DNA of 64,000 nt. It comes from an uncultured Methylophaga sp. (GTDB lineage: Bacteria; Pseudomonadota; Gammaproteobacteria; Nitrosococcales; Methylophagaceae). Position numbers and translations under genes: made by a program. The notes below the pieces were generated by a model. It worked only from the letters and a program-made list of their open reading frames with translations, did not search any database and was not told the origin of the DNA. The first letter of the stretch is position 1. Each line of letters starts with the position of its first letter. The stretch lies in assembly GCA_913055695.1 (NCBI GenBank), contig CAJXKF010000007.1, positions 1-64,000 of the forward strand, in the 5' to 3' direction. This document shows positions 1-64,000 of the stretch, piece by piece.

Positions 1-23
1 GTTGATGCTCATGATTAAAACAA

Positions 24-70
24 TGTGTTACCTATGTATCTGAACTTTTGTGTCACCTATGTTCTTGATT
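24..70. mobile_element. Possible end of an insertion sequence (tandem terminal repeats)
   Basis: Two 22-bp direct repeats sit 25 bp apart (24-45 and 49-70), both built on the core TGTGT(T/C)ACCTATGT followed by a CTGAAC/CTTGAT-like tail. Repeated 'tgtcacctatgt' blocks of this kind occur inside the ends of some IS21- and IS481-type elements. The transposase would lie left of the window, so this is an inference from terminal repeats alone. Confidence 0.35.
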
Positions 71-117
71 CGTACAGGCAGCCCACAGCTTGCCCTGCGG
101 GTTCCCTGTGCTTCTCA

Positions 118-181
118 ATCAGTTTGGACACGACGAAAACTCGCTGCGCTCAGACACTCGTCGTGTTTGATCCAAACTGAT
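118..181 (+). repeat. REP-like hairpin repeat, copy 1
   Basis: Arms atcagtttgga + cacgacga (118-136) pair with tcgtcgtg + tccaaactgat (158-165 and 171-181), with a 5-nt bulge at 166-170. The loop (137-157) carries the aaactcgctgcgctcagacac text that is also found, inverted, in the 313-377 copy. The stems of the two copies differ in sequence but each is self-complementary. Confidence 0.65.
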
Positions 182-228
182 TTGCGATGCTCGGCTGCGC
201 AAAAGGGCGGGTTCACCCTCCCCCCAAC

Positions 229-249
229 CCTCTCCCATCAAGGGAGAGG
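229..249. repeat. CT/GA intergenic hairpin
   Basis: A perfect 8-bp stem, cctctccc/gggagagg, closes a 5-nt loop (atcaa). This resembles a very common dispersed palindrome in proteobacterial intergenic DNA. It lies between the two REP-like copies. No T-run follows, so it is unlikely to be an intrinsic terminator. Confidence 0.5.
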
Positions 250-312
250 ATGACCTGATCAAGATATGCCGCGAACACCAAGGATCCCCTTTTGTGCTGA
301 CGAGTAGCGCAG

Positions 313-377
313 GTTTATCTGGATAAGGATTGAGCAGTGTTTGAGCGTAGCGAGTTTTGCTCAATCCCCAGATAAAC
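313..377 (-). repeat. REP-like hairpin repeat, copy 2 (inverted)
   Basis: Arms gtttatctgg + ggattgagca (313-322, 327-336) pair with tgctcaatcc + ccagataaac (358-367, 368-377), leaving a 4-nt bulge (ataa). The loop, read on the minus strand, is nearly identical to the loop of the 118-181 copy, with two base changes. The pair therefore looks like an inverted REP doublet about 195 bp apart. Confidence 0.65.
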
Positions 378-712
378 TGAGCAACGCAGTGAAGCCGCAG
401 GCCAGCACTGTGGGGCGCCCTAGGGTTGTTAGGGAAATGGGCGCGCATTTCCCTGACTCGCCCTCAAGGCGAAATATAGCTCTCGAATCAGAACTGAAAG
501 AGCTATTTTGATTTGCGACATCACTGTCGCTCACCGCACGGGTGAGAAGAAATTCCTCTGTGATGAATTTGGATGCATGAAGCACAGGCAGGTCAAGCCG
601 CATGGATGCAACAAATCAACATAATTGAAGTCCCTTCGGCAGCGTTGGTTTGAATAAAAAATCTACTTACGGATGGCTGAGCGCACTAAAACCAAGCTTT
701 GCATGCATTTTC

Positions 713-738
713 GTTGGGCTTCGCAAGCTCAGCCCAAC
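713..738. repeat. GTTGGGCT hairpin (dispersed repeat type)
   Basis: An 8-bp stem, gttgggct/agcccaac, closes a 10-nt loop. 'Gttgggc...gcccaacctac' palindromes are frequent dispersed intergenic repeats in Proteobacteria. It lies about 37 bp beyond the ppc stop codon and could protect the 3' end of that transcript. Confidence 0.5.
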
Positions 739-774
739 CTACTTAGTCACTCCAGCCGATGCAGGAATCCAGCA

Positions 775-3618
775 TCAACCGGTATTCCTCATCCCCGCCG
801 AAATCGCACTAATCGTCCGCAACAGCGGGTCCAGCCAGCGCTGACGTTCTTCCTCAGTATGCGAACCATCACGATAGCGCTGCAGCAATAGGATCTGCAT
901 ATAGTTGATCGGATCGAGATAAGGCTCGCGCCGGCGCAGCGAGCTTTTCAGTGAGGGCAGCTCCGCCAGCAACGAATCCGCTTCCACCACCAGCAGCACC
1001 TGCTTAACGGTCTTGTGATATTCGGCCGCAATCAGCTCGAAAACCTGCTGACCCTGAAAGGCATCTTCGCATAGCGCTGCGTAACGGCGGGCGATATTCA
1101 TATCGGCCTTGGACAATGACATTTGGGTGTTACTGAGCAGAGCACGGAAAAACGGCCACTGTCTGACCATTTGCCGCAGAATGGCTATTTTGTCTTCATC
1201 GCCCTGATGCCAGGCTTCCAGGGCCGTGCCGATGCCATACCAGGCTGGCAGTGTGTGGCGTGACTGGGCCCAGGAAAACACCCAGCCGATAGCACGCACC
1301 GAGGATTTGGAGCGGTCACCGGGTTTACGATGTGACGGCCTCGAGCCAATATTCATCATGCCGATCTCGGTGACCGGACAGACTTCGTAAAAGTAATCCA
1401 GAAAGCCCGGGGTATCCTCTGTCAGCTTGCGATAGCTGGCTTCACCGGTTCTGGTCAGGTTCTGCATGATATCGAGATAGGCGGGTTCCACCTGACCGAT
1501 TTCGGTCACCAGGCTGCGCGAGGCTTTCATCAGACCGGACACGCCCATGCCCAGCTCGTAAGCCGCAGTTTCGACATTCCCGTATTTGAATGACAGCACT
1601 TCACCCTGCTCGGTGAATTTAATCTGACCATGCACCGTGCCCATTGGCTGCGACAAGATTGCATCATGGGTCGGGCCGCCGCCGCGACCGATGGTACCGC
1701 CACGGCCATGGAACATGCGACACTCGACTTCATGCTGCTGGGTCAGACGGGTGATTTTCTTCTGCGCCTGGAACAGATTCCAGCCGGAAGCAAGAATACC
1801 GCCGTCTTTGCAGGAATCCGAATAGCCCAGCATCACCTCCTGCAGATTACCGGAATCTGCCAGCAGCCGGCGGTAGACCGGATTTTCCAGCAACGAAGAC
1901 ATCACGGGTTCGATATGACTCAAGTCCTCGATAGTCTCGAACAGTGGCGCGACACGCACATGGCAGAAACTGTCACCGTTATCATCAAAGCCACATAGCC
2001 CGGCAAAGCGGGCCAGCGTCAGCACTTCCAGAATATGGCTGGCCTCGTGGGTCATCGAAATCACATAACTGCCGAACGCCTTGCTGCTGACCTCACTGTG
2101 CAGGCGTGTCATCAGGGTAAATACATTCAGCACTTCCTGATTATCGGAGTCCAGTGTCGGCAATGACGGCAGACTGGGCTGCGACAGTAATTCGGTGAGC
2201 AGCTGTTGGCGCCCTGCTTCATCCAGTTGCAGGTAATTCTGCTCAAGATCCGTGGCCTTCAATACCTCCGCAAGCGTCTGACTATGGCGGGTCGACTCCT
2301 GACGGATATCCAGGTGATAAAGATAAAAACCGAAGGTCTCAACCAGACGAATCAGATCATTGAGCTCGGCCCCGGCCAGTTCTTTGTCGCCGTTCTCTAC
2401 CAGCGAGTCATAGATCAGGTTGAGATCAGCCAAGAGCTCATCTTCATTTGCATAAGCCAGCCCCAACGCGGTCGGTTCCAGATCCGGACGGAAATACTGC
2501 TGTAACAGGCGCAGATTATCTTCCAGCCGGTGACGCATCATATAAAGCTTGCGGCGATAGGGTTCATTCAGAAAACGATCCGGCTTGGCGCGGAAGGCCC
2601 CGGCATAGCGTTTTTCAGACTCGGCGATGTCCTCTGCCAAAGCATCACTGATCCAGCATAAGGGCTGGGAATGGGTCAGTATGTAACTGAGCTTGGTGAC
2701 ATCTTCCAGATAACGGCGAATGACAGTGCGCTTTTGCAGCTGAATCGCCATCTCGGTGGTTTCAGCCGTGACAAATGGGTTACCGTCGCGGTCACCACCG
2801 ATCCAGGAGCCGAATTTCACAAAGCCCGGCACTTTAAACGTCTGACCGGCCTCAATCTCATCGCTGTAAACCCGGCGAATCGCGTTTTCCAGATTGCGGT
2901 AAGTGCGCGGCACCGCATCAAACAGGCTGACATTGAAGTAATACAGGCCGTTTTTAATTTCATCGCGTACGGTCGGTTTCACTGCACGTACTTCATCGGT
3001 GGACCACAACAGCTGTATCTGCCGCTTGATTTCCTTGCGTGTGCGCTCTTCATCAAAAGCGGTGAGTGGCTCATTGGTCAGCTGCTCATCCAGCAGGAAG
3101 ATCCGGCGCAGAATTTCCATCACGGTGCGGCGTTTGGACTCGGTCGGATGCGCGGTGAACACCGGCATATACACCAGCGAATCCAGCAAAGGCTGCAACT
3201 GGGCCAGCGACACCCCAGCCTGCCTGAACTGATGTAAAGTATCCAGATAAGAGCCTTCCCACAGCTCGCCGCCGTTACGCAGCTGCGTCATCCGGTTGTG
3301 ATAGTTAAAGGCTTCTTCTGCCGTGTTGAGCAGGCTGAAGTACATGCTGAAAGCGCGAATCACTTCCCGCAATGTGGTCTCGTCCAGCGTATTAAGAAAA
3401 CTCAGCAACTCGCTGCGTAGCCCCGCATTGTCGTCTTTGCGCAGGTTGATAAAGCCTTTGCGCAGCCGTTCCACGGTTTCAAACACTTCACGCCCGGCGC
3501 GTTCATCAATCACCTCGCCCAGAATGTGGCCGAGAAAACGCACATGCTGGCGCAGGTCCTTGTCGCTGAGCAAAGACAGTTTTTCGACTGTACTGAGTAC
3601 AGGCTGATAGTCAGTCAT
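775..3618 (-). CDS. ppc: Phosphoenolpyruvate carboxylase
   Basis: This 947-aa enzyme adds bicarbonate to phosphoenolpyruvate to give oxaloacetate, refilling the TCA cycle; it is cytosolic. The first catalytic histidine motif, VFTAHPTESKRR, is at residues 153-164 (His157). The glycine-rich motif GRGGGPTHDAILSQP is near residues 641-656, and the protein ends in the family's typical GMRNTG. It is some 60 residues longer than the E. coli enzyme, with the extra length spread internally and at the N-terminus. The gene starts 3 bp after the glgA stop, so the two are very probably cotranscribed. The call is secure. Confidence 0.97.
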   Translation of the reverse strand: MTDYQPVLSTVEKLSLLSDKDLRQHVRFLGHILGEVIDERAGREVFETVERLRKGFINLRKDDNAGLRSELLSFLNTLDETTLREVIRAFSMYFSLLNTAEEAFNYHNRMTQLRNGGELWEGSYLDTLHQFRQAGVSLAQLQPLLDSLVYMPVFTAHPTESKRRTVMEILRRIFLLDEQLTNEPLTAFDEERTRKEIKRQIQLLWSTDEVRAVKPTVRDEIKNGLYYFNVSLFDAVPRTYRNLENAIRRVYSDEIEAGQTFKVPGFVKFGSWIGGDRDGNPFVTAETTEMAIQLQKRTVIRRYLEDVTKLSYILTHSQPLCWISDALAEDIAESEKRYAGAFRAKPDRFLNEPYRRKLYMMRHRLEDNLRLLQQYFRPDLEPTALGLAYANEDELLADLNLIYDSLVENGDKELAGAELNDLIRLVETFGFYLYHLDIRQESTRHSQTLAEVLKATDLEQNYLQLDEAGRQQLLTELLSQPSLPSLPTLDSDNQEVLNVFTLMTRLHSEVSSKAFGSYVISMTHEASHILEVLTLARFAGLCGFDDNGDSFCHVRVAPLFETIEDLSHIEPVMSSLLENPVYRRLLADSGNLQEVMLGYSDSCKDGGILASGWNLFQAQKKITRLTQQHEVECRMFHGRGGTIGRGGGPTHDAILSQPMGTVHGQIKFTEQGEVLSFKYGNVETAAYELGMGVSGLMKASRSLVTEIGQVEPAYLDIMQNLTRTGEASYRKLTEDTPGFLDYFYEVCPVTEIGMMNIGSRPSHRKPGDRSKSSVRAIGWVFSWAQSRHTLPAWYGIGTALEAWHQGDEDKIAILRQMVRQWPFFRALLSNTQMSLSKADMNIARRYAALCEDAFQGQQVFELIAAEYHKTVKQVLLVVEADSLLAELPSLKSSLRRREPYLDPINYMQILLLQRYRDGSHTEEERQRWLDPLLRTISAISAGMRNTG

Positions 3619-3621
3619 AAA

Positions 3622-5085
3622 TTACCGATTCGCAATGTGGTGATAGAGTTCAATATAGGTGTTGGCGCTGTTTTCCCAGCTGAAGTCGTGCTGCATTGCA
3701 ACGAGCATCATGCTGCGCCAGATCCGCGGCCTCGCGAACAATGCGACAGCCCGCAGCAGCGCTTGTTCCAGCGCTTTTACCGAGGCTTCATCAAAACAGA
3801 AACCGTTGGCAGTACCAGCTTTGCGGTTTTCTTCACTGGCGTCAACCACGGTATCGGCCAGACCACCGGTATTACGCACTATCGGCAAGGTGCCATAACG
3901 CAGGCTGTACATCTGATTAAGACCGCAGGGCTCGAAACGCGACGGCATCAGAAACACATCAGCACCGGCTTCAATCTGATGCGACAGGGCTTCGTTATAG
4001 CCAATCGTGACTGCAACCCGGTCCGGATATTTCGCCCTTAGTACCCGTAAATCCTGCTCATAGCCGGCTTCGCCACTGCCGAGGCAGACCAGTTGCACAT
4101 CATGGCCCGCTTCCAGTAGCCGATTCATCGCTTCAATCGCAAGATCAATGCCTTTCTGTGACACCAGACGGCTGATCAACCCCACCAGTAAGCTATCTTT
4201 ATTGTCAGGCAGAAAAAACTGTTTCTGCAGCGCTGCTTTATTTTCCGCCTTGTTGCGTGGCTGACTGACCGAAAAGCTTTTGACGATGAAAGGGTCCGTC
4301 TCCGGATTCCAAATATGATAATCAATGCCATTGAGAATGCCGCTCAGCCGCCCCTGCTCACGGCGGTAAGCCAGCAGACCCTCAAGGCCATAGCCGAATT
4401 CATAGGTACAGATTTCGTCTGCGTAGGTCGGGCTGACGGTGGTAATTTGATCGGAAAAAATCAGGCCGCCTTTCATGAACGACATCAGGCCGTAAAACTC
4501 CAGCCCTTCCATCTGCCAGAGTGAGTCAGATAAATCCAGCGCCTCAAATACTTCATGAGGGAACAGTCCCTGATAGGCGAGATTATGAATGGTGAAGACG
4601 GTTTGCGGACGATTTTTCCTGTCTGCGATCAGAGCCGGTGCCAGACCGGTCTGCCAGTCATTGCAGTGCAGAATGTCCGGCTGCCAGTTAAGGCCGGCTT
4701 CATTCATGGCTATTGCAGCTGCAGCTCGCGACAGCAACGCAAAACGCGCCGCGTTATCGTGCCAGTCACCGCCAGCAGGGTGGCTATAGGGGCCGCCGTC
4801 GCGATCATAATGAAATGGCGAATGCAGCAACCACAGTGTGACCTCGCTGTCAGGCAGGGTGGTCTCAAGAATATCGACCGGCAAATGATAGCCATCCAGT
4901 TTGATGGAAGCGACCTTTTCCATTTGATCCAGTTGCTTGAGGCACTGACGGTAGGCGGGCATGATAATGCGCACATCCTGACCGTGCTCCTGCAGTGCGA
5001 TCGGCAGGCTGGCTGAGACGTCAGCCAGGCCACCCGTCTTCATCAGCGGGTGCACCTCGCTACTGGCAAATAGAATTTTTCGCAC
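3622..5085 (-). CDS. glgA: Glycogen synthase (ADP-glucose type, GT5)
   Basis: GlgA transfers glucose from ADP-glucose to a growing alpha-1,4-glucan. The N-terminal KTGGLADV motif binds ADP-glucose, and the C-terminal SRFEPCGLNQMYSLRYG segment holds the retaining-glycosyltransferase EX7E motif. I chose the GTG at 5085, giving 487 aa, because GGGAG lies 7 bases upstream and the product begins VRKILFASSEVHP, as in family members. The upstream TTG at 5109 has no such site. No other glycogen gene is nearby, and pairing with ppc downstream is the only operon context visible. It is divergent from zwf. Confidence 0.95.
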   Translation of the reverse strand: MRKILFASSEVHPLMKTGGLADVSASLPIALQEHGQDVRIIMPAYRQCLKQLDQMEKVASIKLDGYHLPVDILETTLPDSEVTLWLLHSPFHYDRDGGPYSHPAGGDWHDNAARFALLSRAAAAIAMNEAGLNWQPDILHCNDWQTGLAPALIADRKNRPQTVFTIHNLAYQGLFPHEVFEALDLSDSLWQMEGLEFYGLMSFMKGGLIFSDQITTVSPTYADEICTYEFGYGLEGLLAYRREQGRLSGILNGIDYHIWNPETDPFIVKSFSVSQPRNKAENKAALQKQFFLPDNKDSLLVGLISRLVSQKGIDLAIEAMNRLLEAGHDVQLVCLGSGEAGYEQDLRVLRAKYPDRVAVTIGYNEALSHQIEAGADVFLMPSRFEPCGLNQMYSLRYGTLPIVRNTGGLADTVVDASEENRKAGTANGFCFDEASVKALEQALLRAVALFARPRIWRSMMLVAMQHDFSWENSANTYIELYHHIANR

Positions 5086-5099
5086 GCGAATCTCCCAAA

Positions 5100-5180
5100 A
5101 ATTGTACAATTCTGCAAATTATATACGGTCAACGGCTGTCTTATAGCCTGCAACGGGAGAAATCATGCAATCTTGTACAA
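5100..5180. promoter_or_regulatory. glgA/zwf divergent control region with paired TTGTACAA palindromes
   Basis: The 79-bp gap between glgA and zwf holds a 12-bp perfect palindrome, AATTGTACAATT (5100-5111). Its core, TTGTACAA, recurs at 5173-5180 inside zwf codons 3-6, 71 bp away. A TATAAT-like hexamer for glgA lies between them on the minus strand. Two identical dyads flanking a divergent promoter would suit a dimeric repressor. They do not match the TGTAAT-type HexR operator known to control zwf in other gammaproteobacteria. Function is inferred from symmetry only. Confidence 0.35.
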
Positions 5181-6631
5181 TTGTTATTTTTGGCGCCACC
5201 GGCGACTTGTCTAAGAAAAAATTGTTACCGGCTCTGTATCACCTCGATGCAGAAAACAGACTGACCGACGATACCCGCATCATCTGCATGGGTCGTCGTG
5301 AAGCGGCGCAGGAAGACTGGAAACAACAAGTTGTCGAGTTTGTGACCCCCAAAGCCCGTGGCGGCGTTGATAACGACATCCTGAACAAGTTTCTGGATCG
5401 CATTCATTACTTCAAATGCGATATCAACGATGCGTTCAGCTATCACGAACTGAAAAAGCTGGTCACCAGGGAAAACGGTTTCCCGCAAAATATCGTCTTC
5501 TATCTCTCTATCAGCCCGGCGCTGTTCGGCGTCGTCGGTGATCAACTGGCCGCTGTCGGCATGAACAAGGAAGATGACGGCTGGCGTCATCTGGTGGTTG
5601 AAAAGCCGTTCGGTTTCGATCAGAAAAGTGCCGAAGAACTGGAAGGCGTGCTGCGTAAGAACTTCACTGAAGAACAGACTTACCGCATCGATCACTACCT
5701 CGGTAAAGGCACGGTGCAGAATATTTTTGTATTCCGTTTTGCCAACCTGTTGCTGGAACCACTGTGGAATCGTAACTACATCGATCACGTGCAGATTACC
5801 CATGCCGAACAACAGGGTGTGGGCGGTCGTGCCGGTTACTACAATGATTCCGGCGCTTTGCGCGACATGATCCAGAGTCACCTGATGCAGGTCATGGCGC
5901 TGGTGGCGATGGAACCCCCTGCCGATCTGGATGATGAATCCTTGCGCGATGAGAAAGTGAAAGTGCTGAAAGCGATTCGTCCTATCACCGAAGACATCGT
6001 CGACCAGCATGCTTTCCGCGGCCAGTACGCCGCTGGTGAAGTTAACGGTAAACCGGAACCCGGTTACCTGGAAGACGAAGAAGTGCCGAACGACAGTGTC
6101 ACTGAAACCTATGCAGCGATGAAGATCTACATCGATAACTGGCGCTGGCGCGGTGTGCCGTTCTACCTGCGCACCGGTAAATGCATGCCGGAATCCAAAG
6201 CGATGATCGCGATTCGCTTTAAAAAGCCGCCTCAGGAGTTGTTCAAAGACACCAAGATTGGCGACAGCCATGCCAACTGGATCGTCATGGGTCTGCAGCC
6301 GGATAACACCCTGCGTATCGAACTGCAGGCCAAGCAACCGGGACTGGAACTGAAAAACCACACTGTGGCGCTGGAAACCGTCGAGTCAGACGAAACCAAA
6401 CACCGTCTGGATGCCTATGAAGCGCTGATTCTGGATGCGATTCAGGGTGACCGCTCGCTGTTCCTGCGTTCGGATGAAGTGAATCTCGCCTGGAAAGTCG
6501 TGGATCCTGTCCTCAACAAATGGGCCAAGGACAAAGACTTTATTCACACCTACCCTGCAGGCACCTGGGGTCCGGAAGAAGTCAGCCGGATTCAGGATGA
6601 TTCCTGTCACGTCTGGCGGAATAATGTCTGA
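5165..6631 (+). CDS. zwf: Glucose-6-phosphate 1-dehydrogenase
   Basis: Zwf oxidises glucose-6-phosphate to 6-phosphogluconolactone with NAD(P)+, the entry to the oxidative pentose phosphate and Entner-Doudoroff routes. The nucleotide-binding motif [10 protein letters not shown] is near residues 10-20, and the substrate motif RIDHYLGKG near 173-181. At 488 aa it is a normal full-length enzyme. A GGGAG site precedes the ATG. In this window pgl and glk lie about 30 kb away rather than adjacent. A strong terminator follows. Confidence 0.97.
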
Positions 6632-6651
6632 GTTCAGACTGAATGAAACAG

Positions 6652-6679
6652 AAAAGCCGGCTTCAAGCCGGCTTTTTTT
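6652..6679. terminator. Bidirectional intrinsic terminator after zwf
   Basis: The 8-bp stem aagccggc/gccggctt has a 5-nt loop and is followed on the plus strand by seven T's. On the other strand it is preceded by an A-rich run, so it can serve both zwf and the convergent ATPase gene. The ATPase stop codon (6678-6680) lies inside the T tract. Confidence 0.9.
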
Positions 6680-9386
6680 ATATCTGCTGTTTTCTCCTGA
6701 ACCATTTTTCCAGTTCCACCAGCCATAGAATGACTGTCGCCACCAGCACAATCTGCAACCAGCTGTGAGCATCAATGGCGGCACTGCCGAACAGAAAATG
6801 CATCGGCGGCAGATAGGTAAAACCTAACTGGAAGACCAGCAACACAAGCACTGCCAGCAAGGCGATACGATTGCCCAGCAAGCCTGCCTTGTTAAGGACC
6901 GGTGCGGTCAGAAAACGGGTGTTGAAGAGATAAAACACCTCAAACATCACCAGCGTGTTCACCGCTACGGTTCGTGAGGCTTCCAGGCTGTGGCCTGATT
7001 CGATATGGAGCATAAACAGCGCGAAGCTACCCAGCATCATCACCACTGAGACAAAAGCGATACGAACAATCAACGCTATCGTCAGCAGCGGCGTCTGCCT
7101 TGCCCGAGGCCGGCGAGACATCAAGCCCGGCTCGGACGGCTCAAAAGCCAGCGCCAGGCCCAGCGTGACCGCAGTAATCATATTGACCCAGAGGATCTGC
7201 ACCGGTGTTATCGGCAACATCACCCCCATCACAATCGCAGCTATGATAATCAGCGCCTCGCCGGCACTCGTAGGCAGGATAAACAGAATCGCCTTGGTCA
7301 GGTTGTCGTAAACCGTGCGCCCTTCCTTCACAGCATCAACAATCGAGGCGAAATTATCATCGGCCAGCACCATATCCGAAGCGTCACGGGCCACTTCGGT
7401 TCCGTTCAAGCCCATCGCCGTGCCGATATCAGCACGCTTCAGCGCCGGCGCATCATTGACACCATCACCGGTCATCGCCACCACTTCATCGTTTTCCTGC
7501 AGGGCTTTGACCAGCCTGAGTTTATGCTCGGGCGTCGCCCGGGCAAACACGGATTTGTCTGTGACCACCTGTCGTAAGGCGGCATCATCCAGTTCGTCGA
7601 TCTCCCTGCCGCTGATAACGGTTGAGGCCATGCCCATCCTGCCGGCGATAGCGGCGGCGGTATCACTATGATCGCCGGTGATCATTTTAATTTTAATACC
7701 CGCATCCTGACACAGCCTGACCGCTTCGACCGCATCCTGCCGCGGCGGGTCCATCATCGCCACCAGCCCCAGCAAAGTCAGTCCCTGCTGGACGTCCGCA
7801 AAATCAAGCTCGGTCTTTTTTCCTTCAAAGTCCAGACTCGCCAGTGCCAGCACCCGCTGGCCTCTGGAAGCCAGGGTCCTGACCTGCTGTTGCCAATGAG
7901 CCAGATCCAGTTCCTGCCCATCATGCAGATAGCGGCACATCTCCAGTATCCTTTCCGGTGCTCCCTTGAGGTAGCAGAAATGGCGCCCCTGATGATCATG
8001 ATGCAGCGTGGCCATAAACTGATGCACTGACTCGAAGGGAATCACATCCAGTCTGGGACATGACTCGTCTTCGTATTCGCTTTCAAAACCGGCCTTGGCA
8101 GCCAGGCTGAGCAGCGCGCCTTCAGTGGGATCGCCTTCACACTGCCAGCGCTCGTCCTGGTGGCACAGCCGAGCATCATTACAGAGCAGGCCGGCTCTTA
8201 TCAGTTGCTGAAGCTCGGCGTTGGATTCCACATCGACCGTATTATCGTGCTGCCGGATATCACCATGCGGATCATAGCCACTGCCGCTGACTTGAAAATC
8301 CTGCCCTGTACTGGTCAGCATTTCAGTCACTGTCATTTCATTGCGGGTCAGGGTACCGGTTTTGTCGGTGCAGATAACGGTCACCGAGCCCAGCGTTTCC
8401 ACTGCCGGCAAGCTGCGGATAATGGCCTTTCTTCTCGCCATTTTCTGCACGCCGATAGCCAGTGTAATCGTCATAATGGCGGGGAGACCTTCCGGAATGG
8501 CGGCGACAGCGACGCTGACCGCTGCCATAAACATACTGCTTAGGGAAAACTGATGGGCAAGAATACCGACCACCATGGTCAGCACCGCAATCAGTACAAT
8601 CATGATGCTGAGCTGACGACTGAATAAGGCGATTTGCTTCAGCAGCGGTGTGGTGATTTCCTGCACCTCTGACAGCAGGCTGCTGATTCGGCCCAGTTCG
8701 GTGTCGGCACCGGTTGCCACCACAACAGCAGTCGCCTGGCCGAAAGTCACCAGTGTGCCGGAATAGAGCATGCATTGGCGGTCGGCAAGCTGAGTGGATG
8801 GGTCGACGGCGTCAGCAATTTTATCCACCGGCATCGACTCCCCCGTCAGCACCGCTTCCTGCAGTTGCAGATTTTTGGCTTTCAGCAGGCGCAGATCGGC
8901 CGGCACCTTGTCTCCCGCCTGTAAAAACACGATATCACCGGGCACCAGTTTGTCGGCACTGAGCGTGATTTTACCGCCATCTCGTTTGACGATCGCATTG
9001 GCAGTGAGCATTCGTCCCAGCGCGGCAATGGCATCTTCCGCCTTGCCTTCCTGCACTACGCCAATCAGCGCATTAATAATAACCACAGCAGTGATCACGC
9101 TGCCATCCACCCAGTGGCCCAGCATGAAGACAATCAGGGCAGCGGCAATCAGTACATAGATGAGGACGTTATTGCACTGCCCCAGAAAACGCTGCCAGAA
9201 ACCACGTCGAACGCCCTCTGGAAGACGGTTTGGGCCGAAGCGGGATAAGCGCTCGCTGGCCTCGGCAGCGGTCAGGCCCTGTTCAGTGCTGTTCAGTCCT
9301 TGCAGAACCTCAGCCCCATCCGCAGCATGCCAGGCTAGCTGTCTGGACGACCCTGCTTCGGCATGTGGGGATTGAGGCGCAGGCAT
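6678..9386 (-). CDS. P-type cation-transporting ATPase (P2 type)
   Basis: A 902-aa inner-membrane ion pump. The N-terminal cation-ATPase domain is followed by TGES (near residue 182), the phosphorylated aspartate motif DKTGTLT (near 343), the hinge [10 protein letters not shown] (near 640) and a C-terminal block of membrane helices. Helix M4 has PEGLP, as in calcium/sodium-type (P2) pumps rather than heavy-metal or Mg pumps. M6 reads NMITAVTLG, lacking the N-x-x-x-D of classic Ca2+ pumps, so the ion cannot be named. The start is one base beyond the psd stop and has no clear Shine-Dalgarno site, suggesting translational coupling. Confidence 0.92.
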
Positions 9387-9387
9387 A

Positions 9388-10272
9388 TTAATTCATGGCT
9401 TGTCCGAGTTTGATGATATCGCCTGCCCGCCATTCGGACCGGAATGCGCTCATGCCCGGCGGCAGCAGCAGAATCACGGTAGAGCCCATATTAAATCGGC
9501 CCATTTCCATTCCCTTGGTGAGGCGAACAGCCTGTTCATCAGCATAACGCCATTCCTGCACCGCGTCACCATAAGGCGGTGTGATCTTACCGGCCCAGAC
9601 GGTTTCCATACTGCCGACAAAAATAGCGCCTACCAATACCTGCACCAACGGACCGTAGGCAGTATCAAACACGGTAATGACGCGTTCATTACGGGCAAAC
9701 AATCGCGGTACGGCTCTCGCGGTTCGCGGATTGACTGAGAACAGTTTACCCGGCACATAACGCATACTGCTCAGTGTCCCGGTCAGCGGCATATGAATAC
9801 GATGATAATCGCGTGGCGACAGGTAGATAGTGGCAAACTGACCGTCAGCAAACTTTTCAGCCAGTGCAGTATCCCCGCCCAGCAGTTCTTCTACCGTGTA
9901 ATCACGGCCTTTAGCCTGAATAATTCGGCCGTCAGTAACCGGACCGAGCTGGCTGAGTGCACCATCCACCGGAGATACCAGCACATCCTCACCTTCAGCA
10001 ATGGGGCGAATGCCGGTTCTGAGCGGGCGGGTGAAAAACGCATTGAAACTGGGATAATCCTGCAAATGCGGCGAGGCTGCCTCGCTGATTTCGACCTTGA
10101 ACCACCAGCAGATAAAGCGGATAAAGGCATTTTTGAACCAGCCCACCTGACTTTGCGTCAGACGATGCATCAGCACTGACAGGCTATGCTGCGGTAACAG
10201 GTATTGAGGTAGTGTCAGTACGCGATCAAGCCAATTACAGCGTCGTTCTGTCCTGTTGGGTCTGTCAGCCAC
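9388..10272 (-). CDS. psd: Phosphatidylserine decarboxylase proenzyme
   Basis: Psd makes phosphatidylethanolamine from phosphatidylserine at the inner membrane. It self-cleaves to generate a pyruvoyl cofactor at a GST motif; here the site reads NMGST near residue 253, where LGST is more usual. The SPVDGA aspartate and the SPRDYHRIHMP histidine of the self-processing triad are present. At 294 aa it is slightly short but typical of shorter Psd forms. GTG at 10272 is chosen because AGGGG lies 8 bases upstream. It heads an operon with the ATPase gene, an unusual pairing. Confidence 0.95.
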   Translation of the reverse strand: MADRPNRTERRCNWLDRVLTLPQYLLPQHSLSVLMHRLTQSQVGWFKNAFIRFICWWFKVEISEAASPHLQDYPSFNAFFTRPLRTGIRPIAEGEDVLVSPVDGALSQLGPVTDGRIIQAKGRDYTVEELLGGDTALAEKFADGQFATIYLSPRDYHRIHMPLTGTLSSMRYVPGKLFSVNPRTARAVPRLFARNERVITVFDTAYGPLVQVLVGAIFVGSMETVWAGKITPPYGDAVQEWRYADEQAVRLTKGMEMGRFNMGSTVILLLPPGMSAFRSEWRAGDIIKLGQAMN

Positions 10273-10283
10273 GTCGTTTCCCC

Positions 10284-10312
10284 TTTAACCTGTAGTCCAA
10301 GCTTGTCATAAT
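10284..10312 (+). promoter_or_regulatory. Candidate sigma70-type promoter for the fliL-type operon
   Basis: TTTAAC (10284-10289) and CATAAT (10307-10312) are separated by 17 bp, upstream of the first fliL-type gene in the 87-bp divergent gap with psd. The -10 matches 5 of 6 consensus bases; the -35 is weak. I saw no convincing sigma54 (-24/-12) or sigma28 site in this gap, although such promoters are usual for flagellar operons. Confidence 0.3.
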
Positions 10313-10359
10313 CAACAACATTATTTCCATCCATACCAAAAGCGGGAGTATAGCAAGCA

Positions 10360-10770
10360 ATGATTCAGCCCCTCACTTCCATCTGCCTCGTCCTCTGTCT
10401 GATGCTGTCCTTGCCGCTGTCAGCAGCGGAGTCGGCTGAAAGCGCCAGCTCGCCCTATTTCGCCATTGAGGATCCTTTCACCATTAATTTTCTCAAACAA
10501 AGTGACGATAAAATGCGTTACCTGCAAATCAAGGTGGCACTGAAATCCGACGATCCTGCCATACTCCAGAGCGCACAAACCCATCTGCCGATGATCCAGA
10601 ACTCGTTGCGATTGCTGTTTACCGATCAAAGTTATGCCACCATCACCTCTGTCGCCGGTAGAGAGCTGCTTCAGCAGCAGGCGCTGGAACGCATCCGCAG
10701 CGTGCTGGCAAAAGAAACCGGCAACGACGGATTAGAACAGGTGTATTTCACCCGCTTCATTCTGCAATAA
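10360..10770 (+). CDS. FliL-like protein with signal peptide
   Basis: A 136-aa protein with a cleavable-looking N-terminal signal (hydrophobic residues 8-22, then SAAES). The rest is a FliL domain: AIEDPFTINF, a RYLQIKVAL strand, and a terminal EQVYFTRFILQ. It closely parallels the neighbouring canonical FliL along its whole periplasmic part but lacks the cytoplasmic/transmembrane stretch of that protein. FliL proteins ring the stator at the flagellar basal body. This copy may be periplasmic or membrane-tethered by its uncleaved signal. It probably arose by tandem duplication and heads the flagellar run. Confidence 0.85.
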   Translation: MIQPLTSICLVLCLMLSLPLSAAESAESASSPYFAIEDPFTINFLKQSDDKMRYLQIKVALKSDDPAILQSAQTHLPMIQNSLRLLFTDQSYATITSVAGRELLQQQALERIRSVLAKETGNDGLEQVYFTRFILQ

Positions 10771-10818
10771 CGGCACACTCCTTGCTAATTCAAAACAAAC
10801 TTTTAACGGAAAGCGTTC

Positions 10819-11319
10819 ATGGCTGAAAAACAGGACGACATTGAAGTCGCTGAAGAGAAAAACAGTAAAACCACCAAAATCCTGATGATAGTGATAGCGC
10901 TGTTGCTGCTTGCAGTCATCGGGCTGGGCGGCTTTATGTTTATGGGCAGTGATGCCGAAGAGGATGCTGAACAGACCGAAACAGTCAAGCAGGCGCCCAT
11001 TTATTACACTATCGAAGAGCCGTTTATCGTCAACTTTTCTGAGCAAAGTGGCGGACAGGTACGATATATGCAGGTGAAAATGAAAGTGATGGCACGCAGC
11101 CAGGCGGTCATTGATGCGGTTCAGACTCACCTGCCTGCAATCCAGCACGAATTGCTGATGCTGCTCTACAGTCAAAATTATGACGGCTTGCTGACCAGCG
11201 AGGGAACCCAGGCATTACAACAGGCCTGCCTGGAAACGATTAACCGGATTCTGCAATCCGAAACATCTCTGGAGAATGAGTTGGAAGCAGTGTATTTCAC
11301 CAGCTTCCTCATGCAATAA
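10819..11319 (+). CDS. fliL: Flagellar basal-body-associated protein FliL
   Basis: A 166-aa single-span membrane protein: charged cytoplasmic N-terminus (1-24), transmembrane helix (about 25-46) and a periplasmic FliL domain starting at YTIEEPFIVNF and ending EAVYFTSFLMQ. FliL supports stator-rotor coupling and torque. It follows the FliL-like gene by 48 bp, with GGAAAG before the ATG, and is separated by a single base from fliM, the usual fliL-fliM order. The identification is firm. Confidence 0.93.
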   Translation: MAEKQDDIEVAEEKNSKTTKILMIVIALLLLAVIGLGGFMFMGSDAEEDAEQTETVKQAPIYYTIEEPFIVNFSEQSGGQVRYMQVKMKVMARSQAVIDAVQTHLPAIQHELLMLLYSQNYDGLLTSEGTQALQQACLETINRILQSETSLENELEAVYFTSFLMQ

Positions 11320-11320
11320 C

Positions 11321-12343
11321 ATGGCTGTCCACGACATACTCTCACAAGATGAAGTCGATGCCCTGCTGAACGGTCTAGGCGACGGCGAACTCGAGTCCAG
11401 CTCGAACATCGACCCCGACACCGGCATGCCGCGTCCCTACGATTTCGGCAATGAGGAGCGGATTATCCGCGGCCGCATGCCGACGCTGGAAATGATCAAC
11501 GAGCGTTTCGGTCGTTATCTTCGCATCAGTCTATTCAATATGCTGCGCCGCTCGGCGGAAATTTCGGTCGGCGGCGTGCAGGTAATGAAATTCTCGGAGT
11601 ACGTGCATACCCTGTTCGTACCCACCAGTCTCAATCTGATTCATCTGCACCCGCTACGTGGCACCGGCTTGATCGTTCTGGAGCCGAAACTGGTCTTCAC
11701 CATTCTGGATAATTACTTCGGTGGCGAAGGCCGGTTCCAGGCACGGATCGAGGGTCGTGAATTTACTGCGACGGAACTGCGCGTGATTAACATGGTGCTC
11801 AACCTGTGCTTCCGCGACTTGACCGAAGCCTGGTCACCGGTGATGGAGGTCGACTTCGAATTTGTCAGTCATGAGGTCAATCCGCAATTCGCTAATATTG
11901 TCAGTCCCAGTGAAGTCGTGGTGATCTCAACCTTTCATGTCGAGTTGGATGGTGGCGGTGGTGATGTCCATGTGACCTTCCCCTACTCGATGCTGGAACC
12001 GATTCGCGAACTGCTCGACACCGGTCTGCAAAGTGACCGTTCCATGGATGATGGCCGCTGGGCCAAAGCCCTGCGCGAAGAAATCAAGATTGCCGAGGTT
12101 GAGCTGTGGGCCAACCTGGCACAGAGCACCTTGAGTTTGGAACAGATTATCAAGCTCAAGCCGGGCGATATCATCCCGATTGATATGCCCAAACATGTGG
12201 TGACCATGGTCGAAGATGTGCCGATGTTTCGTGCCAGCTATGGTGAACACAATGAAAAAGCGGCGTTGAAAATTCAGGAAATTATTGAACATCCGAAGGA
12301 TCACACACCGTCATACCAGTTGAACAAAGGTAAGAAAAAATGA
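11321..12343 (+). CDS. fliM: Flagellar motor switch protein FliM
   Basis: FliM forms the C-ring with FliG and FliN and receives phosphorylated CheY. The N-terminal CheY-binding peptide DILSQDEVDALLNG is at residues 4-17, followed by the CheC-like middle domain and a C-terminal SpoA domain. I start at ATG 11321 (340 aa), one base after the fliL stop, because the product then begins directly with the CheY-binding peptide; the frame extends 15 codons further upstream into fliL. Translation is probably coupled to fliL. It overlaps fliN by 4 bases. Confidence 0.96.
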   Translation: MAVHDILSQDEVDALLNGLGDGELESSSNIDPDTGMPRPYDFGNEERIIRGRMPTLEMINERFGRYLRISLFNMLRRSAEISVGGVQVMKFSEYVHTLFVPTSLNLIHLHPLRGTGLIVLEPKLVFTILDNYFGGEGRFQARIEGREFTATELRVINMVLNLCFRDLTEAWSPVMEVDFEFVSHEVNPQFANIVSPSEVVVISTFHVELDGGGGDVHVTFPYSMLEPIRELLDTGLQSDRSMDDGRWAKALREEIKIAEVELWANLAQSTLSLEQIIKLKPGDIIPIDMPKHVVTMVEDVPMFRASYGEHNEKAALKIQEIIEHPKDHTPSYQLNKGKKK

Positions 12344-12807
12344 GTGATGATACCCAACAGAAAGATCAGGCACTGGCCGATGAATGGGCTGCGGCGCTGG
12401 AAGAACAGAGCGACGAAGCCGGCGGCGGTGATGATAATGATCCCTGGGCTGAGGCACTGCAGGAACAGGCCGAGTCAGAGGCCAAACAACAACAAGCCAA
12501 CCCGGCCCCGGTCGCTCAGCTGGATGACGACGCCAAGCCCCGCAAAGATGTGGATCTGGATATGGTCATGGATATCCCGGTCACCATCTCGATGGAAATC
12601 GGCCGTACCCGCATCAGCATCCGTAACTTGCTGCAACTGAGCCAGGGCTCGGTAGTGGAACTGGACCGCCTTGCTGGTGAGCCGATGGATGTGCTGGTCA
12701 ATGACACCCTGATCGCCCACGGTGAAGTGGTGGTGGTCAATGATAAATTCGGTATCCGTCTGACTGATGTCATCAGTACGGCGGAACGCATCAAAAAGCT
12801 GCGCTGA
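12340..12807 (+). CDS. fliN: Flagellar motor switch protein FliN
   Basis: A 155-aa C-ring protein. The C-terminal SpoA domain (about residues 75-155: VDLDMVMDIPVTISMEIGRT...) forms the switch/export docking ring with FliM and FliH. The N-terminal ~70 residues are acidic, rich in Asp/Glu/Gln and low in complexity (SDDTQQKDQ, DDNDPWAEA), as in Pseudomonas-type long FliN proteins. The start overlaps the fliM stop (ATGA) and the stop overlaps fliO by one base. Confidence 0.95.
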   Translation: MSDDTQQKDQALADEWAAALEEQSDEAGGGDDNDPWAEALQEQAESEAKQQQANPAPVAQLDDDAKPRKDVDLDMVMDIPVTISMEIGRTRISIRNLLQLSQGSVVELDRLAGEPMDVLVNDTLIAHGEVVVVNDKFGIRLTDVISTAERIKKLR

Positions 12808-13235
12808 TGAGAAAACAATGGCTGCTCAGCAGCAGTCTCTGGCTGCTGTCATTCCCGCTTTATGCCGCCGAGCCACAGGCAGGTGCCAGAACTTTGAGCG
12901 AATCGCCCTTATCCGCGATGAGCCTGTTGCAGACCATCATGGGCCTGGTATTGGTGCTGGGCTGTATTGTGCTGGTCGCTTGGCTGTTGAAACGTACCAC
13001 CAGCTTTCATAGCGCCGCCAACGGTAAAATGAGAGTTATCGCCGGCCTGCCGCTGGGTACCCGCGAGCGGGCCGTGCTGGTCCAGATTGGTGAAGAACAA
13101 TTGCTGCTGGGTGTGACACCGCAACAGGTCAATCTGCTGTACAAGCTCGACAAGCCACTACCGGCTGACAGTGGCGAACGTCCCGATTTTGCCGGTAAAT
13201 TACGTCAAATCATGCAACAGCGGGGGGAACGCTGA
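12807..13235 (+). CDS. fliO: Flagellar export-apparatus protein FliO
   Basis: A 142-aa membrane protein that helps assemble the FliP ring of the flagellar type III export gate. It has an N-terminal signal-like helix (residues 5-20), a transmembrane helix (about 34-55: [18 protein letters not shown]) and a small cytoplasmic FliO domain with [21 protein letters not shown]. It overlaps fliN and fliP by one base each. FliO sequences diverge quickly, so position between fliN and fliP adds weight to the call. Confidence 0.92.
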
Positions 13236-13969
13236 TGCGCCTGCTGCTGATTCTGGCCTTATTATTATCGCCGATGCTGGCCTTCGGTGCCGAACAGGGC
13301 ATCCCGGCTTTGACCATCACCGATACCGAGGGGGGTGAAAGCTACAGCCTGACACTGCAAATTCTGGCACTGATGACAGTGCTGACTCTGCTACCGGCCG
13401 GCTTGATGATGATGACTTCCTTCACCCGGATTATCATCGTGCTGGCGATTCTGCGGCAGGCCATGGGCGTGCAGTCAACTCCGTCCAACCAGATTCTGAT
13501 TGGTCTGGCTTTATTTCTGACCATTTTCATCATGCACCCGATCTTCGGTCAGGCTTATGATGAAGCTGTGGTGCCCTATATGGACGGTGAGATTGAATTC
13601 ACCACTGCATTTGAGCGCGCCGGTGCACCGTTCAAGGAATTCATGCTGGCACAAACCCGTGAAACCGATATTGAATTGTTTGCCTCTATCGGCGGTTACG
13701 AGGAAATGCAGACGCCGGAAGATATTCCCTACAGCTTGCTGCTGCCCTCATTCGTCACCAGTGAGCTGAAAACCGCGTTTCAGATCGGCTTTCTGATCTT
13801 CATTCCGTTTCTGATTATCGATCTGGTAGTCGCCAGCGTGTTGATGGCCATGGGTATGATGATGCTGTCGCCGATGCTGATCTCACTGCCATTCAAACTG
13901 ATGCTGTTTGTGCTAATTGACGGCTGGGCCCTGTTAATGGGCACCCTCGCCTCGAGTTTTTATCTATGA
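13235..13969 (+). CDS. fliP: Flagellar export gate protein FliP
   Basis: A 244-aa polytopic protein that forms the FliP5FliQ4FliR1 core of the export channel. It has a cleavable signal (residues 1-18, ending AFGAE), then membrane helices around [21 protein letters not shown], and the conserved family segment [14 protein letters not shown]. The C-terminal half ([23 protein letters not shown]) is highly conserved. It overlaps fliO by one base and fliQ by four. Confidence 0.97.
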
Positions 13970-14235
13970 CACCGGAAACTGTACTGACCGTGATGCAACA
14001 GACTCTGCAGCTGATCAGCGTGTTGATCGCCGCGATTCTGTTGCCCGCCCTGTTCATTGGTCTGCTGGTCAGCATGTTTCAGGCTGCGACTTCGATTAAT
14101 GAGCAGACACTGACCTTTATTCCCAAGCTGTTTATCACGCTGCTGGTGCTGATGGTAGCCGGTCCCTGGATGCTAAGCATGCTGATCAGCTTTACCCGAC
14201 GTTTGTTTGAAGATATTCCCTTTCTGATCGGCTAG
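13966..14235 (+). CDS. fliQ: Flagellar export gate protein FliQ
   Basis: An 89-aa protein with two transmembrane helices (about residues 14-38 and 50-72), of the normal FliQ size. The [18 protein letters not shown] segment between the helices is a family hallmark. FliQ packs around FliP and FliR in the export gate. It begins in a four-base overlap with the fliP stop, and fliR follows after 13 bp. Confidence 0.96.
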
Positions 14236-14248
14236 GGTTGCAGCGGAA

Positions 14249-15031
14249 ATGGAATTCAGCATTGCTGAAATCACCGGTGCCCTGGGCAGTTATCTGTGGC
14301 CGTTTTTCCGCATCGCCGCGATGGTGATGGTAGCGCCGATTTTCAGCAGTAACTTTGTCAGTGCCCGTGCCCGCCTGCTGCTGGCCCTGGCAGTCAGCAT
14401 GGTGATCATTCCCGGTATTTCCACCGAGATGCCGTCAGTCGATCCTTTAAGTGCCACAGGCCTGTTGATTATCGCCCAGCAAATCCTGATCGGCGCCTGC
14501 ATGGGCTTTATTCTGCAACTGCTGTTCAATGCCTTTATTGTCGCTGGACAGATCATTGCGATGCAGATGGGACTGGGGTTTGCATTGATGGTCGACCCTC
14601 AGAATGGCGTTATGGTGCCGGTTATCAGTCAGCTCTACCTGATTCTGATCACACTCCTGTTCATCACAATCGATGGCCATCTGGTATTGATACAGGTGAT
14701 GAATGAGAGCTTCAGCGCGATGCCGGTCGGTCCCAACGGTCTTACCGCCACCGATTTTCGTGATGTTGCCGGTCAGGCCAGTTGGATGTATGCGGCTGGT
14801 GTCATTATTGCATTACCCGCCATAGGCTCCCTGCTGATGGTCAATCTGACTTTCGGGATCCTGTCACGGGCTGCTCCCCAGATCAGTCCGTTTTCCATTG
14901 GTTTTCCGATGACGATTATTCTGGGCTTTGTGATCATCATGGTGACCCTGCCGCTGGTGGGTGAACATCTGGTGGATATGAGTGACACAATGCTGCAAAC
15001 AGCACGTTTGTTGGTAGAGCAGGATGGCTGA
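14249..15031 (+). CDS. fliR: Flagellar export gate protein FliR
   Basis: A 260-aa inner-membrane protein with about six hydrophobic helices, the single FliR subunit of the export gate. The segment GQIIAMQMGLGFALMVDPQNG is a strong FliR signature. A weak GCAGCGGAAAT site precedes the ATG. It overlaps flhB by eight bases, which suggests coupled translation of the channel and its gatekeeper. Confidence 0.96.
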   Translation: MEFSIAEITGALGSYLWPFFRIAAMVMVAPIFSSNFVSARARLLLALAVSMVIIPGISTEMPSVDPLSATGLLIIAQQILIGACMGFILQLLFNAFIVAGQIIAMQMGLGFALMVDPQNGVMVPVISQLYLILITLLFITIDGHLVLIQVMNESFSAMPVGPNGLTATDFRDVAGQASWMYAAGVIIALPAIGSLLMVNLTFGILSRAAPQISPFSIGFPMTIILGFVIIMVTLPLVGEHLVDMSDTMLQTARLLVEQDG

Positions 15032-16160
15032 AGAAACAGGGCAAGATAAAACAGAAGAACCCACGGCGAGGCGCCTTGAACAGGCGCGTGAAAAAGGCCA
15101 GGTTCCCCGTTCCACTGAACTGACCACGGTAATGGTACTCATTCTCAGTGCCGTGACCTTGTTTTTTGTGGGTGAGAATATCGTCGCCGATCTGGGTGAG
15201 GTAATGACGCTGTCTTTCAGCCTGACCCGCAAACAGCTGTTCGATACTGATGCCATGGTCAATACCTTTATTCAAAGCATCGAAATTATGGCGTTCGATG
15301 TCGGTATTTTTCTAGCGGTAACGCTGATTGCAGCTTTATCTGCACCAGCGCTCATTGGCGGCTGGAATTTTTCAGGCCAGGCGATGATACCCAAAGGCGA
15401 ACGCATGAGCCCGCTGAAAGGGGTGAAACGGATTTTCGGTCCTCAGGGCCTGGTGGAACTGGGCAAGGCTCTGGGTAAGTTCATCCTGATCGGTGCCATT
15501 TCTACGGCGATATTGTGGAGTATTCGCGACCAATTATTGACACTGGGACGACAGGAAGCCGAAGTCGCCATGGCCGACCTCGGATACCTGACGCTCACCG
15601 TGTTTCTGGCCATCACCTCCAGTCTCATTCTGATAGCACTAATCGATGTACCGTTTCAGCTCTGGAATCACACCCGTCAACTGCGCATGACCAAGCAGGA
15701 AGTCAAAGACGAAATGAAAGATTCCGAGGGTAATCCGGAGGTTAAAGGTCGTATCCGCCGACTGCAGGTGCAATTGTCACAGCAGCGCATGATGCAGGAT
15801 ATTCCTTCGGCGGATGTCGTTATCACTAACCCGACCCACTACGCGGTCGCGCTTAAATATGATCAAACCAAATCCGGTGCGCCGGTCGTGGTCGCCAAGG
15901 GTGCCGATCTGATTTCACAACAAATCCGCATGGTCGCCGAACATAATGAAGTCCCGATTCTGTCAGCGCCACCGCTGACCCGTGCGGTTTATTATTCGAC
16001 TGAAATCGGCGATGAAATTCCATCTGGTCTGTATATTGCAGTAGCCCAGGTATTGGCATTTGTCTTCCAGCTGCGTCGCTATCAAAAACAGGGTGGCAAC
16101 AAACCGCATCTGAATACCGAAGACCTGCCGATACCAGATGATTTAAAACGTGATGCATAA
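15024..16160 (+). CDS. flhB: Flagellar export switch protein FlhB
   Basis: A 378-aa protein with four membrane helices in its N-terminal half and a cytoplasmic domain that self-cleaves at NPTH (about residues 269-272) to switch export from rod/hook to filament subunits. The N-terminus (DKTEEPTARRLEQAREKGQVPRS, residues 7-29) is typical. The C-terminal domain is intact through EVLAFVFQLRR. A second, orphan FlhB-tail gene lies at 31650-31943. A hairpin separates flhB from flhA. Confidence 0.97.
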   Translation: MAEETGQDKTEEPTARRLEQAREKGQVPRSTELTTVMVLILSAVTLFFVGENIVADLGEVMTLSFSLTRKQLFDTDAMVNTFIQSIEIMAFDVGIFLAVTLIAALSAPALIGGWNFSGQAMIPKGERMSPLKGVKRIFGPQGLVELGKALGKFILIGAISTAILWSIRDQLLTLGRQEAEVAMADLGYLTLTVFLAITSSLILIALIDVPFQLWNHTRQLRMTKQEVKDEMKDSEGNPEVKGRIRRLQVQLSQQRMMQDIPSADVVITNPTHYAVALKYDQTKSGAPVVVAKGADLISQQIRMVAEHNEVPILSAPPLTRAVYYSTEIGDEIPSGLYIAVAQVLAFVFQLRRYQKQGGNKPHLNTEDLPIPDDLKRDA

Positions 16161-16167
16161 ACATTCT

Positions 16168-16193
16168 GGCGCCACTCAACGCTGAGCGGCGCC
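16168..16193 (+). other. Intercistronic hairpin between flhB and flhA
   Basis: GGCGCC (16168-16173) and CTCA pair with TGAG and GGCGCC (16188-16193) around an ACGC loop with one mismatch. No T-run follows, so it is not a standard terminator. It occupies the widest gap in the export-gate block and could act as an mRNA processing or stabilising stem that sets flhA level apart from upstream genes. Confidence 0.4.
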
Positions 16194-16227
16194 TGAGCAA
16201 CACGACTACTGCTTGAAAGGAAATTGG

Positions 16228-18312
16228 ATGGAAAACAACGTACTGGCTGCCCGTTTTCGCTCTGTGGTCAACGGACATTTAGCTACGCCGATGCTGCTGG
16301 TGGCCTTGCTGGCCATGGTAATCCTGCCTTTGCCGGCTTTCATGCTGGACATGTTGTTTACCTTCAATATAGCCCTGTCCCTGGTGATTGTGCTGGCCAG
16401 CATTTACATGCTCAAACCCCTGCACTTTGCCGCCTTTCCCAGTATTCTGCTGATCGCCACCCTGCTCAGGCTGGCGCTGAACGTCGCTTCAACCCGGGTG
16501 ATCCTGCTGGAGGGCCATACCGGCACTGCAGCGGCCGGTAACGTCATCGAGGCCTTCGGTGAGTTTGTTATCGGGGGTAACTATGCCGTCGGTTTCGTGG
16601 TGTTTGCCATTCTTGTCATTATCAACTTCGTCGTGGTCACCAAGGGTGCAACCCGTATCGCCGAAGTCAGTGCCCGCTTCACCCTCGATTCCATGCCCGG
16701 TAAGCAGATGGCAATTGACGCCGACCTGAATGCGGGGCTGATTGATCAGGATGAAGCTCGCAACCGGCGTGAAGAAATCATGCAGGAATCCGATTTCTAT
16801 GGCTCGATGGACGGTGCCAGTAAATTCGTCCGCGGTGATGCCATCGCCGGTATTCTGATCCTGTTTATCAACATTATCGGCGGCTTTATTATCGGGGTGG
16901 CCCAGCATGATCTGACTTTTGCCCAGGCCGCACAGTATTACACGCTGCTGACCATCGGTGACGGTCTGGTTGCCCAGATCCCGTCGCTGGTGCTGGCAGC
17001 GGCTGCCGGCCTGCTCATCACCCGTTCCACCAAGGAACAGGACATGGGTGAACAAATCATCGGTCAGTTGACCAGCAATCCCAAAACCCTGGCGATTACT
17101 TCGGCCATCATCGGCGGGATGGGCCTGATCCCGGGCATGCCCAATATTCCTTTCCTGATTCTGGCGGCGATTGGGGGCACCACCGCCTGGTATCTGCACC
17201 AACGTCAAAAAGCTGCCGCCGCCGCTGAAATCGCTGCACAACAGCCGCAGCAGGAAACCCCACGTGAACAGCGTGAACTGAGCTGGGATGATTTAAGTCC
17301 GGTTGATCCTATTGGGCTCGAAGTCGGCTACCGCTTGATTCCGCTGGTTGATAAAAACCAGGGCGGTCAGTTGATGAACCGCATCAAAGGCATACGTAAG
17401 AAAATTTCCCAGGAAATGGGCTTTTTGATTCCGCCGGTGCATATCCGCGATAACCTGGATCTGGCACCGACTGCCTATCAGATCACCTTGTTCGGAGTCA
17501 CATTCGGCGAGGCCGAAGTCTATCCGGACCGGATGCTGGCGATTAATCCGGGTCAGGTTTTTGGCGCCCTCGATGGCATTAACACCCAGGACCCGGCATT
17601 TGGCCTCGATGCGGTGTGGATCGAGAACAGCCAGCGTGAGCATGCGCAGGCCCAGGGCTATACCGTGGTCGATGTCGATACTGTGATTGCCACCCATCTG
17701 AGCAAGATTCTGAATAACCATGCCCACGACTTGCTGGGCCGTGAAGAAGTGCAGCATCTGCTGGATAACCTGGCCAAATCCGCGCCCAAACTGGTCGAAG
17801 GTCTGGTGCCCGATACCGTGCCGCTGGGCACAGTGCAGAAAGTGCTGCAGAACCTGTTGCAGGAAAATATTCCGGTCCGCGATATCCGCACCATTACCGA
17901 AGCGATTTCGGAACAGGCGGCACGTAACCCGGACCCGGAAGCGATTACCGCCGCAACCCGGATGGCATTGAGTCATTCGATTATCCAGCATATCAATGGC
18001 ACCTCGGCTGAACTGCCGATCATCACCCTTGATCCCGAACTGGAACAGATTTTGCTGAAGACTCTGCAGGCATCCGGTGAGGGTGGCGCAAGCCTGGAAC
18101 CCGGTCTGGCGGAAAACATGCACAAGAATCTGCAGGAAGTGACGCAAAGACAGGAAATGACAGGTGATGCAGCCATTCTGGTGGTACAAGCGGGCTTGAG
18201 AAGCTGGATTTCACGCTTTATCCGCCACTCGATTCCGGGCCTGAACGTGTTGTCCTACAACGAAATACCGGACGACAAACAAATCAGGATTGTGGCCAAT
18301 ATCGGCCGCTGA
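16228..18312 (+). CDS. flhA: Flagellar export apparatus protein FlhA
   Basis: The 694-aa core export protein: eight membrane helices in the first ~330 residues with a conserved cytoplasmic FHIPEP-region loop (VVTKGATRIAEVSARFTLD), then a large cytoplasmic domain that docks chaperone-substrate complexes. I start at ATG 16228, with AAGGA seven bases upstream; an in-frame TTG at 16213 would add five residues and put the Shine-Dalgarno inside the gene. It ends NIGR 25 bp before flhF. Confidence 0.97.
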   Translation: MENNVLAARFRSVVNGHLATPMLLVALLAMVILPLPAFMLDMLFTFNIALSLVIVLASIYMLKPLHFAAFPSILLIATLLRLALNVASTRVILLEGHTGTAAAGNVIEAFGEFVIGGNYAVGFVVFAILVIINFVVVTKGATRIAEVSARFTLDSMPGKQMAIDADLNAGLIDQDEARNRREEIMQESDFYGSMDGASKFVRGDAIAGILILFINIIGGFIIGVAQHDLTFAQAAQYYTLLTIGDGLVAQIPSLVLAAAAGLLITRSTKEQDMGEQIIGQLTSNPKTLAITSAIIGGMGLIPGMPNIPFLILAAIGGTTAWYLHQRQKAAAAAEIAAQQPQQETPREQRELSWDDLSPVDPIGLEVGYRLIPLVDKNQGGQLMNRIKGIRKKISQEMGFLIPPVHIRDNLDLAPTAYQITLFGVTFGEAEVYPDRMLAINPGQVFGALDGINTQDPAFGLDAVWIENSQREHAQAQGYTVVDVDTVIATHLSKILNNHAHDLLGREEVQHLLDNLAKSAPKLVEGLVPDTVPLGTVQKVLQNLLQENIPVRDIRTITEAISEQAARNPDPEAITAATRMALSHSIIQHINGTSAELPIITLDPELEQILLKTLQASGEGGASLEPGLAENMHKNLQEVTQRQEMTGDAAILVVQAGLRSWISRFIRHSIPGLNVLSYNEIPDDKQIRIVANIGR

Positions 18313-18337
18313 ATGTGACAGATTGAGGTTGTGATTT

Positions 18338-19540
18338 ATGAAAATCAAACGTTTCCAGGCTGCTGACGTCCGTCAGGCTATCCGCGAGGTCCGGGAAGTA
18401 CTGGGTCCTGACGCCGTGATCCTGTCTAACACCCGCGTCGACGGTGGTATTGAAATCGTCGCCGCCACTGATTACGACGAAAGCCAGTTCCGCCGCCAGT
18501 CGCAACCACTGATGGATGAGCGTCCGCAACAGCCTAAAGTGGAAATCAATCCGTCCCCGGAACCACGCTATGAAGCACCCAGGCCGGCGCCGAAAGAGAA
18601 TATCTGGTCACAGGAACCGACACTGGTACAGATGCGCCGCGAAATCGCCAGCCTCCGCGACATGCTGCAGAACCAGCTGTCGGATCTGACCTGGAAAGAT
18701 ATGGAACGCCAGAGTCCGACCCAGATGCAGTTGCTGAAACGCTTTCTGCATATGGGTGTCGATGTCGAGATCGCCAAATCCATTACCGCTCAGATGGCAG
18801 GCATCGATGATCTGGAAACCGCCTGGCGGCAATCGATGGGACGACTGGCCAGCCAGCTCCGCCTGTCAGATGACGACTTTCTGTCACGCGGTGGCATCTA
18901 TGCGCTGGTCGGCCCCACCGGTGTCGGTAAAACCACCACGATCGCCAAACTGGCCGCCCGCTGCGCACTAAAACACGGTGCCCGTCAGGTGGCTCTGGTC
19001 ACCACCGACTGTTATCGCATTGGCGGTCAGGAACAATTGCGCAGTTATGCCCGCATTCTGGGTGTGCCTATCCGTGTTGCCCGCAGTCATGCCGAGCTGT
19101 CGGAAACACTGGCCGACCTGCTTGATCGTCGCTTTATCCTGATAGATACTGCGGGAATGAATCAGCGGGATATGCAACTGACCGAAAAATTTGCCCTGCT
19201 TAAACAGCAGTCACCACGGGTGAAAACTCTGCTGACACTGTCTGCCAACACCCAGAGCAGCGGCATGGATGATATTATTAAAGCCTTCTCGCACCTTGAC
19301 CTGAGTGGTTGTATATTGACCAAAACCGACGAAGCCAGCAGCCTGGGTGGCGCGCTCTCCGCGATGATTCGTCATCATATGCCGCTTGCCTTTGTCGCCA
19401 ACGGTCAGCAGGTACCGGAAGATTTGAGTCTGGCCCGACCTAACACCCTGGTCAATCAGGCCAGTGAACTGATGAACGATGAACAACAACTGGACCCGCA
19501 AACCCTGTCCAGTTACGGAGGTTTTGCCGCCTATGGCTGA
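18338..19540 (+). CDS. flhF: Flagellar SRP-like GTPase FlhF
   Basis: A 400-aa SIMIBI GTPase that places the flagellum, usually at the cell pole. The N-terminal basic B domain (KIKRFQAADVRQAIREVREVLG-like) and linker are followed by the NG domain with GPTGVGKTT near residues 192-200 and DTAGMNQRD as the G3 motif. It overlaps the following flhG by eight bases; the pair antagonistically set flagellar location and number. Its presence implies polar flagellation. Confidence 0.96.
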   Translation: MKIKRFQAADVRQAIREVREVLGPDAVILSNTRVDGGIEIVAATDYDESQFRRQSQPLMDERPQQPKVEINPSPEPRYEAPRPAPKENIWSQEPTLVQMRREIASLRDMLQNQLSDLTWKDMERQSPTQMQLLKRFLHMGVDVEIAKSITAQMAGIDDLETAWRQSMGRLASQLRLSDDDFLSRGGIYALVGPTGVGKTTTIAKLAARCALKHGARQVALVTTDCYRIGGQEQLRSYARILGVPIRVARSHAELSETLADLLDRRFILIDTAGMNQRDMQLTEKFALLKQQSPRVKTLLTLSANTQSSGMDDIIKAFSHLDLSGCILTKTDEASSLGGALSAMIRHHMPLAFVANGQQVPEDLSLARPNTLVNQASELMNDEQQLDPQTLSSYGGFAAYG

Positions 19541-20405
19541 AAATTCCCAGGATCAGGCCGCCGGCCTGCGTCGCCAGCTTAATCCCCCGCGCCCGGTCAA
19601 GGTCATTGCCATTGCCAGTGGTAAGGGTGGTGTCGGCAAAACCAATGTGACCGTGAATCTGGGTGTAGCAATGGCGTCTCTGGGCAAGGAAGTGGTCCTG
19701 CTCGATGCCGATCTGGGGCTGGCCAACATCGACGTCATGCTGGGCTTGCATCCGCAGTACAACCTGCTGCATGTGCTCGACGGCAGCAAAAGTCTCAGAG
19801 ACATCATTGTGGAAGGTCCGGCCGGCTTGAAAATCATTCCGGCCGCTTCCGGTGTTCAGAAAATGGCCGAACTCAGCACCGCTGAACACGCCGGTATGAT
19901 TCAGGCCTTCAGTGAAATGGATCAGCATATTGATGTGCTGCTGATCGACAGCGCCGCCGGCATCGCCGACAGCGTGGTCAGTTTCAGTAAAGCTGCCCAG
20001 GAAGTCATCGTCGTGGTCTGTGATGAACCCGCTTCGATCACCGATGCCTATGCGCTCATCAAACTTCTGAGCCGCGAACATGGTGTCGAACGTTTCCATA
20101 TCATTGCCAATATGAGCCGCAGCGTGCAGGAAGGTCGCGAACTGTTCGACAAAATTGCCCTGGTCTGTGAACGCTTTCTCGACGTCACACTCGACTTTAT
20201 GGGCATCGTGCCGTTTGATGATGACCTGCGCAGCGCCGTCAAGAAACAACGCAGTGTGGTTGATGCCTACCCACGCAGCAAATCGGCCACCGCCTTTGCC
20301 CACCTGGCCAAGAAAATCGAATACTGGCCGGTGCAGAAACAGCCGCGTGGACATATGGAGTTTTTCGTGGAGCGATTGATTCAGGCAAGTATGGAAATGG
20401 CATGA
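19533..20405 (+). CDS. flhG: Flagellar number regulator FlhG (FleN), MinD/ParA family ATPase
   Basis: A 290-aa P-loop ATPase that limits flagellar number by acting on FlhF and, in Pseudomonas, on the master activator FleQ. The deviant Walker A KGGVGKT is at about residues 31-37, and DADLGLANIDVMLG is the A' region. The ATG at 19533 follows GGAGG and sits in an eight-base overlap with flhF; an earlier ATG at 19479 would add 18 residues read from flhF coding sequence. It ends in an ATGA overlap with fliA. Confidence 0.95.
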   Translation: MAENSQDQAAGLRRQLNPPRPVKVIAIASGKGGVGKTNVTVNLGVAMASLGKEVVLLDADLGLANIDVMLGLHPQYNLLHVLDGSKSLRDIIVEGPAGLKIIPAASGVQKMAELSTAEHAGMIQAFSEMDQHIDVLLIDSAAGIADSVVSFSKAAQEVIVVVCDEPASITDAYALIKLLSREHGVERFHIIANMSRSVQEGRELFDKIALVCERFLDVTLDFMGIVPFDDDLRSAVKKQRSVVDAYPRSKSATAFAHLAKKIEYWPVQKQPRGHMEFFVERLIQASMEMA

Positions 20406-21124
20406 TCAGCGGAGCTGCCATGTACGCATCAGGACAAACAAAATCAGAACTGGTCGAACAACATGCGGCACTGGTCAAGCGTATCGCCTATCATCTGATC
20501 GCACGCCTGCCGCCCTCGGTCGACGTTGAGGACTTGATTCAGGCCGGCATGATCGGTCTGCTCGATGCGTCACATCAGTTTGATGCCTCCCAGGGTGCCA
20601 GTTTCGAGACCTATGCCGGCATCCGCATCCGCGGTGCCATGCTCGATGAAATCCGGCGCAATGACTGGGCACCACGCTCCGTCCATAAAAAAGCCCGCGA
20701 AATCTCCGAGAAGATGCGTGAAATCGAACAGCATAAAGGCCGCAATGCCACCGATGCCGAAGTCGCCGCGGCCCTCGGACTCAACCTCAGCGATTATCAC
20801 CAGCAGTTGCAGGATTCGACCGGGCATCAGTTGTTCAGTCTGGATGAGTTCACCGATAACGATGAAACCCAGGCTCACCCACTCACTGCTTCACCGGCTT
20901 CACCGGATGACGAAGTTCAGGATGATGACTTCCAGGTCGCCCTGGCGCAGGCCATTGATGGTCTGCCGGAGCGGGAGCGGCTGTTGATGAGCCTGTATTA
21001 TAATGACGAGCTGAATTTGAAGGAGATCGGAGAAGTCCTGGGGGTCAGTGAATCCCGGGTGAGTCAAATCCACAGTCAGACTGTGTTGCGGCTCCGATCC
21101 AAACTTCGTGACTGGATTATGTAA
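20402..21124 (+). CDS. fliA: RNA polymerase sigma factor for flagellar genes (sigma28)
   Basis: A 240-aa FliA with sigma regions 2 (residues ~15-90, [17 protein letters not shown]), 3 (~100-150) and 4 (C-terminal, [20 protein letters not shown] helix-turn-helix). It directs RNA polymerase to late flagellar and chemotaxis promoters. ATG 20402 overlaps the flhG stop; ATG 20420 is an alternative start (234 aa) and has a better GGAG site five bases upstream. Both give a full FliA. I found no FlgM antisigma gene in the window. Confidence 0.96.
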
Positions 21125-21140
21125 TTTTTGGAGGTTAGTT

Positions 21141-21530
21141 TTGGATAAGAATATGAAAATCCTGATTGTGGATGACTTCTCCACAATGCGACGGATTATA
21201 AAAAACCTGCTACGCGATCTCGGCTTCAACAATACCCAGGAAGCTGATGACGGCACAACTGCCCTCCCTATCCTGCAGGCAGGTGGCATTGATTTCCTGA
21301 TCACTGACTGGAACATGCCGGGCATGCAGGGAATCGACCTGCTCAAAACGGTTCGCGCTGATGAAAAGCTGTCTACCTTGCCGGTGCTGATGGTGACCGC
21401 TGAAACCAAACGCGAGCAAATCATCGAAGCCGCTCAGGCCGGGGTTAATGGTTACATCGTCAAACCATTCACTGCCGCCACATTGAAGGAAAAAATCGAA
21501 AAGATTTTCGAACGTATCAACGCACAATAA
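21141..21530 (+). CDS. cheY: Chemotaxis response regulator CheY
   Basis: A 129-aa single receiver domain. Acidic pocket D11/D12, phosphorylation site D56 ([10 protein letters not shown]) and K108 (YIVKPF) are all present. Phospho-CheY binds FliM and reverses the motor. I choose the TTG at 21141 because GGAGG lies exactly six bases upstream and the product then starts (M)[11 protein letters not shown], a start seen in marine gammaproteobacterial CheY. ATG 21153 has no close site. It lies 16 bp after fliA. Confidence 0.95.
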
Positions 21531-21545
21531 GGAGCTTTTCCGCTC

Positions 21546-22280
21546 ATGGCTTCCCCCAATAAAGATATTCAGCTCGATGCTGCCCGCGCGCTGGTCAACG
21601 CGCTGGAAAAAAACGATGACACTGCCATCAACAAACAACTGGCCATCCTCACCCAGTCACATGAAAGTCAGCTGTTTCAGGAAGTAGGCAAGCTGACCCG
21701 CGAACTGCATGAAGCCCTGAGCAACTTCAATGTCGATTCGCGGCTGATCGATTTAACCGAGAATGATATTCCCAACACCCGCGACCGGCTTAATTACGTC
21801 ATCACCACCACCGAAGAAGCTGCTCACAAAACGCTGGGTTACATTGATGAAACCCTGCCTTTGGCTCAAGAACTCCGCCGAACTGCCGAAAAGATAGATG
21901 AAAGCTGGCAACGTTTCCGGAAAAAGGAAATGACGGCGGAAGAATTCCGGCAACTGGTGAAAGAAATTGAAGCCTATCTGCCCACCGTCAAAGGCCATGC
22001 CGACCAGGTTCATGCCAACCTGTCGGAAATGATGCTGGCTCAGGGCTTCCAGGATTTGACCGGACAGGTGATTCGACAGGTCATCAATCTGGTTGAGGAA
22101 GTGGAAGACAATCTGGTGCAACTGGTCAAAGTGGCCGGCAAACACCAGCAGGAAAACAAACCGAAAAAAGAGACTGACCCTATTAAAGCCGAAGGTCCGC
22201 AGATAAACGCAAAGGACAACCCCAACGTGGTCAATGACCAGGACGATGTGGATGACTTGTTATCTAGCCTCGGCTTCTGA
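21546..22280 (+). CDS. cheZ: CheY-P phosphatase CheZ
   Basis: A 244-aa helical protein that dephosphorylates CheY-P. The catalytic helix motif GFQDLTGQ and the C-terminal CheY-binding peptide QDDVDDLLSSLGF are both present, joined by a charged linker (KPKKETDPIKAEGPQ). AAGGAG precedes the ATG by about nine bases. CheZ, together with FlhF/FlhG, marks the beta/gammaproteobacterial type of flagellar chemotaxis. Confidence 0.96.
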   Translation: MASPNKDIQLDAARALVNALEKNDDTAINKQLAILTQSHESQLFQEVGKLTRELHEALSNFNVDSRLIDLTENDIPNTRDRLNYVITTTEEAAHKTLGYIDETLPLAQELRRTAEKIDESWQRFRKKEMTAEEFRQLVKEIEAYLPTVKGHADQVHANLSEMMLAQGFQDLTGQVIRQVINLVEEVEDNLVQLVKVAGKHQQENKPKKETDPIKAEGPQINAKDNPNVVNDQDDVDDLLSSLGF

Positions 22281-22291
22281 GGAACTGATGC

Positions 22292-24352
22292 ATGACGCTG
22301 GATACCGATGATGAAATTCTGCAGGACTTTCTGGTCGAAGCCGAAGAGATACTGGAAGGCCTGAACGAGCAACTGGTCGAGCTGGAAAACAGCCCGCAGG
22401 ATAAAGATCTGCTCAATTCGATTTTCCGCGGCTTCCACACCATCAAGGGAGGCGCCGGCTTCCTCAGTCTGGAGGCGATGGTCAACCTGTGCCACAAAGG
22501 CGAGGATGTGTTCAACCTGCTGCGTCAGGGTGAACGTTTTGTCGATGCCGAGATGATGGACACCTTTCTCAAGGTGCTCGACATTCTCAACACCATGTTC
22601 GACGAGCTGAAATCGGGTCAGTACCCCACTGCTGCCGACCCGGCCATTTTGTCGCAACTTGCTGCCTATCTGGACAATGACAGCGCGCCATCAGCCCCGC
22701 CTCAGCAGGCGGCACCAGCGCCGGAACCTGAGCCCGTAGCAGAACCGGAAGTCACGCCAACGTCTCCGGCGGATAGCGCCAACGCGGCGGCTGATGATGA
22801 AATCACCGATGACGAGTTTGAAGCGCTGCTGGATCAACTCCACGGTAATGCCGCGCCCGGCAGCAAAAATGCGCCGGCTGAGCCTGCAAAACCGGCTGCG
22901 CCCGCCCCTGTACCTGCCGGCAACGACAGCGACGATATTACTGAAGAAGAATTTGAAGCCCTGCTCGACCAACTGCAGGGTAAGAGCCAGAAACCCGCTG
23001 CCAAACCGGCGGCTGCCGCACAACCGCAGCCGCGCAAATCCGAGCCGGCACCTCAACCATCAACAGCTGCCAGTCACAGCGATAAGCCAGCAGCCGACAA
23101 AGCTGAAGCGAAACCGGAACCCAAGCCCGAACCGGCGGCTGCCAAGGCTGCGGCTGCTCCGGCGGCGAAACAGGCCGATACCAGTGTGCGCGTGGATACC
23201 AGCCGCCTCGATGACATTATGAATATGGTCGGCGAGCTGGTGCTGGTGCGTAACCGTATCAGCACCCTGGAAGCGGCGTTTGAAAACGAGGAAATGGCCA
23301 AAGCGGTCAATAACCTGACCGTAGTTACCGGCGATCTGCAGACCGCGGTGATGAAAACCCGGATGCAGCCGATTAAAAAAGTGTTCGGTCGTTTTCCGCG
23401 TGTGGTACGCGATCTGGCACGTAGCCTGAAAAAAGACATCAACCTGGAACTGCGCGGTGAAGAAACCGACCTCGATAAAAATCTGGTCGAGGCACTGGCC
23501 GATCCACTGGTGCATCTGGTCAGAAATGCCGTCGATCATGGTATCGAAATGCCGGCGGACCGCGAAGCAGCCGGTAAACCCCGTCAGGGCAATATCGTGC
23601 TGGCTGCTGCACAGGAAGGTGACCATATCCTGCTCACTATTGCTGATGACGGCGCCGGCATGAATCCCGAAGTGCTACGTCGCAAGGCGGTGGAAAAAGG
23701 CATGATGGATGAAGACACCGCCGCCAGGCTGACTGAATCCGAGTGCTTCTCGCTGATCTTCTCGCCCGGCTTTTCAATGAAGCAGGAAATCTCCGATATC
23801 TCCGGCCGCGGCGTGGGGATGGACGTGGTGAAAACCAGTATATCCAAACTCAACGGCGTGATTGATATCAAGTCGGAAATCGGTGTCGGCACTACCCTGT
23901 CAATCAAAGTGCCGCTGACGCTGGCGATTATGCCGACGCTGATGGTGATGCTGGGCGATCAGATTTTTGCTTTCCCGCTGGTCAGCGTGAACGAGATTTT
24001 CCATCTGGATCTGTCGAAAACCAATGTGGTCGACGGCCAGCAGACCATTATGGTCAGGAACAAGGCGCTGCCGCTGTTTTATCTGCGTAAATGGCTGGTT
24101 AAGCATTACACCCCGACTGAACACACTGACTCTGATATCGAACATGTGGTGATCGTCAATGTCGGCACCCAGCGGGTAGGTTTTGTCGTCGATCAATTGT
24201 TGGGACAGGAAGAGGTGGTCATCAAGCCACTGGGCGCCCTGCTGCATGGCACCAAGGGACTGGCCGGCGCCACCATTACCGGTGATGGCCGTATTGCGTT
24301 GATCCTCGACTTTCCCGAGTTGATGAAAGCCTACGCCAATCGCGGATATTAG
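22292..24352 (+). CDS. cheA: Chemotaxis histidine kinase CheA
   Basis: A 686-aa kinase. The Hpt domain with phospho-accepting His49 (FHTIKGGAGF) is followed by an Ala/Pro/Glu-rich linker, a dimerisation domain, the HATPase core (N box LVRNAVDHGIE, G1 DDGAGMN, G2 GRGVGMDVV) and a C-terminal CheW-like domain. No globular P2 domain is evident. Instead the linker has two near-identical acidic helices, EITDDEFEALLDQLHG (170-185) and DITEEEFEALLDQLQG (215-230). Vibrio CheA has a localisation (LID) segment in this region that binds ParP, so these may be docking motifs for the ParP-like protein encoded downstream. Confidence 0.96.
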   Translation: MTLDTDDEILQDFLVEAEEILEGLNEQLVELENSPQDKDLLNSIFRGFHTIKGGAGFLSLEAMVNLCHKGEDVFNLLRQGERFVDAEMMDTFLKVLDILNTMFDELKSGQYPTAADPAILSQLAAYLDNDSAPSAPPQQAAPAPEPEPVAEPEVTPTSPADSANAAADDEITDDEFEALLDQLHGNAAPGSKNAPAEPAKPAAPAPVPAGNDSDDITEEEFEALLDQLQGKSQKPAAKPAAAAQPQPRKSEPAPQPSTAASHSDKPAADKAEAKPEPKPEPAAAKAAAAPAAKQADTSVRVDTSRLDDIMNMVGELVLVRNRISTLEAAFENEEMAKAVNNLTVVTGDLQTAVMKTRMQPIKKVFGRFPRVVRDLARSLKKDINLELRGEETDLDKNLVEALADPLVHLVRNAVDHGIEMPADREAAGKPRQGNIVLAAAQEGDHILLTIADDGAGMNPEVLRRKAVEKGMMDEDTAARLTESECFSLIFSPGFSMKQEISDISGRGVGMDVVKTSISKLNGVIDIKSEIGVGTTLSIKVPLTLAIMPTLMVMLGDQIFAFPLVSVNEIFHLDLSKTNVVDGQQTIMVRNKALPLFYLRKWLVKHYTPTEHTDSDIEHVVIVNVGTQRVGFVVDQLLGQEEVVIKPLGALLHGTKGLAGATITGDGRIALILDFPELMKAYANRGY

Positions 24353-24360
24353 GAGCCACT

Positions 24361-25404
24361 GTGACAGTTAAGGTCCTGATTGTCGACGACTCTAGTTTTT
24401 TCCGGAAACGGCTGAGCGAAATCATTGATGCGGATCCGCGGCTGCATGTCGTCGGCACCGCCAGCAATGGCCAGGAAGCCATCGAACAGCTTCAGAACCT
24501 GCGCCCTGATGTAGTCACCATGGACCTGGAAATGCCGGTCATGGACGGCATCAGTGCGGTGCGTAAAATCAAGGCCCTGCGGCAGACACCGGTATTGATG
24601 CTCTCGACCTGGACCACGGAAGGCGCTAAATCCACCCTGGATGCGCTGGAAGCCGGTGCCACCGATTTTCTGCCCAAACGCTTTGAGGATCTGTCCTCCG
24701 ATCACAGCGAAGCCCAGAAAAAACTGTGTCAGCGCATTTACCATCTGGCCAGTGGTTTTCACGCCAGCCTGGAAAAGCCTTTACAGCCTGCAGCCGCGAC
24801 AGTCTCGACGCGTTCGCGTGATAGCAAACAACTCGAAGTCCCGGGCCTGGTTGCGATAGGCACTTCAACCGGGGGCCCGGTCGCTCTGCAAAAAGTACTG
24901 ACGCAATTACCGGCTTCCTTTCCCAGTCCGATTGTAATGGTTCAACATATGCCGGCCAGCTTTACGCCGTCGTTTGCAGAACGTCTCGACAATCAATGTC
25001 GGATTCATGTCAAACAGGCCGAGCATGGTGAAGCGCTGAATCCGGGTACCGCCTATCTTGCCCCCGGTGGTCAGCAGATGCTGGTCAGAGGCCGGCCGGG
25101 CCGATTGTATCTGCATGTCGAGGACGGGGATCCGTCCCAGACCTATAAACCCTGTGTGGATCTGACTTTCAGCTCTATCGCCCGGGTTTGTCCGGCCGAC
25201 ACTTTGGCGATTATTCTGACCGGTATGGGCAGTGACGGACGTGATGGTTGCCAGGCTATCAAGCAACTGGGTGGCACTATCTGGGCCCAGGATCAGGCCA
25301 GCAGTACCATTTACGGTATGCCGATGGCAGTCGCCAAAGCCGGTATCGCCGATAAAATTCTCGATGTCACTGACATCGGCCGGCAACTGGCGGAGCTGCA
25401 TTAA
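24361..25404 (+). CDS. cheB: Chemotaxis protein-glutamate methylesterase CheB
   Basis: A 347-aa two-domain protein: an N-terminal receiver (VLIVDDSSFFRKR; phospho-Asp near residue 57 in VTMDLEMPVMDG) and a C-terminal methylesterase with catalytic Ser in GTSTGGP (near 166), His in VQHMPASFTPSF and Asp in GMGSDGRDG. It removes methyl groups from receptors. The start is GTG with TAGGAG upstream. No cheR lies in the window. It overlaps the next gene by one base (TAATG). Confidence 0.96.
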   Translation: MTVKVLIVDDSSFFRKRLSEIIDADPRLHVVGTASNGQEAIEQLQNLRPDVVTMDLEMPVMDGISAVRKIKALRQTPVLMLSTWTTEGAKSTLDALEAGATDFLPKRFEDLSSDHSEAQKKLCQRIYHLASGFHASLEKPLQPAAATVSTRSRDSKQLEVPGLVAIGTSTGGPVALQKVLTQLPASFPSPIVMVQHMPASFTPSFAERLDNQCRIHVKQAEHGEALNPGTAYLAPGGQQMLVRGRPGRLYLHVEDGDPSQTYKPCVDLTFSSIARVCPADTLAIILTGMGSDGRDGCQAIKQLGGTIWAQDQASSTIYGMPMAVAKAGIADKILDVTDIGRQLAELH

Positions 25405-26144
25405 TGGATATTCTCAGCATCCTCGGTCTCATCGTCGGCTTCGGCGCTATTCTGGTTGGTCAGCACCTCGAAGGCGGCCATCTGGATACCATTCTGAATG
25501 CCGTGGCGATGCTGATTGTTTTCGGCGGCACGCTAGGTGCGGTGATGCTGCAGACACCGATGAATACCTTCCTGCGTGCCTTGCGCCGCTCATCCTGGGT
25601 ATTTTTGCCGCCCAAAATGTCGGCCAGCACACAGCTTGAAAAAATACTGGAATGGAACCAGGTCGCCCGCCGGGAGGGGCTGGTTCGACTGGAATCCATG
25701 GCCATGGAAGAAAGCGATCTGTTCACCCAGAAAGGTCTGCAACTGATTGCTGATGGTGCCGAGCCGGAAATGTTGCGCGAAGTGCTGGAAAATGATCTGG
25801 ACCTGGAAGAAGAAGATGATATTCAGGCCGCCAAGGTCTATGAGGCCATGGGGGGCTATTCACCGACCATCGGTATTATCGGTGCCGTGATGGGCCTGAT
25901 TCATGTGATGGGTAATCTCGCCGATCCGTCTTCGCTGGGCTCGGGTATTGCCGTGGCTTTTGTCGCCACGATTTATGGTGTGGGCCTCGCTAACCTGCTG
26001 TTTCTGCCTATCGGCAACAAGTTAAAAGCAGTGGTGGCGCAGCGCACCCGTCTTCGGATGATGTTAATTGAGGGACTGATTGGCGTCGCGGATGGTGAAA
26101 ATCCGCGTAATATCGAAAGTCGACTTCAGGCTTACCTGAATTGA
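25404..26144 (+). CDS. motC: Flagellar stator protein MotA/MotC
   Basis: A 246-aa MotA-family protein with four membrane helices (N-terminal pair about residues 2-52; second pair about 150-200) and a charged cytoplasmic loop. The second pair contains SPTIGIIGAVMGLIHVMGNL, the MotA proton-channel signature. The position after cheB and before a MotB-like gene matches Pseudomonas motC-motD, a second stator pair. Whether another motAB pair exists cannot be seen here. Confidence 0.93.
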   Translation: MDILSILGLIVGFGAILVGQHLEGGHLDTILNAVAMLIVFGGTLGAVMLQTPMNTFLRALRRSSWVFLPPKMSASTQLEKILEWNQVARREGLVRLESMAMEESDLFTQKGLQLIADGAEPEMLREVLENDLDLEEEDDIQAAKVYEAMGGYSPTIGIIGAVMGLIHVMGNLADPSSLGSGIAVAFVATIYGVGLANLLFLPIGNKLKAVVAQRTRLRMMLIEGLIGVADGENPRNIESRLQAYLN

Positions 26145-26151
26145 GGTAGCG

Positions 26152-27057
26152 ATGGCGCGCCGCAAGAAACATGAAGAGCACGAGAATCACGAACGCTGGT
26201 TGGTGTCCTACGCCGACTTCATCACGCTGTTGTTTGCGTTTTTCGTGGTCATGTACTCCATTTCCGCGGTCAATGAGGGTAAATACCGCGTGCTGTCTCA
26301 AACACTGAAAGCCGTATTCTCTGAACCGGTGCGCAGCGAAAACCCGATTCAGATTGGTGAAATCAGTCGGGGTGTCGGTCAGGAATCGCCCTCTCCCGGC
26401 GAACCGCTGGAACCGGAATATCAGATTGAACTGCCGGATGTACCCAATACTCCGCCGCCAGCCAATGCCGACGATATCAAGACCATTAATGATTTGTCGC
26501 AGCAATTCAGCTCCGCCCTGTCTGACCTGATTGCATCGGAAGATGTCATTATCAAACAGGGAGATGACTGGCTGGAGTTGGAAATCAAATCCCGCGTGCT
26601 GTTCGAGAGCGGTGAGTCGCGTCTCGAACGTGCGGCGGTGCCCATCATCGGGGAAATCGCCGATATTCTGCAAAATTCAGCCAATCCGATTCAGGTTGAA
26701 GGTTTTACCGATAACAAGCCTATCAACACCCCCCGCTTCCCGTCGAACTGGGAACTGTCCGCGGCCCGTGCCGCCAGTGTGGTGCACTTGCTGGATCGAT
26801 ATGGGGTACAACCGGATCGACTGTCAGCGACTGGTTTCGGCGAGCACCGCCCGGTCGCCGATAACAGCACTGAAGAAGGCCGTCAGAAAAACCGGCGTGT
26901 GGTATTGGTCGTATTAGGCCGTGATGCCAGCCGTCGCAGCCTGGGTCTGTTCAAAGCCGCCGACCCGGAGCAGAGCGATGCCGTCGGCGAGGATACTCTG
27001 AATCAATCCGAACCTGCAGCTGATGCCTCGCTGCCACCTGATGAGGCGACACCATGA
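26152..27057 (+). CDS. motD: Flagellar stator protein MotB/MotD with OmpA-like peptidoglycan anchor
   Basis: A 301-aa stator anchor. The single transmembrane helix (residues 17-39) contains the proton-carrying aspartate D22 in SYADFITLLFAFF. A plug/linker follows, then an OmpA/MotB domain (VEGFTDNKPINTP... and NRRVVLVV) that binds peptidoglycan. The C-terminal tail past residue 260 is acidic. GAGGTAG precedes the ATG. Together with the preceding gene it forms a complete proton-type stator unit. Confidence 0.93.
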   Translation: MARRKKHEEHENHERWLVSYADFITLLFAFFVVMYSISAVNEGKYRVLSQTLKAVFSEPVRSENPIQIGEISRGVGQESPSPGEPLEPEYQIELPDVPNTPPPANADDIKTINDLSQQFSSALSDLIASEDVIIKQGDDWLELEIKSRVLFESGESRLERAAVPIIGEIADILQNSANPIQVEGFTDNKPINTPRFPSNWELSAARAASVVHLLDRYGVQPDRLSATGFGEHRPVADNSTEEGRQKNRRVVLVVLGRDASRRSLGLFKAADPEQSDAVGEDTLNQSEPAADASLPPDEATP

Positions 27058-27842
27058 GCGTCTGGGCAGTCTGTAATCAGAAAGGTGGGGTCGCCAAAAC
27101 CACCACCGTGATCTCGCTGGCCAGTCTGCTGGCACAGCGGGGTGAGTCGACCCTGATACTGGACCTGGATCCGCATGGCTCGATGACCACCTATCTCGGC
27201 TATGATCCGGACGCGATCGAAACCAGCATTTATACCCTGTTCCAGAAACTGGATGACACACCTAAAGGCGCGATTTTCCAGAGCCTGAAAAAGACCCGTC
27301 ATGACAATATCTTTCTGCTGCCGGCCTCTACCGCAATGGCAACACTGGATCGTCAGCTGGGCGCTACCCAGGGAAAAGGGCTGGTTATCCGTAAAACCCT
27401 GAGCTTTTTCAAGGATCGCTTCCAGCATGTCTTTATCGACTGCCCGCCGATGCTGGGCGTGCTGATGATCAATGCACTGGCTGCCTGTGACCGGCTGCTG
27501 ATTCCGGTACAGACCGAATTTCTGTCGATGAAGGGGCTGGAACATATGCTGCACACCGTGTCGATGATCAATCATTCACGCCGCAGTTCCCTGCCTTATT
27601 TTATTGTGCCGACCATGCATGACAGTCGTTCCAAAGCGGCTAACGACATTCTGCAGCAGTTACATGCTCAGTATCAGGGACAGGTCTGGAATGATGTAGT
27701 ACCGGTCGACCCGGCGTTTCGTGAAGCCAGCAAACTGGGCTTGCCACTGCCGGAAATGAATCCGCAGGCCGAGGGCAGCCTCGCTTATCAGCGTTTACTG
27801 AATCTGCTGATAGAGACGGAGGCCCAGCGCTCGCATGGCTAA
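27054..27842 (+). CDS. ParA-like ATPase of the chemotaxis operon (ParC type)
   Basis: A 262-aa ParA/MinD-family ATPase with deviant Walker A KGGVAKTTT (residues 11-19) and Walker B FIDCPPMLG. ParA proteins encoded between stator and cheW genes in Vibrio and Pseudomonas (ParC) position chemotaxis arrays at the cell pole and partition them at division. Location here, overlapping the stator gene by four bases and the CheW-like gene by eight, supports that role rather than plasmid or chromosome partition; there is no parB. Confidence 0.9.
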   Translation: MSVWAVCNQKGGVAKTTTVISLASLLAQRGESTLILDLDPHGSMTTYLGYDPDAIETSIYTLFQKLDDTPKGAIFQSLKKTRHDNIFLLPASTAMATLDRQLGATQGKGLVIRKTLSFFKDRFQHVFIDCPPMLGVLMINALAACDRLLIPVQTEFLSMKGLEHMLHTVSMINHSRRSSLPYFIVPTMHDSRSKAANDILQQLHAQYQGQVWNDVVPVDPAFREASKLGLPLPEMNPQAEGSLAYQRLLNLLIETEAQRSHG

Positions 27843-28482
27843 AACGCAAATCTATCAACAGGAAGAAGCATTATCGGTTTATTTCCGCGATATGCTGGCC
27901 GAGCCCAGTCCCGTGGAAGAAATGCCGCTGCCTGATAGCGACAGGCCTGAAGCCATACCCGCCGCGGCAGCGACCACAACCGACAGCCCCCCTGTCGCCA
28001 GTGCGCAGGCTGATATCGAAGCTGAAACGCCGCAGCCAGAGACAAGACCCGCCGCTTCAAGCCATAAATTACTGCTGTGTCAGATCAACGGAATGAAACT
28101 GGCCTTTGATGTCTCGGCGCTGAATAATATCGTGCACTGGCCGAAATCAGGGCTGAACCAGCTGCCGGGGCGGCATAACTGGCAACTGGGATTATTCCGC
28201 GATCGTGACCAGCACATCGATGTCGTCGATATCCGGCACCTGCTACAGACTGGCAGGCATGAGGATGCCAAGCCGGGCTATATACTCCTGATGAATGCGC
28301 GCCGGACCGGCATTGCCTGCGACGGCATCAGCCAGATTATCAATATTGACGATGATAAGATTAACTGGCGTGGTGATACCACTCAGCGCCCCTGGTTCAG
28401 CGGCGTCATTGCCGAGTCGATGCACAGCATCATTGATCTTCCTGCTCTCTTCACCGCACTGGAACGAGGCGAGATGGCATGA
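27835..28482 (+). CDS. CheW-domain protein (ParP-like)
   Basis: A 215-aa protein with a short N-terminal helix (EEALSVYFRDMLAE, residues 11-24), a disordered Pro/Ala/Glu/Thr linker (about 25-75) and a C-terminal CheW-like domain starting LLLCQINGMKLAF. In Vibrio, ParP links the ParA-like ParC to CheA via such a domain and keeps arrays polar. The CheW domain is more divergent than in the true CheW just downstream. Its start overlaps the ParA-like gene. Confidence 0.88.
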   Translation: MAKTQIYQQEEALSVYFRDMLAEPSPVEEMPLPDSDRPEAIPAAAATTTDSPPVASAQADIEAETPQPETRPAASSHKLLLCQINGMKLAFDVSALNNIVHWPKSGLNQLPGRHNWQLGLFRDRDQHIDVVDIRHLLQTGRHEDAKPGYILLMNARRTGIACDGISQIINIDDDKINWRGDTTQRPWFSGVIAESMHSIIDLPALFTALERGEMA

Positions 28483-28514
28483 AGTCTGCTTTACATTCAA
28501 CAAGATTGGCGCAG

Positions 28515-28534
28515 ACTGTCAACAAACTGACAGT
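28515..28534 (+). other. Hairpin in the cheW leader
   Basis: ACTGTCA/TGACAGT forms a perfect 7-bp stem with a 6-nt loop (acaaac), 20 bases before the cheW start and just upstream of its AGGTTAGGA ribosome site. It sits in the 72-bp gap between the ParP-like gene and cheW. It has no T-run. It may be a processing stem or a small dyad operator; no function is shown. Confidence 0.3.
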
Positions 28535-28554
28535 TCAGGCAGAAGGTTAGGACT

Positions 28555-29028
28555 ATGAGCGAAAAAGACAATTTGGCGGAAGATCCGGTATTACAGTGGG
28601 TCACCTACCAGCTGGAACAGGAATATTACGGCATCAACGTGATGCAGGTGCAGGAGGTATTGCGTCTGTCTGAAATTGCGCCGGTGCCGGGTGCCCCCAG
28701 CTACGTGCTGGGTATTATCAACCTGCGTGGCAATGTGGTGACGGTGATTGATACCCGTGCCCGCTTTGGTCTGCCGCCGCAGGAGCCCACTGAGAATTCG
28801 CGCATCATCATTGTCGAAGTGTCAGGGCATGTGATTGGCATGCTGGTCGACTGCGTCGCCGAGGTGGTCTATCTGCACCAGTCAGAAATCGACACCGCGC
28901 CTAATGTCAGTGATGACAGTTCGCGCTTTATTCAGGGCGTGTGTAACCGTGACAAATACCTGCTGATCCTGGTTGATGTAAACAAGTTACTGGATCAGGA
29001 AGAAATTACCGATATTGCCGGGTTCTAG
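28555..29028 (+). CDS. cheW: Chemotaxis coupling protein CheW
   Basis: A 157-aa CheW that couples receptors to CheA in the signalling array. The whole length is a CheW domain: QWVTYQLEQEYYGINVMQVQEV, then VLGIINLRGNVVTVIDTR, the signature strand-loop region. No extra domains are present. The gene closes the set of array proteins in this operon. Confidence 0.95.
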   Translation: MSEKDNLAEDPVLQWVTYQLEQEYYGINVMQVQEVLRLSEIAPVPGAPSYVLGIINLRGNVVTVIDTRARFGLPPQEPTENSRIIIVEVSGHVIGMLVDCVAEVVYLHQSEIDTAPNVSDDSSRFIQGVCNRDKYLLILVDVNKLLDQEEITDIAGF

Positions 29029-29045
29029 TGGGCTGATAGCAGCCG

Positions 29046-29225
29046 ATGGCGGACGAAATCAGACCCACCATGCCGATCCCCCCGAGTCCTCCGGTGGCTC
29101 CCCCGCCGGAGGACAAGCGGCGTGATCGGCAGAAACCGCCAGAAGATGAAAAAAACGCCGAGGATAAACCGGCAGACAAAGACCCCGATGATGATAAAGG
29201 GGGCCATATTGATGAATATGTTTAA
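29046..29225 (+). CDS. Small proline- and acid-rich protein of the chemotaxis operon
   Basis: A 59-aa open frame (ATG 29046, TAA 29223-29225) begins MADEIRPTMPIPPSPP and ends in an Asp/Lys-rich tail (DKDPDDDKGGHIDEYV). It has a polyproline N-terminal third, a basic middle and an acidic tail, with no hydrophobic segment; it is likely disordered and cytosolic. It fits the 17- and 29-bp gaps to cheW and the DUF2802 gene on the same strand. I do not recognise a family. A linker or adaptor role at the array is only a guess. Confidence 0.6.
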   Translation: MADEIRPTMPIPPSPPVAPPPEDKRRDRQKPPEDEKNAEDKPADKDPDDDKGGHIDEYV

Positions 29226-29254
29226 CTGCGCCGCATTGGCGTGAGGAGCCGCAA

Positions 29255-29638
29255 ATGACTTTAGTCGTTGTGATAACCGTAATGAGTGCCGTGTTTCTGG
29301 TGATTGGCCTTGCCACCATGCACCTGCTGAAACTCTACAAGCTGCAGTCCGAGCGCATCCATACCCTGCAGAATCAGTTGTCCGCCCTGTGCGAAGGCGC
29401 GGCCGGTACCGATGACCGCATCCTGCGGTTTGAACAGACCCTGGCCAAGATCCGTGATCATCAGCATGCCATTGATCTGACGGCTAACAGTCAGCCCGCC
29501 TATGACCATGCCATCCGTCTGGCACGCAAAGGCGCCGCCATCGAGCAGTTGATTGATAACTGCAACCTGAGTGATGAGGAAGCCCACCTGATCAGCCGGC
29601 TGCATGGTCGCCAGAACAGCCAGGCGGGCATGCACTAG
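29255..29638 (+). CDS. DUF2802 single-span membrane protein
   Basis: A 127-aa protein with an N-terminal transmembrane helix (residues 3-24), a coiled-coil-like stretch (LQSERIHTLQNQLSALCEG), and a C-terminal helical DUF2802 region (AIRLARKGAAIEQLIDNCNLSDEEAHLISRL, residues 86-116) resembling a small helix-turn-helix. Genes of this family commonly end the cheW operon in Pseudomonas-like genomes; function is unknown. A GAGGAG site precedes the ATG. It ends 2 bp from the convergent GGDEF-EAL gene. Confidence 0.85.
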   Translation: MTLVVVITVMSAVFLVIGLATMHLLKLYKLQSERIHTLQNQLSALCEGAAGTDDRILRFEQTLAKIRDHQHAIDLTANSQPAYDHAIRLARKGAAIEQLIDNCNLSDEEAHLISRLHGRQNSQAGMH

Positions 29639-29640
29639 GC

Positions 29641-31485
29641 TTATTTTTTAGTCCTGTTAATGCCAGGCTGGGGTTTGCCGACCAGATAACCCTGAACGAA
29701 ATCGACACCATAGCCCCGTAACAGCTCCAGCGTGCTTTCGCGTTCGACAAACTCTGCGACTGTCTTTTTGCCCAGACTGTGAGCGATATCAATCATCGAT
29801 TTAACCAGTAACTGATCGACAGGATCATTATCTAGATCGGTAATAAAACCACCATCGATTTTCAGAATATCGACCGGGAAATGCTTGAGATAACTATAGG
29901 AATTAAAGCCGGCGCCGAAATCATCGAGGGCAAAACGACAGCCCAGCGAACGCAGGCTGGTGACCATGCGTTTGGTGAGATCAAAGTTGGAGATAGCTGA
30001 GGTTTCGGTAATTTCAAATACCACGCGTTCCGGATCAATCCCGGTCTGCCTGAGCTTGTTCTGCACCAGCGGATACAGCTTTTCATCCAGAAACACATTG
30101 CCGGACAGGTTGATGGCAAAAGCAATATGCTCGGGCATGCCGCGCAGCAAATCCAGGGCATGATCCACCACCCAGAAATCGATCTGATGAATCAGGCCCA
30201 TTGCTTCGGCAACGGGAATAAACTCTTTCGGGTAATACAGCACCCCACCCTCGCCGCGCATTCTCAAGAGACATTCATAATGCGTGACTGCCGCACTGTC
30301 GAGCGCGAATATCGGCTGGAATTCAAGCAGGAAATGGCCTTCTTTCAGCGCTGCCCGGATCCGCGGCGCCCACTCGACACTATGCCGCAGCGTATGCATT
30401 TCACGGTCTTCCGGATTATAAAAATGTACCCGGTTACGGCCACGTTTTTTTGCCGTAAAACAGGCCTGATTGGCATGAGACAGAATTTCGCCGACGGTGG
30501 TGATTTCCCCGTGTCTGATGATTTTGACACCGACGCTGGCCGACAGATGATAATGATGGCCATGATGTTCAAAGCTGTAACCGTCAAACAGGTTTTTCAG
30601 CCCTTCTGCCTGCTTGTGCACTGTTGGTTCATCAGTGTTATCCACCAGCACGGCAAACTCATCTGAACCAATCCGAACCAGCGTGTCATTGACCCGGAAA
30701 TAACGCCGCAGGGTGTTAGCCACCTGCACCAGCAGATTATCGCCGGCTTCATGACCTTCGGCATCATTGAGCACCTTGAAGCTGTCCAGATCGATATAAA
30801 ACAGCGCACTGGTGCTCATAAAGTTACGCACCTGGGTCAGACTCAGGTCGAGTGACTGCTCCAGCCGGCGCCGGTTGGCAAGCCCGGTTAAATCGTCATG
30901 ACTGACCGAAAACTGTAACCTGGCTTCCATCACTTTCAGATTGGCCAGTTCATCTTCCAGCTGCAGCTGATGCTGGAAACTGACGTCGCGCTCGCGCTTC
31001 ACCGCCAGCGCCGTCATGATGGCCGGCGGCAAGGACTCTGCCGTCATCGGGTGATAAAGCAACGAAGTTACGCCATGGCCCAGATCAGTCAAGATCCGGG
31101 CGTGGTCCCACTGTGACTCCCGGCACAGCCGGATAATCGGTATCAACCGCCATTCATCGAACTGATCCATCATCAAACGGGTGGCTTCAGCATCAAAGCC
31201 GGGCAAATCATCCTCCACGATCAGCAGATCAATATCGCATCTGTCGTTGTGAATACCCTGTCGCAATAATTCGAGGAGCTTGTCACCATCGCAAGCGGTC
31301 TGAATATGGCTGAAGCCACTGACCTGCAGGAGGGTTTGGGTGAAGGCTGTATCGGCGGCACGGCGGCCGCCAATAATGATTTTGGCATCAAGGAGATCAG
31401 CCACAGCGGCAATTGATGCCGGCTCACTGTCGCTCAAGTCTGCCTCTGGCCGCAGTGGCAGACGATCCTTGATTTCTGTGTTCAT
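29641..31485 (-). CDS. Receiver-like GGDEF-EAL protein (c-di-GMP turnover)
   Basis: A 614-aa cytosolic protein with three parts: an N-terminal receiver-like domain (about 30-165; LLIVEDDLPGFD holds the likely phospho-Asp), a GGDEF domain and an EAL domain. The cyclase signature reads GSDEF (near 273) instead of GGDEF, which usually weakens or abolishes synthesis. The EAL motif reads ECL (near 403) but the metal/catalytic residues in NLSGNVF, EITETSAI, DDFGAGF, LKIDGGF and AEFVE are kept, so phosphodiesterase activity is plausible. It converges on the chemotaxis operon and may adjust motility. The leader contains two inverted repeats. Confidence 0.92.
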   Translation of the reverse strand: MNTEIKDRLPLRPEADLSDSEPASIAAVADLLDAKIIIGGRRAADTAFTQTLLQVSGFSHIQTACDGDKLLELLRQGIHNDRCDIDLLIVEDDLPGFDAEATRLMMDQFDEWRLIPIIRLCRESQWDHARILTDLGHGVTSLLYHPMTAESLPPAIMTALAVKRERDVSFQHQLQLEDELANLKVMEARLQFSVSHDDLTGLANRRRLEQSLDLSLTQVRNFMSTSALFYIDLDSFKVLNDAEGHEAGDNLLVQVANTLRRYFRVNDTLVRIGSDEFAVLVDNTDEPTVHKQAEGLKNLFDGYSFEHHGHHYHLSASVGVKIIRHGEITTVGEILSHANQACFTAKKRGRNRVHFYNPEDREMHTLRHSVEWAPRIRAALKEGHFLLEFQPIFALDSAAVTHYECLLRMRGEGGVLYYPKEFIPVAEAMGLIHQIDFWVVDHALDLLRGMPEHIAFAINLSGNVFLDEKLYPLVQNKLRQTGIDPERVVFEITETSAISNFDLTKRMVTSLRSLGCRFALDDFGAGFNSYSYLKHFPVDILKIDGGFITDLDNDPVDQLLVKSMIDIAHSLGKKTVAEFVERESTLELLRGYGVDFVQGYLVGKPQPGINRTKK

Positions 31486-31489
31486 TTAA

Positions 31490-31539
31490 ATATCGTCGCT
31501 ACATCAGGATGGCCAAAATCAATATGGTTTCGACGATAT
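31490..31539 (-). promoter_or_regulatory. Leader hairpin next to the GGDEF-EAL start codon
   Basis: On the minus strand ATATCGTCG (31539-31531) can pair with CGACGATAT (31498-31490), a perfect 9-bp stem ending four bases before the ATG at 31485. I see no Shine-Dalgarno site between stem and start. If this start is right, the stem lies over the ribosome-binding area and could limit initiation. A transcription-factor dyad is the alternative reading. Confidence 0.4.
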
Positions 31540-31549
31540 AGTTTTTATA

Positions 31550-31581
31550 TATAAAAATCAACACTTAATGTGATTTTTATA
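31550..31581. promoter_or_regulatory. A/T-rich 11-bp inverted repeat upstream of the GGDEF-EAL gene
   Basis: TATAAAAATCA (31550-31560) and TGATTTTTATA (31571-31581) form a perfect 11-bp inverted repeat around acacttaatg; with a one-base bulge the pairing extends inward (ACA/TGT). It lies in the 164-bp gap between the FlhB-tail gene and the GGDEF-EAL gene. Spacing and symmetry fit an operator; the lack of G/C makes a strong RNA terminator unlikely. Confidence 0.4.
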
Positions 31582-31649
31582 ATGTTTTTTATAAAGTTTT
31601 GAGGGTGCGATGACGGAATTTCAGAAAACAGAGAAGTGTGCCGGCCCCC

Positions 31650-31943
31650 TTAGCGTCCCGGATTTTCTTTTTTATTTACAGGCACTTTGCCTGAAACCAG
31701 ATAAGCATAGGCAATGACTTCAGCGATGACCCGATACAGCAGTGGCGGGATCTCCTCGCCGAGATTCAGATCGCTCAATAACTCGGCCAGTAGCGCATCT
31801 TCTCTCAGCGGGATATTGTGTTCTCTGGCGATACGCAAGATTTCCTCGGCAATTGCCCCTTCGCCGCTGGCTGTGACGATGGGCGCGTTTTCACCATCAT
31901 ATTGCAGGGCGATGGCCCGCAGAATCTCATCTTTCTCACTCAT
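31650..31943 (-). CDS. Orphan FlhB C-terminal-domain-like protein
   Basis: A 97-aa protein matching only the cytoplasmic tail of FlhB: ALQYDGENAPIVTASGEG followed by AIAEEILRIAREHNIPL and EEIPPLLYRVIAEVIAYAY. It lacks the membrane half and the self-cleaving NPTH tetrapeptide; the frame opens just after the position where it would be. Orphan FlhB tails of this type are known in many flagellated bacteria (FlhX/YlqH-like) and can partly stand in for the cleaved tail. It overlaps the FliK-like gene by four bases, so the two probably act together. Confidence 0.85.
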   Translation of the reverse strand: MSEKDEILRAIALQYDGENAPIVTASGEGAIAEEILRIAREHNIPLREDALLAELLSDLNLGEEIPPLLYRVIAEVIAYAYLVSGKVPVNKKENPGR

Positions 31944-33604
31944 ACCGAAATATCCAGCAGATGTCGGGGCAATGTGCTCTCAGGTTCTATGGTCAGCGCT
32001 TTAACCGGGGCCTGCCGGCAACTCAGATGGCTGACATTGACACCGAGCTTGTCGAGACGCTGGTTCAGCTCATCAATATACTGCGACAGCAGCTGACTGC
32101 TGTCCTGCCGCTCGGCTACCAAGACTACCTGAACATCCTGCTGATGCAGACTGATCCTGGCCTGCATCGGCCCCAGATTCTGTGTTTCCAGATTCAGCTG
32201 GACCTGCCAGATAGCCTCGTCCCCTTTATTGTTACCGCCCCCATGCTGTTCCAGTCGCATTTGCAGCATCTCAAGTTGCTGTTTGTCTTTGACCGGCAAA
32301 TCGAACAACCAGACGTTATTAGAGCTGGGGGTATCCGGATCGCGCAGCATCGACAGCTGATTAAACTGTATCCTCGCCGAAGCCGATTCCACTTCACGAA
32401 GCAGCTCTCTCAGTATCTGCCATTCAGCCGCTCTGACAGCCGATTGCTGTAATGGTGCAGCGGGCATCTCCCTTGCCTGAATAAAGGCCTGTACGCCTGA
32501 CAGATTGGTCTGTGATGTCTGGGCTGCAGTCGCTGGCGGCTGGGCGTTCTGTCCGGCCAGGCCGGACAAAAGCCCCAGTAATAACTGCATGGGGGTCTGC
32601 CCACGACTGGCCAGCGCCGGCGGCACCTGTGCCGGCAAATTCCTCAGCTCCTGCGGCGTGTTGCTTAATTGCCGCAATGCCGTCTGGACTTCCGGCGGCA
32701 GTTTCTGCATCAGCTGTGGATTATCCAGCACCCGCGTTTGACCGGGTTGTGTCAGTTCAGTCCTGAGCTGCTGAGCGAGTTGCAGCAGGTTGGCTTTAAG
32801 ATCCTGCGTTACCGGCGTTTGAGTGACATTGTTTTTCAGACGGTTTTCAAGAAACAAGCCACTGTTATTCAATGCCTGACGCAGCCCGTCCGGTTGCTGC
32901 AGACTCTGCCGTTCACTGAGCCCCTGAACCAACTGCGTCAGACTCTGACGGACCGGCTCAGACAGTGTCATTGCTGTGGGCAATTGATTGAGCGCAGTCA
33001 GGGTCGGCCCTGTACGGTTAAACTGCGGCAATAAATCACGCTGGTAGTGTTGAATCAATTCAGCGCGAGTCGGTGAGCCTGCCTTGAGCTTTACCGCCAG
33101 CGGCTGCTCGCGCAGTACCTCCAGAGCCAGTCTTTCACCAGGGCGAAACGACTGTTTTATCTGGCTGATATCGACTTCGATCTGTGCCGGCAGCCTCGGG
33201 GTTGCTGTTGCAGAGGCCGGCTGAGCCGGATTGGCATGAGTCAGCGTCGGCGTTACCAGTAAGCGGTTCTGTGCCAGCAGTTTTATCACCTCCACTGCGA
33301 GCTGCTGCCCCTGCCGGAGCAGCGCCGCTGGCTGCATGATGTCGATTGCAGCTGCACTGATCCGAATCACCGGCCTGCCGTTTTCGACACCACGTTCCAG
33401 CTGTATGGTTTGTCCGGGTTGTAGAGGCTGTTGGCTGTTGAGTTGATATTGCTTGTCACCTATCTGCACGCGAATGCTGTCTGCCGACAGCCGGGCAAGC
33501 ACCGTGGCTTCCACCCGTTGTCCTTCTGCCACTGCAGTAAGCAGACGCGCAGGGACCTCCCTGACCACTTCCGGCTGTGGACTGAATGAGGGATTTATCT
33601 GCAT
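31940..33604 (-). CDS. FliK-like flagellar hook-length control protein
   Basis: A 554-aa protein, Gln/Leu/Pro-rich and mostly low-complexity, with a C-terminal FliK-type domain (about residues 400-540: VWLFDLPVKDKQQLEMLQMRL... then LGPMQARISLHQQDVQVVLVAERQ). FliK measures the hook and triggers the FlhB switch. This gene is separate from the main flagellar run and coupled to an orphan FlhB tail, so it may be a second FliK-like protein with a modified role. No canonical fliK lies next to fliL here, so it could also be the only one. Confidence 0.8.
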   Translation of the reverse strand: MQINPSFSPQPEVVREVPARLLTAVAEGQRVEATVLARLSADSIRVQIGDKQYQLNSQQPLQPGQTIQLERGVENGRPVIRISAAAIDIMQPAALLRQGQQLAVEVIKLLAQNRLLVTPTLTHANPAQPASATATPRLPAQIEVDISQIKQSFRPGERLALEVLREQPLAVKLKAGSPTRAELIQHYQRDLLPQFNRTGPTLTALNQLPTAMTLSEPVRQSLTQLVQGLSERQSLQQPDGLRQALNNSGLFLENRLKNNVTQTPVTQDLKANLLQLAQQLRTELTQPGQTRVLDNPQLMQKLPPEVQTALRQLSNTPQELRNLPAQVPPALASRGQTPMQLLLGLLSGLAGQNAQPPATAAQTSQTNLSGVQAFIQAREMPAAPLQQSAVRAAEWQILRELLREVESASARIQFNQLSMLRDPDTPSSNNVWLFDLPVKDKQQLEMLQMRLEQHGGGNNKGDEAIWQVQLNLETQNLGPMQARISLHQQDVQVVLVAERQDSSQLLSQYIDELNQRLDKLGVNVSHLSCRQAPVKALTIEPESTLPRHLLDISV

Positions 33605-33670
33605 GGCAACGCTATTAATTTCAACATAATGCTAGTATAGCAATGACAAGAATGCGCAGAGCAACGGCCG

Positions 33671-34546
33671 ATGAATGACTCGCACGGACAATGGTATATC
33701 CGCATACAGGGACAGATTACCGGGCCTTTTAACGCCTCGGTGATCAGCAAACATCTGCTAATCGGCAGGTTGTCGATGGAAGATGAAGTCTCTGTCGACG
33801 GTGAGCACTGGCTGCCATTGTCTAAACAGCCGGCTTTACATCCCAGCAGGGAAGATGCCGATAAGGCCCGTCGTTACCTTGACGAGCGAACTGGACTGGA
33901 TCGACGCAGTCAACAGAAATCAGCGCCGCAAGAAGCGCGCAAACGACGGGGTGATCGCCGCTCGCCTGAACCCGAAGAAACCATGTCGCATCGTGCTTTA
34001 AGGCGATATCTGATGCAACAATTCCGTCAGCGCCGGGAAAAAATGTTCTGGCCTTTACTGACCACCTTTGCCTTGCTGCTGGCGCTGCTGATGCTGGCAA
34101 CGATCTTCCCCACCACGATTCCTGTCCCCCTGCCCAATTGCTCAGCTCCAGCCGCACCCGCTGTGAACTGGAATAATTGCCTGAAGCCGGATCTGGCCTT
34201 GAGCGGCAGCGATCTGAGCGGTGCCAGTTTCCGCAACAGCCAGATGGTCAGTGCCGACCTGATGAATACCCTGTTAACTGATGCGGATCTGGCATATGCC
34301 AATCTGCAACGGGCTAATCTGAGTTACAGCAACCTCAGTGAGGCCAGTCTGTTCGGCAGCAACCTGAGCGAAGCCGACCTCTCCTATGCCGATTTAAGCA
34401 AAGCGGATCTGGCCTATGCCGATCTCAGCAATGCCAGACTGGGTGGTGCTGAGCTTAAAGGCGCGCGGCTGGACAAAGCCATCTGGATAGACGGGCGTGA
34501 ATGTGCCGAAGGCTCGGTCGGTGAGTGTTTGCTGTCAGGCGAGTAG
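33671..34546 (+). CDS. GYF-like / pentapeptide-repeat membrane protein
   Basis: A 291-aa protein with three parts. Residues 6-60 (WYIRIQGQITGPFNASVISK...) resemble a GYF_2/DUF4339 domain, usually a protein-interaction module. A basic region and one transmembrane helix follow (about 125-148, FWPLLTTFALLLALLMLAT). The C-terminal ~110 residues are pentapeptide repeats of the A(D/N)Lxx type (ADLMN, ADLAY, ANLQR, ANLSY and so on) ending in a short cysteine-bearing cap. The repeat helix would face the periplasm. I do not know the function. Its 3' end overlaps the convergent DUF2238 gene by 12 bp. Confidence 0.85.
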   Translation: MNDSHGQWYIRIQGQITGPFNASVISKHLLIGRLSMEDEVSVDGEHWLPLSKQPALHPSREDADKARRYLDERTGLDRRSQQKSAPQEARKRRGDRRSPEPEETMSHRALRRYLMQQFRQRREKMFWPLLTTFALLLALLMLATIFPTTIPVPLPNCSAPAAPAVNWNNCLKPDLALSGSDLSGASFRNSQMVSADLMNTLLTDADLAYANLQRANLSYSNLSEASLFGSNLSEADLSYADLSKADLAYADLSNARLGGAELKGARLDKAIWIDGRECAEGSVGECLLSGE

Positions 34547-35149
34547 AGACTGCAACTGGCGGTCCTGACTTTTGGCCAGCAGCAGCTGCGACAGAATACT
34601 GCCCCATAAAGCCAGAAACATATCCCACTGTGCATCCCAGTTATCGCCCTGGGTACCGAGAAAAGATTCTGCCGCTTCCTGATTAACAAGAGCCGTCCAC
34701 CATTCGATAAACTCGTAGCAGGCACTCACTGCAAGGCTGACGCAACAGAGTAGGAAAAACAGCCATTTGCCGCGCTGCAAAGAAGAGGTTCTCAGCAGCA
34801 ACTCCCGTCCCAGCATGGCCGGCACAACGCCCTGCACGAAATGACCGAGACGGTCATAATGATTTCTGGCCAGCTCCCACTCCTGCTGAATCCAGTCAAA
34901 CAGCGGATTCTCGGCGTAGCTGTAATGCCCGCCCACAATCAGAATCAGCGCGAATACGGCAATAACGCGGATAGTGACCAATGTCAGAGGAAAAGGCCGG
35001 TGACTGAGAAGCAGCAACGGGATCGCGATCATCACCGGCAGCACTTCCATCAACCAGGTCAGCCTGTCGGCGACCGGGTCGATGGCGGAATAGAGCAGGC
35101 TGATAGTCACGACAATCAGCCAGCCCAGTTTTTCCTGATTGACGGTCAT
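34535..35149 (-). CDS. DUF2238 inner-membrane protein (YjdF family)
   Basis: A 204-aa polytopic protein with about six hydrophobic helices, the first at residues 9-24. The segment HYDRLGHFVQGVVPAMLGRELLLR and the later ACYEFIEWWTALV with QGDNWDAQWDM are conserved hallmarks of DUF2238. The family has no established function. The gene is followed on the same strand, upstream, by apaG, but a 36-bp gap and unrelated products give no clear operon logic. Confidence 0.85.
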   Translation of the reverse strand: MTVNQEKLGWLIVVTISLLYSAIDPVADRLTWLMEVLPVMIAIPLLLLSHRPFPLTLVTIRVIAVFALILIVGGHYSYAENPLFDWIQQEWELARNHYDRLGHFVQGVVPAMLGRELLLRTSSLQRGKWLFFLLCCVSLAVSACYEFIEWWTALVNQEAAESFLGTQGDNWDAQWDMFLALWGSILSQLLLAKSQDRQLQSLLA

Positions 35150-35185
35150 CCCGGACTCACGCCAGTCGCCACCGGATCATCAGGA

Positions 35186-35566
35186 TCAGTGCAGCGTTCT
35201 GGGCACAGCCAGCGTGAAAGCCGGAATCGCCACTTCAAACTGCTCGCCATCATCACCCACCATTTTGTAGTGGCCCTGCATCATCCCTACCGGCGTGTCG
35301 AGCATGGCCGCACTGGTATAGGTGAACTCCTGTTCCGGGGCCAGATAAGGATGCAGTCCGACCACACCATCCCCCTCTACTTCCTGTTCATGCCCATCGC
35401 CACCGGTGATTTTCCAGTAGCGGGATAACAGCCTTGCTGCAGCCCGGCTGCGGTTTTTGATGGTGATGGTATAGGCAAACAGATAGCGCGCTTTATCGGG
35501 GTCGGATTCCTGATCCAGATAGGTGGTTTCTACATCAACCTGAATATGATTATTTTCGTCACTCAT
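35186..35566 (-). CDS. apaG: ApaG protein
   Basis: A 126-aa single-domain beta-sandwich protein of the ApaG/DUF525 family, at the usual length. The glycine-rich signature GDGHEQEVEGDGVVG and the PVGMMQGHYKMV stretch are present. Its biochemical role is unsettled; in enterobacteria it sits in an operon with apaH and ksgA, neither of which is here. It lies three bases downstream of glk and is probably cotranscribed with glk and pgl. Confidence 0.93.
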   Translation of the reverse strand: MSDENNHIQVDVETTYLDQESDPDKARYLFAYTITIKNRSRAAARLLSRYWKITGGDGHEQEVEGDGVVGLHPYLAPEQEFTYTSAAMLDTPVGMMQGHYKMVGDDGEQFEVAIPAFTLAVPRTLH

Positions 35567-35569
35567 GGA

Positions 35570-36547
35570 TTAATTATACATCGCTTTGGCGGCGAGCAAG
35601 CGGGCGCCGTTGAGCCCCACTTCCGGTTGCAGAATCAGCCTGACCGGAATCGCCTGCATCAGATCCTGCATGCGCCCTTTGCTGTTAAAAGCCTTGAGAA
35701 AATTGGACTGTTCCAGTAACTCGAGGTTCTTGGCGGCAATACCACCGGCGATATAAAGACCGCCGGTGGGCATGACCGTCAAAGCCAGATTACCGGCCTG
35801 GGCACCGTAAATACTGAAGAACATTTCCATCGCCTCACAGGCCAGCGGGTCACCGTCACGGGCGAATACACTGATGGCATGCGCGCCGTCATCATTGACC
35901 ATGGCAAGGCGGCAGTCCGGGTTCTCTTGCAGCTGACGGTAGTCGCGAAGGAAATTATAGATAGTGACAAGCCCCTCGCCCGATACCACCCGCTCATAGG
36001 AGACATGACCGAAACGTTCCAGTAAATGCTCAAACAGCCTCAGTTGAGTGCGGTCTGCAGGGGCAAAATCGCTATGGCCGCCTTCGGTCGGATACACCTG
36101 CCAGCCATGCTGACCGGCAATCAGATAAGCCTGACCAAGACCGGTACCGGCGCCGATAATGGCGCGCGTTCCGGCGTGCTCCACGCCCGCCTGCAATACC
36201 AGCAGGTCTTCTTGTTTGAGGCTGTCGATACCGTAGCCGACGGCCTCAAAGTCATTGCACAGCAGAACCTGCTTCAGATCAAACCGGGCTTTGATTTCCA
36301 GACTGTTTATCTGCCATGGCAGATTAGTCACCCGCGCCGATTCATTCCGCACCGGCCCGGCCACCGCAAAACAGGCAACAATCTCGCCGCGGTCGCTAAT
36401 CGGCGTTAAAAAATCTGAAAGCAGCTGCTCAAAGGCCGGGTAATCGGCACTGCGGTAACGCTCGGCCAGAATCACCTCGCCCGCAGCCGTGCTGAGCTGC
36501 ATCAGCGTTTTCGTGCCTCCGATATCGGCTGCGAGCAGATAGGCCAT
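35570..36547 (-). CDS. glk: Glucokinase
   Basis: A 325-aa ROK-unrelated bacterial glucokinase (Glk family) that phosphorylates glucose with ATP. The N-terminal phosphate-binding motif DIGGTKT is at residues 9-15, catalytic Asp lies in LLCNDFEAVGYG, and TEGGHSDFAP is a family signature. The ATG is two bases from the pgl stop, so glk and pgl form a unit feeding glucose-6-phosphate metabolism with zwf elsewhere in the window. Confidence 0.94.
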   Translation of the reverse strand: MAYLLAADIGGTKTLMQLSTAAGEVILAERYRSADYPAFEQLLSDFLTPISDRGEIVACFAVAGPVRNESARVTNLPWQINSLEIKARFDLKQVLLCNDFEAVGYGIDSLKQEDLLVLQAGVEHAGTRAIIGAGTGLGQAYLIAGQHGWQVYPTEGGHSDFAPADRTQLRLFEHLLERFGHVSYERVVSGEGLVTIYNFLRDYRQLQENPDCRLAMVNDDGAHAISVFARDGDPLACEAMEMFFSIYGAQAGNLALTVMPTGGLYIAGGIAAKNLELLEQSNFLKAFNSKGRMQDLMQAIPVRLILQPEVGLNGARLLAAKAMYN

Positions 36548-36549
36548 GA

Positions 36550-37260
36550 TTACTGCCCGGCGGCGGCTTTATCCATAAACCAGTAATAATCGTTTTCCGG
36601 CGCCAGGCGCTGCACCGGCAGACCTTTGACGGCGTCAGTGGTGATGTCACGCACGATGTCGGCCTTGGCTTCACCGGCAATAAATACGATCACCTGACGC
36701 GCGGCATTAATCACAGGATAGGTCATGGTGACCCGCCAGGAATCAAACTTCTCGACATAAAGGCTGGTAGTCAGGGTGTCGGTGACCTCCAGCGCCGGGG
36801 TTTGCGGGAACAACGAGGCGATATGACCATCCGGTCCCAGCCCCAGCAACAGCAGATCAAACGGCGCGCTATTCATCACTTCCTGCATGGTCTCAGCATA
36901 GCGCCTGGCGACATCGGCAGGTTCATTACTCTCGGTGGGCATGCGGTGCACATTCTCAGCCGGGATCGGCACCAGATCGATCATCGCCTGACGTGCCATT
37001 TTGAAGTTGCTGTCATCATGGGTCGGCGGCACGCAGCGCTCATCACCAAAAAACAGATGGACTCTTGACCAGTCAATCTGCTCGATAAACGGTGATGTGG
37101 CCAGCTTCTGGTACAGACCTTTCGGTGTTGAACCACCGGCCAAAGCCACATAAAACACACCACGCTTGGCGATAGCGGCCCGTGCAGTGGCGACAAAATG
37201 CTCTGCCGCGGCATTAATCAGACTGGCCGAATCCGGCAGGATCTTTTGTTCTGCTTTCAT
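36550..37260 (-). CDS. pgl: 6-Phosphogluconolactonase
   Basis: A 236-aa enzyme of the DevB/NagB-like Pgl family that hydrolyses the lactone made by Zwf to 6-phosphogluconate. Motifs GGSTPKGLYQKL (about 42-53), FFGDERCVPP and LLGLGPDGHIASLFP are present. AGAGGAAATT precedes the ATG. It heads the pgl-glk-apaG unit and is divergent from the SIMPL gene across a 170-bp gap. Confidence 0.95.
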   Translation of the reverse strand: MKAEQKILPDSASLINAAAEHFVATARAAIAKRGVFYVALAGGSTPKGLYQKLATSPFIEQIDWSRVHLFFGDERCVPPTHDDSNFKMARQAMIDLVPIPAENVHRMPTESNEPADVARRYAETMQEVMNSAPFDLLLLGLGPDGHIASLFPQTPALEVTDTLTTSLYVEKFDSWRVTMTYPVINAARQVIVFIAGEAKADIVRDITTDAVKGLPVQRLAPENDYYWFMDKAAAGQ

Positions 37261-37430
37261 GAATTTCCTCTGTTACTGCTTTTTTAATAATCAAACGGGT
37301 CTGACTGACGAACTGCAGCACGCGCATCAGGTCACAGTTCTGAAACAGCCTAATGGCTAGCATGATATATGAAAACACCCTCGAGTTGAGATACTCTTGA
37401 CCACCACAAGCCAATTCACAAGGACTGACT

Positions 37431-38123
37431 ATGAAAGCTTTTTTCGCTCTGATTCCCCTGCTGTTACTGTCTCCACACGCTCAGGCGCATGATGCCTTGC
37501 AACTGGGCATCATCAATCTTGATGCCAGCGCCAGCCGCGAAGTAGAGAATGACAAACTGGTGACGCAACTAGAGGTGACTGAAAGTGGTCGTGATCCGGC
37601 CAAGCTGACCGACCTGGTCAATCAGAAAACCGCGCTGGTGCTGGATGCGGTCAAAAATTTCAAAGCGATTGAGGCCGAGACTTCTAGCTATAACACCCAG
37701 CCGGTTTATGATGATGGAAAAATCACTTCCTGGCGGGTTTCTCAGCAACTGACGCTGGAAACCAGTGAGTTTAATCAGATGAGTCAGTTGATTGCCGACA
37801 TCAGCTCGATGGCCAATATTCAGTCCATGCAATTCCAGGTTTCCGACACTAAAGCGGAAGCCGTTAAACAGGAACTGTTAAAAGAAGCTATCGCCAAGTT
37901 CCAGTCAAAAGCAAAAGTGGTCGCCGCTGAATTTGACCGTTCCGGTTATGAACTGGTGAACCTATCGATTGATGGCAATGATTTCTCGCCCAGACCGATG
38001 ATGGAGCGCTCAACAATGATGGCCTCTGACAGCATGAGCAAAAGCGCTCCAGCGGCTCTGGCCGGCGGCAAAAATGAGGTGAGCCTGACCGTCAGAGGCA
38101 GTGTACAGCTCAATCTGCAGTAG
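37431..38123 (+). CDS. SIMPL-domain (DUF541) periplasmic protein
   Basis: A 230-aa secreted protein with a clear signal peptide (MKAFFALIPLLLLSPHAQAH, cleavage near residue 19) and a DUF541/SIMPL domain. The family includes Brucella Omp28/BP26 and E. coli YggE, which are linked to outer-membrane or oxidative stress, but its exact role is unclear. Ala/Lys-rich helix around 145-170. AAGGACTG precedes the ATG. It stands alone before a shared terminator. Confidence 0.88.
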   Translation: MKAFFALIPLLLLSPHAQAHDALQLGIINLDASASREVENDKLVTQLEVTESGRDPAKLTDLVNQKTALVLDAVKNFKAIEAETSSYNTQPVYDDGKITSWRVSQQLTLETSEFNQMSQLIADISSMANIQSMQFQVSDTKAEAVKQELLKEAIAKFQSKAKVVAAEFDRSGYELVNLSIDGNDFSPRPMMERSTMMASDSMSKSAPAALAGGKNEVSLTVRGSVQLNLQ

Positions 38124-38139
38124 AGATTCCCGCTGCTAG

Positions 38140-38169
38140 AAAAAGGCCTGCAGCAGCAGGCCTTTTTTT
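38140..38169. terminator. Bidirectional intrinsic terminator (SIMPL gene / ilvA)
   Basis: A 12-bp stem, aaaaaggcctgc/gcaggccttttt, has a 4-nt loop (agca) and is flanked by A-run and T-run. It serves both convergent genes; the ilvA stop codon begins at the edge of the T tract. Confidence 0.92.
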
Positions 38170-39688
38170 ATTTGAGGAATAAGGGGTAGGCTGGATTATC
38201 GGTTTCTTCCCAGTAGCTGTAACCCAGCGTATCAAGGAAAATCTGAAACTCTTTCTGATAATCGGCAGGCACCTGAATCCCGGCCAGCACACGGCCATAG
38301 GCGGCGCCGTGATTACGGTAGTGGAACAGACTGATATTCCAGCGCTTGCCGATACGGGTCAGAAAACGCAGCAAGGCGCCCGGCCGCTCCGGAAACTCAA
38401 AACGAATCAGCCGCTCATCAGTCACCTGCGGTGCATGACCACCGACCATGTAGCGGATATGCAGCTTGGCCATTTCGTTATCAGTAAAGTCGACCCATTC
38501 GTAGCCGCCCTTGTCCAGCAAATCAAAAAGCGACTGACGTTCTTCATCCTTGCCGTTGATACGGACGCCGACAAACACCTGTGCCTGGCGATCATCGGCA
38601 TAACGGTAATTGAATTCGGTAATGCCGCGATCACCCAGCGTCTTACAGAACTGCTGAAAGCTGCCGGGCTGCTCATCGATTTTGGTCGCAAACAGCACTT
38701 CTCTGCGTTCACCGATTTCGGCGCGCTCGGCGACATGCCGCAGACGATCGAAGTTGATATTGGCACCGCTGTCGATTACGACCATATGCTGGTTCTGCAT
38801 CGGATTCTTTGCCAGGTATTTCTTAACGCCGGCCACAGCCAGCGCGCCGGAAGGCTCGGCTATTGAGCGGGTATCCTCAAAGATATCCATGATCGCCGCA
38901 CACAGTTCATCACTGTCGACAGTCACGACTTCATCGACGGTTTCACGGCAGATACGAAATGGCTCAACCCCGACCTGTCTGACCGCAGTCCCATCGGCAA
39001 ACAGACCGACCTGGTCCAGCTTGACCCGCTCATCGGCTTCCAGGGCCGCTTTCAGACTGGCCGCATCGGCCGGTTCCACGGCAATGATTTTGATTTCCGG
39101 CCAGAAAGCTTTGATATAGGCTGCAATGCCCGAAATCAGGCCACCGCCCCCTACCGGGACAAAAATGGCATGCAGGGGATCGGGATGCTGACGGATGATT
39201 TCCATCGCTATCGTCCCCTGCCCGGCAATCACTTCCGGATCATCATAAGGATGGATAAACGTCCGCCCCTGTTTTTCAGCAATATCGAGGGCGAAGGCAC
39301 CGGCATCATCATAGCTGTTACCATGCAGATTGATTTCAGCACCGAGAGCACGCACCGCTTCGATTTTGATGGGCGGCGTGGTTTTGGGCATCACGATGAG
39401 AGCGGAAACCCCCATCTTGTGAGCAGCCAGAGCAACACCCTGGGCATGATTACCGGCAGAAGCGCAGACCACGCCGCGGGCTTTTTCATTATCGCTCAGC
39501 TGACTCATGCGGTTATAGGCACCACGCAGCTTGAACGAAAATACCGGCTGCAAATCCTCACGCTTGAGCAGAATCGTGTTCTGCAGGCGCTTTGATAGCC
39601 GTGGCATCACGTCCAGCGGCGTCTCATGGGCGACGTCGTACACTCTCGCCTTGAGGATTTTTTCTACATATGCAGTCAGCATTGCCAT
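38168..39688 (-). CDS. ilvA: Threonine ammonia-lyase, biosynthetic (threonine deaminase)
   Basis: A 506-aa PLP enzyme converting threonine to 2-oxobutanoate, the first step to isoleucine. The lysine-bearing PLP motif SFKLRGAYNRM lies near residues 50-60 and the phosphate-binding VGGGGLISG near 180. Two C-terminal ACT-like regulatory domains (about 325-500) mark the isoleucine-inhibited biosynthetic type rather than the short catabolic form. ATG 39688 or 39682 are both possible. It is divergent from rpiA. Confidence 0.96.
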   Translation of the reverse strand: MAMLTAYVEKILKARVYDVAHETPLDVMPRLSKRLQNTILLKREDLQPVFSFKLRGAYNRMSQLSDNEKARGVVCASAGNHAQGVALAAHKMGVSALIVMPKTTPPIKIEAVRALGAEINLHGNSYDDAGAFALDIAEKQGRTFIHPYDDPEVIAGQGTIAMEIIRQHPDPLHAIFVPVGGGGLISGIAAYIKAFWPEIKIIAVEPADAASLKAALEADERVKLDQVGLFADGTAVRQVGVEPFRICRETVDEVVTVDSDELCAAIMDIFEDTRSIAEPSGALAVAGVKKYLAKNPMQNQHMVVIDSGANINFDRLRHVAERAEIGERREVLFATKIDEQPGSFQQFCKTLGDRGITEFNYRYADDRQAQVFVGVRINGKDEERQSLFDLLDKGGYEWVDFTDNEMAKLHIRYMVGGHAPQVTDERLIRFEFPERPGALLRFLTRIGKRWNISLFHYRNHGAAYGRVLAGIQVPADYQKEFQIFLDTLGYSYWEETDNPAYPLFLK

Positions 39689-39749
39689 CCAAATTCAGTC
39701 AGTTAAGAAAATCCGTGAAGCCGACAAAGACGGCTCGTGACCGCTTACG

Positions 39750-39779
39750 TTACCATTGACGCTGATTTATCTCTATAAT
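39750..39779 (+). promoter_or_regulatory. Candidate sigma70 promoter for rpiA
   Basis: A perfect TATAAT (39774-39779) lies about 46 bp before the rpiA ATG. TTACCA (39750-39755) is the best-placed -35, 18 bp upstream; a TTGACG at 39756 is closer to consensus but its spacer to the TATAAT is only 12 bp. The gap is shared with divergent ilvA. Confidence 0.5.
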
Positions 39780-39825
39780 TGCCGGGATAATTTTTTACGC
39801 AATTTGAATTCAAGAGGAAGCACTT

Positions 39826-40491
39826 ATGAATGCTGATGAAATGAAAAAACAGGCTGCCTGGGCGGCACTGGAATACATCAAGGGTGACGGCATTGTCGGT
39901 GTCGGCACCGGTTCCACCGTTAACCACTTTATCGATGCGCTGGCAACTATCAAAGGTCGTATCGAGGGCGCTGTCTCCAGCTCGGAAGCTTCCACTGAAA
40001 AACTCAAAGCCAACGGCATCCGGGTCTTTGATCTTAATGAATGCAATGAAATCGAAGTCTATGTCGACGGTGCCGATGAATCCAATGCCTATCTCGAGCT
40101 GGTCAAAGGTGGCGGTGGCGCGCTGACCCGTGAAAAAATCATTGCGGCGGCGAGCCAGCAGTTTGTCTGCATTGTTGATGCCAGCAAACAGGTCGATGTG
40201 CTGGGCAAATTCCCGCTGCCGGTGGAAGTCATTCCAATGGCACGCAGCTATGTCGCCCGTGAAATCGTCAAGCTGGGCGGCCAGCCGGTTTATCGTGACG
40301 GTTTTATCACTGACAACGGCAACGTCATTCTTGACGTCCACGGCCTAGACATCATGGAGCCGATTAAACTGGAAAAAACGCTGAACGATATCGTTGGTGT
40401 AGTGACTAACGGTCTGTTTGCGATGCGCCCGGCAGATGTACTGCTGGTCGGCAGTGAAGACGGGACCAAAACCGTTCACGCAAAATCCTGA
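39826..40491 (+). CDS. rpiA: Ribose-5-phosphate isomerase A
   Basis: A 221-aa RpiA interconverting ribose-5-phosphate and ribulose-5-phosphate in the pentose phosphate pathway (and the ribulose-monophosphate cycle in methylotrophs). Motifs [13 protein letters not shown] (about 25-37), [17 protein letters not shown] and [12 protein letters not shown] are all conserved. AGAGGAAG precedes the ATG. The gene is monocistronic, with a hairpin terminator before lolC. Confidence 0.97.
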
Positions 40492-40500
40492 TAACCTGAG

Positions 40501-40531
40501 ACCGGCCGCCTGAAGCGGCCGGTTCCGTTTT
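40501..40531 (+). terminator. Intrinsic terminator after rpiA
   Basis: A 9-bp stem, accggccgc/gcggccggt, with a 5-nt loop (ctgaa), followed by tccgtttt. The T-run is short and interrupted, so termination may be partial; lolC starts 19 bp later. Confidence 0.75.
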
Positions 40532-40549
40532 CTAAAAGTTGGCGCCTCT

Positions 40550-41800
40550 ATGTTCAGACCGCTCAGCCTCTATATCGGCACGCGTTACACCCGGGCTAAA
40601 CGCCGCAATCATTTTATTTCATTTATCTCCCTGACCTCGATGCTGGGTGTCGCACTGGGCGTCGCCGCCCTGATTACCGTGCTGTCGGTAATGAACGGCT
40701 TTGAAAAAGAGCTCAAGGAACGCATTCTGGGCATGACTTCACATGCCTTTATTACCGGCGCTGACGGTAATCTGCAGGACTGGCGGAGTCTGCAGGAGAG
40801 GATTCAGGATTTCCCGGATTTGCAGGATTCAGCCCCCTTTGTCGAAGGTCAGGCGATGCTGAGTCAGGGCAACCGGGTACGCGGCACCTTGGTTCGCGGC
40901 ATTGATGTCGAACTGGAACAGACCGTTTCCAGTATCGGTGACAAGGTGGTTCAGGGTCAGCTGTCAGCGCTGAAAGAAGGTAGCTTCGGCATCATACTGG
41001 GTAAAGATCTGGCGATGGCCATGGGCGTCGTCACCGGCGACAAAGTCACCATGATCACCCCCCATGTCAGTCCCACTCCTGCAGGCGTCATACCCCGTCT
41101 CAAGAGACTGACCGTGGTCGGTATCTTTGAAATCGGGATGTATGAATACGACAGTGCACTGGCGGTGATGAATATTCGTGACGCCGCCAAACTGTTCAAA
41201 ATTCCGGACCAGGGCGTGACCGGTCTGCGGCTGGAGTTTGATGATGTATTCCGTGCGCCGCAGTTACTAAGAGAGGTGATGCAGGATTTACCTACTCACT
41301 ACCGTGGTGCCGACTGGACTTATCAGCACGCCAATTTCTTCCGTGCACTCAAGACCGAGAAAACGGTGATGTTTGTGATTCTGATGCTGATTGTGGCTGT
41401 GGCCGCCTTCAATATCGTTTCCACCCTGGTAATGATGGTCACTGATAAACGGGCTGATATCGCCATCCTCAGAACGCTGGGCATGACCCCGGGCAAGGTG
41501 ATGGGCATTTTTATGGTCCAGGGCACGCTGATCGGCCTCATTGGTACAGGTCTCGGGGTGATTGGCGGTATTTTGCTTGCGCTCAATATCGATACCCTGA
41601 TAGCCAAACTGGAGAACCTGATTGGCTATCAGTTCCTGCCGGCCGATGTCTATTACATCAGTAGCCTGCCGTCTGATCTGCAATATAACGATGTCACCAT
41701 CATCGCGGTTACCGCTTTTGTGTTGTCGATTCTTTCCACGCTTTATCCATCCTGGCGCGCAGCCCAGGTGAAACCGGCCGAGGCACTCCGCTATGACTGA
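40550..41800 (+). CDS. lolC: Lipoprotein-releasing ABC transporter permease (LolC/LolE/LolF type)
   Basis: A 416-aa membrane protein with an N-terminal helix (about 20-45), a large periplasmic domain and three C-terminal helices (about 275-300, 320-350, 380-400) of the FtsX/MacB fold. It extracts mature lipoproteins from the inner membrane. The beginning [24 protein letters not shown] is typical of LolC/E. Only one permease gene accompanies lolD here, and no lolE follows, which suggests a LolF-like homodimer as in several other gammaproteobacteria. It overlaps lolD by eight bases. Confidence 0.92.
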
Positions 41801-42476
41801 TTCTGTATTGTCTGCCAGCAATCTGGCCAAGTCCTTTACCGATGGCGGCCTTGAGACCCATGTACTCGAGAATATCAACCTTGAGGTCAACAAAGGTGAC
41901 CGGCTGGCCATTGTCGGCAGTTCCGGTTCCGGTAAAAGTACCCTGCTGCATATACTCGGTGGTCTCGACAGCCCGACTGAAGGAAAGGTGCTGGTCAGTG
42001 GCCAGGATATCCATGCCCTCAGTAACAAAGCCGCCAGTAAGCTGCGTAATCAGCAGCTGGGCTTTGTCTATCAGTTTCATCACCTTTTGCCTGAGTTCAC
42101 TGCGGTGGAAAATGTAGCGATGCCCCTGGTGATCGGCGGCATGGCTCCGAAACCGGCGCAGCATCAGGCACGTGAATTACTGGAAAGAGTTGGCCTCGGT
42201 CACCGGCTGGAACATAAACCGGGCGAACTGTCCGGTGGTGAAAGACAGCGGGCCGCGCTGGCACGGGCCTTGATTACCGAACCTGCCTGCCTGCTGGCAG
42301 ATGAACCTACCGGCAATCTCGATCACCGTACCGCGCAGTCAATTTTTGAACTGCTGTTAAAACTGAATACGGATTTAGGCACAGCGCTGGTGATTGTGAC
42401 GCATGACACCGAACTCGCCGGCAAGATGGACCGGACCATGACCCTGATGGACGGCGTTTTACAGTCAGACACCTGA
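41793..42476 (+). CDS. lolD: Lipoprotein-releasing ABC transporter ATPase LolD
   Basis: A 227-aa ATPase with Walker [10 protein letters not shown] (about residues 42-50), the LolD-typical Q-loop segment [18 protein letters not shown], the ABC signature LSGGERQR and Walker [12 protein letters not shown]. It drives the LolC-type permease in lipoprotein sorting to the outer membrane. Its 3' end overlaps the convergent DUF2062 gene by 12 bp. Confidence 0.97.
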
Positions 42477-42995
42477 TCGTGAATTATGCTTGTGGGGGCG
42501 TTTGCTCCAGCTGCGAATGACTACCAGGCGCCAGCCGATTCGGACAAACAGGACGCCGGCCAGCGCTGCCAGCAGGCCCATGATGGTGCAGCCCAACAGC
42601 AGTGGCTCCCAGACTTTGAGAAATTCGTAACGGAACCACTCCCAGCTCGGGCTGAATGCATAATGCCCCATCGGCACTTCAAGAATCCAGGCACCGAGTT
42701 TATAGGCATAAAAAAAGATGGGGGCGAATGTGAAGGGATTGGTCACCCAGACCGCCATCGAGGCCACCGGCAGATTGACTCTGAACCAGATCGCCAGCGC
42801 AGCCGCGATAAACATCTGGCCCAGCACCGGCATAAAGCCGACAAATAAACCCAGCGCCAGACCACCCGCCACCGAACGCCGGTTCAGGTGCCAGAGCCTG
42901 GGCTCAGTCAGCCGTTGACCAAACTTGCGCAGGTGGGGATGTTCGCGCATCGTTTCGTGATCTGGCATGATGCGTTTTAGGAATTTACGAGGCAT
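42465..42995 (-). CDS. DUF2062 membrane protein
   Basis: A 176-aa inner-membrane protein. The DUF2062 core (residues ~45-150) has [23 protein letters not shown], then [28 protein letters not shown], with about three helices. The family is often next to comEC and the lol genes in gammaproteobacteria and has no firm function. A lipid or envelope role is guilt by association only. It is divergent from comEC over a 41-bp gap. Confidence 0.88.
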
Positions 42996-43036
42996 CGTGT
43001 CTCAGTCGTGCAAAGTCGGCGTCATTATAGGGATAT

Positions 43037-45277
43037 ATGATTAAAACCGCCATCGCGTTCTTGCTGGGCTGCACACTGTGTCTGAACCTCAGTGAACTGC
43101 CGCACTATGGATGGCTGCTGGCAGTGGCTTTGCCCTTTTTATTCTGGTTCAGACAGAGCGTGCTCAGCGTCTTCATTGTCGGCCTGTTGTGGGCCGGATT
43201 TCAAGCGCAGCTCAGAATTGAACAGCAACTGCCACCCGATCTGGCCGGTCAGGACAGCTTGCTGAATGGTGTCATAGCCTCTATTCCTGAACAGCATGAC
43301 AAGGTTCTTCGCTTCAACTTCCAGCCCGAAAACCACGCCTTTCCCGACGAGATTCGTCTGAGTTGGTATTACCCCGGAAAGGTGCTGCCCGGTCCGGGCG
43401 AGCGATGGCAGTTTGAGGTCAGGCTGAAACCACCGTCAGGCATGAAAAACCCCGGTGGCTTTGATTACGAAAAGTGGCTGTTTATGGAAGGTATCGGCGC
43501 CACCGGTTATATTCGCGACAGTCAACACAACCGGCTGCTTGACAAAGCCCCGCGCTGGCATATCGACAAGTTTCGACTACAGATTCAGCAAAAACTCGGC
43601 CGTCTGGTGGACCATGCCCGACACCTGCCCTTTATCCTGGGATTATCTGTGGGCCAACGTGAGCAGATGACGTCTGAACACTGGCAGGTACTGCGCGAGA
43701 CCGGTACCAGTCATCTGCTGGCGATTTCCGGCCTGCATATCGGCCTCGCTGCAGCAATAGGCTTTTTCCTGTTTCGCTGGGGCTGGAGTCTTTCGCTGTC
43801 TACCTTGAAACTGCTGCCGGCAAGGCAGGCAGGTGCAGTCGGCGGGTTCAGCTTTGCATTGTTTTATGCCCTGCTGGCGGGGATGGCGATACCCACCCAG
43901 CGGGCGCTGATTATGGTCACTACGGTGATGCTGGCATTGCTCTTGAAGCGGCCGCTCTATCCTGCTCATATTCTGGCACTCAGCCTGCTACTGATTTTAG
44001 CGTTTGATCCGTTCTCGGTACTCAGTGCCGGTTTCTGGCTGTCCTTTTCGGCCGTGGCATTGATCATGCTGACCTGCAGTGCACGCTTCCCGGCAAGTCG
44101 CAGTAACTGGCTCACGATCCACTTATGGCTGGCGCTCGGGCTGATGCCCCTCCTGATTATTTTCTTCGGCCAGGTGTCATTGATTTCACCGTTAGCGAAC
44201 CTGATTGCTGTGCCGCTGGTGAGTCTCCTGGTCGTGCCTTTGATTTTAGCCGCTATGCTGCTGTTACCCATCAATGAGACTGTCAGCAAGCTTGTTCTGA
44301 CGGCAGCTGATTATTTATTGCACTGGCTCTGGCAACTTCTGAGCTGGCTCTCATCCCTGCCCTTTGCGGACTGGCGCATGGCGGAACTGCCCTGGCCATT
44401 GCTTATTTTCATTAGCTTATTAGCTTTGCTGTTATTACTGCCACGCGCCATGCCGGCAAGGTGGATCGGGCTTGTGCCCGTTTTTGCCCTGATAAGCTAT
44501 CAACCGGAAAGACCGGCTGCAGGCCAGATCTTTTTCACTTTGCTCGATGTCGGACAGGGTCTTGCTGCGGTCGTGGAAACCCGTACACATACCCTGGTAT
44601 TCGATACCGGCCCCCGCTACAGCGAGCGCTTTGATACCGGCAGCGCTGTGGTGGCGCCTTATCTGCAAAGCCGGGGAATTGAGCAAATTGATAAACTGGT
44701 GGTCAGTCATAGCGATAACGATCATCTCGGCGGTGTTGCCGGGCTTAAACAGCTGGTTCCGGTGAAACAGACGCTCAGCAGTGATATCAAGGCCTTGCCC
44801 GCTGCCAGTCGCTGTGTGGCAGGACAGCATTGGCAATGGGATGGCGTCATGTTCGAAGTTCTGTTGCCGCTTGCTGACCAGCCAGGCACTGATAACAATC
44901 GCTCCTGCGTGCTGAAGGTCAGTGCCGATAATCTCAGTTTATTATTACCGGGCGATATCGAACGCGATAGTGAAAGGCAATTGCTGAATTTGTATGCGGA
45001 TAAGCTTCGCGCCGATATTCTGGTGGTGCCGCATCATGGCAGCCGCACCTCATCCACTCACCGGTTCGTGACAGCAGTGGATCCGGTTTTCGCCCTGTTT
45101 CCCGTGGGCTATCGCAATCGCTATGGTTTTCCCAAACAAGAAGTCCTTGAACGCTATCTTGAGCAGGGAAGTATTATTCTGCGCAGTGATCAGCATGGCG
45201 CTATTTTATTCCGGCAGCAGCAGAGTGTGTCTAGCTGGCGGCAGCATGCTGCCGGTCTGTGGACAGCAAACTACTGA
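43037..45277 (+). CDS. comEC: ComEC/Rec2-type DNA uptake channel
   Basis: A 746-aa inner-membrane protein for transporting single-stranded DNA during natural transformation. N-terminal helices and an OB-like DUF4131 domain are followed by the Competence domain (TSHLLAISGLHIGLAAAIGFF, many helices, about 215-480) and a C-terminal metallo-beta-lactamase domain with HSDNDHLGG and VVPHHGSRTSS. All three parts are intact, so transformation is plausible if pilus genes exist elsewhere. Confidence 0.93.
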   Translation: MIKTAIAFLLGCTLCLNLSELPHYGWLLAVALPFLFWFRQSVLSVFIVGLLWAGFQAQLRIEQQLPPDLAGQDSLLNGVIASIPEQHDKVLRFNFQPENHAFPDEIRLSWYYPGKVLPGPGERWQFEVRLKPPSGMKNPGGFDYEKWLFMEGIGATGYIRDSQHNRLLDKAPRWHIDKFRLQIQQKLGRLVDHARHLPFILGLSVGQREQMTSEHWQVLRETGTSHLLAISGLHIGLAAAIGFFLFRWGWSLSLSTLKLLPARQAGAVGGFSFALFYALLAGMAIPTQRALIMVTTVMLALLLKRPLYPAHILALSLLLILAFDPFSVLSAGFWLSFSAVALIMLTCSARFPASRSNWLTIHLWLALGLMPLLIIFFGQVSLISPLANLIAVPLVSLLVVPLILAAMLLLPINETVSKLVLTAADYLLHWLWQLLSWLSSLPFADWRMAELPWPLLIFISLLALLLLLPRAMPARWIGLVPVFALISYQPERPAAGQIFFTLLDVGQGLAAVVETRTHTLVFDTGPRYSERFDTGSAVVAPYLQSRGIEQIDKLVVSHSDNDHLGGVAGLKQLVPVKQTLSSDIKALPAASRCVAGQHWQWDGVMFEVLLPLADQPGTDNNRSCVLKVSADNLSLLLPGDIERDSERQLLNLYADKLRADILVVPHHGSRTSSTHRFVTAVDPVFALFPVGYRNRYGFPKQEVLERYLEQGSIILRSDQHGAILFRQQQSVSSWRQHAAGLWTANY

Positions 45278-45338
45278 GTCTCGACTTTTTCAAGTATGAT
45301 GAGCGCTGTCATCATTGGATCAACAGAGACGAAATATC

Positions 45339-45995
45339 ATGCTGGAACTGTTCAAAGCAGGCGGTTGGTTGATGATACCGCTGTTTATCTGTTCGGTTAT
45401 TTCCATTGCCATTATTGCCGAACGCTTCTGGAGCCTGCAGACGAAACGCATTGCGCCTCCCGAACTGGTCACCCAAATCTGGCAGTGGCTGCAATACAAT
45501 CAGGTCGATGAACAGCGGATTAAAACGCTGCAGAACAACTCGCCGCTGGGCCAGATCCTGGCAGCCGGTCTGACCAACCGTTACAGCTCCCGCGATATCA
45601 CCAAGGAAAGCATTCAGGACGTGGGCCGTCATGTCACTGTCGCGATGGAACGTAATCTCAATACCCTCGGCACCATCGCTGCCATATCACCGCTTATCGG
45701 TCTGCTCGGTACCGTGGTCGGCATGATCAAAGTCTTTGCGGTGATTACTGCGGAAGGGGTGGGCAATCCGGAAACCCTGGCCGGTGGTATCTCAGAAGCA
45801 CTGATCACCACCGCCGCCGGTCTCGTTGTTGCCATTCCCAGCCTGATTTTCTACCGTTACTACCGCGGCAAAATCAACAAGCTGGTCGTGGGCATGGAAG
45901 AACAGGCGATGAAACTGATTGAGATCCTGCACGGCGAACGCCAATTTGATGTGGATGAGGAAACCCGACGTGAATCTGTCACCACAACGATCTGA
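45339..45995 (+). CDS. exbB: MotA/TolQ/ExbB-family proton channel protein
   Basis: A 218-aa three-helix protein (helices about 10-30, 105-130, 150-175). The Gly-rich ISPLIGLLGTVVGMIKVF and the GISEALITTAAGLVVAIPSLI segments are ExbB signatures. With ExbD it turns proton flow into mechanical work, usually for a TonB system. I start at ATG 45339, where MLELFKAGGWLMIPL matches ExbB N-termini; the frame opens at 45315. Here it is joined to exbD-msbA-lpxK rather than a TonB gene. Confidence 0.92.
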   Translation: MLELFKAGGWLMIPLFICSVISIAIIAERFWSLQTKRIAPPELVTQIWQWLQYNQVDEQRIKTLQNNSPLGQILAAGLTNRYSSRDITKESIQDVGRHVTVAMERNLNTLGTIAAISPLIGLLGTVVGMIKVFAVITAEGVGNPETLAGGISEALITTAAGLVVAIPSLIFYRYYRGKINKLVVGMEEQAMKLIEILHGERQFDVDEETRRESVTTTI

Positions 45996-46395
45996 AGAGC
46001 CCGATGTCAATCTGACGCCGATGATCGACGTCGTTTTCCTGCTGTTGCTGTTTTTTATGGTGTCCACCAGCTTTATTCGCGAGAGTTCGCTGAAAGTTGA
46101 CCTGCCTGAAGCCACCGGCGAAGCGATGGTAGAACAGACGCAGCCGATTGATATCGTGATTCAGGCCGATGGCCAGTTTCTGGTCAATGGCGAAGCGCTG
46201 ACCGTGGTCAGCCATGACAGTCTGAGAACCGTATTGCGCCATGCCGCCGGCGATAATCAGGATCCGCATATCATTATCAGCGCCGATGCTGATGCCCACT
46301 ACCAGCATATTGTGACCGCGATGGATACCGCTCAACAGATGGGCTACAGCAAGCTGACTCTGGCAACCCGACAAACCCGAACTGAGAACGAATGA
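45970..46395 (+). CDS. exbD: ExbD/TolR-family protein
   Basis: A 141-aa single-span partner of ExbB. The N-terminal cytoplasmic EEPDVNLTPMIDVVFLLLLFF carries the proton-binding Asp of the family, and the rest is a periplasmic domain. GTG 45970 is chosen because GAGGA lies eight bases upstream and it overlaps the exbB end; ATG 45955 is an alternative. It ends in an ATGA overlap with msbA. Confidence 0.9.
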   Translation: MNLSPQRSEEPDVNLTPMIDVVFLLLLFFMVSTSFIRESSLKVDLPEATGEAMVEQTQPIDIVIQADGQFLVNGEALTVVSHDSLRTVLRHAAGDNQDPHIIISADADAHYQHIVTAMDTAQQMGYSKLTLATRQTRTENE

Positions 46396-48149
46396 CAGAT
46401 AACGACGTCGAAATCAGCGCTGTACAGCTGTACAAGCGCCTGCTGAGCTATGCCAAACCCTACTGGCGTGCCTTTATCGCCGTGGTGCTGGCGATGGTGG
46501 TGTATGCCGGCACTGAAGCAGGTGTTGCGATGATCATGAAACCCTTGATGGATCAGGGCTTTGTCGATCGCGACCCCACTATCATTCAGCTGATCCCGGT
46601 GGCGATTATCGGCCTGTTTCTGGTGCGTGGTCTGGCCGACTTTTTTACCACCTACGGTCTGGGCTGGATCGCCCGCAATGTCATCAAAACTCTGCGCGAG
46701 GAAATGTTCAATAAGTTGCTGGTATTGCCCGCGCCTTTCTACGATCACAGCACTTCCGGTCAGCTGATGTCGAAGCTGGTTTACGATGTGGAGCAGGTTG
46801 CCTCCGCCGCTACAGATGCCGTACTCACCATTATCCGCGACAGCCTGACCATTGTCGGCCTGCTTGCCTGGATGTTTTACCTCAGCGGCTTTTTATCGCT
46901 GCTGATTTTCTTCACCGTGCCTTTCATAGCTTTATTGGTATATTACGTCAGCATTCGCTTTCGCCGCATCAGTAAACATATTCAGAATTCCATGGGCGAT
47001 GTCAGCCATGTCTCCGGTGAAATCATTGAAGGCCACCGGGAGGTCAAAACATTCGGTGGCCAGCGCTATGAATCCAAACGCTTCGACAAAGTTAATCAGG
47101 GCAACCGCCGTCAGCAGATGAAGAAGATTGCGACCGATGCGGTGAGTCAGCCCTTGACCGCACTGATTGCAGCTGTCGGTATGGCGCTGGTCATCTATAT
47201 CGCCACGCTGCCGCAGATGCTCGACAGGATCACGGTCGGTGATTTCATCTCTTTTATCACCGCGATGATGATGCTGCTGACGCCGATGAAACGGCTGACC
47301 AAGGTCAACGCCAAGCTACAGGCCGGTATTGCTGCCGCCGAGAGTATTTTCAAACTGCTGGATGAGCGTCCCGAGGTCGATGACGGTGAGCGTGAGCTTC
47401 AACGCGCCAGGGGCCATATCGAATACCGCGATGTCAGCTTCAGTTATAAAGAGGATAAAGGCCGGGTGCTGAGTCATATCAGCTTCAGTGCCGAACCGGG
47501 CCAGACCATCGCCTTTGTCGGCCACTCCGGCAGTGGCAAAACCACGCTGGTGAGCCTGCTGGCGCGTTTCTATAACGTCCGGGATGGCAAGATTCTGCTT
47601 GACGGTATCGATATCAATGAACTCAAACTGGTCGACCTGAGACGGCAGATTTCACTGGTCAACCAGCAGGTGGTGCTGTTCAACGACAGTATCGCCAACA
47701 ATATCCGTTATGGTTTGCCGGATGATGTCAGTGAACAGGCGATTATAGACGCTGCTAAATCCGCCCATGCCTGGGACTTTATTGAACGTCTGCCAGAGGG
47801 CCTGCAGACTCAGGTCGGCGAGAACGGGGTACTACTCTCTGGCGGCCAGCGTCAGCGCCTGGCGATTGCCCGGGCGCTGTTGCGTGATTCGCCTGTTCTG
47901 ATACTGGATGAGGCTACCTCGGCACTGGATACTGAAGCCGAAAGGCATATTCAAGCCGCGTTGGAAAATCTGATGCAGCAGCGCACCACACTGGTCATTG
48001 CCCACCGTTTGTCTACCATTGAGAAAGCCGATTTGATTGTGGTCATGCACAACGGCGAAATCATGGAAACAGGTACCCATAGCGAACTGCTGGCGAAGGG
48101 CCGGCATTATGCCGAACTGCACCGTCTGCAATTTCAGGAGCAGGCATAA
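46392..48149 (+). CDS. msbA: Lipid A flippase MsbA
   Basis: A 585-aa half-transporter that flips lipid A-core across the inner membrane. Six helices (residues ~20-310) are fused to an ABC ATPase with Walker A GHSGSGKTT, signature LSGGQRQR and Walker B LILDEATSALD. The coupling-helix region and the intracellular loops match lipid-flippase MsbA. Linkage to lpxK and kdsB supports this over a drug exporter. Confidence 0.96.
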   Translation: MTDNDVEISAVQLYKRLLSYAKPYWRAFIAVVLAMVVYAGTEAGVAMIMKPLMDQGFVDRDPTIIQLIPVAIIGLFLVRGLADFFTTYGLGWIARNVIKTLREEMFNKLLVLPAPFYDHSTSGQLMSKLVYDVEQVASAATDAVLTIIRDSLTIVGLLAWMFYLSGFLSLLIFFTVPFIALLVYYVSIRFRRISKHIQNSMGDVSHVSGEIIEGHREVKTFGGQRYESKRFDKVNQGNRRQQMKKIATDAVSQPLTALIAAVGMALVIYIATLPQMLDRITVGDFISFITAMMMLLTPMKRLTKVNAKLQAGIAAAESIFKLLDERPEVDDGERELQRARGHIEYRDVSFSYKEDKGRVLSHISFSAEPGQTIAFVGHSGSGKTTLVSLLARFYNVRDGKILLDGIDINELKLVDLRRQISLVNQQVVLFNDSIANNIRYGLPDDVSEQAIIDAAKSAHAWDFIERLPEGLQTQVGENGVLLSGGQRQRLAIARALLRDSPVLILDEATSALDTEAERHIQAALENLMQQRTTLVIAHRLSTIEKADLIVVMHNGEIMETGTHSELLAKGRHYAELHRLQFQEQA

Positions 48150-48154
48150 ATCTG

Positions 48155-49138
48155 ATGAAATGGCTCAGTGACAGCTGGTACCGACCCCATCCGGTGCGCT
48201 GGCTGCTGTTGCCACTCAGCCTGCTTTATCGCCTGCTAAGCAGTATACGCAGAACTGCTTACCAACGCGGCTGGCTGACCCGGCATAAAATGCGGGTGCC
48301 GGTGATTGTGGTTGGCAACATCAGTGTCGGCGGCACCGGTAAAACGCCTTTTGTTTTGTGGCTTTGCCAACAGTTGAAACAGTCGGGTTATCATCCCGGA
48401 ATTATCAGCCGCGGCTATGGCGGCAGAGCGAAACAATATCCACTTGATGTCACCAGTGAAACCGCAACGGCCTCAGCCGGTGATGAACCGGTGTTAATTG
48501 CCCGGCGCAGTGGCTGTCCGGTGGTGGTCGACCCGGATCGCAGTCGTGCCGCCGTGCATTTGCTCAGTCAGCAGGCCTGTGATGTGATTATTTCCGATGA
48601 TGGCCTACAGCATTATGCGCTGGAACGGGATATCGAAATCTGCCTGGTCGACAGTCAGCGTCGCTTCGGCAATAAACTGTGTCTGCCTGCAGGACCGCTC
48701 CGCGAGCCGGTATCACGCCTGCAGACTGTCGACTTTGTGGTCTATCACGGCGAGGCCGCTAGCCAGCGCTACCAGATGCAGTTGGAAGCCAGCCACTGGC
48801 ATAACCTTGCCGACACTGAAAAACAACTTCCGCTTTCGGCTTTTCATGAGCAGGAAGTCCATGCCCTGGCCGGCATCGGTCACCCGCAGCGCTTTTTCGA
48901 TTTTTTATGCGCGCAGGGCATGATTGTGCATCCGCACAGCTTTGATGATCATCATGACTTTAAGTCTGCCGATCTGGCCTTTGCCGATGAATTGCCGGTA
49001 CTGATGACCGAGAAGGATGCGGTAAAATGTCAGGCATTCGCCCGGCCGCACCACTGGTATCTGCCGGTCACGGCCCGCATTGATGACAGCCTGGCGCAAG
49101 CCATACTGAAAAAACTAAAGGATCCCGCTGATGGATAA
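48155..49138 (+). CDS. lpxK: Tetraacyldisaccharide 4'-kinase LpxK
   Basis: A 327-aa inner-membrane-associated kinase that adds the 4'-phosphate to the lipid A precursor. The Walker [15 protein letters not shown] is at about residues 51-64, and DDGLQHYAL holds the metal/nucleotide site. N-terminal hydrophobic residues suggest membrane attachment. It starts five bases after msbA and overlaps ycaR by eight. Confidence 0.96.
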
Positions 49139-49310
49139 TGCCCTACTCGAAATTCTGGCCTGTCCCGCCTGCAAAAGCAGCCTGCATTACAACAAAGCCC
49201 GTCAGGAACTGGTCTGTCGCGGCTGCCGGCTGGCTTATCCTATTCGTGATGATATTCCGGTCATGCTGACCGAGGAAGCCCGCGAACTCGCTGCAGACGA
49301 AGAGATATAA
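49131..49310 (+). CDS. ycaR: Trm112/YcaR-family small zinc-binding-like protein
   Basis: A 59-aa protein (ATG 49131, TAA 49308-49310) beginning [18 protein letters not shown], with a second Cys pair in VCRGC: the CxxC...CxxC pattern of Trm112/YcaR proteins. The acidic C-terminus ([12 protein letters not shown]) follows. Bacterial members sit between lpxK and kdsB in many gammaproteobacteria, as here; eukaryotic Trm112 activates methyltransferases, but the bacterial role is not settled. Confidence 0.9.
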
Positions 49311-49316
49311 GCCTGA

Positions 49317-50072
49317 ATGAGTTTCAAAATTGTTATCCCGGCCCGCTATGCTTCAAGCCGCCTGCCGGGTAAACCCTTGCTGGATATCGCCGGCAAACCG
49401 ATGATTCAGCATGTTTATCAGCGTGCCATTGAAAGCGACGCGACTTCAGTCATTATCGCAACCGACGATCAGCGTATTGCGGAAGCCGCCACCAGCTTCG
49501 GCGCCGATGTCTGCCTGACGGCTAATCAACACCGCTCCGGCACCGACCGTCTGGCGGAAGTGGTCAACAGCCGCGGCTTTGCTGACGACGATATTGTGAT
49601 TAATGTGCAGGGCGATGAACCCTGTCTGCCGGCCTTACTTATCAATCAGGTCGCTGCCGATCTGGCGCAGCATCCGCAAGCCGATATGGCCTCGCTGTTC
49701 AGCCGAATCAAACAGGAAAAACAGGTCTTTGATCCGAATGTAGTTAAAGTAGTGATGGATGGCAACGGCTATGCCCTCTACTTCAGCCGGGCACCGATTC
49801 CTTGGATGCGAGATCACTTTAATACGGCGTCGCCGTTGCCGCCGGAACTGCCGCATTACCGGCATATCGGCCTCTATGGTTACCGTGCTTCATTTCTCAA
49901 GGATTATGCCGGGCTGACGCCCTGTCTGCTGGAAACAGAGGAATCGCTGGAACAGCTGCGTGCGCTATTCCATGGTAAGAAAATTCATATGACTGAAGCC
50001 TTGATCAGTAGCGGTCATGGCGTCGACACCGAGGCTGATTTAGCGACCGTCCGGCAAATACTCGCTGAGTAG
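49317..50072 (+). CDS. kdsB: CMP-KDO synthetase
   Basis: A 251-aa enzyme that activates KDO as CMP-KDO for LPS core assembly. The N-terminal nucleotide-binding motif VIPARYASSRLPGKPL (about 5-20) and the conserved NVQGDEPC are present, plus the FSRAPIPW motif. It ends the exbB-kdsB cluster; its last 33 bp overlap the convergent small gene at 50040. Confidence 0.97.
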   Translation: MSFKIVIPARYASSRLPGKPLLDIAGKPMIQHVYQRAIESDATSVIIATDDQRIAEAATSFGADVCLTANQHRSGTDRLAEVVNSRGFADDDIVINVQGDEPCLPALLINQVAADLAQHPQADMASLFSRIKQEKQVFDPNVVKVVMDGNGYALYFSRAPIPWMRDHFNTASPLPPELPHYRHIGLYGYRASFLKDYAGLTPCLLETEESLEQLRALFHGKKIHMTEALISSGHGVDTEADLATVRQILAE

Positions 50073-50333
50073 TTTATCCAGCCCTGCCGCTTCCAGTTCG
50101 GCATGCAGATTCCCTTCACCATCAAACACCGGCAAAGTGTAAGTGACCGGCACTGTACGGTGTCCCTCGCCATACTGGGTAGGCTGGATATCATGGTCAT
50201 TTTCCAGTACCTGCAGGACCAGCTGGCAGCCATCCAGCAACTCGATGATCTCACAGCGATGCTGGTGATAAGTGACCTGCTGGCCGATTAAGGCCAGCAG
50301 ATTTTCACCGGGAATATCACTTTTCGTTGGCAT
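50040..50333 (-). CDS. Conserved-looking hypothetical protein beside rne
   Basis: A 97-aa protein starting [23 protein letters not shown] 50333 lies 17 bp inside the end of rne on the same strand, so it is probably made from the rne mRNA. The sequence is well-formed: Leu/Val-rich beta-like strands ([20 protein letters not shown]) and a helical end ([14 protein letters not shown]). A longer reading from 50390 would run deeper into rne coding sequence. Its stop is 33 bp inside the convergent kdsB end. I do not know the family. Confidence 0.7.
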
Positions 50334-52824
50334 GAGAAGTTGCACTCGCTTCGGGTTTGGCCTTGGATTTGTCTTCCTTGCCATTATCATCCGATGCGGT
50401 GTTTTTTTCTATACCTGTGTCACGCGGCTTGCTCTCTGCTTTGTCTTTGGCAGGTGCGCGCTTTTTTTCTTCAGCCTGACTGGGGTTGTCGGACTTGGCA
50501 CCAGACTCTGCCTTGTCCTGTTTGGCACCAGACTCCGCCTTGTCCCGTTTGGACGCTGAGGCGGGCTTGCTGTCGCTGGACGCCGTCGCTTTGCTCGCAT
50601 TTGACTCGGACGCAGTATCTTTAGTCTCGCCTGTACGACGTCGACGATTACTGCCCGCTGAGGTTGAACGCGGACGCTTAGGCTTGCTGGCAGGGACTTT
50701 ATTGCCATCCACTTCAGGCTCTTTGTCCGGTTTGATCAGGTTGCCATTGACCTCCGGTTCCGGCTCGGGAATAGCGTTGCCATCGACCTCAGGTTTGGGT
50801 TCAGGCTGAATGTTACCCTTTTCCTGTTCCTGTCTGATAGCCTGCTCTGTTGTTTCCGGACGGGAACGGCGGCGACGGCCACCACGACGGGAACGCCGGC
50901 CATTACCACTGCGCGGTTTACCGTTATCGTCATTGTCTGCTTGTGGTTTGTTATCGCTGCCAGGCTTTTTATCGTCTGACTTTTTGCTCTCATCGCTACT
51001 GTCCTGATTATCAGGACGACGGCGCGGCTTACGACGCTCGCTACTGCCGCGGTTTCCACGGTTACTGCTGCGGTTCTGAGAGCGGCTGGTTTTTTTGGCT
51101 TCTGGCTTTTTGTCTATCGTCTTGTCCTCTTCTTCCGCTTCGGGTTTACCGGTCAAGACACTGAGCAGACGTTTGAGCAGGCTCGGTTTCTGCGGCTCTT
51201 CTTTGTCACGGTTGATCACCGGTGCCGGCGCTGATGGTGAAATTCCGGTCACAGCCGGTTGTTCCATTGTGGGCTTGTCGCGCAGCACCACCGGTGTTTC
51301 AAGTTCCGGCGTAGTGATCATCTGGTGACTGACCTGTTTACGTACATTGCCGTCCTTGATGCGTTCGATATCGTAGTGCGGTGTTTCCAGATGCGGGTTC
51401 GGGATCAGCACAATCTTGACGTTATGACGCTGTTCGATGGCTTCGATCTGCATTCTTTTATCGTTCAGAATAAAGGTCGCCACCGGCACCGGCAGTTGCA
51501 CTACCAGCTGGGTGATTTTGTCCTTGGTCGCCTCTTCCTCGACCAGACGCAATACGGCAAGGCCCAGAGATTCGACACCGCGGACATGACCCAAACCGGC
51601 ACAACGCGGGCAGATCTCCTGATGCGCTTCGCCTAATGCAGGACGCAAACGCTGACGCGACATTTCCAGCAGACCGAAACGGGAAATACGCCCCACCTGT
51701 ACCCGCGCACGGTCGGCTTTGAGATGTTCGCGCAGTCGGTTTTCCACTTCACGCTGATTACGGCTCGGGCCCATATCGATAAAGTCGATAACCACAAGGC
51801 CGCCCAGATCGCGCAAACGCAGCTGACGGGCAATTTCTTCGGCTGCTTCCAGGTTGGTATTCAGTGCGGTTTCTTCAATATCACCGCCTTTGTTGGCACG
51901 CGCCGAGTTAACGTCGATGGAAATCAACGCTTCGGTCGGGTCGATGACAAGAGCACCACCGGAAGGCAGTCTGACTTCATGACGGAAAGCACTTTCGATC
52001 TGGCTTTCTACCTGATAACGGGTAAACAGCGGCACCTTGTCCTGGTAGAGCTTGAACTTGCTCAGTTCATGCGGCATGACCATACGCATGAAGTCATAGC
52101 CGGTCTGATACACCTCAGGCGAATCGACCAGTATTTCACCGATATCCTTACGCAGATAATCACGCAGCGCGCGAATGATGATATTGCTTTCCTGATAGAC
52201 CAGAAACGGTGCACTGCGGTCTTTGGTGGCGACATCAATCGCGGTCCACAGCTGCAGCAGGTATTCCAGATCCCATTGCAGTTCTTCCGGCTGCTTGCCG
52301 ACGCCGGCGGTGCGTACGATCATGCCCATGTCATCGGGCACTTCCAGATGGCGCAGGGTTTCCTGCAACTCGGCGCGATCATCGCCTTCGATACGACGGG
52401 AAATGCCACCGGCTCGCGGACTGTTAGGCATCAAAACCAGATAGCGGCCAGCCAGGCTGATAAAGGTGGTCAGCGCGGCGCCTTTGTTGCCACGCTCTTC
52501 TTTCTCGATTTGAACGACCAGTTCCTGGCCTACAGAAAGCACATCCTGCACGTTGATGCGGCCGGAATCTTCACCGCCATCACGTTTTTTGAAATAGCTT
52601 TTAGAGATTTCCTTGAGTGGCAAAAAGCCCTGACGCTCAGAACCGTAATCAACAAAAACGGCCTCAAGACTGGGTTCTACCCGGGTAATTTTGCCTTTGT
52701 AGATGTTGCCTTTTTTCTGTTCCCGTGAGGGGGTATCAATATCCAAGTCAAACAGGCGCTGGCCATCGACCATTGCCACACGCAACTCTTCTGAATGGGT
52801 TGCGTTAATTAAAATTCGTTTCAT
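50317..52824 (-). CDS. rne: Ribonuclease E
   Basis: An 835-aa endoribonuclease that initiates mRNA decay and processes rRNA and tRNA precursors. The S1 RNA-binding domain (about 35-120) is followed by the catalytic DNase-I-like domain with the metal aspartates in [13 protein letters not shown] (near 303) and [11 protein letters not shown] (near 346), and the Zn-link CPRC near residues 404-407. The C-terminal ~310 residues are disordered, Arg/Lys- then Glu/Pro/Asp-rich, with repeated PEVDGN and DKAESGAK units, the region that scaffolds the degradosome. A palindrome overlaps its ribosome site. Confidence 0.97.
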
Positions 52825-53510
52825 GCATTAACCTCAAATTTGAGGTTCCGGCATGTCCTGCCGCACACCACATGATGTGGACGCTGGGCCAGTTGGGCCG
52901 ACAGAGCGACGTTGTCTGTGTCAGTAATTAATTGTTGCTGTTATTTTCCATTCATGTGCCCTCCGTCAGGCCATGATTTCCCGGTTTTATTCAATGTCGA
53001 TCGCAATAGGGTTCTGCGATAGCGTTTTTCTCGCGGTTAAATCTGAACCGTCGATAAAATTAATTACTTATGTCGTCTTGTCTGTTGCGTCTTTCTATTT
53101 CTTTCTGATGGCAATCAAGACATGGGAACCTGATGTTCTTCACGGACTACCGATGAGTCCACCTGCTGAACCCCTGTTCAGCCGTTAATATTTCTTTTCC
53201 GGGCGCCGCATCGACCTCTTAGAAGGGAGCGACGCAATATTTAGGTCTTCGTGGCCGAAGTCAGTATACTGACCTCATTTTTACACACGGACCAACGGTC
53301 GAATATAGCAGCCAATCGCCTGCTCAGCAACTGATATTTTGTCAGGCTCCGCAGTACGATGATTGTGGTCATCTGTTCAGCTCGGAGCGGCTTAAACGAG
53401 GCCAGCGTAATTAACCGTCATTCGGTAGAATAGGCCCATCATAATTATTCCCCTCTCCAGTGGCAAAAAGCCACGACAGAGGGCAGCGGCAACTCAATAG
53501 AAACACCATC
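52825..53510. promoter_or_regulatory. rne leader and rne/rluC divergent control region
   Basis: This 686-bp gap holds no credible gene; a 71-codon plus-strand frame (52973-53188) looks random. On the rne side, three stems lie within 56 bp of the start: the palindrome ACCTCAAATTTGAGGT (52831-52846), cggca/tgccg (52849-52863) and ccaca/tgtgg (52868-52880). Further up, 53243-53275 offers two exclusive pairings: AGGTC/GACCT or the dyad GTCAGTATACTGAC (53260-53273). E. coli rne has a ~360-nt leader through which RNase E controls its own mRNA; this leader may do likewise. A small stem GTGGC/GCCAC (53460-53474) precedes rluC. Confidence 0.45.
52831..52846 (-). promoter_or_regulatory. Ribosome-site palindrome upstream of rne
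   Basis: ACCTCAAATTTGAGGT is a perfect 16-bp palindrome ending 7 bases before the rne ATG. In the mRNA it can fold as ACCUCA/UGAGGU around AAUU, and the GAGG Shine-Dalgarno sequence for rne lies in the 3' arm. Folding would hide the ribosome site; double-stranded, it could also be a protein operator. Confidence 0.5.
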
Positions 53511-54467
53511 ATGGCAGCCCATAAACCTCAGTCGCAAAAAGTACAGTTCCTGGAAATCAATGCCAATCAGGCTGGACAGCGCATCGATAATTTCCTGCTC
53601 AGTCTGGAAAAAGGCGTTCCCAAAAGCCGGATATACCGGGCTCTGCGCAAGGGAGAGGTGCGGGTCAATAAAGGCCGGATCAAACAAACCTACAAACTGC
53701 AGTCCGGCGATATCGTTCGGGTACCGCCTCTGAGGGTCACGGAAAAAAGCACACCGGAGACCATCAGTGATTCACTGAGAACAGCACTGCTGTCCAGTAT
53801 CCTGTTTGAAGACGACAGCATGCTGGTTATCAACAAACCTTCGGGCCTCGCTGTTCATGCCGGCAGCCAGATTCAGTTGGGACTGATTGAAGCCTTGCGG
53901 GTGATCAAGCCTGAACAGACTTTTCTGGAACTGGTACACCGGCTGGATCGTGATACTTCCGGCTGCCTGATGATCGCTAAAAGCCGCGACTGCCTGCTGA
54001 ATCTGCAACAGCAGATGCAGTCAGATTCCATAGATAAGCGTTACCTGACTCTGCTAAAAGGCAAGCTGCACGAGCGTGAACAGCTGGTCGAGCAGCCATT
54101 GCAGAAAAACACCTTATCTTCCGGAGAACGCATGGTGGCCGTCGATCCAGCCGGTAAAAAAGCCAAAACGCTGTTTCTGCAGCAACAGGCAATGCCACAG
54201 GCCCAGTTGACCGAAGTTAAACTGTTCACCGGACGAACTCACCAGATCCGGGTCCATGCCGCCTGGCTCGGTCATCCCGTTGCCGGAGATGACAAATACG
54301 GTGACCGTGAATTCAATAAGACCCTGAAGCTTTATGGTCTCAAGCGCCTGTTTCTGCATGCCTGGCGACTGGGCATCAAACATCCGCTTAGCGGTGAGCC
54401 GCTGCAACTGCAAGCGCCGTTGCCGGACAACCTGAAAATCGTGATAGAAAATCTGCAAAATCCATGA
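53511..54467 (+). CDS. rluC: 23S rRNA pseudouridine synthase RluC
   Basis: A 318-aa pseudouridine synthase for 23S rRNA positions 955/2504/2580 (E. coli numbering). An S4 RNA-binding domain (GQRIDNFLLSLEKGVPKSRIYRALRKGEVRVN) is followed by the catalytic domain with HRLDRDTSG (catalytic Asp) at about residues 143-151. I use ATG 53511, which matches RluC N-termini and length; GTG 53460 would add 17 unconserved residues. It is translationally linked to the HAD gene (ATGA). Confidence 0.94.
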   Translation: MAAHKPQSQKVQFLEINANQAGQRIDNFLLSLEKGVPKSRIYRALRKGEVRVNKGRIKQTYKLQSGDIVRVPPLRVTEKSTPETISDSLRTALLSSILFEDDSMLVINKPSGLAVHAGSQIQLGLIEALRVIKPEQTFLELVHRLDRDTSGCLMIAKSRDCLLNLQQQMQSDSIDKRYLTLLKGKLHEREQLVEQPLQKNTLSSGERMVAVDPAGKKAKTLFLQQQAMPQAQLTEVKLFTGRTHQIRVHAAWLGHPVAGDDKYGDREFNKTLKLYGLKRLFLHAWRLGIKHPLSGEPLQLQAPLPDNLKIVIENLQNP

Positions 54468-55126
54468 GTCAATATCAACTGATCATCTTCGACTGGGACG
54501 GGACCCTGATGGATTCCACCGGTCACATTGTCAACTGCATGCGTCAGGCCATCAGCAAACTGGAACTGGCCCCGCTGGCTGATCATGAAATCAGTCATAT
54601 CATCGGCCTTGGACTGCATGAAGCCGTGCAGACGCTGTACCCGGCGGGTAATGATGCGCTCTGGACCAGCCTGGCTGACTGTTACCGCCAGACCTGGCTC
54701 AGCAGCCCGGAACATACCCCGCTGTTTGCCAATGCCCGTGAGTTAGTGACCAGTCTTGCCGAACAGGATATCTTCCTCGGCGTCGCCACAGGAAAAAGCC
54801 GCCGTGGGCTGGATAAGGTGCTCAAAGCCACCGGACTGGGTGATCATTTTATCGCAACCCGTTGTGCTGATGAATGTCATTCCAAACCGCATCCACAGAT
54901 GCTGATGGAATTGATGGACTACACCGGCGTTACTCCGGATCAGGCGATTATGATCGGTGATACCGAATTCGACCTGATGATGGCCTGCAATGCCGGTGCC
55001 CATGGTCTGGGTATCACCCATGGTGCCCATGATGAGGCCAAGCTGTTGGCCTGCTCACCACAGGCCATCGTGCATGATCTGTATGAAGTCGAGACGTGGT
55101 TGCGGCGCACGGCAAAACAGTTCTGA
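54464..55126 (+). CDS. HAD-family phosphatase (phosphoglycolate-phosphatase-like)
   Basis: A 220-aa haloacid-dehalogenase hydrolase. Motif I FDWDGTLMDS (residues 8-17, nucleophile D9), motif II ATGKSRRG and motifs III/IV IGDTEFD are present, with a helical cap of Gph type. The substrate is unknown; a gene of this type next to rluC is common in gammaproteobacteria and is often annotated as phosphoglycolate phosphatase without proof. Confidence 0.92.
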   Translation: MSQYQLIIFDWDGTLMDSTGHIVNCMRQAISKLELAPLADHEISHIIGLGLHEAVQTLYPAGNDALWTSLADCYRQTWLSSPEHTPLFANARELVTSLAEQDIFLGVATGKSRRGLDKVLKATGLGDHFIATRCADECHSKPHPQMLMELMDYTGVTPDQAIMIGDTEFDLMMACNAGAHGLGITHGAHDEAKLLACSPQAIVHDLYEVETWLRRTAKQF

Positions 55127-55160
55127 TATCATGTCAATTTTGATTCAAGGCAGATAAAAC

Positions 55161-56144
55161 ATGGCGACATTTGGAGATTTCCCGCCTGACAATGGCGATA
55201 AAAAACCCCGCAATACAGCCGATGACAGCCAGTGGGAACGCACTGTGCTGAGAGATCTGGCTTTTGCTGCAATTAAAGAGCAGCGTGCCAAACGCCGCTG
55301 GGGCTATGTCTTCAAATTCCTGATCCTGCTTTATCTGGTCGGCTTTATGGTGCTGGCCTATTCCCCCGGCAAGTTGTCCAGCGTCGCCGAACCGCACACT
55401 GCAATGATTGATATCCAGGGGATTATCGCCGCTGATGCCGAGGCCAATGCCGACGCGATGATCACAGGTATCCGTGAAGCATTTGAAAGTGAAACCGCCA
55501 AGGGCTTAATCCTGAGACTGAACACCCCTGGTGGCAGCCCGGTGCAGGCCGGTCTTATCAATGATGAAATCCAGCGGCTAAAAGAAAAACGTCCCGACTT
55601 TCCGGTTTATGCCGTGGTGCAGGATGTCTGCGCTTCCGGCGGTTATTACATCGCTGTCGCCGCGGATGAGATTTATGCCGACAAAGCCAGCATCGTCGGT
55701 TCCATCGGTGTGCGGATGGACAGCTTCGGTCTGACCGGACTGATCGACAAGATCGGTGTTGAACGCCGCTCGCTGACCGCCGGTGAGCATAAGGCTTTCC
55801 TGGATCCCTTCCTGCCGATGCAGCAGGAGGATATCGAACATGCTAAACAGATGCTCGATACCATCCACCAGCAGTTCATTAACGTAGTCAAAGAAGGCCG
55901 CGGAGACAAACTGGCTAACAATGATGACTTGTTTTCCGGCCTGTTCTGGTCCGGTGAGCAGGCTATCGATCTGGGTCTCATCGACGGTTTTGCCGGCACC
56001 GGTAAAGTCGCCCGCGAGCTGATTGGGGCGGAAGAAGTGATTGATTACACACCCCGTCCCAATTATCTCGATCAATTCGCTGGTAAACTCGGCGCATCCA
56101 TTGCTAATCTGATGACCGAAAAAGCTAACTGGAGTCTGCAATGA
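55161..56144 (+). CDS. Signal-peptide peptidase-like S49 serine protease
   Basis: A 327-aa membrane-bound peptidase of family S49 (SppA short form). One helix (about 50-67) anchors it. The nucleophile Ser159 lies in DVCASGGYY and the general-base Lys211 in TAGEHKAF, the Ser-Lys dyad of the family. It degrades cleaved signal peptides or membrane proteins. It overlaps the next small ORF by four bases (ATGA). Confidence 0.93.
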   Translation: MATFGDFPPDNGDKKPRNTADDSQWERTVLRDLAFAAIKEQRAKRRWGYVFKFLILLYLVGFMVLAYSPGKLSSVAEPHTAMIDIQGIIAADAEANADAMITGIREAFESETAKGLILRLNTPGGSPVQAGLINDEIQRLKEKRPDFPVYAVVQDVCASGGYYIAVAADEIYADKASIVGSIGVRMDSFGLTGLIDKIGVERRSLTAGEHKAFLDPFLPMQQEDIEHAKQMLDTIHQQFINVVKEGRGDKLANNDDLFSGLFWSGEQAIDLGLIDGFAGTGKVARELIGAEEVIDYTPRPNYLDQFAGKLGASIANLMTEKANWSLQ

Positions 56145-56281
56145 GTCAGTCGCCCTTATCAGAAGAAGAGTTGAAGAAACGCCAGGAGCGGTTTCGCTAT
56201 GTCGATCTGAATCATCCGCTGATGCAGGTGTTGTTTCAGATGCAGTTGCCCGCCAAAAAACAGCCGGAGCAGCATTTATGA
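56141..56281 (+). CDS. 46-aa ORF between the S49 peptidase and HDOD genes
   Basis: ATG 56141 overlaps the S49 stop, and its TGA (56279-56281) overlaps the HDOD start. The 46-aa product is charged and helical (EEELKKRQERFRY, then VDLNHPLMQVLFQMQ). Interlocked overlaps at both ends argue that it is translated. No family is known to me. It may be a regulator or partner of either neighbour. Confidence 0.65.
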   Translation: MSQSPLSEEELKKRQERFRYVDLNHPLMQVLFQMQLPAKKQPEQHL

Positions 56282-57135
56282 GCCTGACCCCGGAAGCCCT
56301 GGTCAATAAATCGCTGGAGCTGGTGTCACCACCCAGCACCTATCTCAAACTCAATCAACTGATCCAGGACCCGGACAGTGCACTGGATGATATCAGCGCA
56401 GTGATCAATACCGACCCGGCGCTGGCAACCCGTTTGCTGAAAATCGTCAACAGCCCGTTTTACGGCTTCCCGTCGCAAATTAATACCATCTCGCGTGCCA
56501 TTACGATCGTCGGCACCCGAGAGTTGATGCATCTGGTGCTGGCTACTTCGGTCATCAATGCCTTCCGCGGCATTCCGGCTTCCCTAATCGATATGGATGA
56601 TTTCTGGCGTCACAGTTTCGCCACTGCCATTACCGCCAGATTACTCGCTGAAGAATGCGGCCAGAAAGCCACCGAACGCTTTTTCATTGCCGGGCTGCTG
56701 CATAATATCGGTAGCCTGGTGCTGTATCAGTCGCTGCCGGAACTGGCCGGCGAAGCGATTCGCAGCGCCGAGTTCGGTCATGAAGTACAATTTCAGGCCG
56801 AGCAACGCCTTATCGGTTTCGATCACACCGAAGTCGGCTACGCACTGGCCCGCGAGTGGCACCTGCCCCACTCACTGCAGGAAGTCGCGCGATATCATCA
56901 TCGTCCCTCCGATGCTGAAGACTTCCCTATCGATGTCGCGATTGTGCATATCGCCGATATCCTGGTCTCTGCGGTGCCTTTCGGTCACAGCGGTGATAAT
57001 CATGTGCCGCCGCTGGATCCCGCCGCCTGGGATTTGCTGGCCCTCAACGAGCTGCAGATGCCATTGCTGTTGCAACAGGTGGAAGAACAAATCGACCGCC
57101 TGAGTTCTGTGATGCTGACACAGGATGCGTCCTGA
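56278..57135 (+). CDS. HDOD-domain signalling protein
   Basis: A 285-aa protein made mostly of an HDOD domain (residues ~15-215), a metal-free relative of HD phosphohydrolases: LLKIVNSPFYGFPSQINTISRAITIVGTRELMHLVLATS is the signature stretch. HDOD proteins act in signalling, often with chemotaxis or c-di-GMP proteins, but lack catalytic residues. The residues H...HNIG in AGLLHNIGSLVL resemble an incomplete HD motif. It is coupled to the small ORF upstream. Confidence 0.9.
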   Translation: MSLTPEALVNKSLELVSPPSTYLKLNQLIQDPDSALDDISAVINTDPALATRLLKIVNSPFYGFPSQINTISRAITIVGTRELMHLVLATSVINAFRGIPASLIDMDDFWRHSFATAITARLLAEECGQKATERFFIAGLLHNIGSLVLYQSLPELAGEAIRSAEFGHEVQFQAEQRLIGFDHTEVGYALAREWHLPHSLQEVARYHHRPSDAEDFPIDVAIVHIADILVSAVPFGHSGDNHVPPLDPAAWDLLALNELQMPLLLQQVEEQIDRLSSVMLTQDAS

Positions 57136-57172
57136 TTTAAGTTAATGATGAAAATAAAATAAGAGGCTAATA

Positions 57173-57820
57173 ATGAGAACGGTTCTTCTCGGTGCCCCCG
57201 GCTCCGGTAAAGGCACTCAAGGTGTCGTCCTTTCCAAAAAATTCAATATCCCGCAAATCTCCACCGGTGATCTGCTGCGTGCCGCAGTCAAAGCCGGCAC
57301 AGAATTGGGTAAAAAAGCCAAAAGCGCGATGGATGCCGGTGCGCTGGTGTCTGACGACATTGTTATCGGTCTGATCCGTGAACGTCTCTCCGAAGACGAT
57401 GCCCAGAACGGCTATATTCTGGATGGCTTTCCGCGCAACATTCCACAGGCTGAAGCCCTTGATGAGATGCTGGAACAACTGGGTCAGCCACTGCAGGGCG
57501 TGGTGTTGCTGGATGTGCCTTTTAACGAACTGATGCAGCGCCTGACCGGTCGCCGTACCTGCAAAGATTGCGGCGCTATCTACAATATTTACCTGTCACC
57601 GCCCAAAACCGAAGGTCACTGTGACCGCTGCGGTGGTGAACTGTTCCAGCGTGAAGACGACAATGAAGAGACCATTGCCAATCGTCTTAAAGTCTATGAA
57701 GAGCAGACCGCGCCACTGGTTGGTTACTACGAACAACAGAACAAGCTGCATACGATTCCCGGCACCGGTGATATTGATGAGATCACCAATAAAGTCGGCG
57801 CTGTATTCGACGAAATTTAA
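57173..57820 (+). CDS. adk: Adenylate kinase with Cys4 zinc lid
   Basis: A 215-aa adenylate kinase balancing ATP, ADP and AMP. P-loop GAPGSGKGTQ is at residues 7-16 and DGFPRN near 84. The LID domain carries TCKDCGA and HCDRCGG, four cysteines that form a zinc site; this arrangement is usual in Gram-positives, while E. coli has no such cysteines. A terminator hairpin follows. Confidence 0.97.
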   Translation: MRTVLLGAPGSGKGTQGVVLSKKFNIPQISTGDLLRAAVKAGTELGKKAKSAMDAGALVSDDIVIGLIRERLSEDDAQNGYILDGFPRNIPQAEALDEMLEQLGQPLQGVVLLDVPFNELMQRLTGRRTCKDCGAIYNIYLSPPKTEGHCDRCGGELFQREDDNEETIANRLKVYEEQTAPLVGYYEQQNKLHTIPGTGDIDEITNKVGAVFDEI

Positions 57821-57828
57821 CTAATTAA

Positions 57829-57855
57829 AACCGGCCCCTGTGGGCCGGTTCTTTC
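57829..57855 (+). terminator. Intrinsic terminator after adk
   Basis: A 9-bp stem, aaccggccc/gggccggtt, with a 4-nt loop (ctgt) and a weak pyrimidine tail (ctttct). It ends four bases before the PfkB gene start, so it may also act on translation of that gene. Confidence 0.8.
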
Positions 57856-57859
57856 TCCT

Positions 57860-58723
57860 ATGGCCCGAATCCTCGGCACCGGCATTGCCACCATCGATAT
57901 CATCAATCATGTCAGCAGTTATCCGGCTGAAGATGATGAAGTGCGGGCTTTATCGCAAAAACAGGTCCGCGGCGGCAATGCCACCAATACCCTGGTCGTC
58001 CTGAGTCAGCAGGGGCATGACTGTCACTGGTGCGGTGTGCTGATTGATGAGGCTGATGCCGCTATCGTTGAGAATGACCTCAAGCATTATCAAATCGACT
58101 ATTCGCATTGCCAGTGGCTCAATCAGGGCAAAATGCCCACCTCCTACATCACCCTCAGTGAAGCCAGCGGCAGCCGCAGCATCGTGCATTACCGGGACTG
58201 CCCGGAGCTGTCATTCAGTCATTTCAGTCAGCTCGATTTAGCCGCTTACGACTGGCTGCATTTTGAAGGCCGTAATATCGATGAACTGTCGCAGATGTTA
58301 CAGTGGGTCAAACTGAATTACCCGGCACTGCGCTGCTCTCTGGAAGTGGAAAAACCGCGAACGGGCATTGAATCCCTGTTTGACCTGGCTGATGTGCTGA
58401 TGTTTTCCCGTCCCTACGCTCAGAGCCAAGGCTACCAGGCAGCTGCTGATTTCCTTGACAGTCTCCGCTCAGAAGCGCTGATGAGTTGCAGCTGGGGCGA
58501 ACAGGGGGCCTGGCTTAAGCATCAGGGCATTGTCCTGCATAGCCCTGCCTTTCCGCCAGCCCAGCTCAAAGACACCCTGGGCGCCGGAGATACCTTTAAT
58601 GCCGGTCTTATTTCAGCATTAGTCAAAGGCCTCTCTCCCGGGAAGGCACTAGAACAGGCCTGCCGTCTTGCCGGCCATAAATGCGGTCAGACCGGCTTTG
58701 CCAATCTCGATATAAAGTTATGA
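57860..58723 (+). CDS. PfkB-family sugar kinase resembling ketohexokinase
   Basis: A 287-aa kinase of the ribokinase (PfkB) fold. The catalytic motif DTLGAGDTFNAGL is near residues 239-251. Much of the protein tracks animal ketohexokinase: GGNATNTLVVLS, EASGSRSIVHY, HFEGRN, SLEVEKPR and the end AGHKCGQTGF. Those segments, not just the kinase motif, suggest a keto-sugar (fructose-like) substrate, made into a 1-phosphate; this is inference. The ATG has no clear ribosome site and begins 9 bases after the adk terminator stem. It overlaps the Rieske gene by four bases. Confidence 0.88.
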   Translation: MARILGTGIATIDIINHVSSYPAEDDEVRALSQKQVRGGNATNTLVVLSQQGHDCHWCGVLIDEADAAIVENDLKHYQIDYSHCQWLNQGKMPTSYITLSEASGSRSIVHYRDCPELSFSHFSQLDLAAYDWLHFEGRNIDELSQMLQWVKLNYPALRCSLEVEKPRTGIESLFDLADVLMFSRPYAQSQGYQAAADFLDSLRSEALMSCSWGEQGAWLKHQGIVLHSPAFPPAQLKDTLGAGDTFNAGLISALVKGLSPGKALEQACRLAGHKCGQTGFANLDIKL

Positions 58724-59064
58724 AAAAGATCTTTGTCTGCCGAAGCGACCAACTGGAAGAATATCAACCCCGCGGTTTCACTTTAGAAGCGGGTGAAGAC
58801 AGCCTCGACTTTTTTCTGCTCAAACAGGATGGTGAGATTCGTGCTTACCTCAATTTCTGCCCGCATCTCGGCATTCCGCTCAACTGGCAGCCGGATGAAT
58901 TTCTATCGGTGGAAGGCACCCATATTCAATGCGCTACTCACGGTGCGCTGTTTCAGCTGGAGGATGGCTACTGCTTTTCCGGCCCCTGTCGTGGCCAGAG
59001 CCTGACACCACTCAATATCGAAATCACTGACAGCCAGAAAGTTTACCTCGTCTCCACGGACTGA
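58720..59064 (+). CDS. Small Rieske [2Fe-2S] protein
   Basis: A 114-aa soluble Rieske ferredoxin-like protein. The cluster ligands C47-x-H49 (FCPHLGIPLN) and C71-x2-H74 (QCATHGALFQ) are complete; the 21-residue spacing between pairs is longer than in many ferredoxins. ATG 58720 is chosen because it overlaps the kinase stop; the frame opens at 58681. Such small Rieske proteins feed electrons to oxygenases or act with sugar/nucleotide enzymes. No oxygenase lies in the window, and the partner is unknown. Confidence 0.9.
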   Translation: MKKIFVCRSDQLEEYQPRGFTLEAGEDSLDFFLLKQDGEIRAYLNFCPHLGIPLNWQPDEFLSVEGTHIQCATHGALFQLEDGYCFSGPCRGQSLTPLNIEITDSQKVYLVSTD

Positions 59065-59099
59065 TAGGCTCTGAGCCATATCAGGCAAAAGGAGTTCCT

Positions 59100-60311
59100 A
59101 TGACTAATTTGCTCGATAAATGGGCAGAAGCGGCTTTCACCAGTCTCGGCTTTTTCTGGATGGCATTATGGGCCTTTGTGCTGGGTTACCTTATCAGCAG
59201 CATTATCCAGGTCATGGTGTCACGCCATGAAATGCGCAAACTGATGGGAGATGACGGCCCCAAATCGATGACGGTGGGTACGTTCTTCGGTTTTATTTCC
59301 AGCTCATGCAGCTTTGCCGCGCTGGCAACCACCCGCGCTCTGTTCCAGAAAGGCGCCAATTTTTCACCATCCATCGCGTTTCTGCTGTCTTCCACCAACC
59401 TGGTGATCGAACTGGGCTTTGTCATTGCGCTGTTTCTGGGCTGGCAGTTTGTGGTGGGCGAATATGTCGGCGGCATTATTCTGATTCTGTTTGCCTGGCT
59501 GTTTATCATGCTCACCAATCCCAGAAAACTGATTCAGAAAGCACGAGACAGGAATCAGGATGATGCTAGTGGCAGAGATGAAGAAGGCCATGCCTGGTCG
59601 CGCATTCTTGACAGGGAAATCTGGTCAGCTATCAGCCAGAAATATGTCATGGAATGGCAGATGGTCTGGAAAGACGTGCTGATAGGCTTCACCATTGCCG
59701 GCATCATTTCCGCTTTTGTCCCCACCGCCTTTTTCGAGTGGCTGTTTATCGGCGCCGGCAGCGATGACCCGGGCTTCTGGGCCCTGCTGCAGCAGACACT
59801 GGTCGGACCGGTAGCCGCCTTTTTCACCTTTATCGGCTCCATGGGTAATATTCCGCTGGCTGCGGTGCTGTTCGGTGAAGGCGTGGCTTTTGCCGGCGTG
59901 ATGGCTTTTATTTTCTCCGACCTGGTCGTGTTACCGGTGTTACGTATTAACGCCCGCTATTACGGCTGGAAAATGGCACTGTATATTCTGCTGCTGCTGT
60001 TTACCTGCCTCATCGGCACGTCGCTACTGATGCATTATGGCCTGCAGCTGTTCGACTGGTTACCGGACCGGAGCCAGTGGACCTCCCCCGCTCAGCAGGA
60101 TCATTTCCAGCTCAACTACCAGTTCTGGCTCAATGTCATATTCGGCCTGGCCTCGTTATGGATGCTTATCGTCTGGAAACGACAGCAGAACGGCGCTCAG
60201 CATGGTCACCATCACCACCATCATGGCGGTGGCGGCCAGCCGATTATGAATAGTCTTTGTGTGCTGGCGGTGATCTGGTTAGTTGTCGGCGTTATTCTGA
60301 ATCTGCTCTGA
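59100..60311 (+). CDS. Putative permease (DUF318/YraQ-ArsP type) with His-rich loop
   Basis: A 403-aa protein with about ten membrane helices. The segment GFISSSCSFAALATTRALFQKG (Cys70) and a later GSMGNIPLAAVLFGEGVAFAG, symmetric halves with conserved Ser/Cys/Gly, fit the DUF318 permease family; ArsP members export methylarsenicals, but others have no known substrate. Residues ~365-375 have a HGHHHHHHGGGG loop before the last helix, hinting at metal binding. AAGGAG precedes the ATG. The end overlaps tmcA by 20 bp. Confidence 0.85.
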   Translation: MTNLLDKWAEAAFTSLGFFWMALWAFVLGYLISSIIQVMVSRHEMRKLMGDDGPKSMTVGTFFGFISSSCSFAALATTRALFQKGANFSPSIAFLLSSTNLVIELGFVIALFLGWQFVVGEYVGGIILILFAWLFIMLTNPRKLIQKARDRNQDDASGRDEEGHAWSRILDREIWSAISQKYVMEWQMVWKDVLIGFTIAGIISAFVPTAFFEWLFIGAGSDDPGFWALLQQTLVGPVAAFFTFIGSMGNIPLAAVLFGEGVAFAGVMAFIFSDLVVLPVLRINARYYGWKMALYILLLLFTCLIGTSLLMHYGLQLFDWLPDRSQWTSPAQQDHFQLNYQFWLNVIFGLASLWMLIVWKRQQNGAQHGHHHHHHGGGGQPIMNSLCVLAVIWLVVGVILNLL

Positions 60312-62316
60312 GTAAGCCCGCCACGGCAGAGCGGCACCGTTCAATGATGGCTTTGCGGCCGCTTAACTGTAAAGCTTCCGCCACCACGGTGAAGGGCTGA
60401 CCCTGCAGTATTTTTTTGATGAGCACAGCCTGTTCCTCGTCAGGCAGGCTGGCCATTGCCCCACTGACCAGTTGCTGATGCAGCCATTGCCATAATAATG
60501 GCTCGACAGCTTCAAACGGATGTTGTTCGAAGGCAAATGCCCTGAGCACGGCAACCTGTTCCGTTTCCAGCTGAGCTGATTTGAGCGGCAGATCGCGCGA
60601 CAACATGCTCACCAGCTTTACATCCAGCGCAGATTGCGTCTGCAGCAGCATAAAAGGCCATGAACGGGCAAAAATATGCCGGGCCTTTGACACGACTGCT
60701 TCGCTCCCGATATTCAGGGCCTTGAGCAAAATCCCGGCGCGCTGACCACTGACCTCATCAGCCTGCTGCCCGACTCTGACCGGCAGATAAGCATTATTGA
60801 GCCAGAACTGCAAAAGCTCAGGTGAAAGCGCAAAGCTCGTGCCCAGAGCATCAACGCGGCCGGCATAATAGCGCTCTATTTCCTGTAGCAACCGACTGCC
60901 CAATCCCTGCCCCTGCAGGGCAGGATGCACCGAGATACGGATAATTCGCTGATAGCGGTAGCGGCCGGCATCCATCACACCACTGTGCGCCAGCAAGGTT
61001 TGCGGCAGTAATTGCCCTTTGAGACGGCGGCGGCCATTAAATACCTGACGGGCCAGATCGTCGGCAAGTGCTGCCTCTTCCACCAGCCAGGCAGAAGCAA
61101 TAACATGCCCCTCCGCCCGCAAGACCAGCACGGAGATATCATCACGCTCCAACAGCATTTGCAGATCCGACGGCCGGGTTCGGTAATGCGCCAGCGCCAT
61201 CAGGCCGAATACTTCTCTCAGCAACGTCTCGTCAGCGGCGAGAGCTTGTTTGCCTAGCACTGCCACTTCGGCTTGATGGACTGAGACCGCTGCGAGCTGT
61301 GCTTCATTGACCGGTTCAGCATCAAGCAACAGCGCATCAAAACTGAAAGCCTCGAGTCTGTCATTATTGGCCCAGCGTACCGGCTGGCTCAGCCTTATCT
61401 GCCGCCAGTTCGGCGTCAAGCTGTCCAAAGTTTTTCTGAAACGGATGGCAAAGCCGCGGCCGGTACCCTCATAACCGTGCTCAGTGGTGGCAAACACCAT
61501 ACGGGAATAATGCTGCAACAGGGCTTCCAGCATCTGTACCGGGATCGCTGCCGCCTCATCCACTATCAGTAAATCAGCAGACGGCTTGTCAGCAAGCAAG
61601 GCATCCGGGGCAATAAAACTGATCTCGGACTGCTGCCAGTGCAGACTGTATTGGCTTAGCTTTGCCCCGCTTAACAAGCGCCAGGCATGTTCCATCAGCG
61701 CTTCGATATTGTTGATTGAGGGTGCGGTCACCACAATCCGGTTTTTCCCCTGCTGAAACAGGGCCGCGGCTGCCATGCCCAGCAAGGCAGTTTTACCGCG
61801 GCCGCGATCAGAAGCAATCACCAGCGGCCGACGGCGATGACCACTGACCACATGCAACACAGCTTCAATTGCCTGTTGCTGTTCTGGGGTAGGCGTGATT
61901 TCCCTGGCTGATAGGGTTCCGGATAAATCAATAACAGGCAGTGCTTCGCCCTGACGAATCCGCTTGATCTCAGCATATGTCTCACTGATCTTGAGGAAAC
62001 GCTGCAACCAGAGCGAGTCAGGTAACTCAGCGGGTAATAACAGTAGCAGCCAGCCACCGGCACTGAGCGTGCCGATCATTGCACCAAAAGCATCTGCAGC
62101 TATGTGGGCGCGGCCATCGAAGATAATCAGCTGATTACTGCGCCCCAGTTGCTGCAGCGCCTGTTTGCTGCCTATAGCCTCAGCAACAGTATCAGACGCA
62201 TCAGAGAGCCAGCACCTTTGCGCCCTTTCTGCACGCTGATAAACCTGCTTTGCCTGCTGCTGGAGCCAGTCGCTGTCGCCCTGCAGAATAAGACAATGGC
62301 GTTGAGGCAGCTGCAT
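60292..62316 (-). CDS. tmcA: tRNA(Met) cytidine acetyltransferase TmcA
   Basis: A 674-aa enzyme that acetylates cytidine 34 of elongator tRNA-Met using acetyl-CoA and ATP. A helicase-like domain with Walker A DRGRGKTALLG (residues ~168-178) and DEAAAIP is followed by a GNAT domain (RISVHPALQGQGLGSRLL, near 470) and a C-terminal tRNA-binding tail. It lies six bases after slyX on the same strand. Confidence 0.95.
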   Translation of the reverse strand: MQLPQRHCLILQGDSDWLQQQAKQVYQRAERAQRCWLSDASDTVAEAIGSKQALQQLGRSNQLIIFDGRAHIAADAFGAMIGTLSAGGWLLLLLPAELPDSLWLQRFLKISETYAEIKRIRQGEALPVIDLSGTLSAREITPTPEQQQAIEAVLHVVSGHRRRPLVIASDRGRGKTALLGMAAAALFQQGKNRIVVTAPSINNIEALMEHAWRLLSGAKLSQYSLHWQQSEISFIAPDALLADKPSADLLIVDEAAAIPVQMLEALLQHYSRMVFATTEHGYEGTGRGFAIRFRKTLDSLTPNWRQIRLSQPVRWANNDRLEAFSFDALLLDAEPVNEAQLAAVSVHQAEVAVLGKQALAADETLLREVFGLMALAHYRTRPSDLQMLLERDDISVLVLRAEGHVIASAWLVEEAALADDLARQVFNGRRRLKGQLLPQTLLAHSGVMDAGRYRYQRIIRISVHPALQGQGLGSRLLQEIERYYAGRVDALGTSFALSPELLQFWLNNAYLPVRVGQQADEVSGQRAGILLKALNIGSEAVVSKARHIFARSWPFMLLQTQSALDVKLVSMLSRDLPLKSAQLETEQVAVLRAFAFEQHPFEAVEPLLWQWLHQQLVSGAMASLPDEEQAVLIKKILQGQPFTVVAEALQLSGRKAIIERCRSAVAGLLRADSE

Positions 62317-62322
62317 CGTTAA

Positions 62323-62526
62323 TCAGTAATGCGGCGGCGGGGGTTCGTCACTCTGCTGCATCAGTTGGGTTTGATGCATGCTTTCAAGCTGGGATTTGAG
62401 CGCGGCTATCTGGCTTTCCAGCCGGTCGATCTGCTGTTGCTGACTGGTTACCACCTCATTCAGCTGTTCCAGCAGGCCATCCTGGAAAGCGAGCCTGGTC
62501 TGCAAATCAACGATATCGTCATTCAT
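62323..62526 (-). CDS. slyX: SlyX protein
   Basis: A 67-aa coiled-coil protein: DLQTRLAFQDGLLEQLNEVV and QQQQIDRLESQIAALKSQL heptads, then a proline-rich end (DEPPPPHY). This is the SlyX size and pattern; the function is unknown. Its ATG overlaps the metH stop (ATGA). Confidence 0.92.
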   Translation of the reverse strand: MNDDIVDLQTRLAFQDGLLEQLNEVVTSQQQQIDRLESQIAALKSQLESMHQTQLMQQSDEPPPPHY

Positions 62527-64000
62527 CAGATATCTCCGTCATAGGACAGGGCCGGTCCCAGCCAGCGTTCAGCGGTGGCCATATCCCAGCCCTTACGTTT
62601 GGCGTAATCTTCCACCTGATCCTGATCGATTTTACCCAGACCGAAATAACGTGACTCAGGATGGGCGAAATAGAAACCACTCACTGCCGCGGTCGGCAGC
62701 ATCGCAAAGGACTCGGTGATGGTCATGTCGGCATGGGTTTCCGGATCAATCAGCTCCCAGAGCAATCCCTTTTCGGTGTGGTCGGGGCAGGCCGGATAAC
62801 CCGGTGCCGGCCGGATACCCTGATATTTCTCATCGATGAGGGCCTCGTTATCGAGGTTTTCTTCACTGGCATAGCCCCAGAATTCCTTACGCACACGTTC
62901 GTGCATACGCTCGGCAAAGGCCTCGGCCAGTCGGTCTGCCAGGGCTTTGAGCATGATGCTGTGATAGTCATCATGATCGGCATCAAAACGCTCGACATGT
63001 TCATCAATGCCGATACCGGCAGTCACCGCAAAGGCGCCGATATAATCATTGACGCCACTCTCTTTCGGTGCCACGAAGTCAGCCAGTGCGGCATTGGGCC
63101 GGCCCGGCGGGCGCTCGGTCTGCTGACGCAGACTGTGTAGGGTCATCAGCACCTCAGCGCGATCATCATCAGTGTAGACTTCAATATCATCATCATTGAC
63201 GCTGTTAGCCGGGAACAGGCCAATCACGGCCTTGGCGGTCAGCCATTTCTCGTCGACGATTTGTTTGAGCATTGTCTGGGCATCATGGAAAAGATGGGTG
63301 GCATGTTCACCGACAATTTCATCTTCCAGGATGCGTGGAAATTTACCGGCCAGTTCCCAGGACTGGAAAAACGGGGTCCAGTCGATGCGATCGACCAGTT
63401 CTTCCAGCGGGTAGTCGGAAAACACTTCCAGGCCGAGTTTGGCCGGTTTGGTGGGCTGATAGGCCTGCCAGTCAATTTTGGTTTTGTTGGCACGCGCCTC
63501 GGCAATCGGTAACTGACGGCGTGTGCTCTTACGGCCGGTGTGACGGGCACGCTTTTCTTCGTAGTCTTTTTTCAGCTCGGCAATAAAGCCGTCGCGGGCG
63601 TCTTTACTGACCAGTTTTTGCGCCACCCCCACAGCGCGTGAGGCATCTTTCACATAAATGCTGCAGCCGTGATAATTGGGTTCGATTTTTACCGCAGTGT
63701 GAATCAAAGAGGTGGTTGCACCGCCTATCATCAACGGCACTTCAAAGCCCAGTCGCTCCATTTCCTTGGCGACGTGAACCATTTCATCCAGTGACGGTGT
63801 AATCAGACCGGACAGACCGATAATATCGACATTTTCTTTTCTGGCGGTATCGAGAATGGTCTGTGCCGGCACCATCACGCCCAGATCGATGACTTCAAAG
63901 TTATTACACTGCAACACTACGCCGACGATATTCTTACCGATATCGTGCACGTCGCCCTTGACCGTGGCCATCAGGATCTTGCCGTTGTTCTTGCTGGTAT
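62526..64000 (-). CDS. metH: Cobalamin-dependent methionine synthase (partial, C-terminal part)
   Basis: The open frame continues in-phase to the window edge, so the real start lies beyond 64000. Encoded here are the cobalamin-binding domain with the B12 histidine motif GDVHDIG, and the C-terminal activation domain, including [18 protein letters not shown]-like AdoMet-binding residues and the family end [14 protein letters not shown]. It makes methionine from homocysteine and methyltetrahydrofolate. The N-terminal homocysteine and folate domains are missing from the window, not from the gene. It is upstream of slyX and tmcA in one transcription unit. Confidence 0.96.

Follow-up and report, generated by a model that had tools for sequence, protein, structure and literature searches.

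A ketohexokinase-like kinase of mostly Rubisco-bearing Gammaproteobacteria, often encoded beside a small Rieske protein

We found that a ketohexokinase-like PfkB kinase and a small Rieske protein, encoded by overlapping genes in a 64,000-nucleotide stretch of DNA from an uncultured Methylophaga sp. (hereafter the window; Table 1), are recurrent neighbors in Gammaproteobacteria, sometimes fused in one frame, and that the kinase marks gammaproteobacterial genomes with Rubisco. With the permease set aside, these observations are confirmed and go further than the original prediction, which had singled out kinase, Rieske protein, and a downstream permease as an unexpected set. That the kinase and Rieske protein form a functional unit, in which a kinase acting at C1 of a ketose has a dedicated redox partner in bacteria whose C1 assimilation runs through ribulose phosphates, is in our judgment an evenly balanced proposition. 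The component families are known, and as far as the literature searched extends, their combination and its setting are undescribed.

Table 1. Positions of the features discussed, in the window and in related genomes (G) and loci (L)
Sequence	Position	Strand	Feature	Basis or place
Window			HAD phosphatase, S49 peptidase, HDOD protein, adenylate kinase (adk)	upstream genes
Window			Putative pseudouridine synthase	upstream; frame translation read by eye
Window	57829..57850	+	GC-rich hairpin with T-rich tail, terminator-like	between adk and kinase start
Window	57860..58723	+	Ketohexokinase-like PfkB kinase, 287 aa, ATG start	PF00294, PDB homology
Window	58720..58723	+	ATGA in which the kinase stop overlaps the Rieske start, 4 bp	
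Window	58720..59064	+	Small Rieske [2Fe-2S] protein, 114 aa, complete	PF00355
Window	59100-60311		Permease	PF03773; downstream of Rieske gene
Window	60292-62316	opposite to kinase-Rieske pair	TmcA	beyond permease
Window		opposite to kinase-Rieske pair	MetH	beyond permease
G000 C5	181173-184363		Two 3-hexulose-6-phosphate synthase (HPS) genes	window's genome
G037 C1	2187081-2187928		Broken-looking kinase copy	window's family
G006 C6	128014-128876		Broken-looking kinase copy	window's family
L093	4601-5011		Partial second kinase match	5' of full match
L093	6001-6846		Full kinase match	
L056	3885-4202		Zinc-ribbon-like protein	5' of kinase
L059	6977-7345		Pentapeptide-repeat-like protein	3' of kinase; by eye
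L184	4209-4634		SnoaL-like gene	near Rieske gene
L195	403-5010		1536-aa multidomain protein	5' of Rieske gene
L191	3452-5464		Rieske gene and Rubisco large-subunit gene	divergent, adjoining

The assignment of the kinase is drawn from several searches that agree. Its PF00294 match (E 6.3e-29) scores 101.7 bits against a gathering score of 25.8, and in a phmmer search of the PDB the top matches were ten distinct ketohexokinase sequences (E 1.7e-63 to 3.5e-59 over residues 3-281, reaching 218 bits for the single query), the next family being sulfofructose kinase at 1.8e-11. A profile built from 18 sequences gave ketohexokinases 269-290 bits and the next match 69 bits, and by these profile scores ketohexokinases are the nearest solved PfkB relatives over the full length. 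The original prediction would have been undone by a placement among adenosine or inosine kinases together with differing neighbors in relatives; in the profile search, adenosine kinase reached 3e-06 as compared to 1.6e-85 for ketohexokinase. None of the NCBIfam sugar-kinase models came near its cut-off, the best being ribose-1-phosphate kinase at 61 bits against 330. In an alignment of 140 rows (198 matches reduced to 139 distinct, with the window's row added, and with matches weaker than 1e-25 or spanning 240 model positions or fewer left out), pocket residues D13, N40, R138, E164, K165, and D244 were conserved in every row and N43 in 139; in the GAGD-type anion hole with the catalytic Asp, A242, G243, and D244 were likewise present in all 140, and position 241 was Gly in 116 and Ala in 24. 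In the phmmer alignment D13, N40, N43, R138, E164, K165, and D244 correspond to human D15, N42, N45, R141, E173, K174, and D258, and by homology D13, N40, N43, R138, and K165 are predicted to line the pocket, with D244 as the catalytic base. A study of human KHK-A reports that D15A, N42A, and N45A are inactive whereas R141E and K174A keep 12% and 92% of activity, and that ribokinase has Glu and Lys where KHK has R141 and N42 (PMC11332825), which makes these two positions discriminating. Because of the score gap in the PDB, the pocket residues, and the lack of any NCBIfam model near its cut-off, we call the kinase ketohexokinase-like, as had been predicted, and it is likely to phosphorylate a ketose at C1.

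The Rieske protein is complete, as the original prediction had it, and matches PF00355 over residues 4-93 (E 5.5e-13, 49.1 bits against a cut-off of 20.3) with the CxH and CxxH motifs in place. Its open frame was listed from 58681, and the ATG within the overlap is the likely start because Met stands at the matching column in 16 of 17 relatives (four residues earlier in the other), where the start of each relative was taken as the Met closest to the window's own. The ATGA overlap suggests that translation of the two genes may be coupled. All 99 aligned rows (152 matches, 98 distinct, plus the window's own) keep the four cluster ligands (C47, H49, C71, and H74) together with two further cysteines, C85 and C90, so the protein belongs to a coherent subfamily. 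An AlphaFold2 model (mean pLDDT 88) predicts a fold similar to solved Rieske ferredoxins and the Rieske domains of oxygenases, with TM of about 0.65-0.75, and three NCBIfam Rieske models each scored about 19 bits, far below their cut-offs.

The link between kinase and Rieske protein rests on adjacency and fusion, co-presence being weak once Rubisco is accounted for. Kinase matches occur in 59 of 63 genomes of the window's order (E 0.001, the window's genome counted; a match at 3.9e-4 in G047 is probably a different PfkB protein), and in all 30 loci fetched from this order, which comprise the window's own and the 29 matches ranking next, the genes run adk-kinase-Rieske, which places the arrangement beyond chance. 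A class-wide sample of 369 Gammaproteobacteria, taken as one shared set for the kinase, Rieske, and PF00016 searches and including the window's genome, held the kinase in 101 genomes and the Rieske protein in 142, with both in 59 when counted from the 141 Rieske genomes individually listed. In 39 of the 101 kinase genomes (the window's included), the Rieske gene adjoins the kinase gene and shares its strand; 38 of these pairs keep the window's gene order, with gaps of at most 117 bases, and in eight of the 39 both matches fall within one open frame. With a further fusion from the window's family (L101), nine distinct fused frames were found (from 11 rows, two of which repeat one place), of which that in G207 begins at a contig end and those in G114, G329, and G423 lie in single-contig genomes. 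Pfam detected both domains in each of the four fused proteins scanned. On a kinase tree of 100 of the 101 kinase genomes (G122 left out), in which many deep forks are weak, the fused state occupies eight rows and takes three parsimony changes, two of them forced by well-supported branches, and linkage takes 18; the L101 fusion comes from a family other than those of the fusions on the tree, and in a model of its fused protein the kinase part was confident and the Rieske part without confidence. The genomic surroundings of the pair are dissimilar beyond the window's family, and no neighboring gene was common to all kinase loci without adk.

The original prediction had looked to co-occurrence of all three genes. 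This held for the kinase and Rieske protein, in 30 of 30 order loci and nine fusions, and failed for the permease, which adjoins the pair in five of the 30 order loci (the window's included, and with one locus ending inside the Rieske gene) and in four of 80 named loci, some of which end too early to judge; we therefore rejected it as a third member of the module. In 62 of the 101 kinase genomes, two with stretches too short to judge, there is no adjacent Rieske gene (42 without a listed match at E 1e-8 and 20 with the gene elsewhere), and the kinase is thus evidently workable without such a neighbor. Rieske matches were found in 59 of the 101 kinase genomes vs 82 of the 268 others (odds ratio 3.2); within Rubisco genomes the counts with and without Rieske were 52/41 for kinase carriers vs 32/50 for the rest (odds ratio 2.0, p 0.03), and 25/16 vs 17/17 (odds ratio 1.6, p 0.36) when each family was represented by one genome.

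The tie to Rubisco is much stronger. PF00016 was matched in 93 of 101 kinase genomes in the class sample vs 93 of 268 others. Under a strict count, which drops eleven weak PF00016 matches presumed to be Rubisco-like proteins, 93 kinase genomes have Rubisco and 8 lack it, the corresponding numbers among kinase-less genomes being 82 and 186. With each of 157 families represented by a single genome (G063-G219, as judged from the family codes given for the listed rows; six weak matches dropped), Rubisco was present in 41 of 43 kinase genomes vs 34 of 114 others, an odds ratio of 48, although shared ancestry is lowered rather than removed in such counts. In this set, 34 of the 75 Rubisco genomes have no kinase. 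Of the eight kinase genomes lacking Rubisco, three belong to the window's family (G000, the window's own, G022, and G028), three are less than 90% complete (G094 at 86%, G109 at 88%, and G345 at 72%), and two near-complete ones, G270 and G420, are genuine exceptions. The Rieske protein is tied to Rubisco much more weakly: among kinase-less genomes, Rubisco was found in 32 of 82 with Rieske vs 50 of 186 without (p 0.06), and with one genome per family in 17 of 37 vs 17 of 77 (p 0.015). Because the Rieske protein is somewhat commoner in Rubisco bacteria even without the kinase, the two may simply both be common there.

In the window's genome, PF00016 was unmatched, and two copies of HPS scored above the curated cut-off; their genes start about 2.6 kb apart. 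HPS without Rubisco is what is expected of a methylotroph that uses the RuMP cycle. Named kinase carriers, as seen in the best 80 of 176 loci, where many entries are MAGs without a genus, include Methylophaga, Thiohalobacter, Thiohalomonas, Thiotrichaceae, Thiomargarita, Parabeggiatoa, Venteria, and tubeworm endosymbionts, and we take those named to be sulfur oxidizers or methylotrophs; the closest named relative in these 80 is a Methylophaga MAG at 86% identity. In a phylum-wide sample the kinase was found in one of 200 genomes, the window's own, a result uninformative about other classes because all 20 further rows listed are of the window's class. Given this one in 200, and the spread over families of the draw that yielded 101 of 369 in the class, kinase carriers are a minority by species.

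One could envision a mechanism in which the kinase phosphorylates a free ketose at its C1 hydroxyl while a dedicated Rieske [2Fe-2S] protein docks onto it. Such a kinase would be retained by Gammaproteobacteria that assimilate C1 units via ribulose phosphates, whether by the Calvin cycle or by the RuMP cycle of the window's genome, where it would most likely recover or drain ketoses presumed to leak from the ribulose-phosphate cycle. Natural fusions exist, and for that reason the Rieske domain would be expected to act on or through the kinase, most likely linking its activity to cellular redox state through the cluster or the two extra cysteines; a redox switch seems the most direct reading of the fusions. 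More tentatively, and with rather less confidence than we place in the functional unit itself, the kinase may be redox-gated, with the Fe-S protein as sensor or electron partner, and constitute a branch of Calvin or RuMP assimilation in Gammaproteobacteria, so far undescribed, that serves control or salvage. The pairing and the Rubisco bias together hint at an undescribed redox-linked step in sugar metabolism. If this is true, a kinase would be governed by an Fe-S protein, and autotrophic and methylotrophic carbon metabolism would gain a new accessory component; the strong tie between kinase and Rubisco and the natural fusions render both halves of the proposal directly testable.

No known pathway had been predicted for this gene set, and the literature searched offered none. 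It contained no sugar kinase that is partnered with a Rieske protein or carries a Rieske domain (subscription journals lying mostly outside its coverage), no gammaproteobacterial ketohexokinase by title among the matches listed, and nothing on a fructose 1-phosphate kinase or xylulose in Calvin-cycle autotrophs, and a query on methanotroph ketohexokinases surfaced just an Entamoeba fructokinase. Among known systems, the closest is animal ketohexokinase (PDB 2hw1, 3nbv, and 9p6q), to which the window kinase is similar over its full length, with the fructose-contact residues and catalytic Asp retained; in contrast to the animal enzyme, it is bacterial, has a Rieske protein encoded beside it or, in some relatives, fused to it, and is carried mostly by Rubisco genomes. 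The ketohexokinase of Haloferax and Haloarcula has been shown to function in the use of mannitol and sorbitol, is described as only distantly related to eukaryotic KHKs, and is encoded in a cluster with 1-phosphofructokinase and aldolase genes (PMC11519228). That enzyme is likewise prokaryotic and shares a superfamily with the window kinase, which differs in being animal-like and having a Rieske neighbor. Bacterial fructokinases (NCBIfam NF006957) also share the superfamily, but the window kinase scores 31 bits against their cut-off of 450. The Rieske protein has its fold and CxH/CxxH ligands in common with oxygenase Rieske ferredoxins, NirD-like proteins, and the cytochrome b6f Rieske subunit; its low model scores and its invariant C85 and C90 set it apart from all of these, and the lack of an oxygenase among the nine neighboring proteins scanned from the first.

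Alternatively, the Rieske protein could be an electron-transfer ferredoxin serving an oxygenase or dehydrogenase encoded elsewhere, with the kinase preceding or following this redox reaction on a shared sugar, in one pathway and with no complex between them. Its predicted likeness to Rieske ferredoxins and oxygenase Rieske domains would fit this, as would the 20 kinase genomes in which its gene lies elsewhere and the 82 sampled genomes that have it without the kinase. However, no oxygenase or reductase gene was found among the nine window proteins scanned (54464 to 63971), none was recognized among the recurrent neighbor clusters viewed at 60 loci (four neighbors Pfam-scanned), and kinase fusions in several lineages favor contact, so we consider a free ferredoxin unlikely. 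Highly improbable, in our view, is that the two genes are neighbors through inheritance alone and functionally unlinked. The patchy linkage on the kinase tree and the weak co-presence once Rubisco is considered are what such a history would leave, but adjacency persists in dissimilar surroundings and the in-frame fusion recurs.

As to the substrate, a plain fructose kinase for fructose released by sucrose turnover would fit the frequency of PF00862 sucrose genes, which 59 of the 101 kinase genomes carry as compared to 32 of the 268 others, the association that persists when Rubisco genomes are taken by themselves (odds ratio 2.9, p 0.0008), and the sucrose-phosphate synthase of the window's genome. 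However, PF00862 was unmatched at 1e-10 in 42 of the 101 kinase genomes, the association within Rubisco genomes was non-significant with one genome per family (24/17 vs 13/21, p 0.11), and sucrose genes track the kinase largely through Rubisco. Moreover, on another contig of the window's genome, sucrose-phosphate synthase (above its cut-off), a sucrose-phosphatase-like protein (below its cut-off), and a PfkB protein whose nearest solved relatives are fructokinases are encoded in three overlapping genes, and a similar kinase adjoins the sucrose-phosphate synthase gene in three other kinase genomes examined (the synthase of G186 being recognized as a PF00862 match), although the PfkB kinases beside sucrose-phosphate synthase all score below the cut-off of the fructokinase model. 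Sucrose-derived fructose as the main substrate, weakened by the 42 genomes and the separate PfkB, is therefore unlikely, and we doubt strongly that the kinase is a plain fructose kinase. It is very improbable that the substrate is not a ketose at all (for example, a nucleoside or ribose 1-phosphate) and that the likeness to ketohexokinase is one of fold only; ribose-1-phosphate kinase was the top-scoring NCBIfam model, but the score lay far below its cut-off and far below that of ketohexokinases in the single-query search, and the fructose-contact residues are conserved.

For the step after a ketohexokinase, the TIGR03828 cut-off for 1-phosphofructokinase was passed in none of ten kinase genomes. 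A route through a 1-PFK-like enzyme may still exist because a 1-PFK-like hexose kinase of the window's genome (G000 C2) passes TIGR03168. The PPi-dependent phosphofructokinase model TIGR02477 matched none of 218 genomes at E 1e-40 and is uninformative on a link to the kinase.

The surroundings of the pair offered several minor observations. The hairpin upstream of the kinase is a neighboring feature outside the kinase-Rieske module; its 3' edge lies 9 bases from the kinase ATG, these bases contain no evident Shine-Dalgarno sequence, and kinase expression may need read-through or an unusual start. When the adk-kinase gaps of 23 relatives, drawn from 44 loci with adk, were folded, 16 gave a hairpin of -16 kcal/mol or stronger, with sequences unlike one another. 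Downstream, the TmcA gene is convergent with the permease gene, their 3' ends overlapping by 20 bases, and relatives of TmcA (about 32-57% identity) are far more divergent than those of adk or SppA. Broken-looking kinase copies, with split frames or fragments, occur in two genomes of the window's family (G037 and G006), and a tubeworm endosymbiont (L093) shows a partial second kinase match 5' of the full one, which could be an assembly effect.

Of the 36 named loci that lack adk, 12 encode a zinc-ribbon-like protein (about 100 aa; the one member scanned had no Pfam match) immediately 5' of the kinase, and six a pentapeptide-repeat-like protein just 3' of it. Around the Rieske gene, a SnoaL-like gene (one member scanned) is found nearby in six of 60 loci, with the kinase present or absent, and seven of the 60 encode large relatives of the L195 protein, which is 1536 aa long and combines cNMP-binding, rhodanese, and FGE-sulfatase domains. 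In G075, a genome with no listed kinase match, the Rieske gene is divergent from, and adjoins, the gene for the large subunit of Rubisco (L191).
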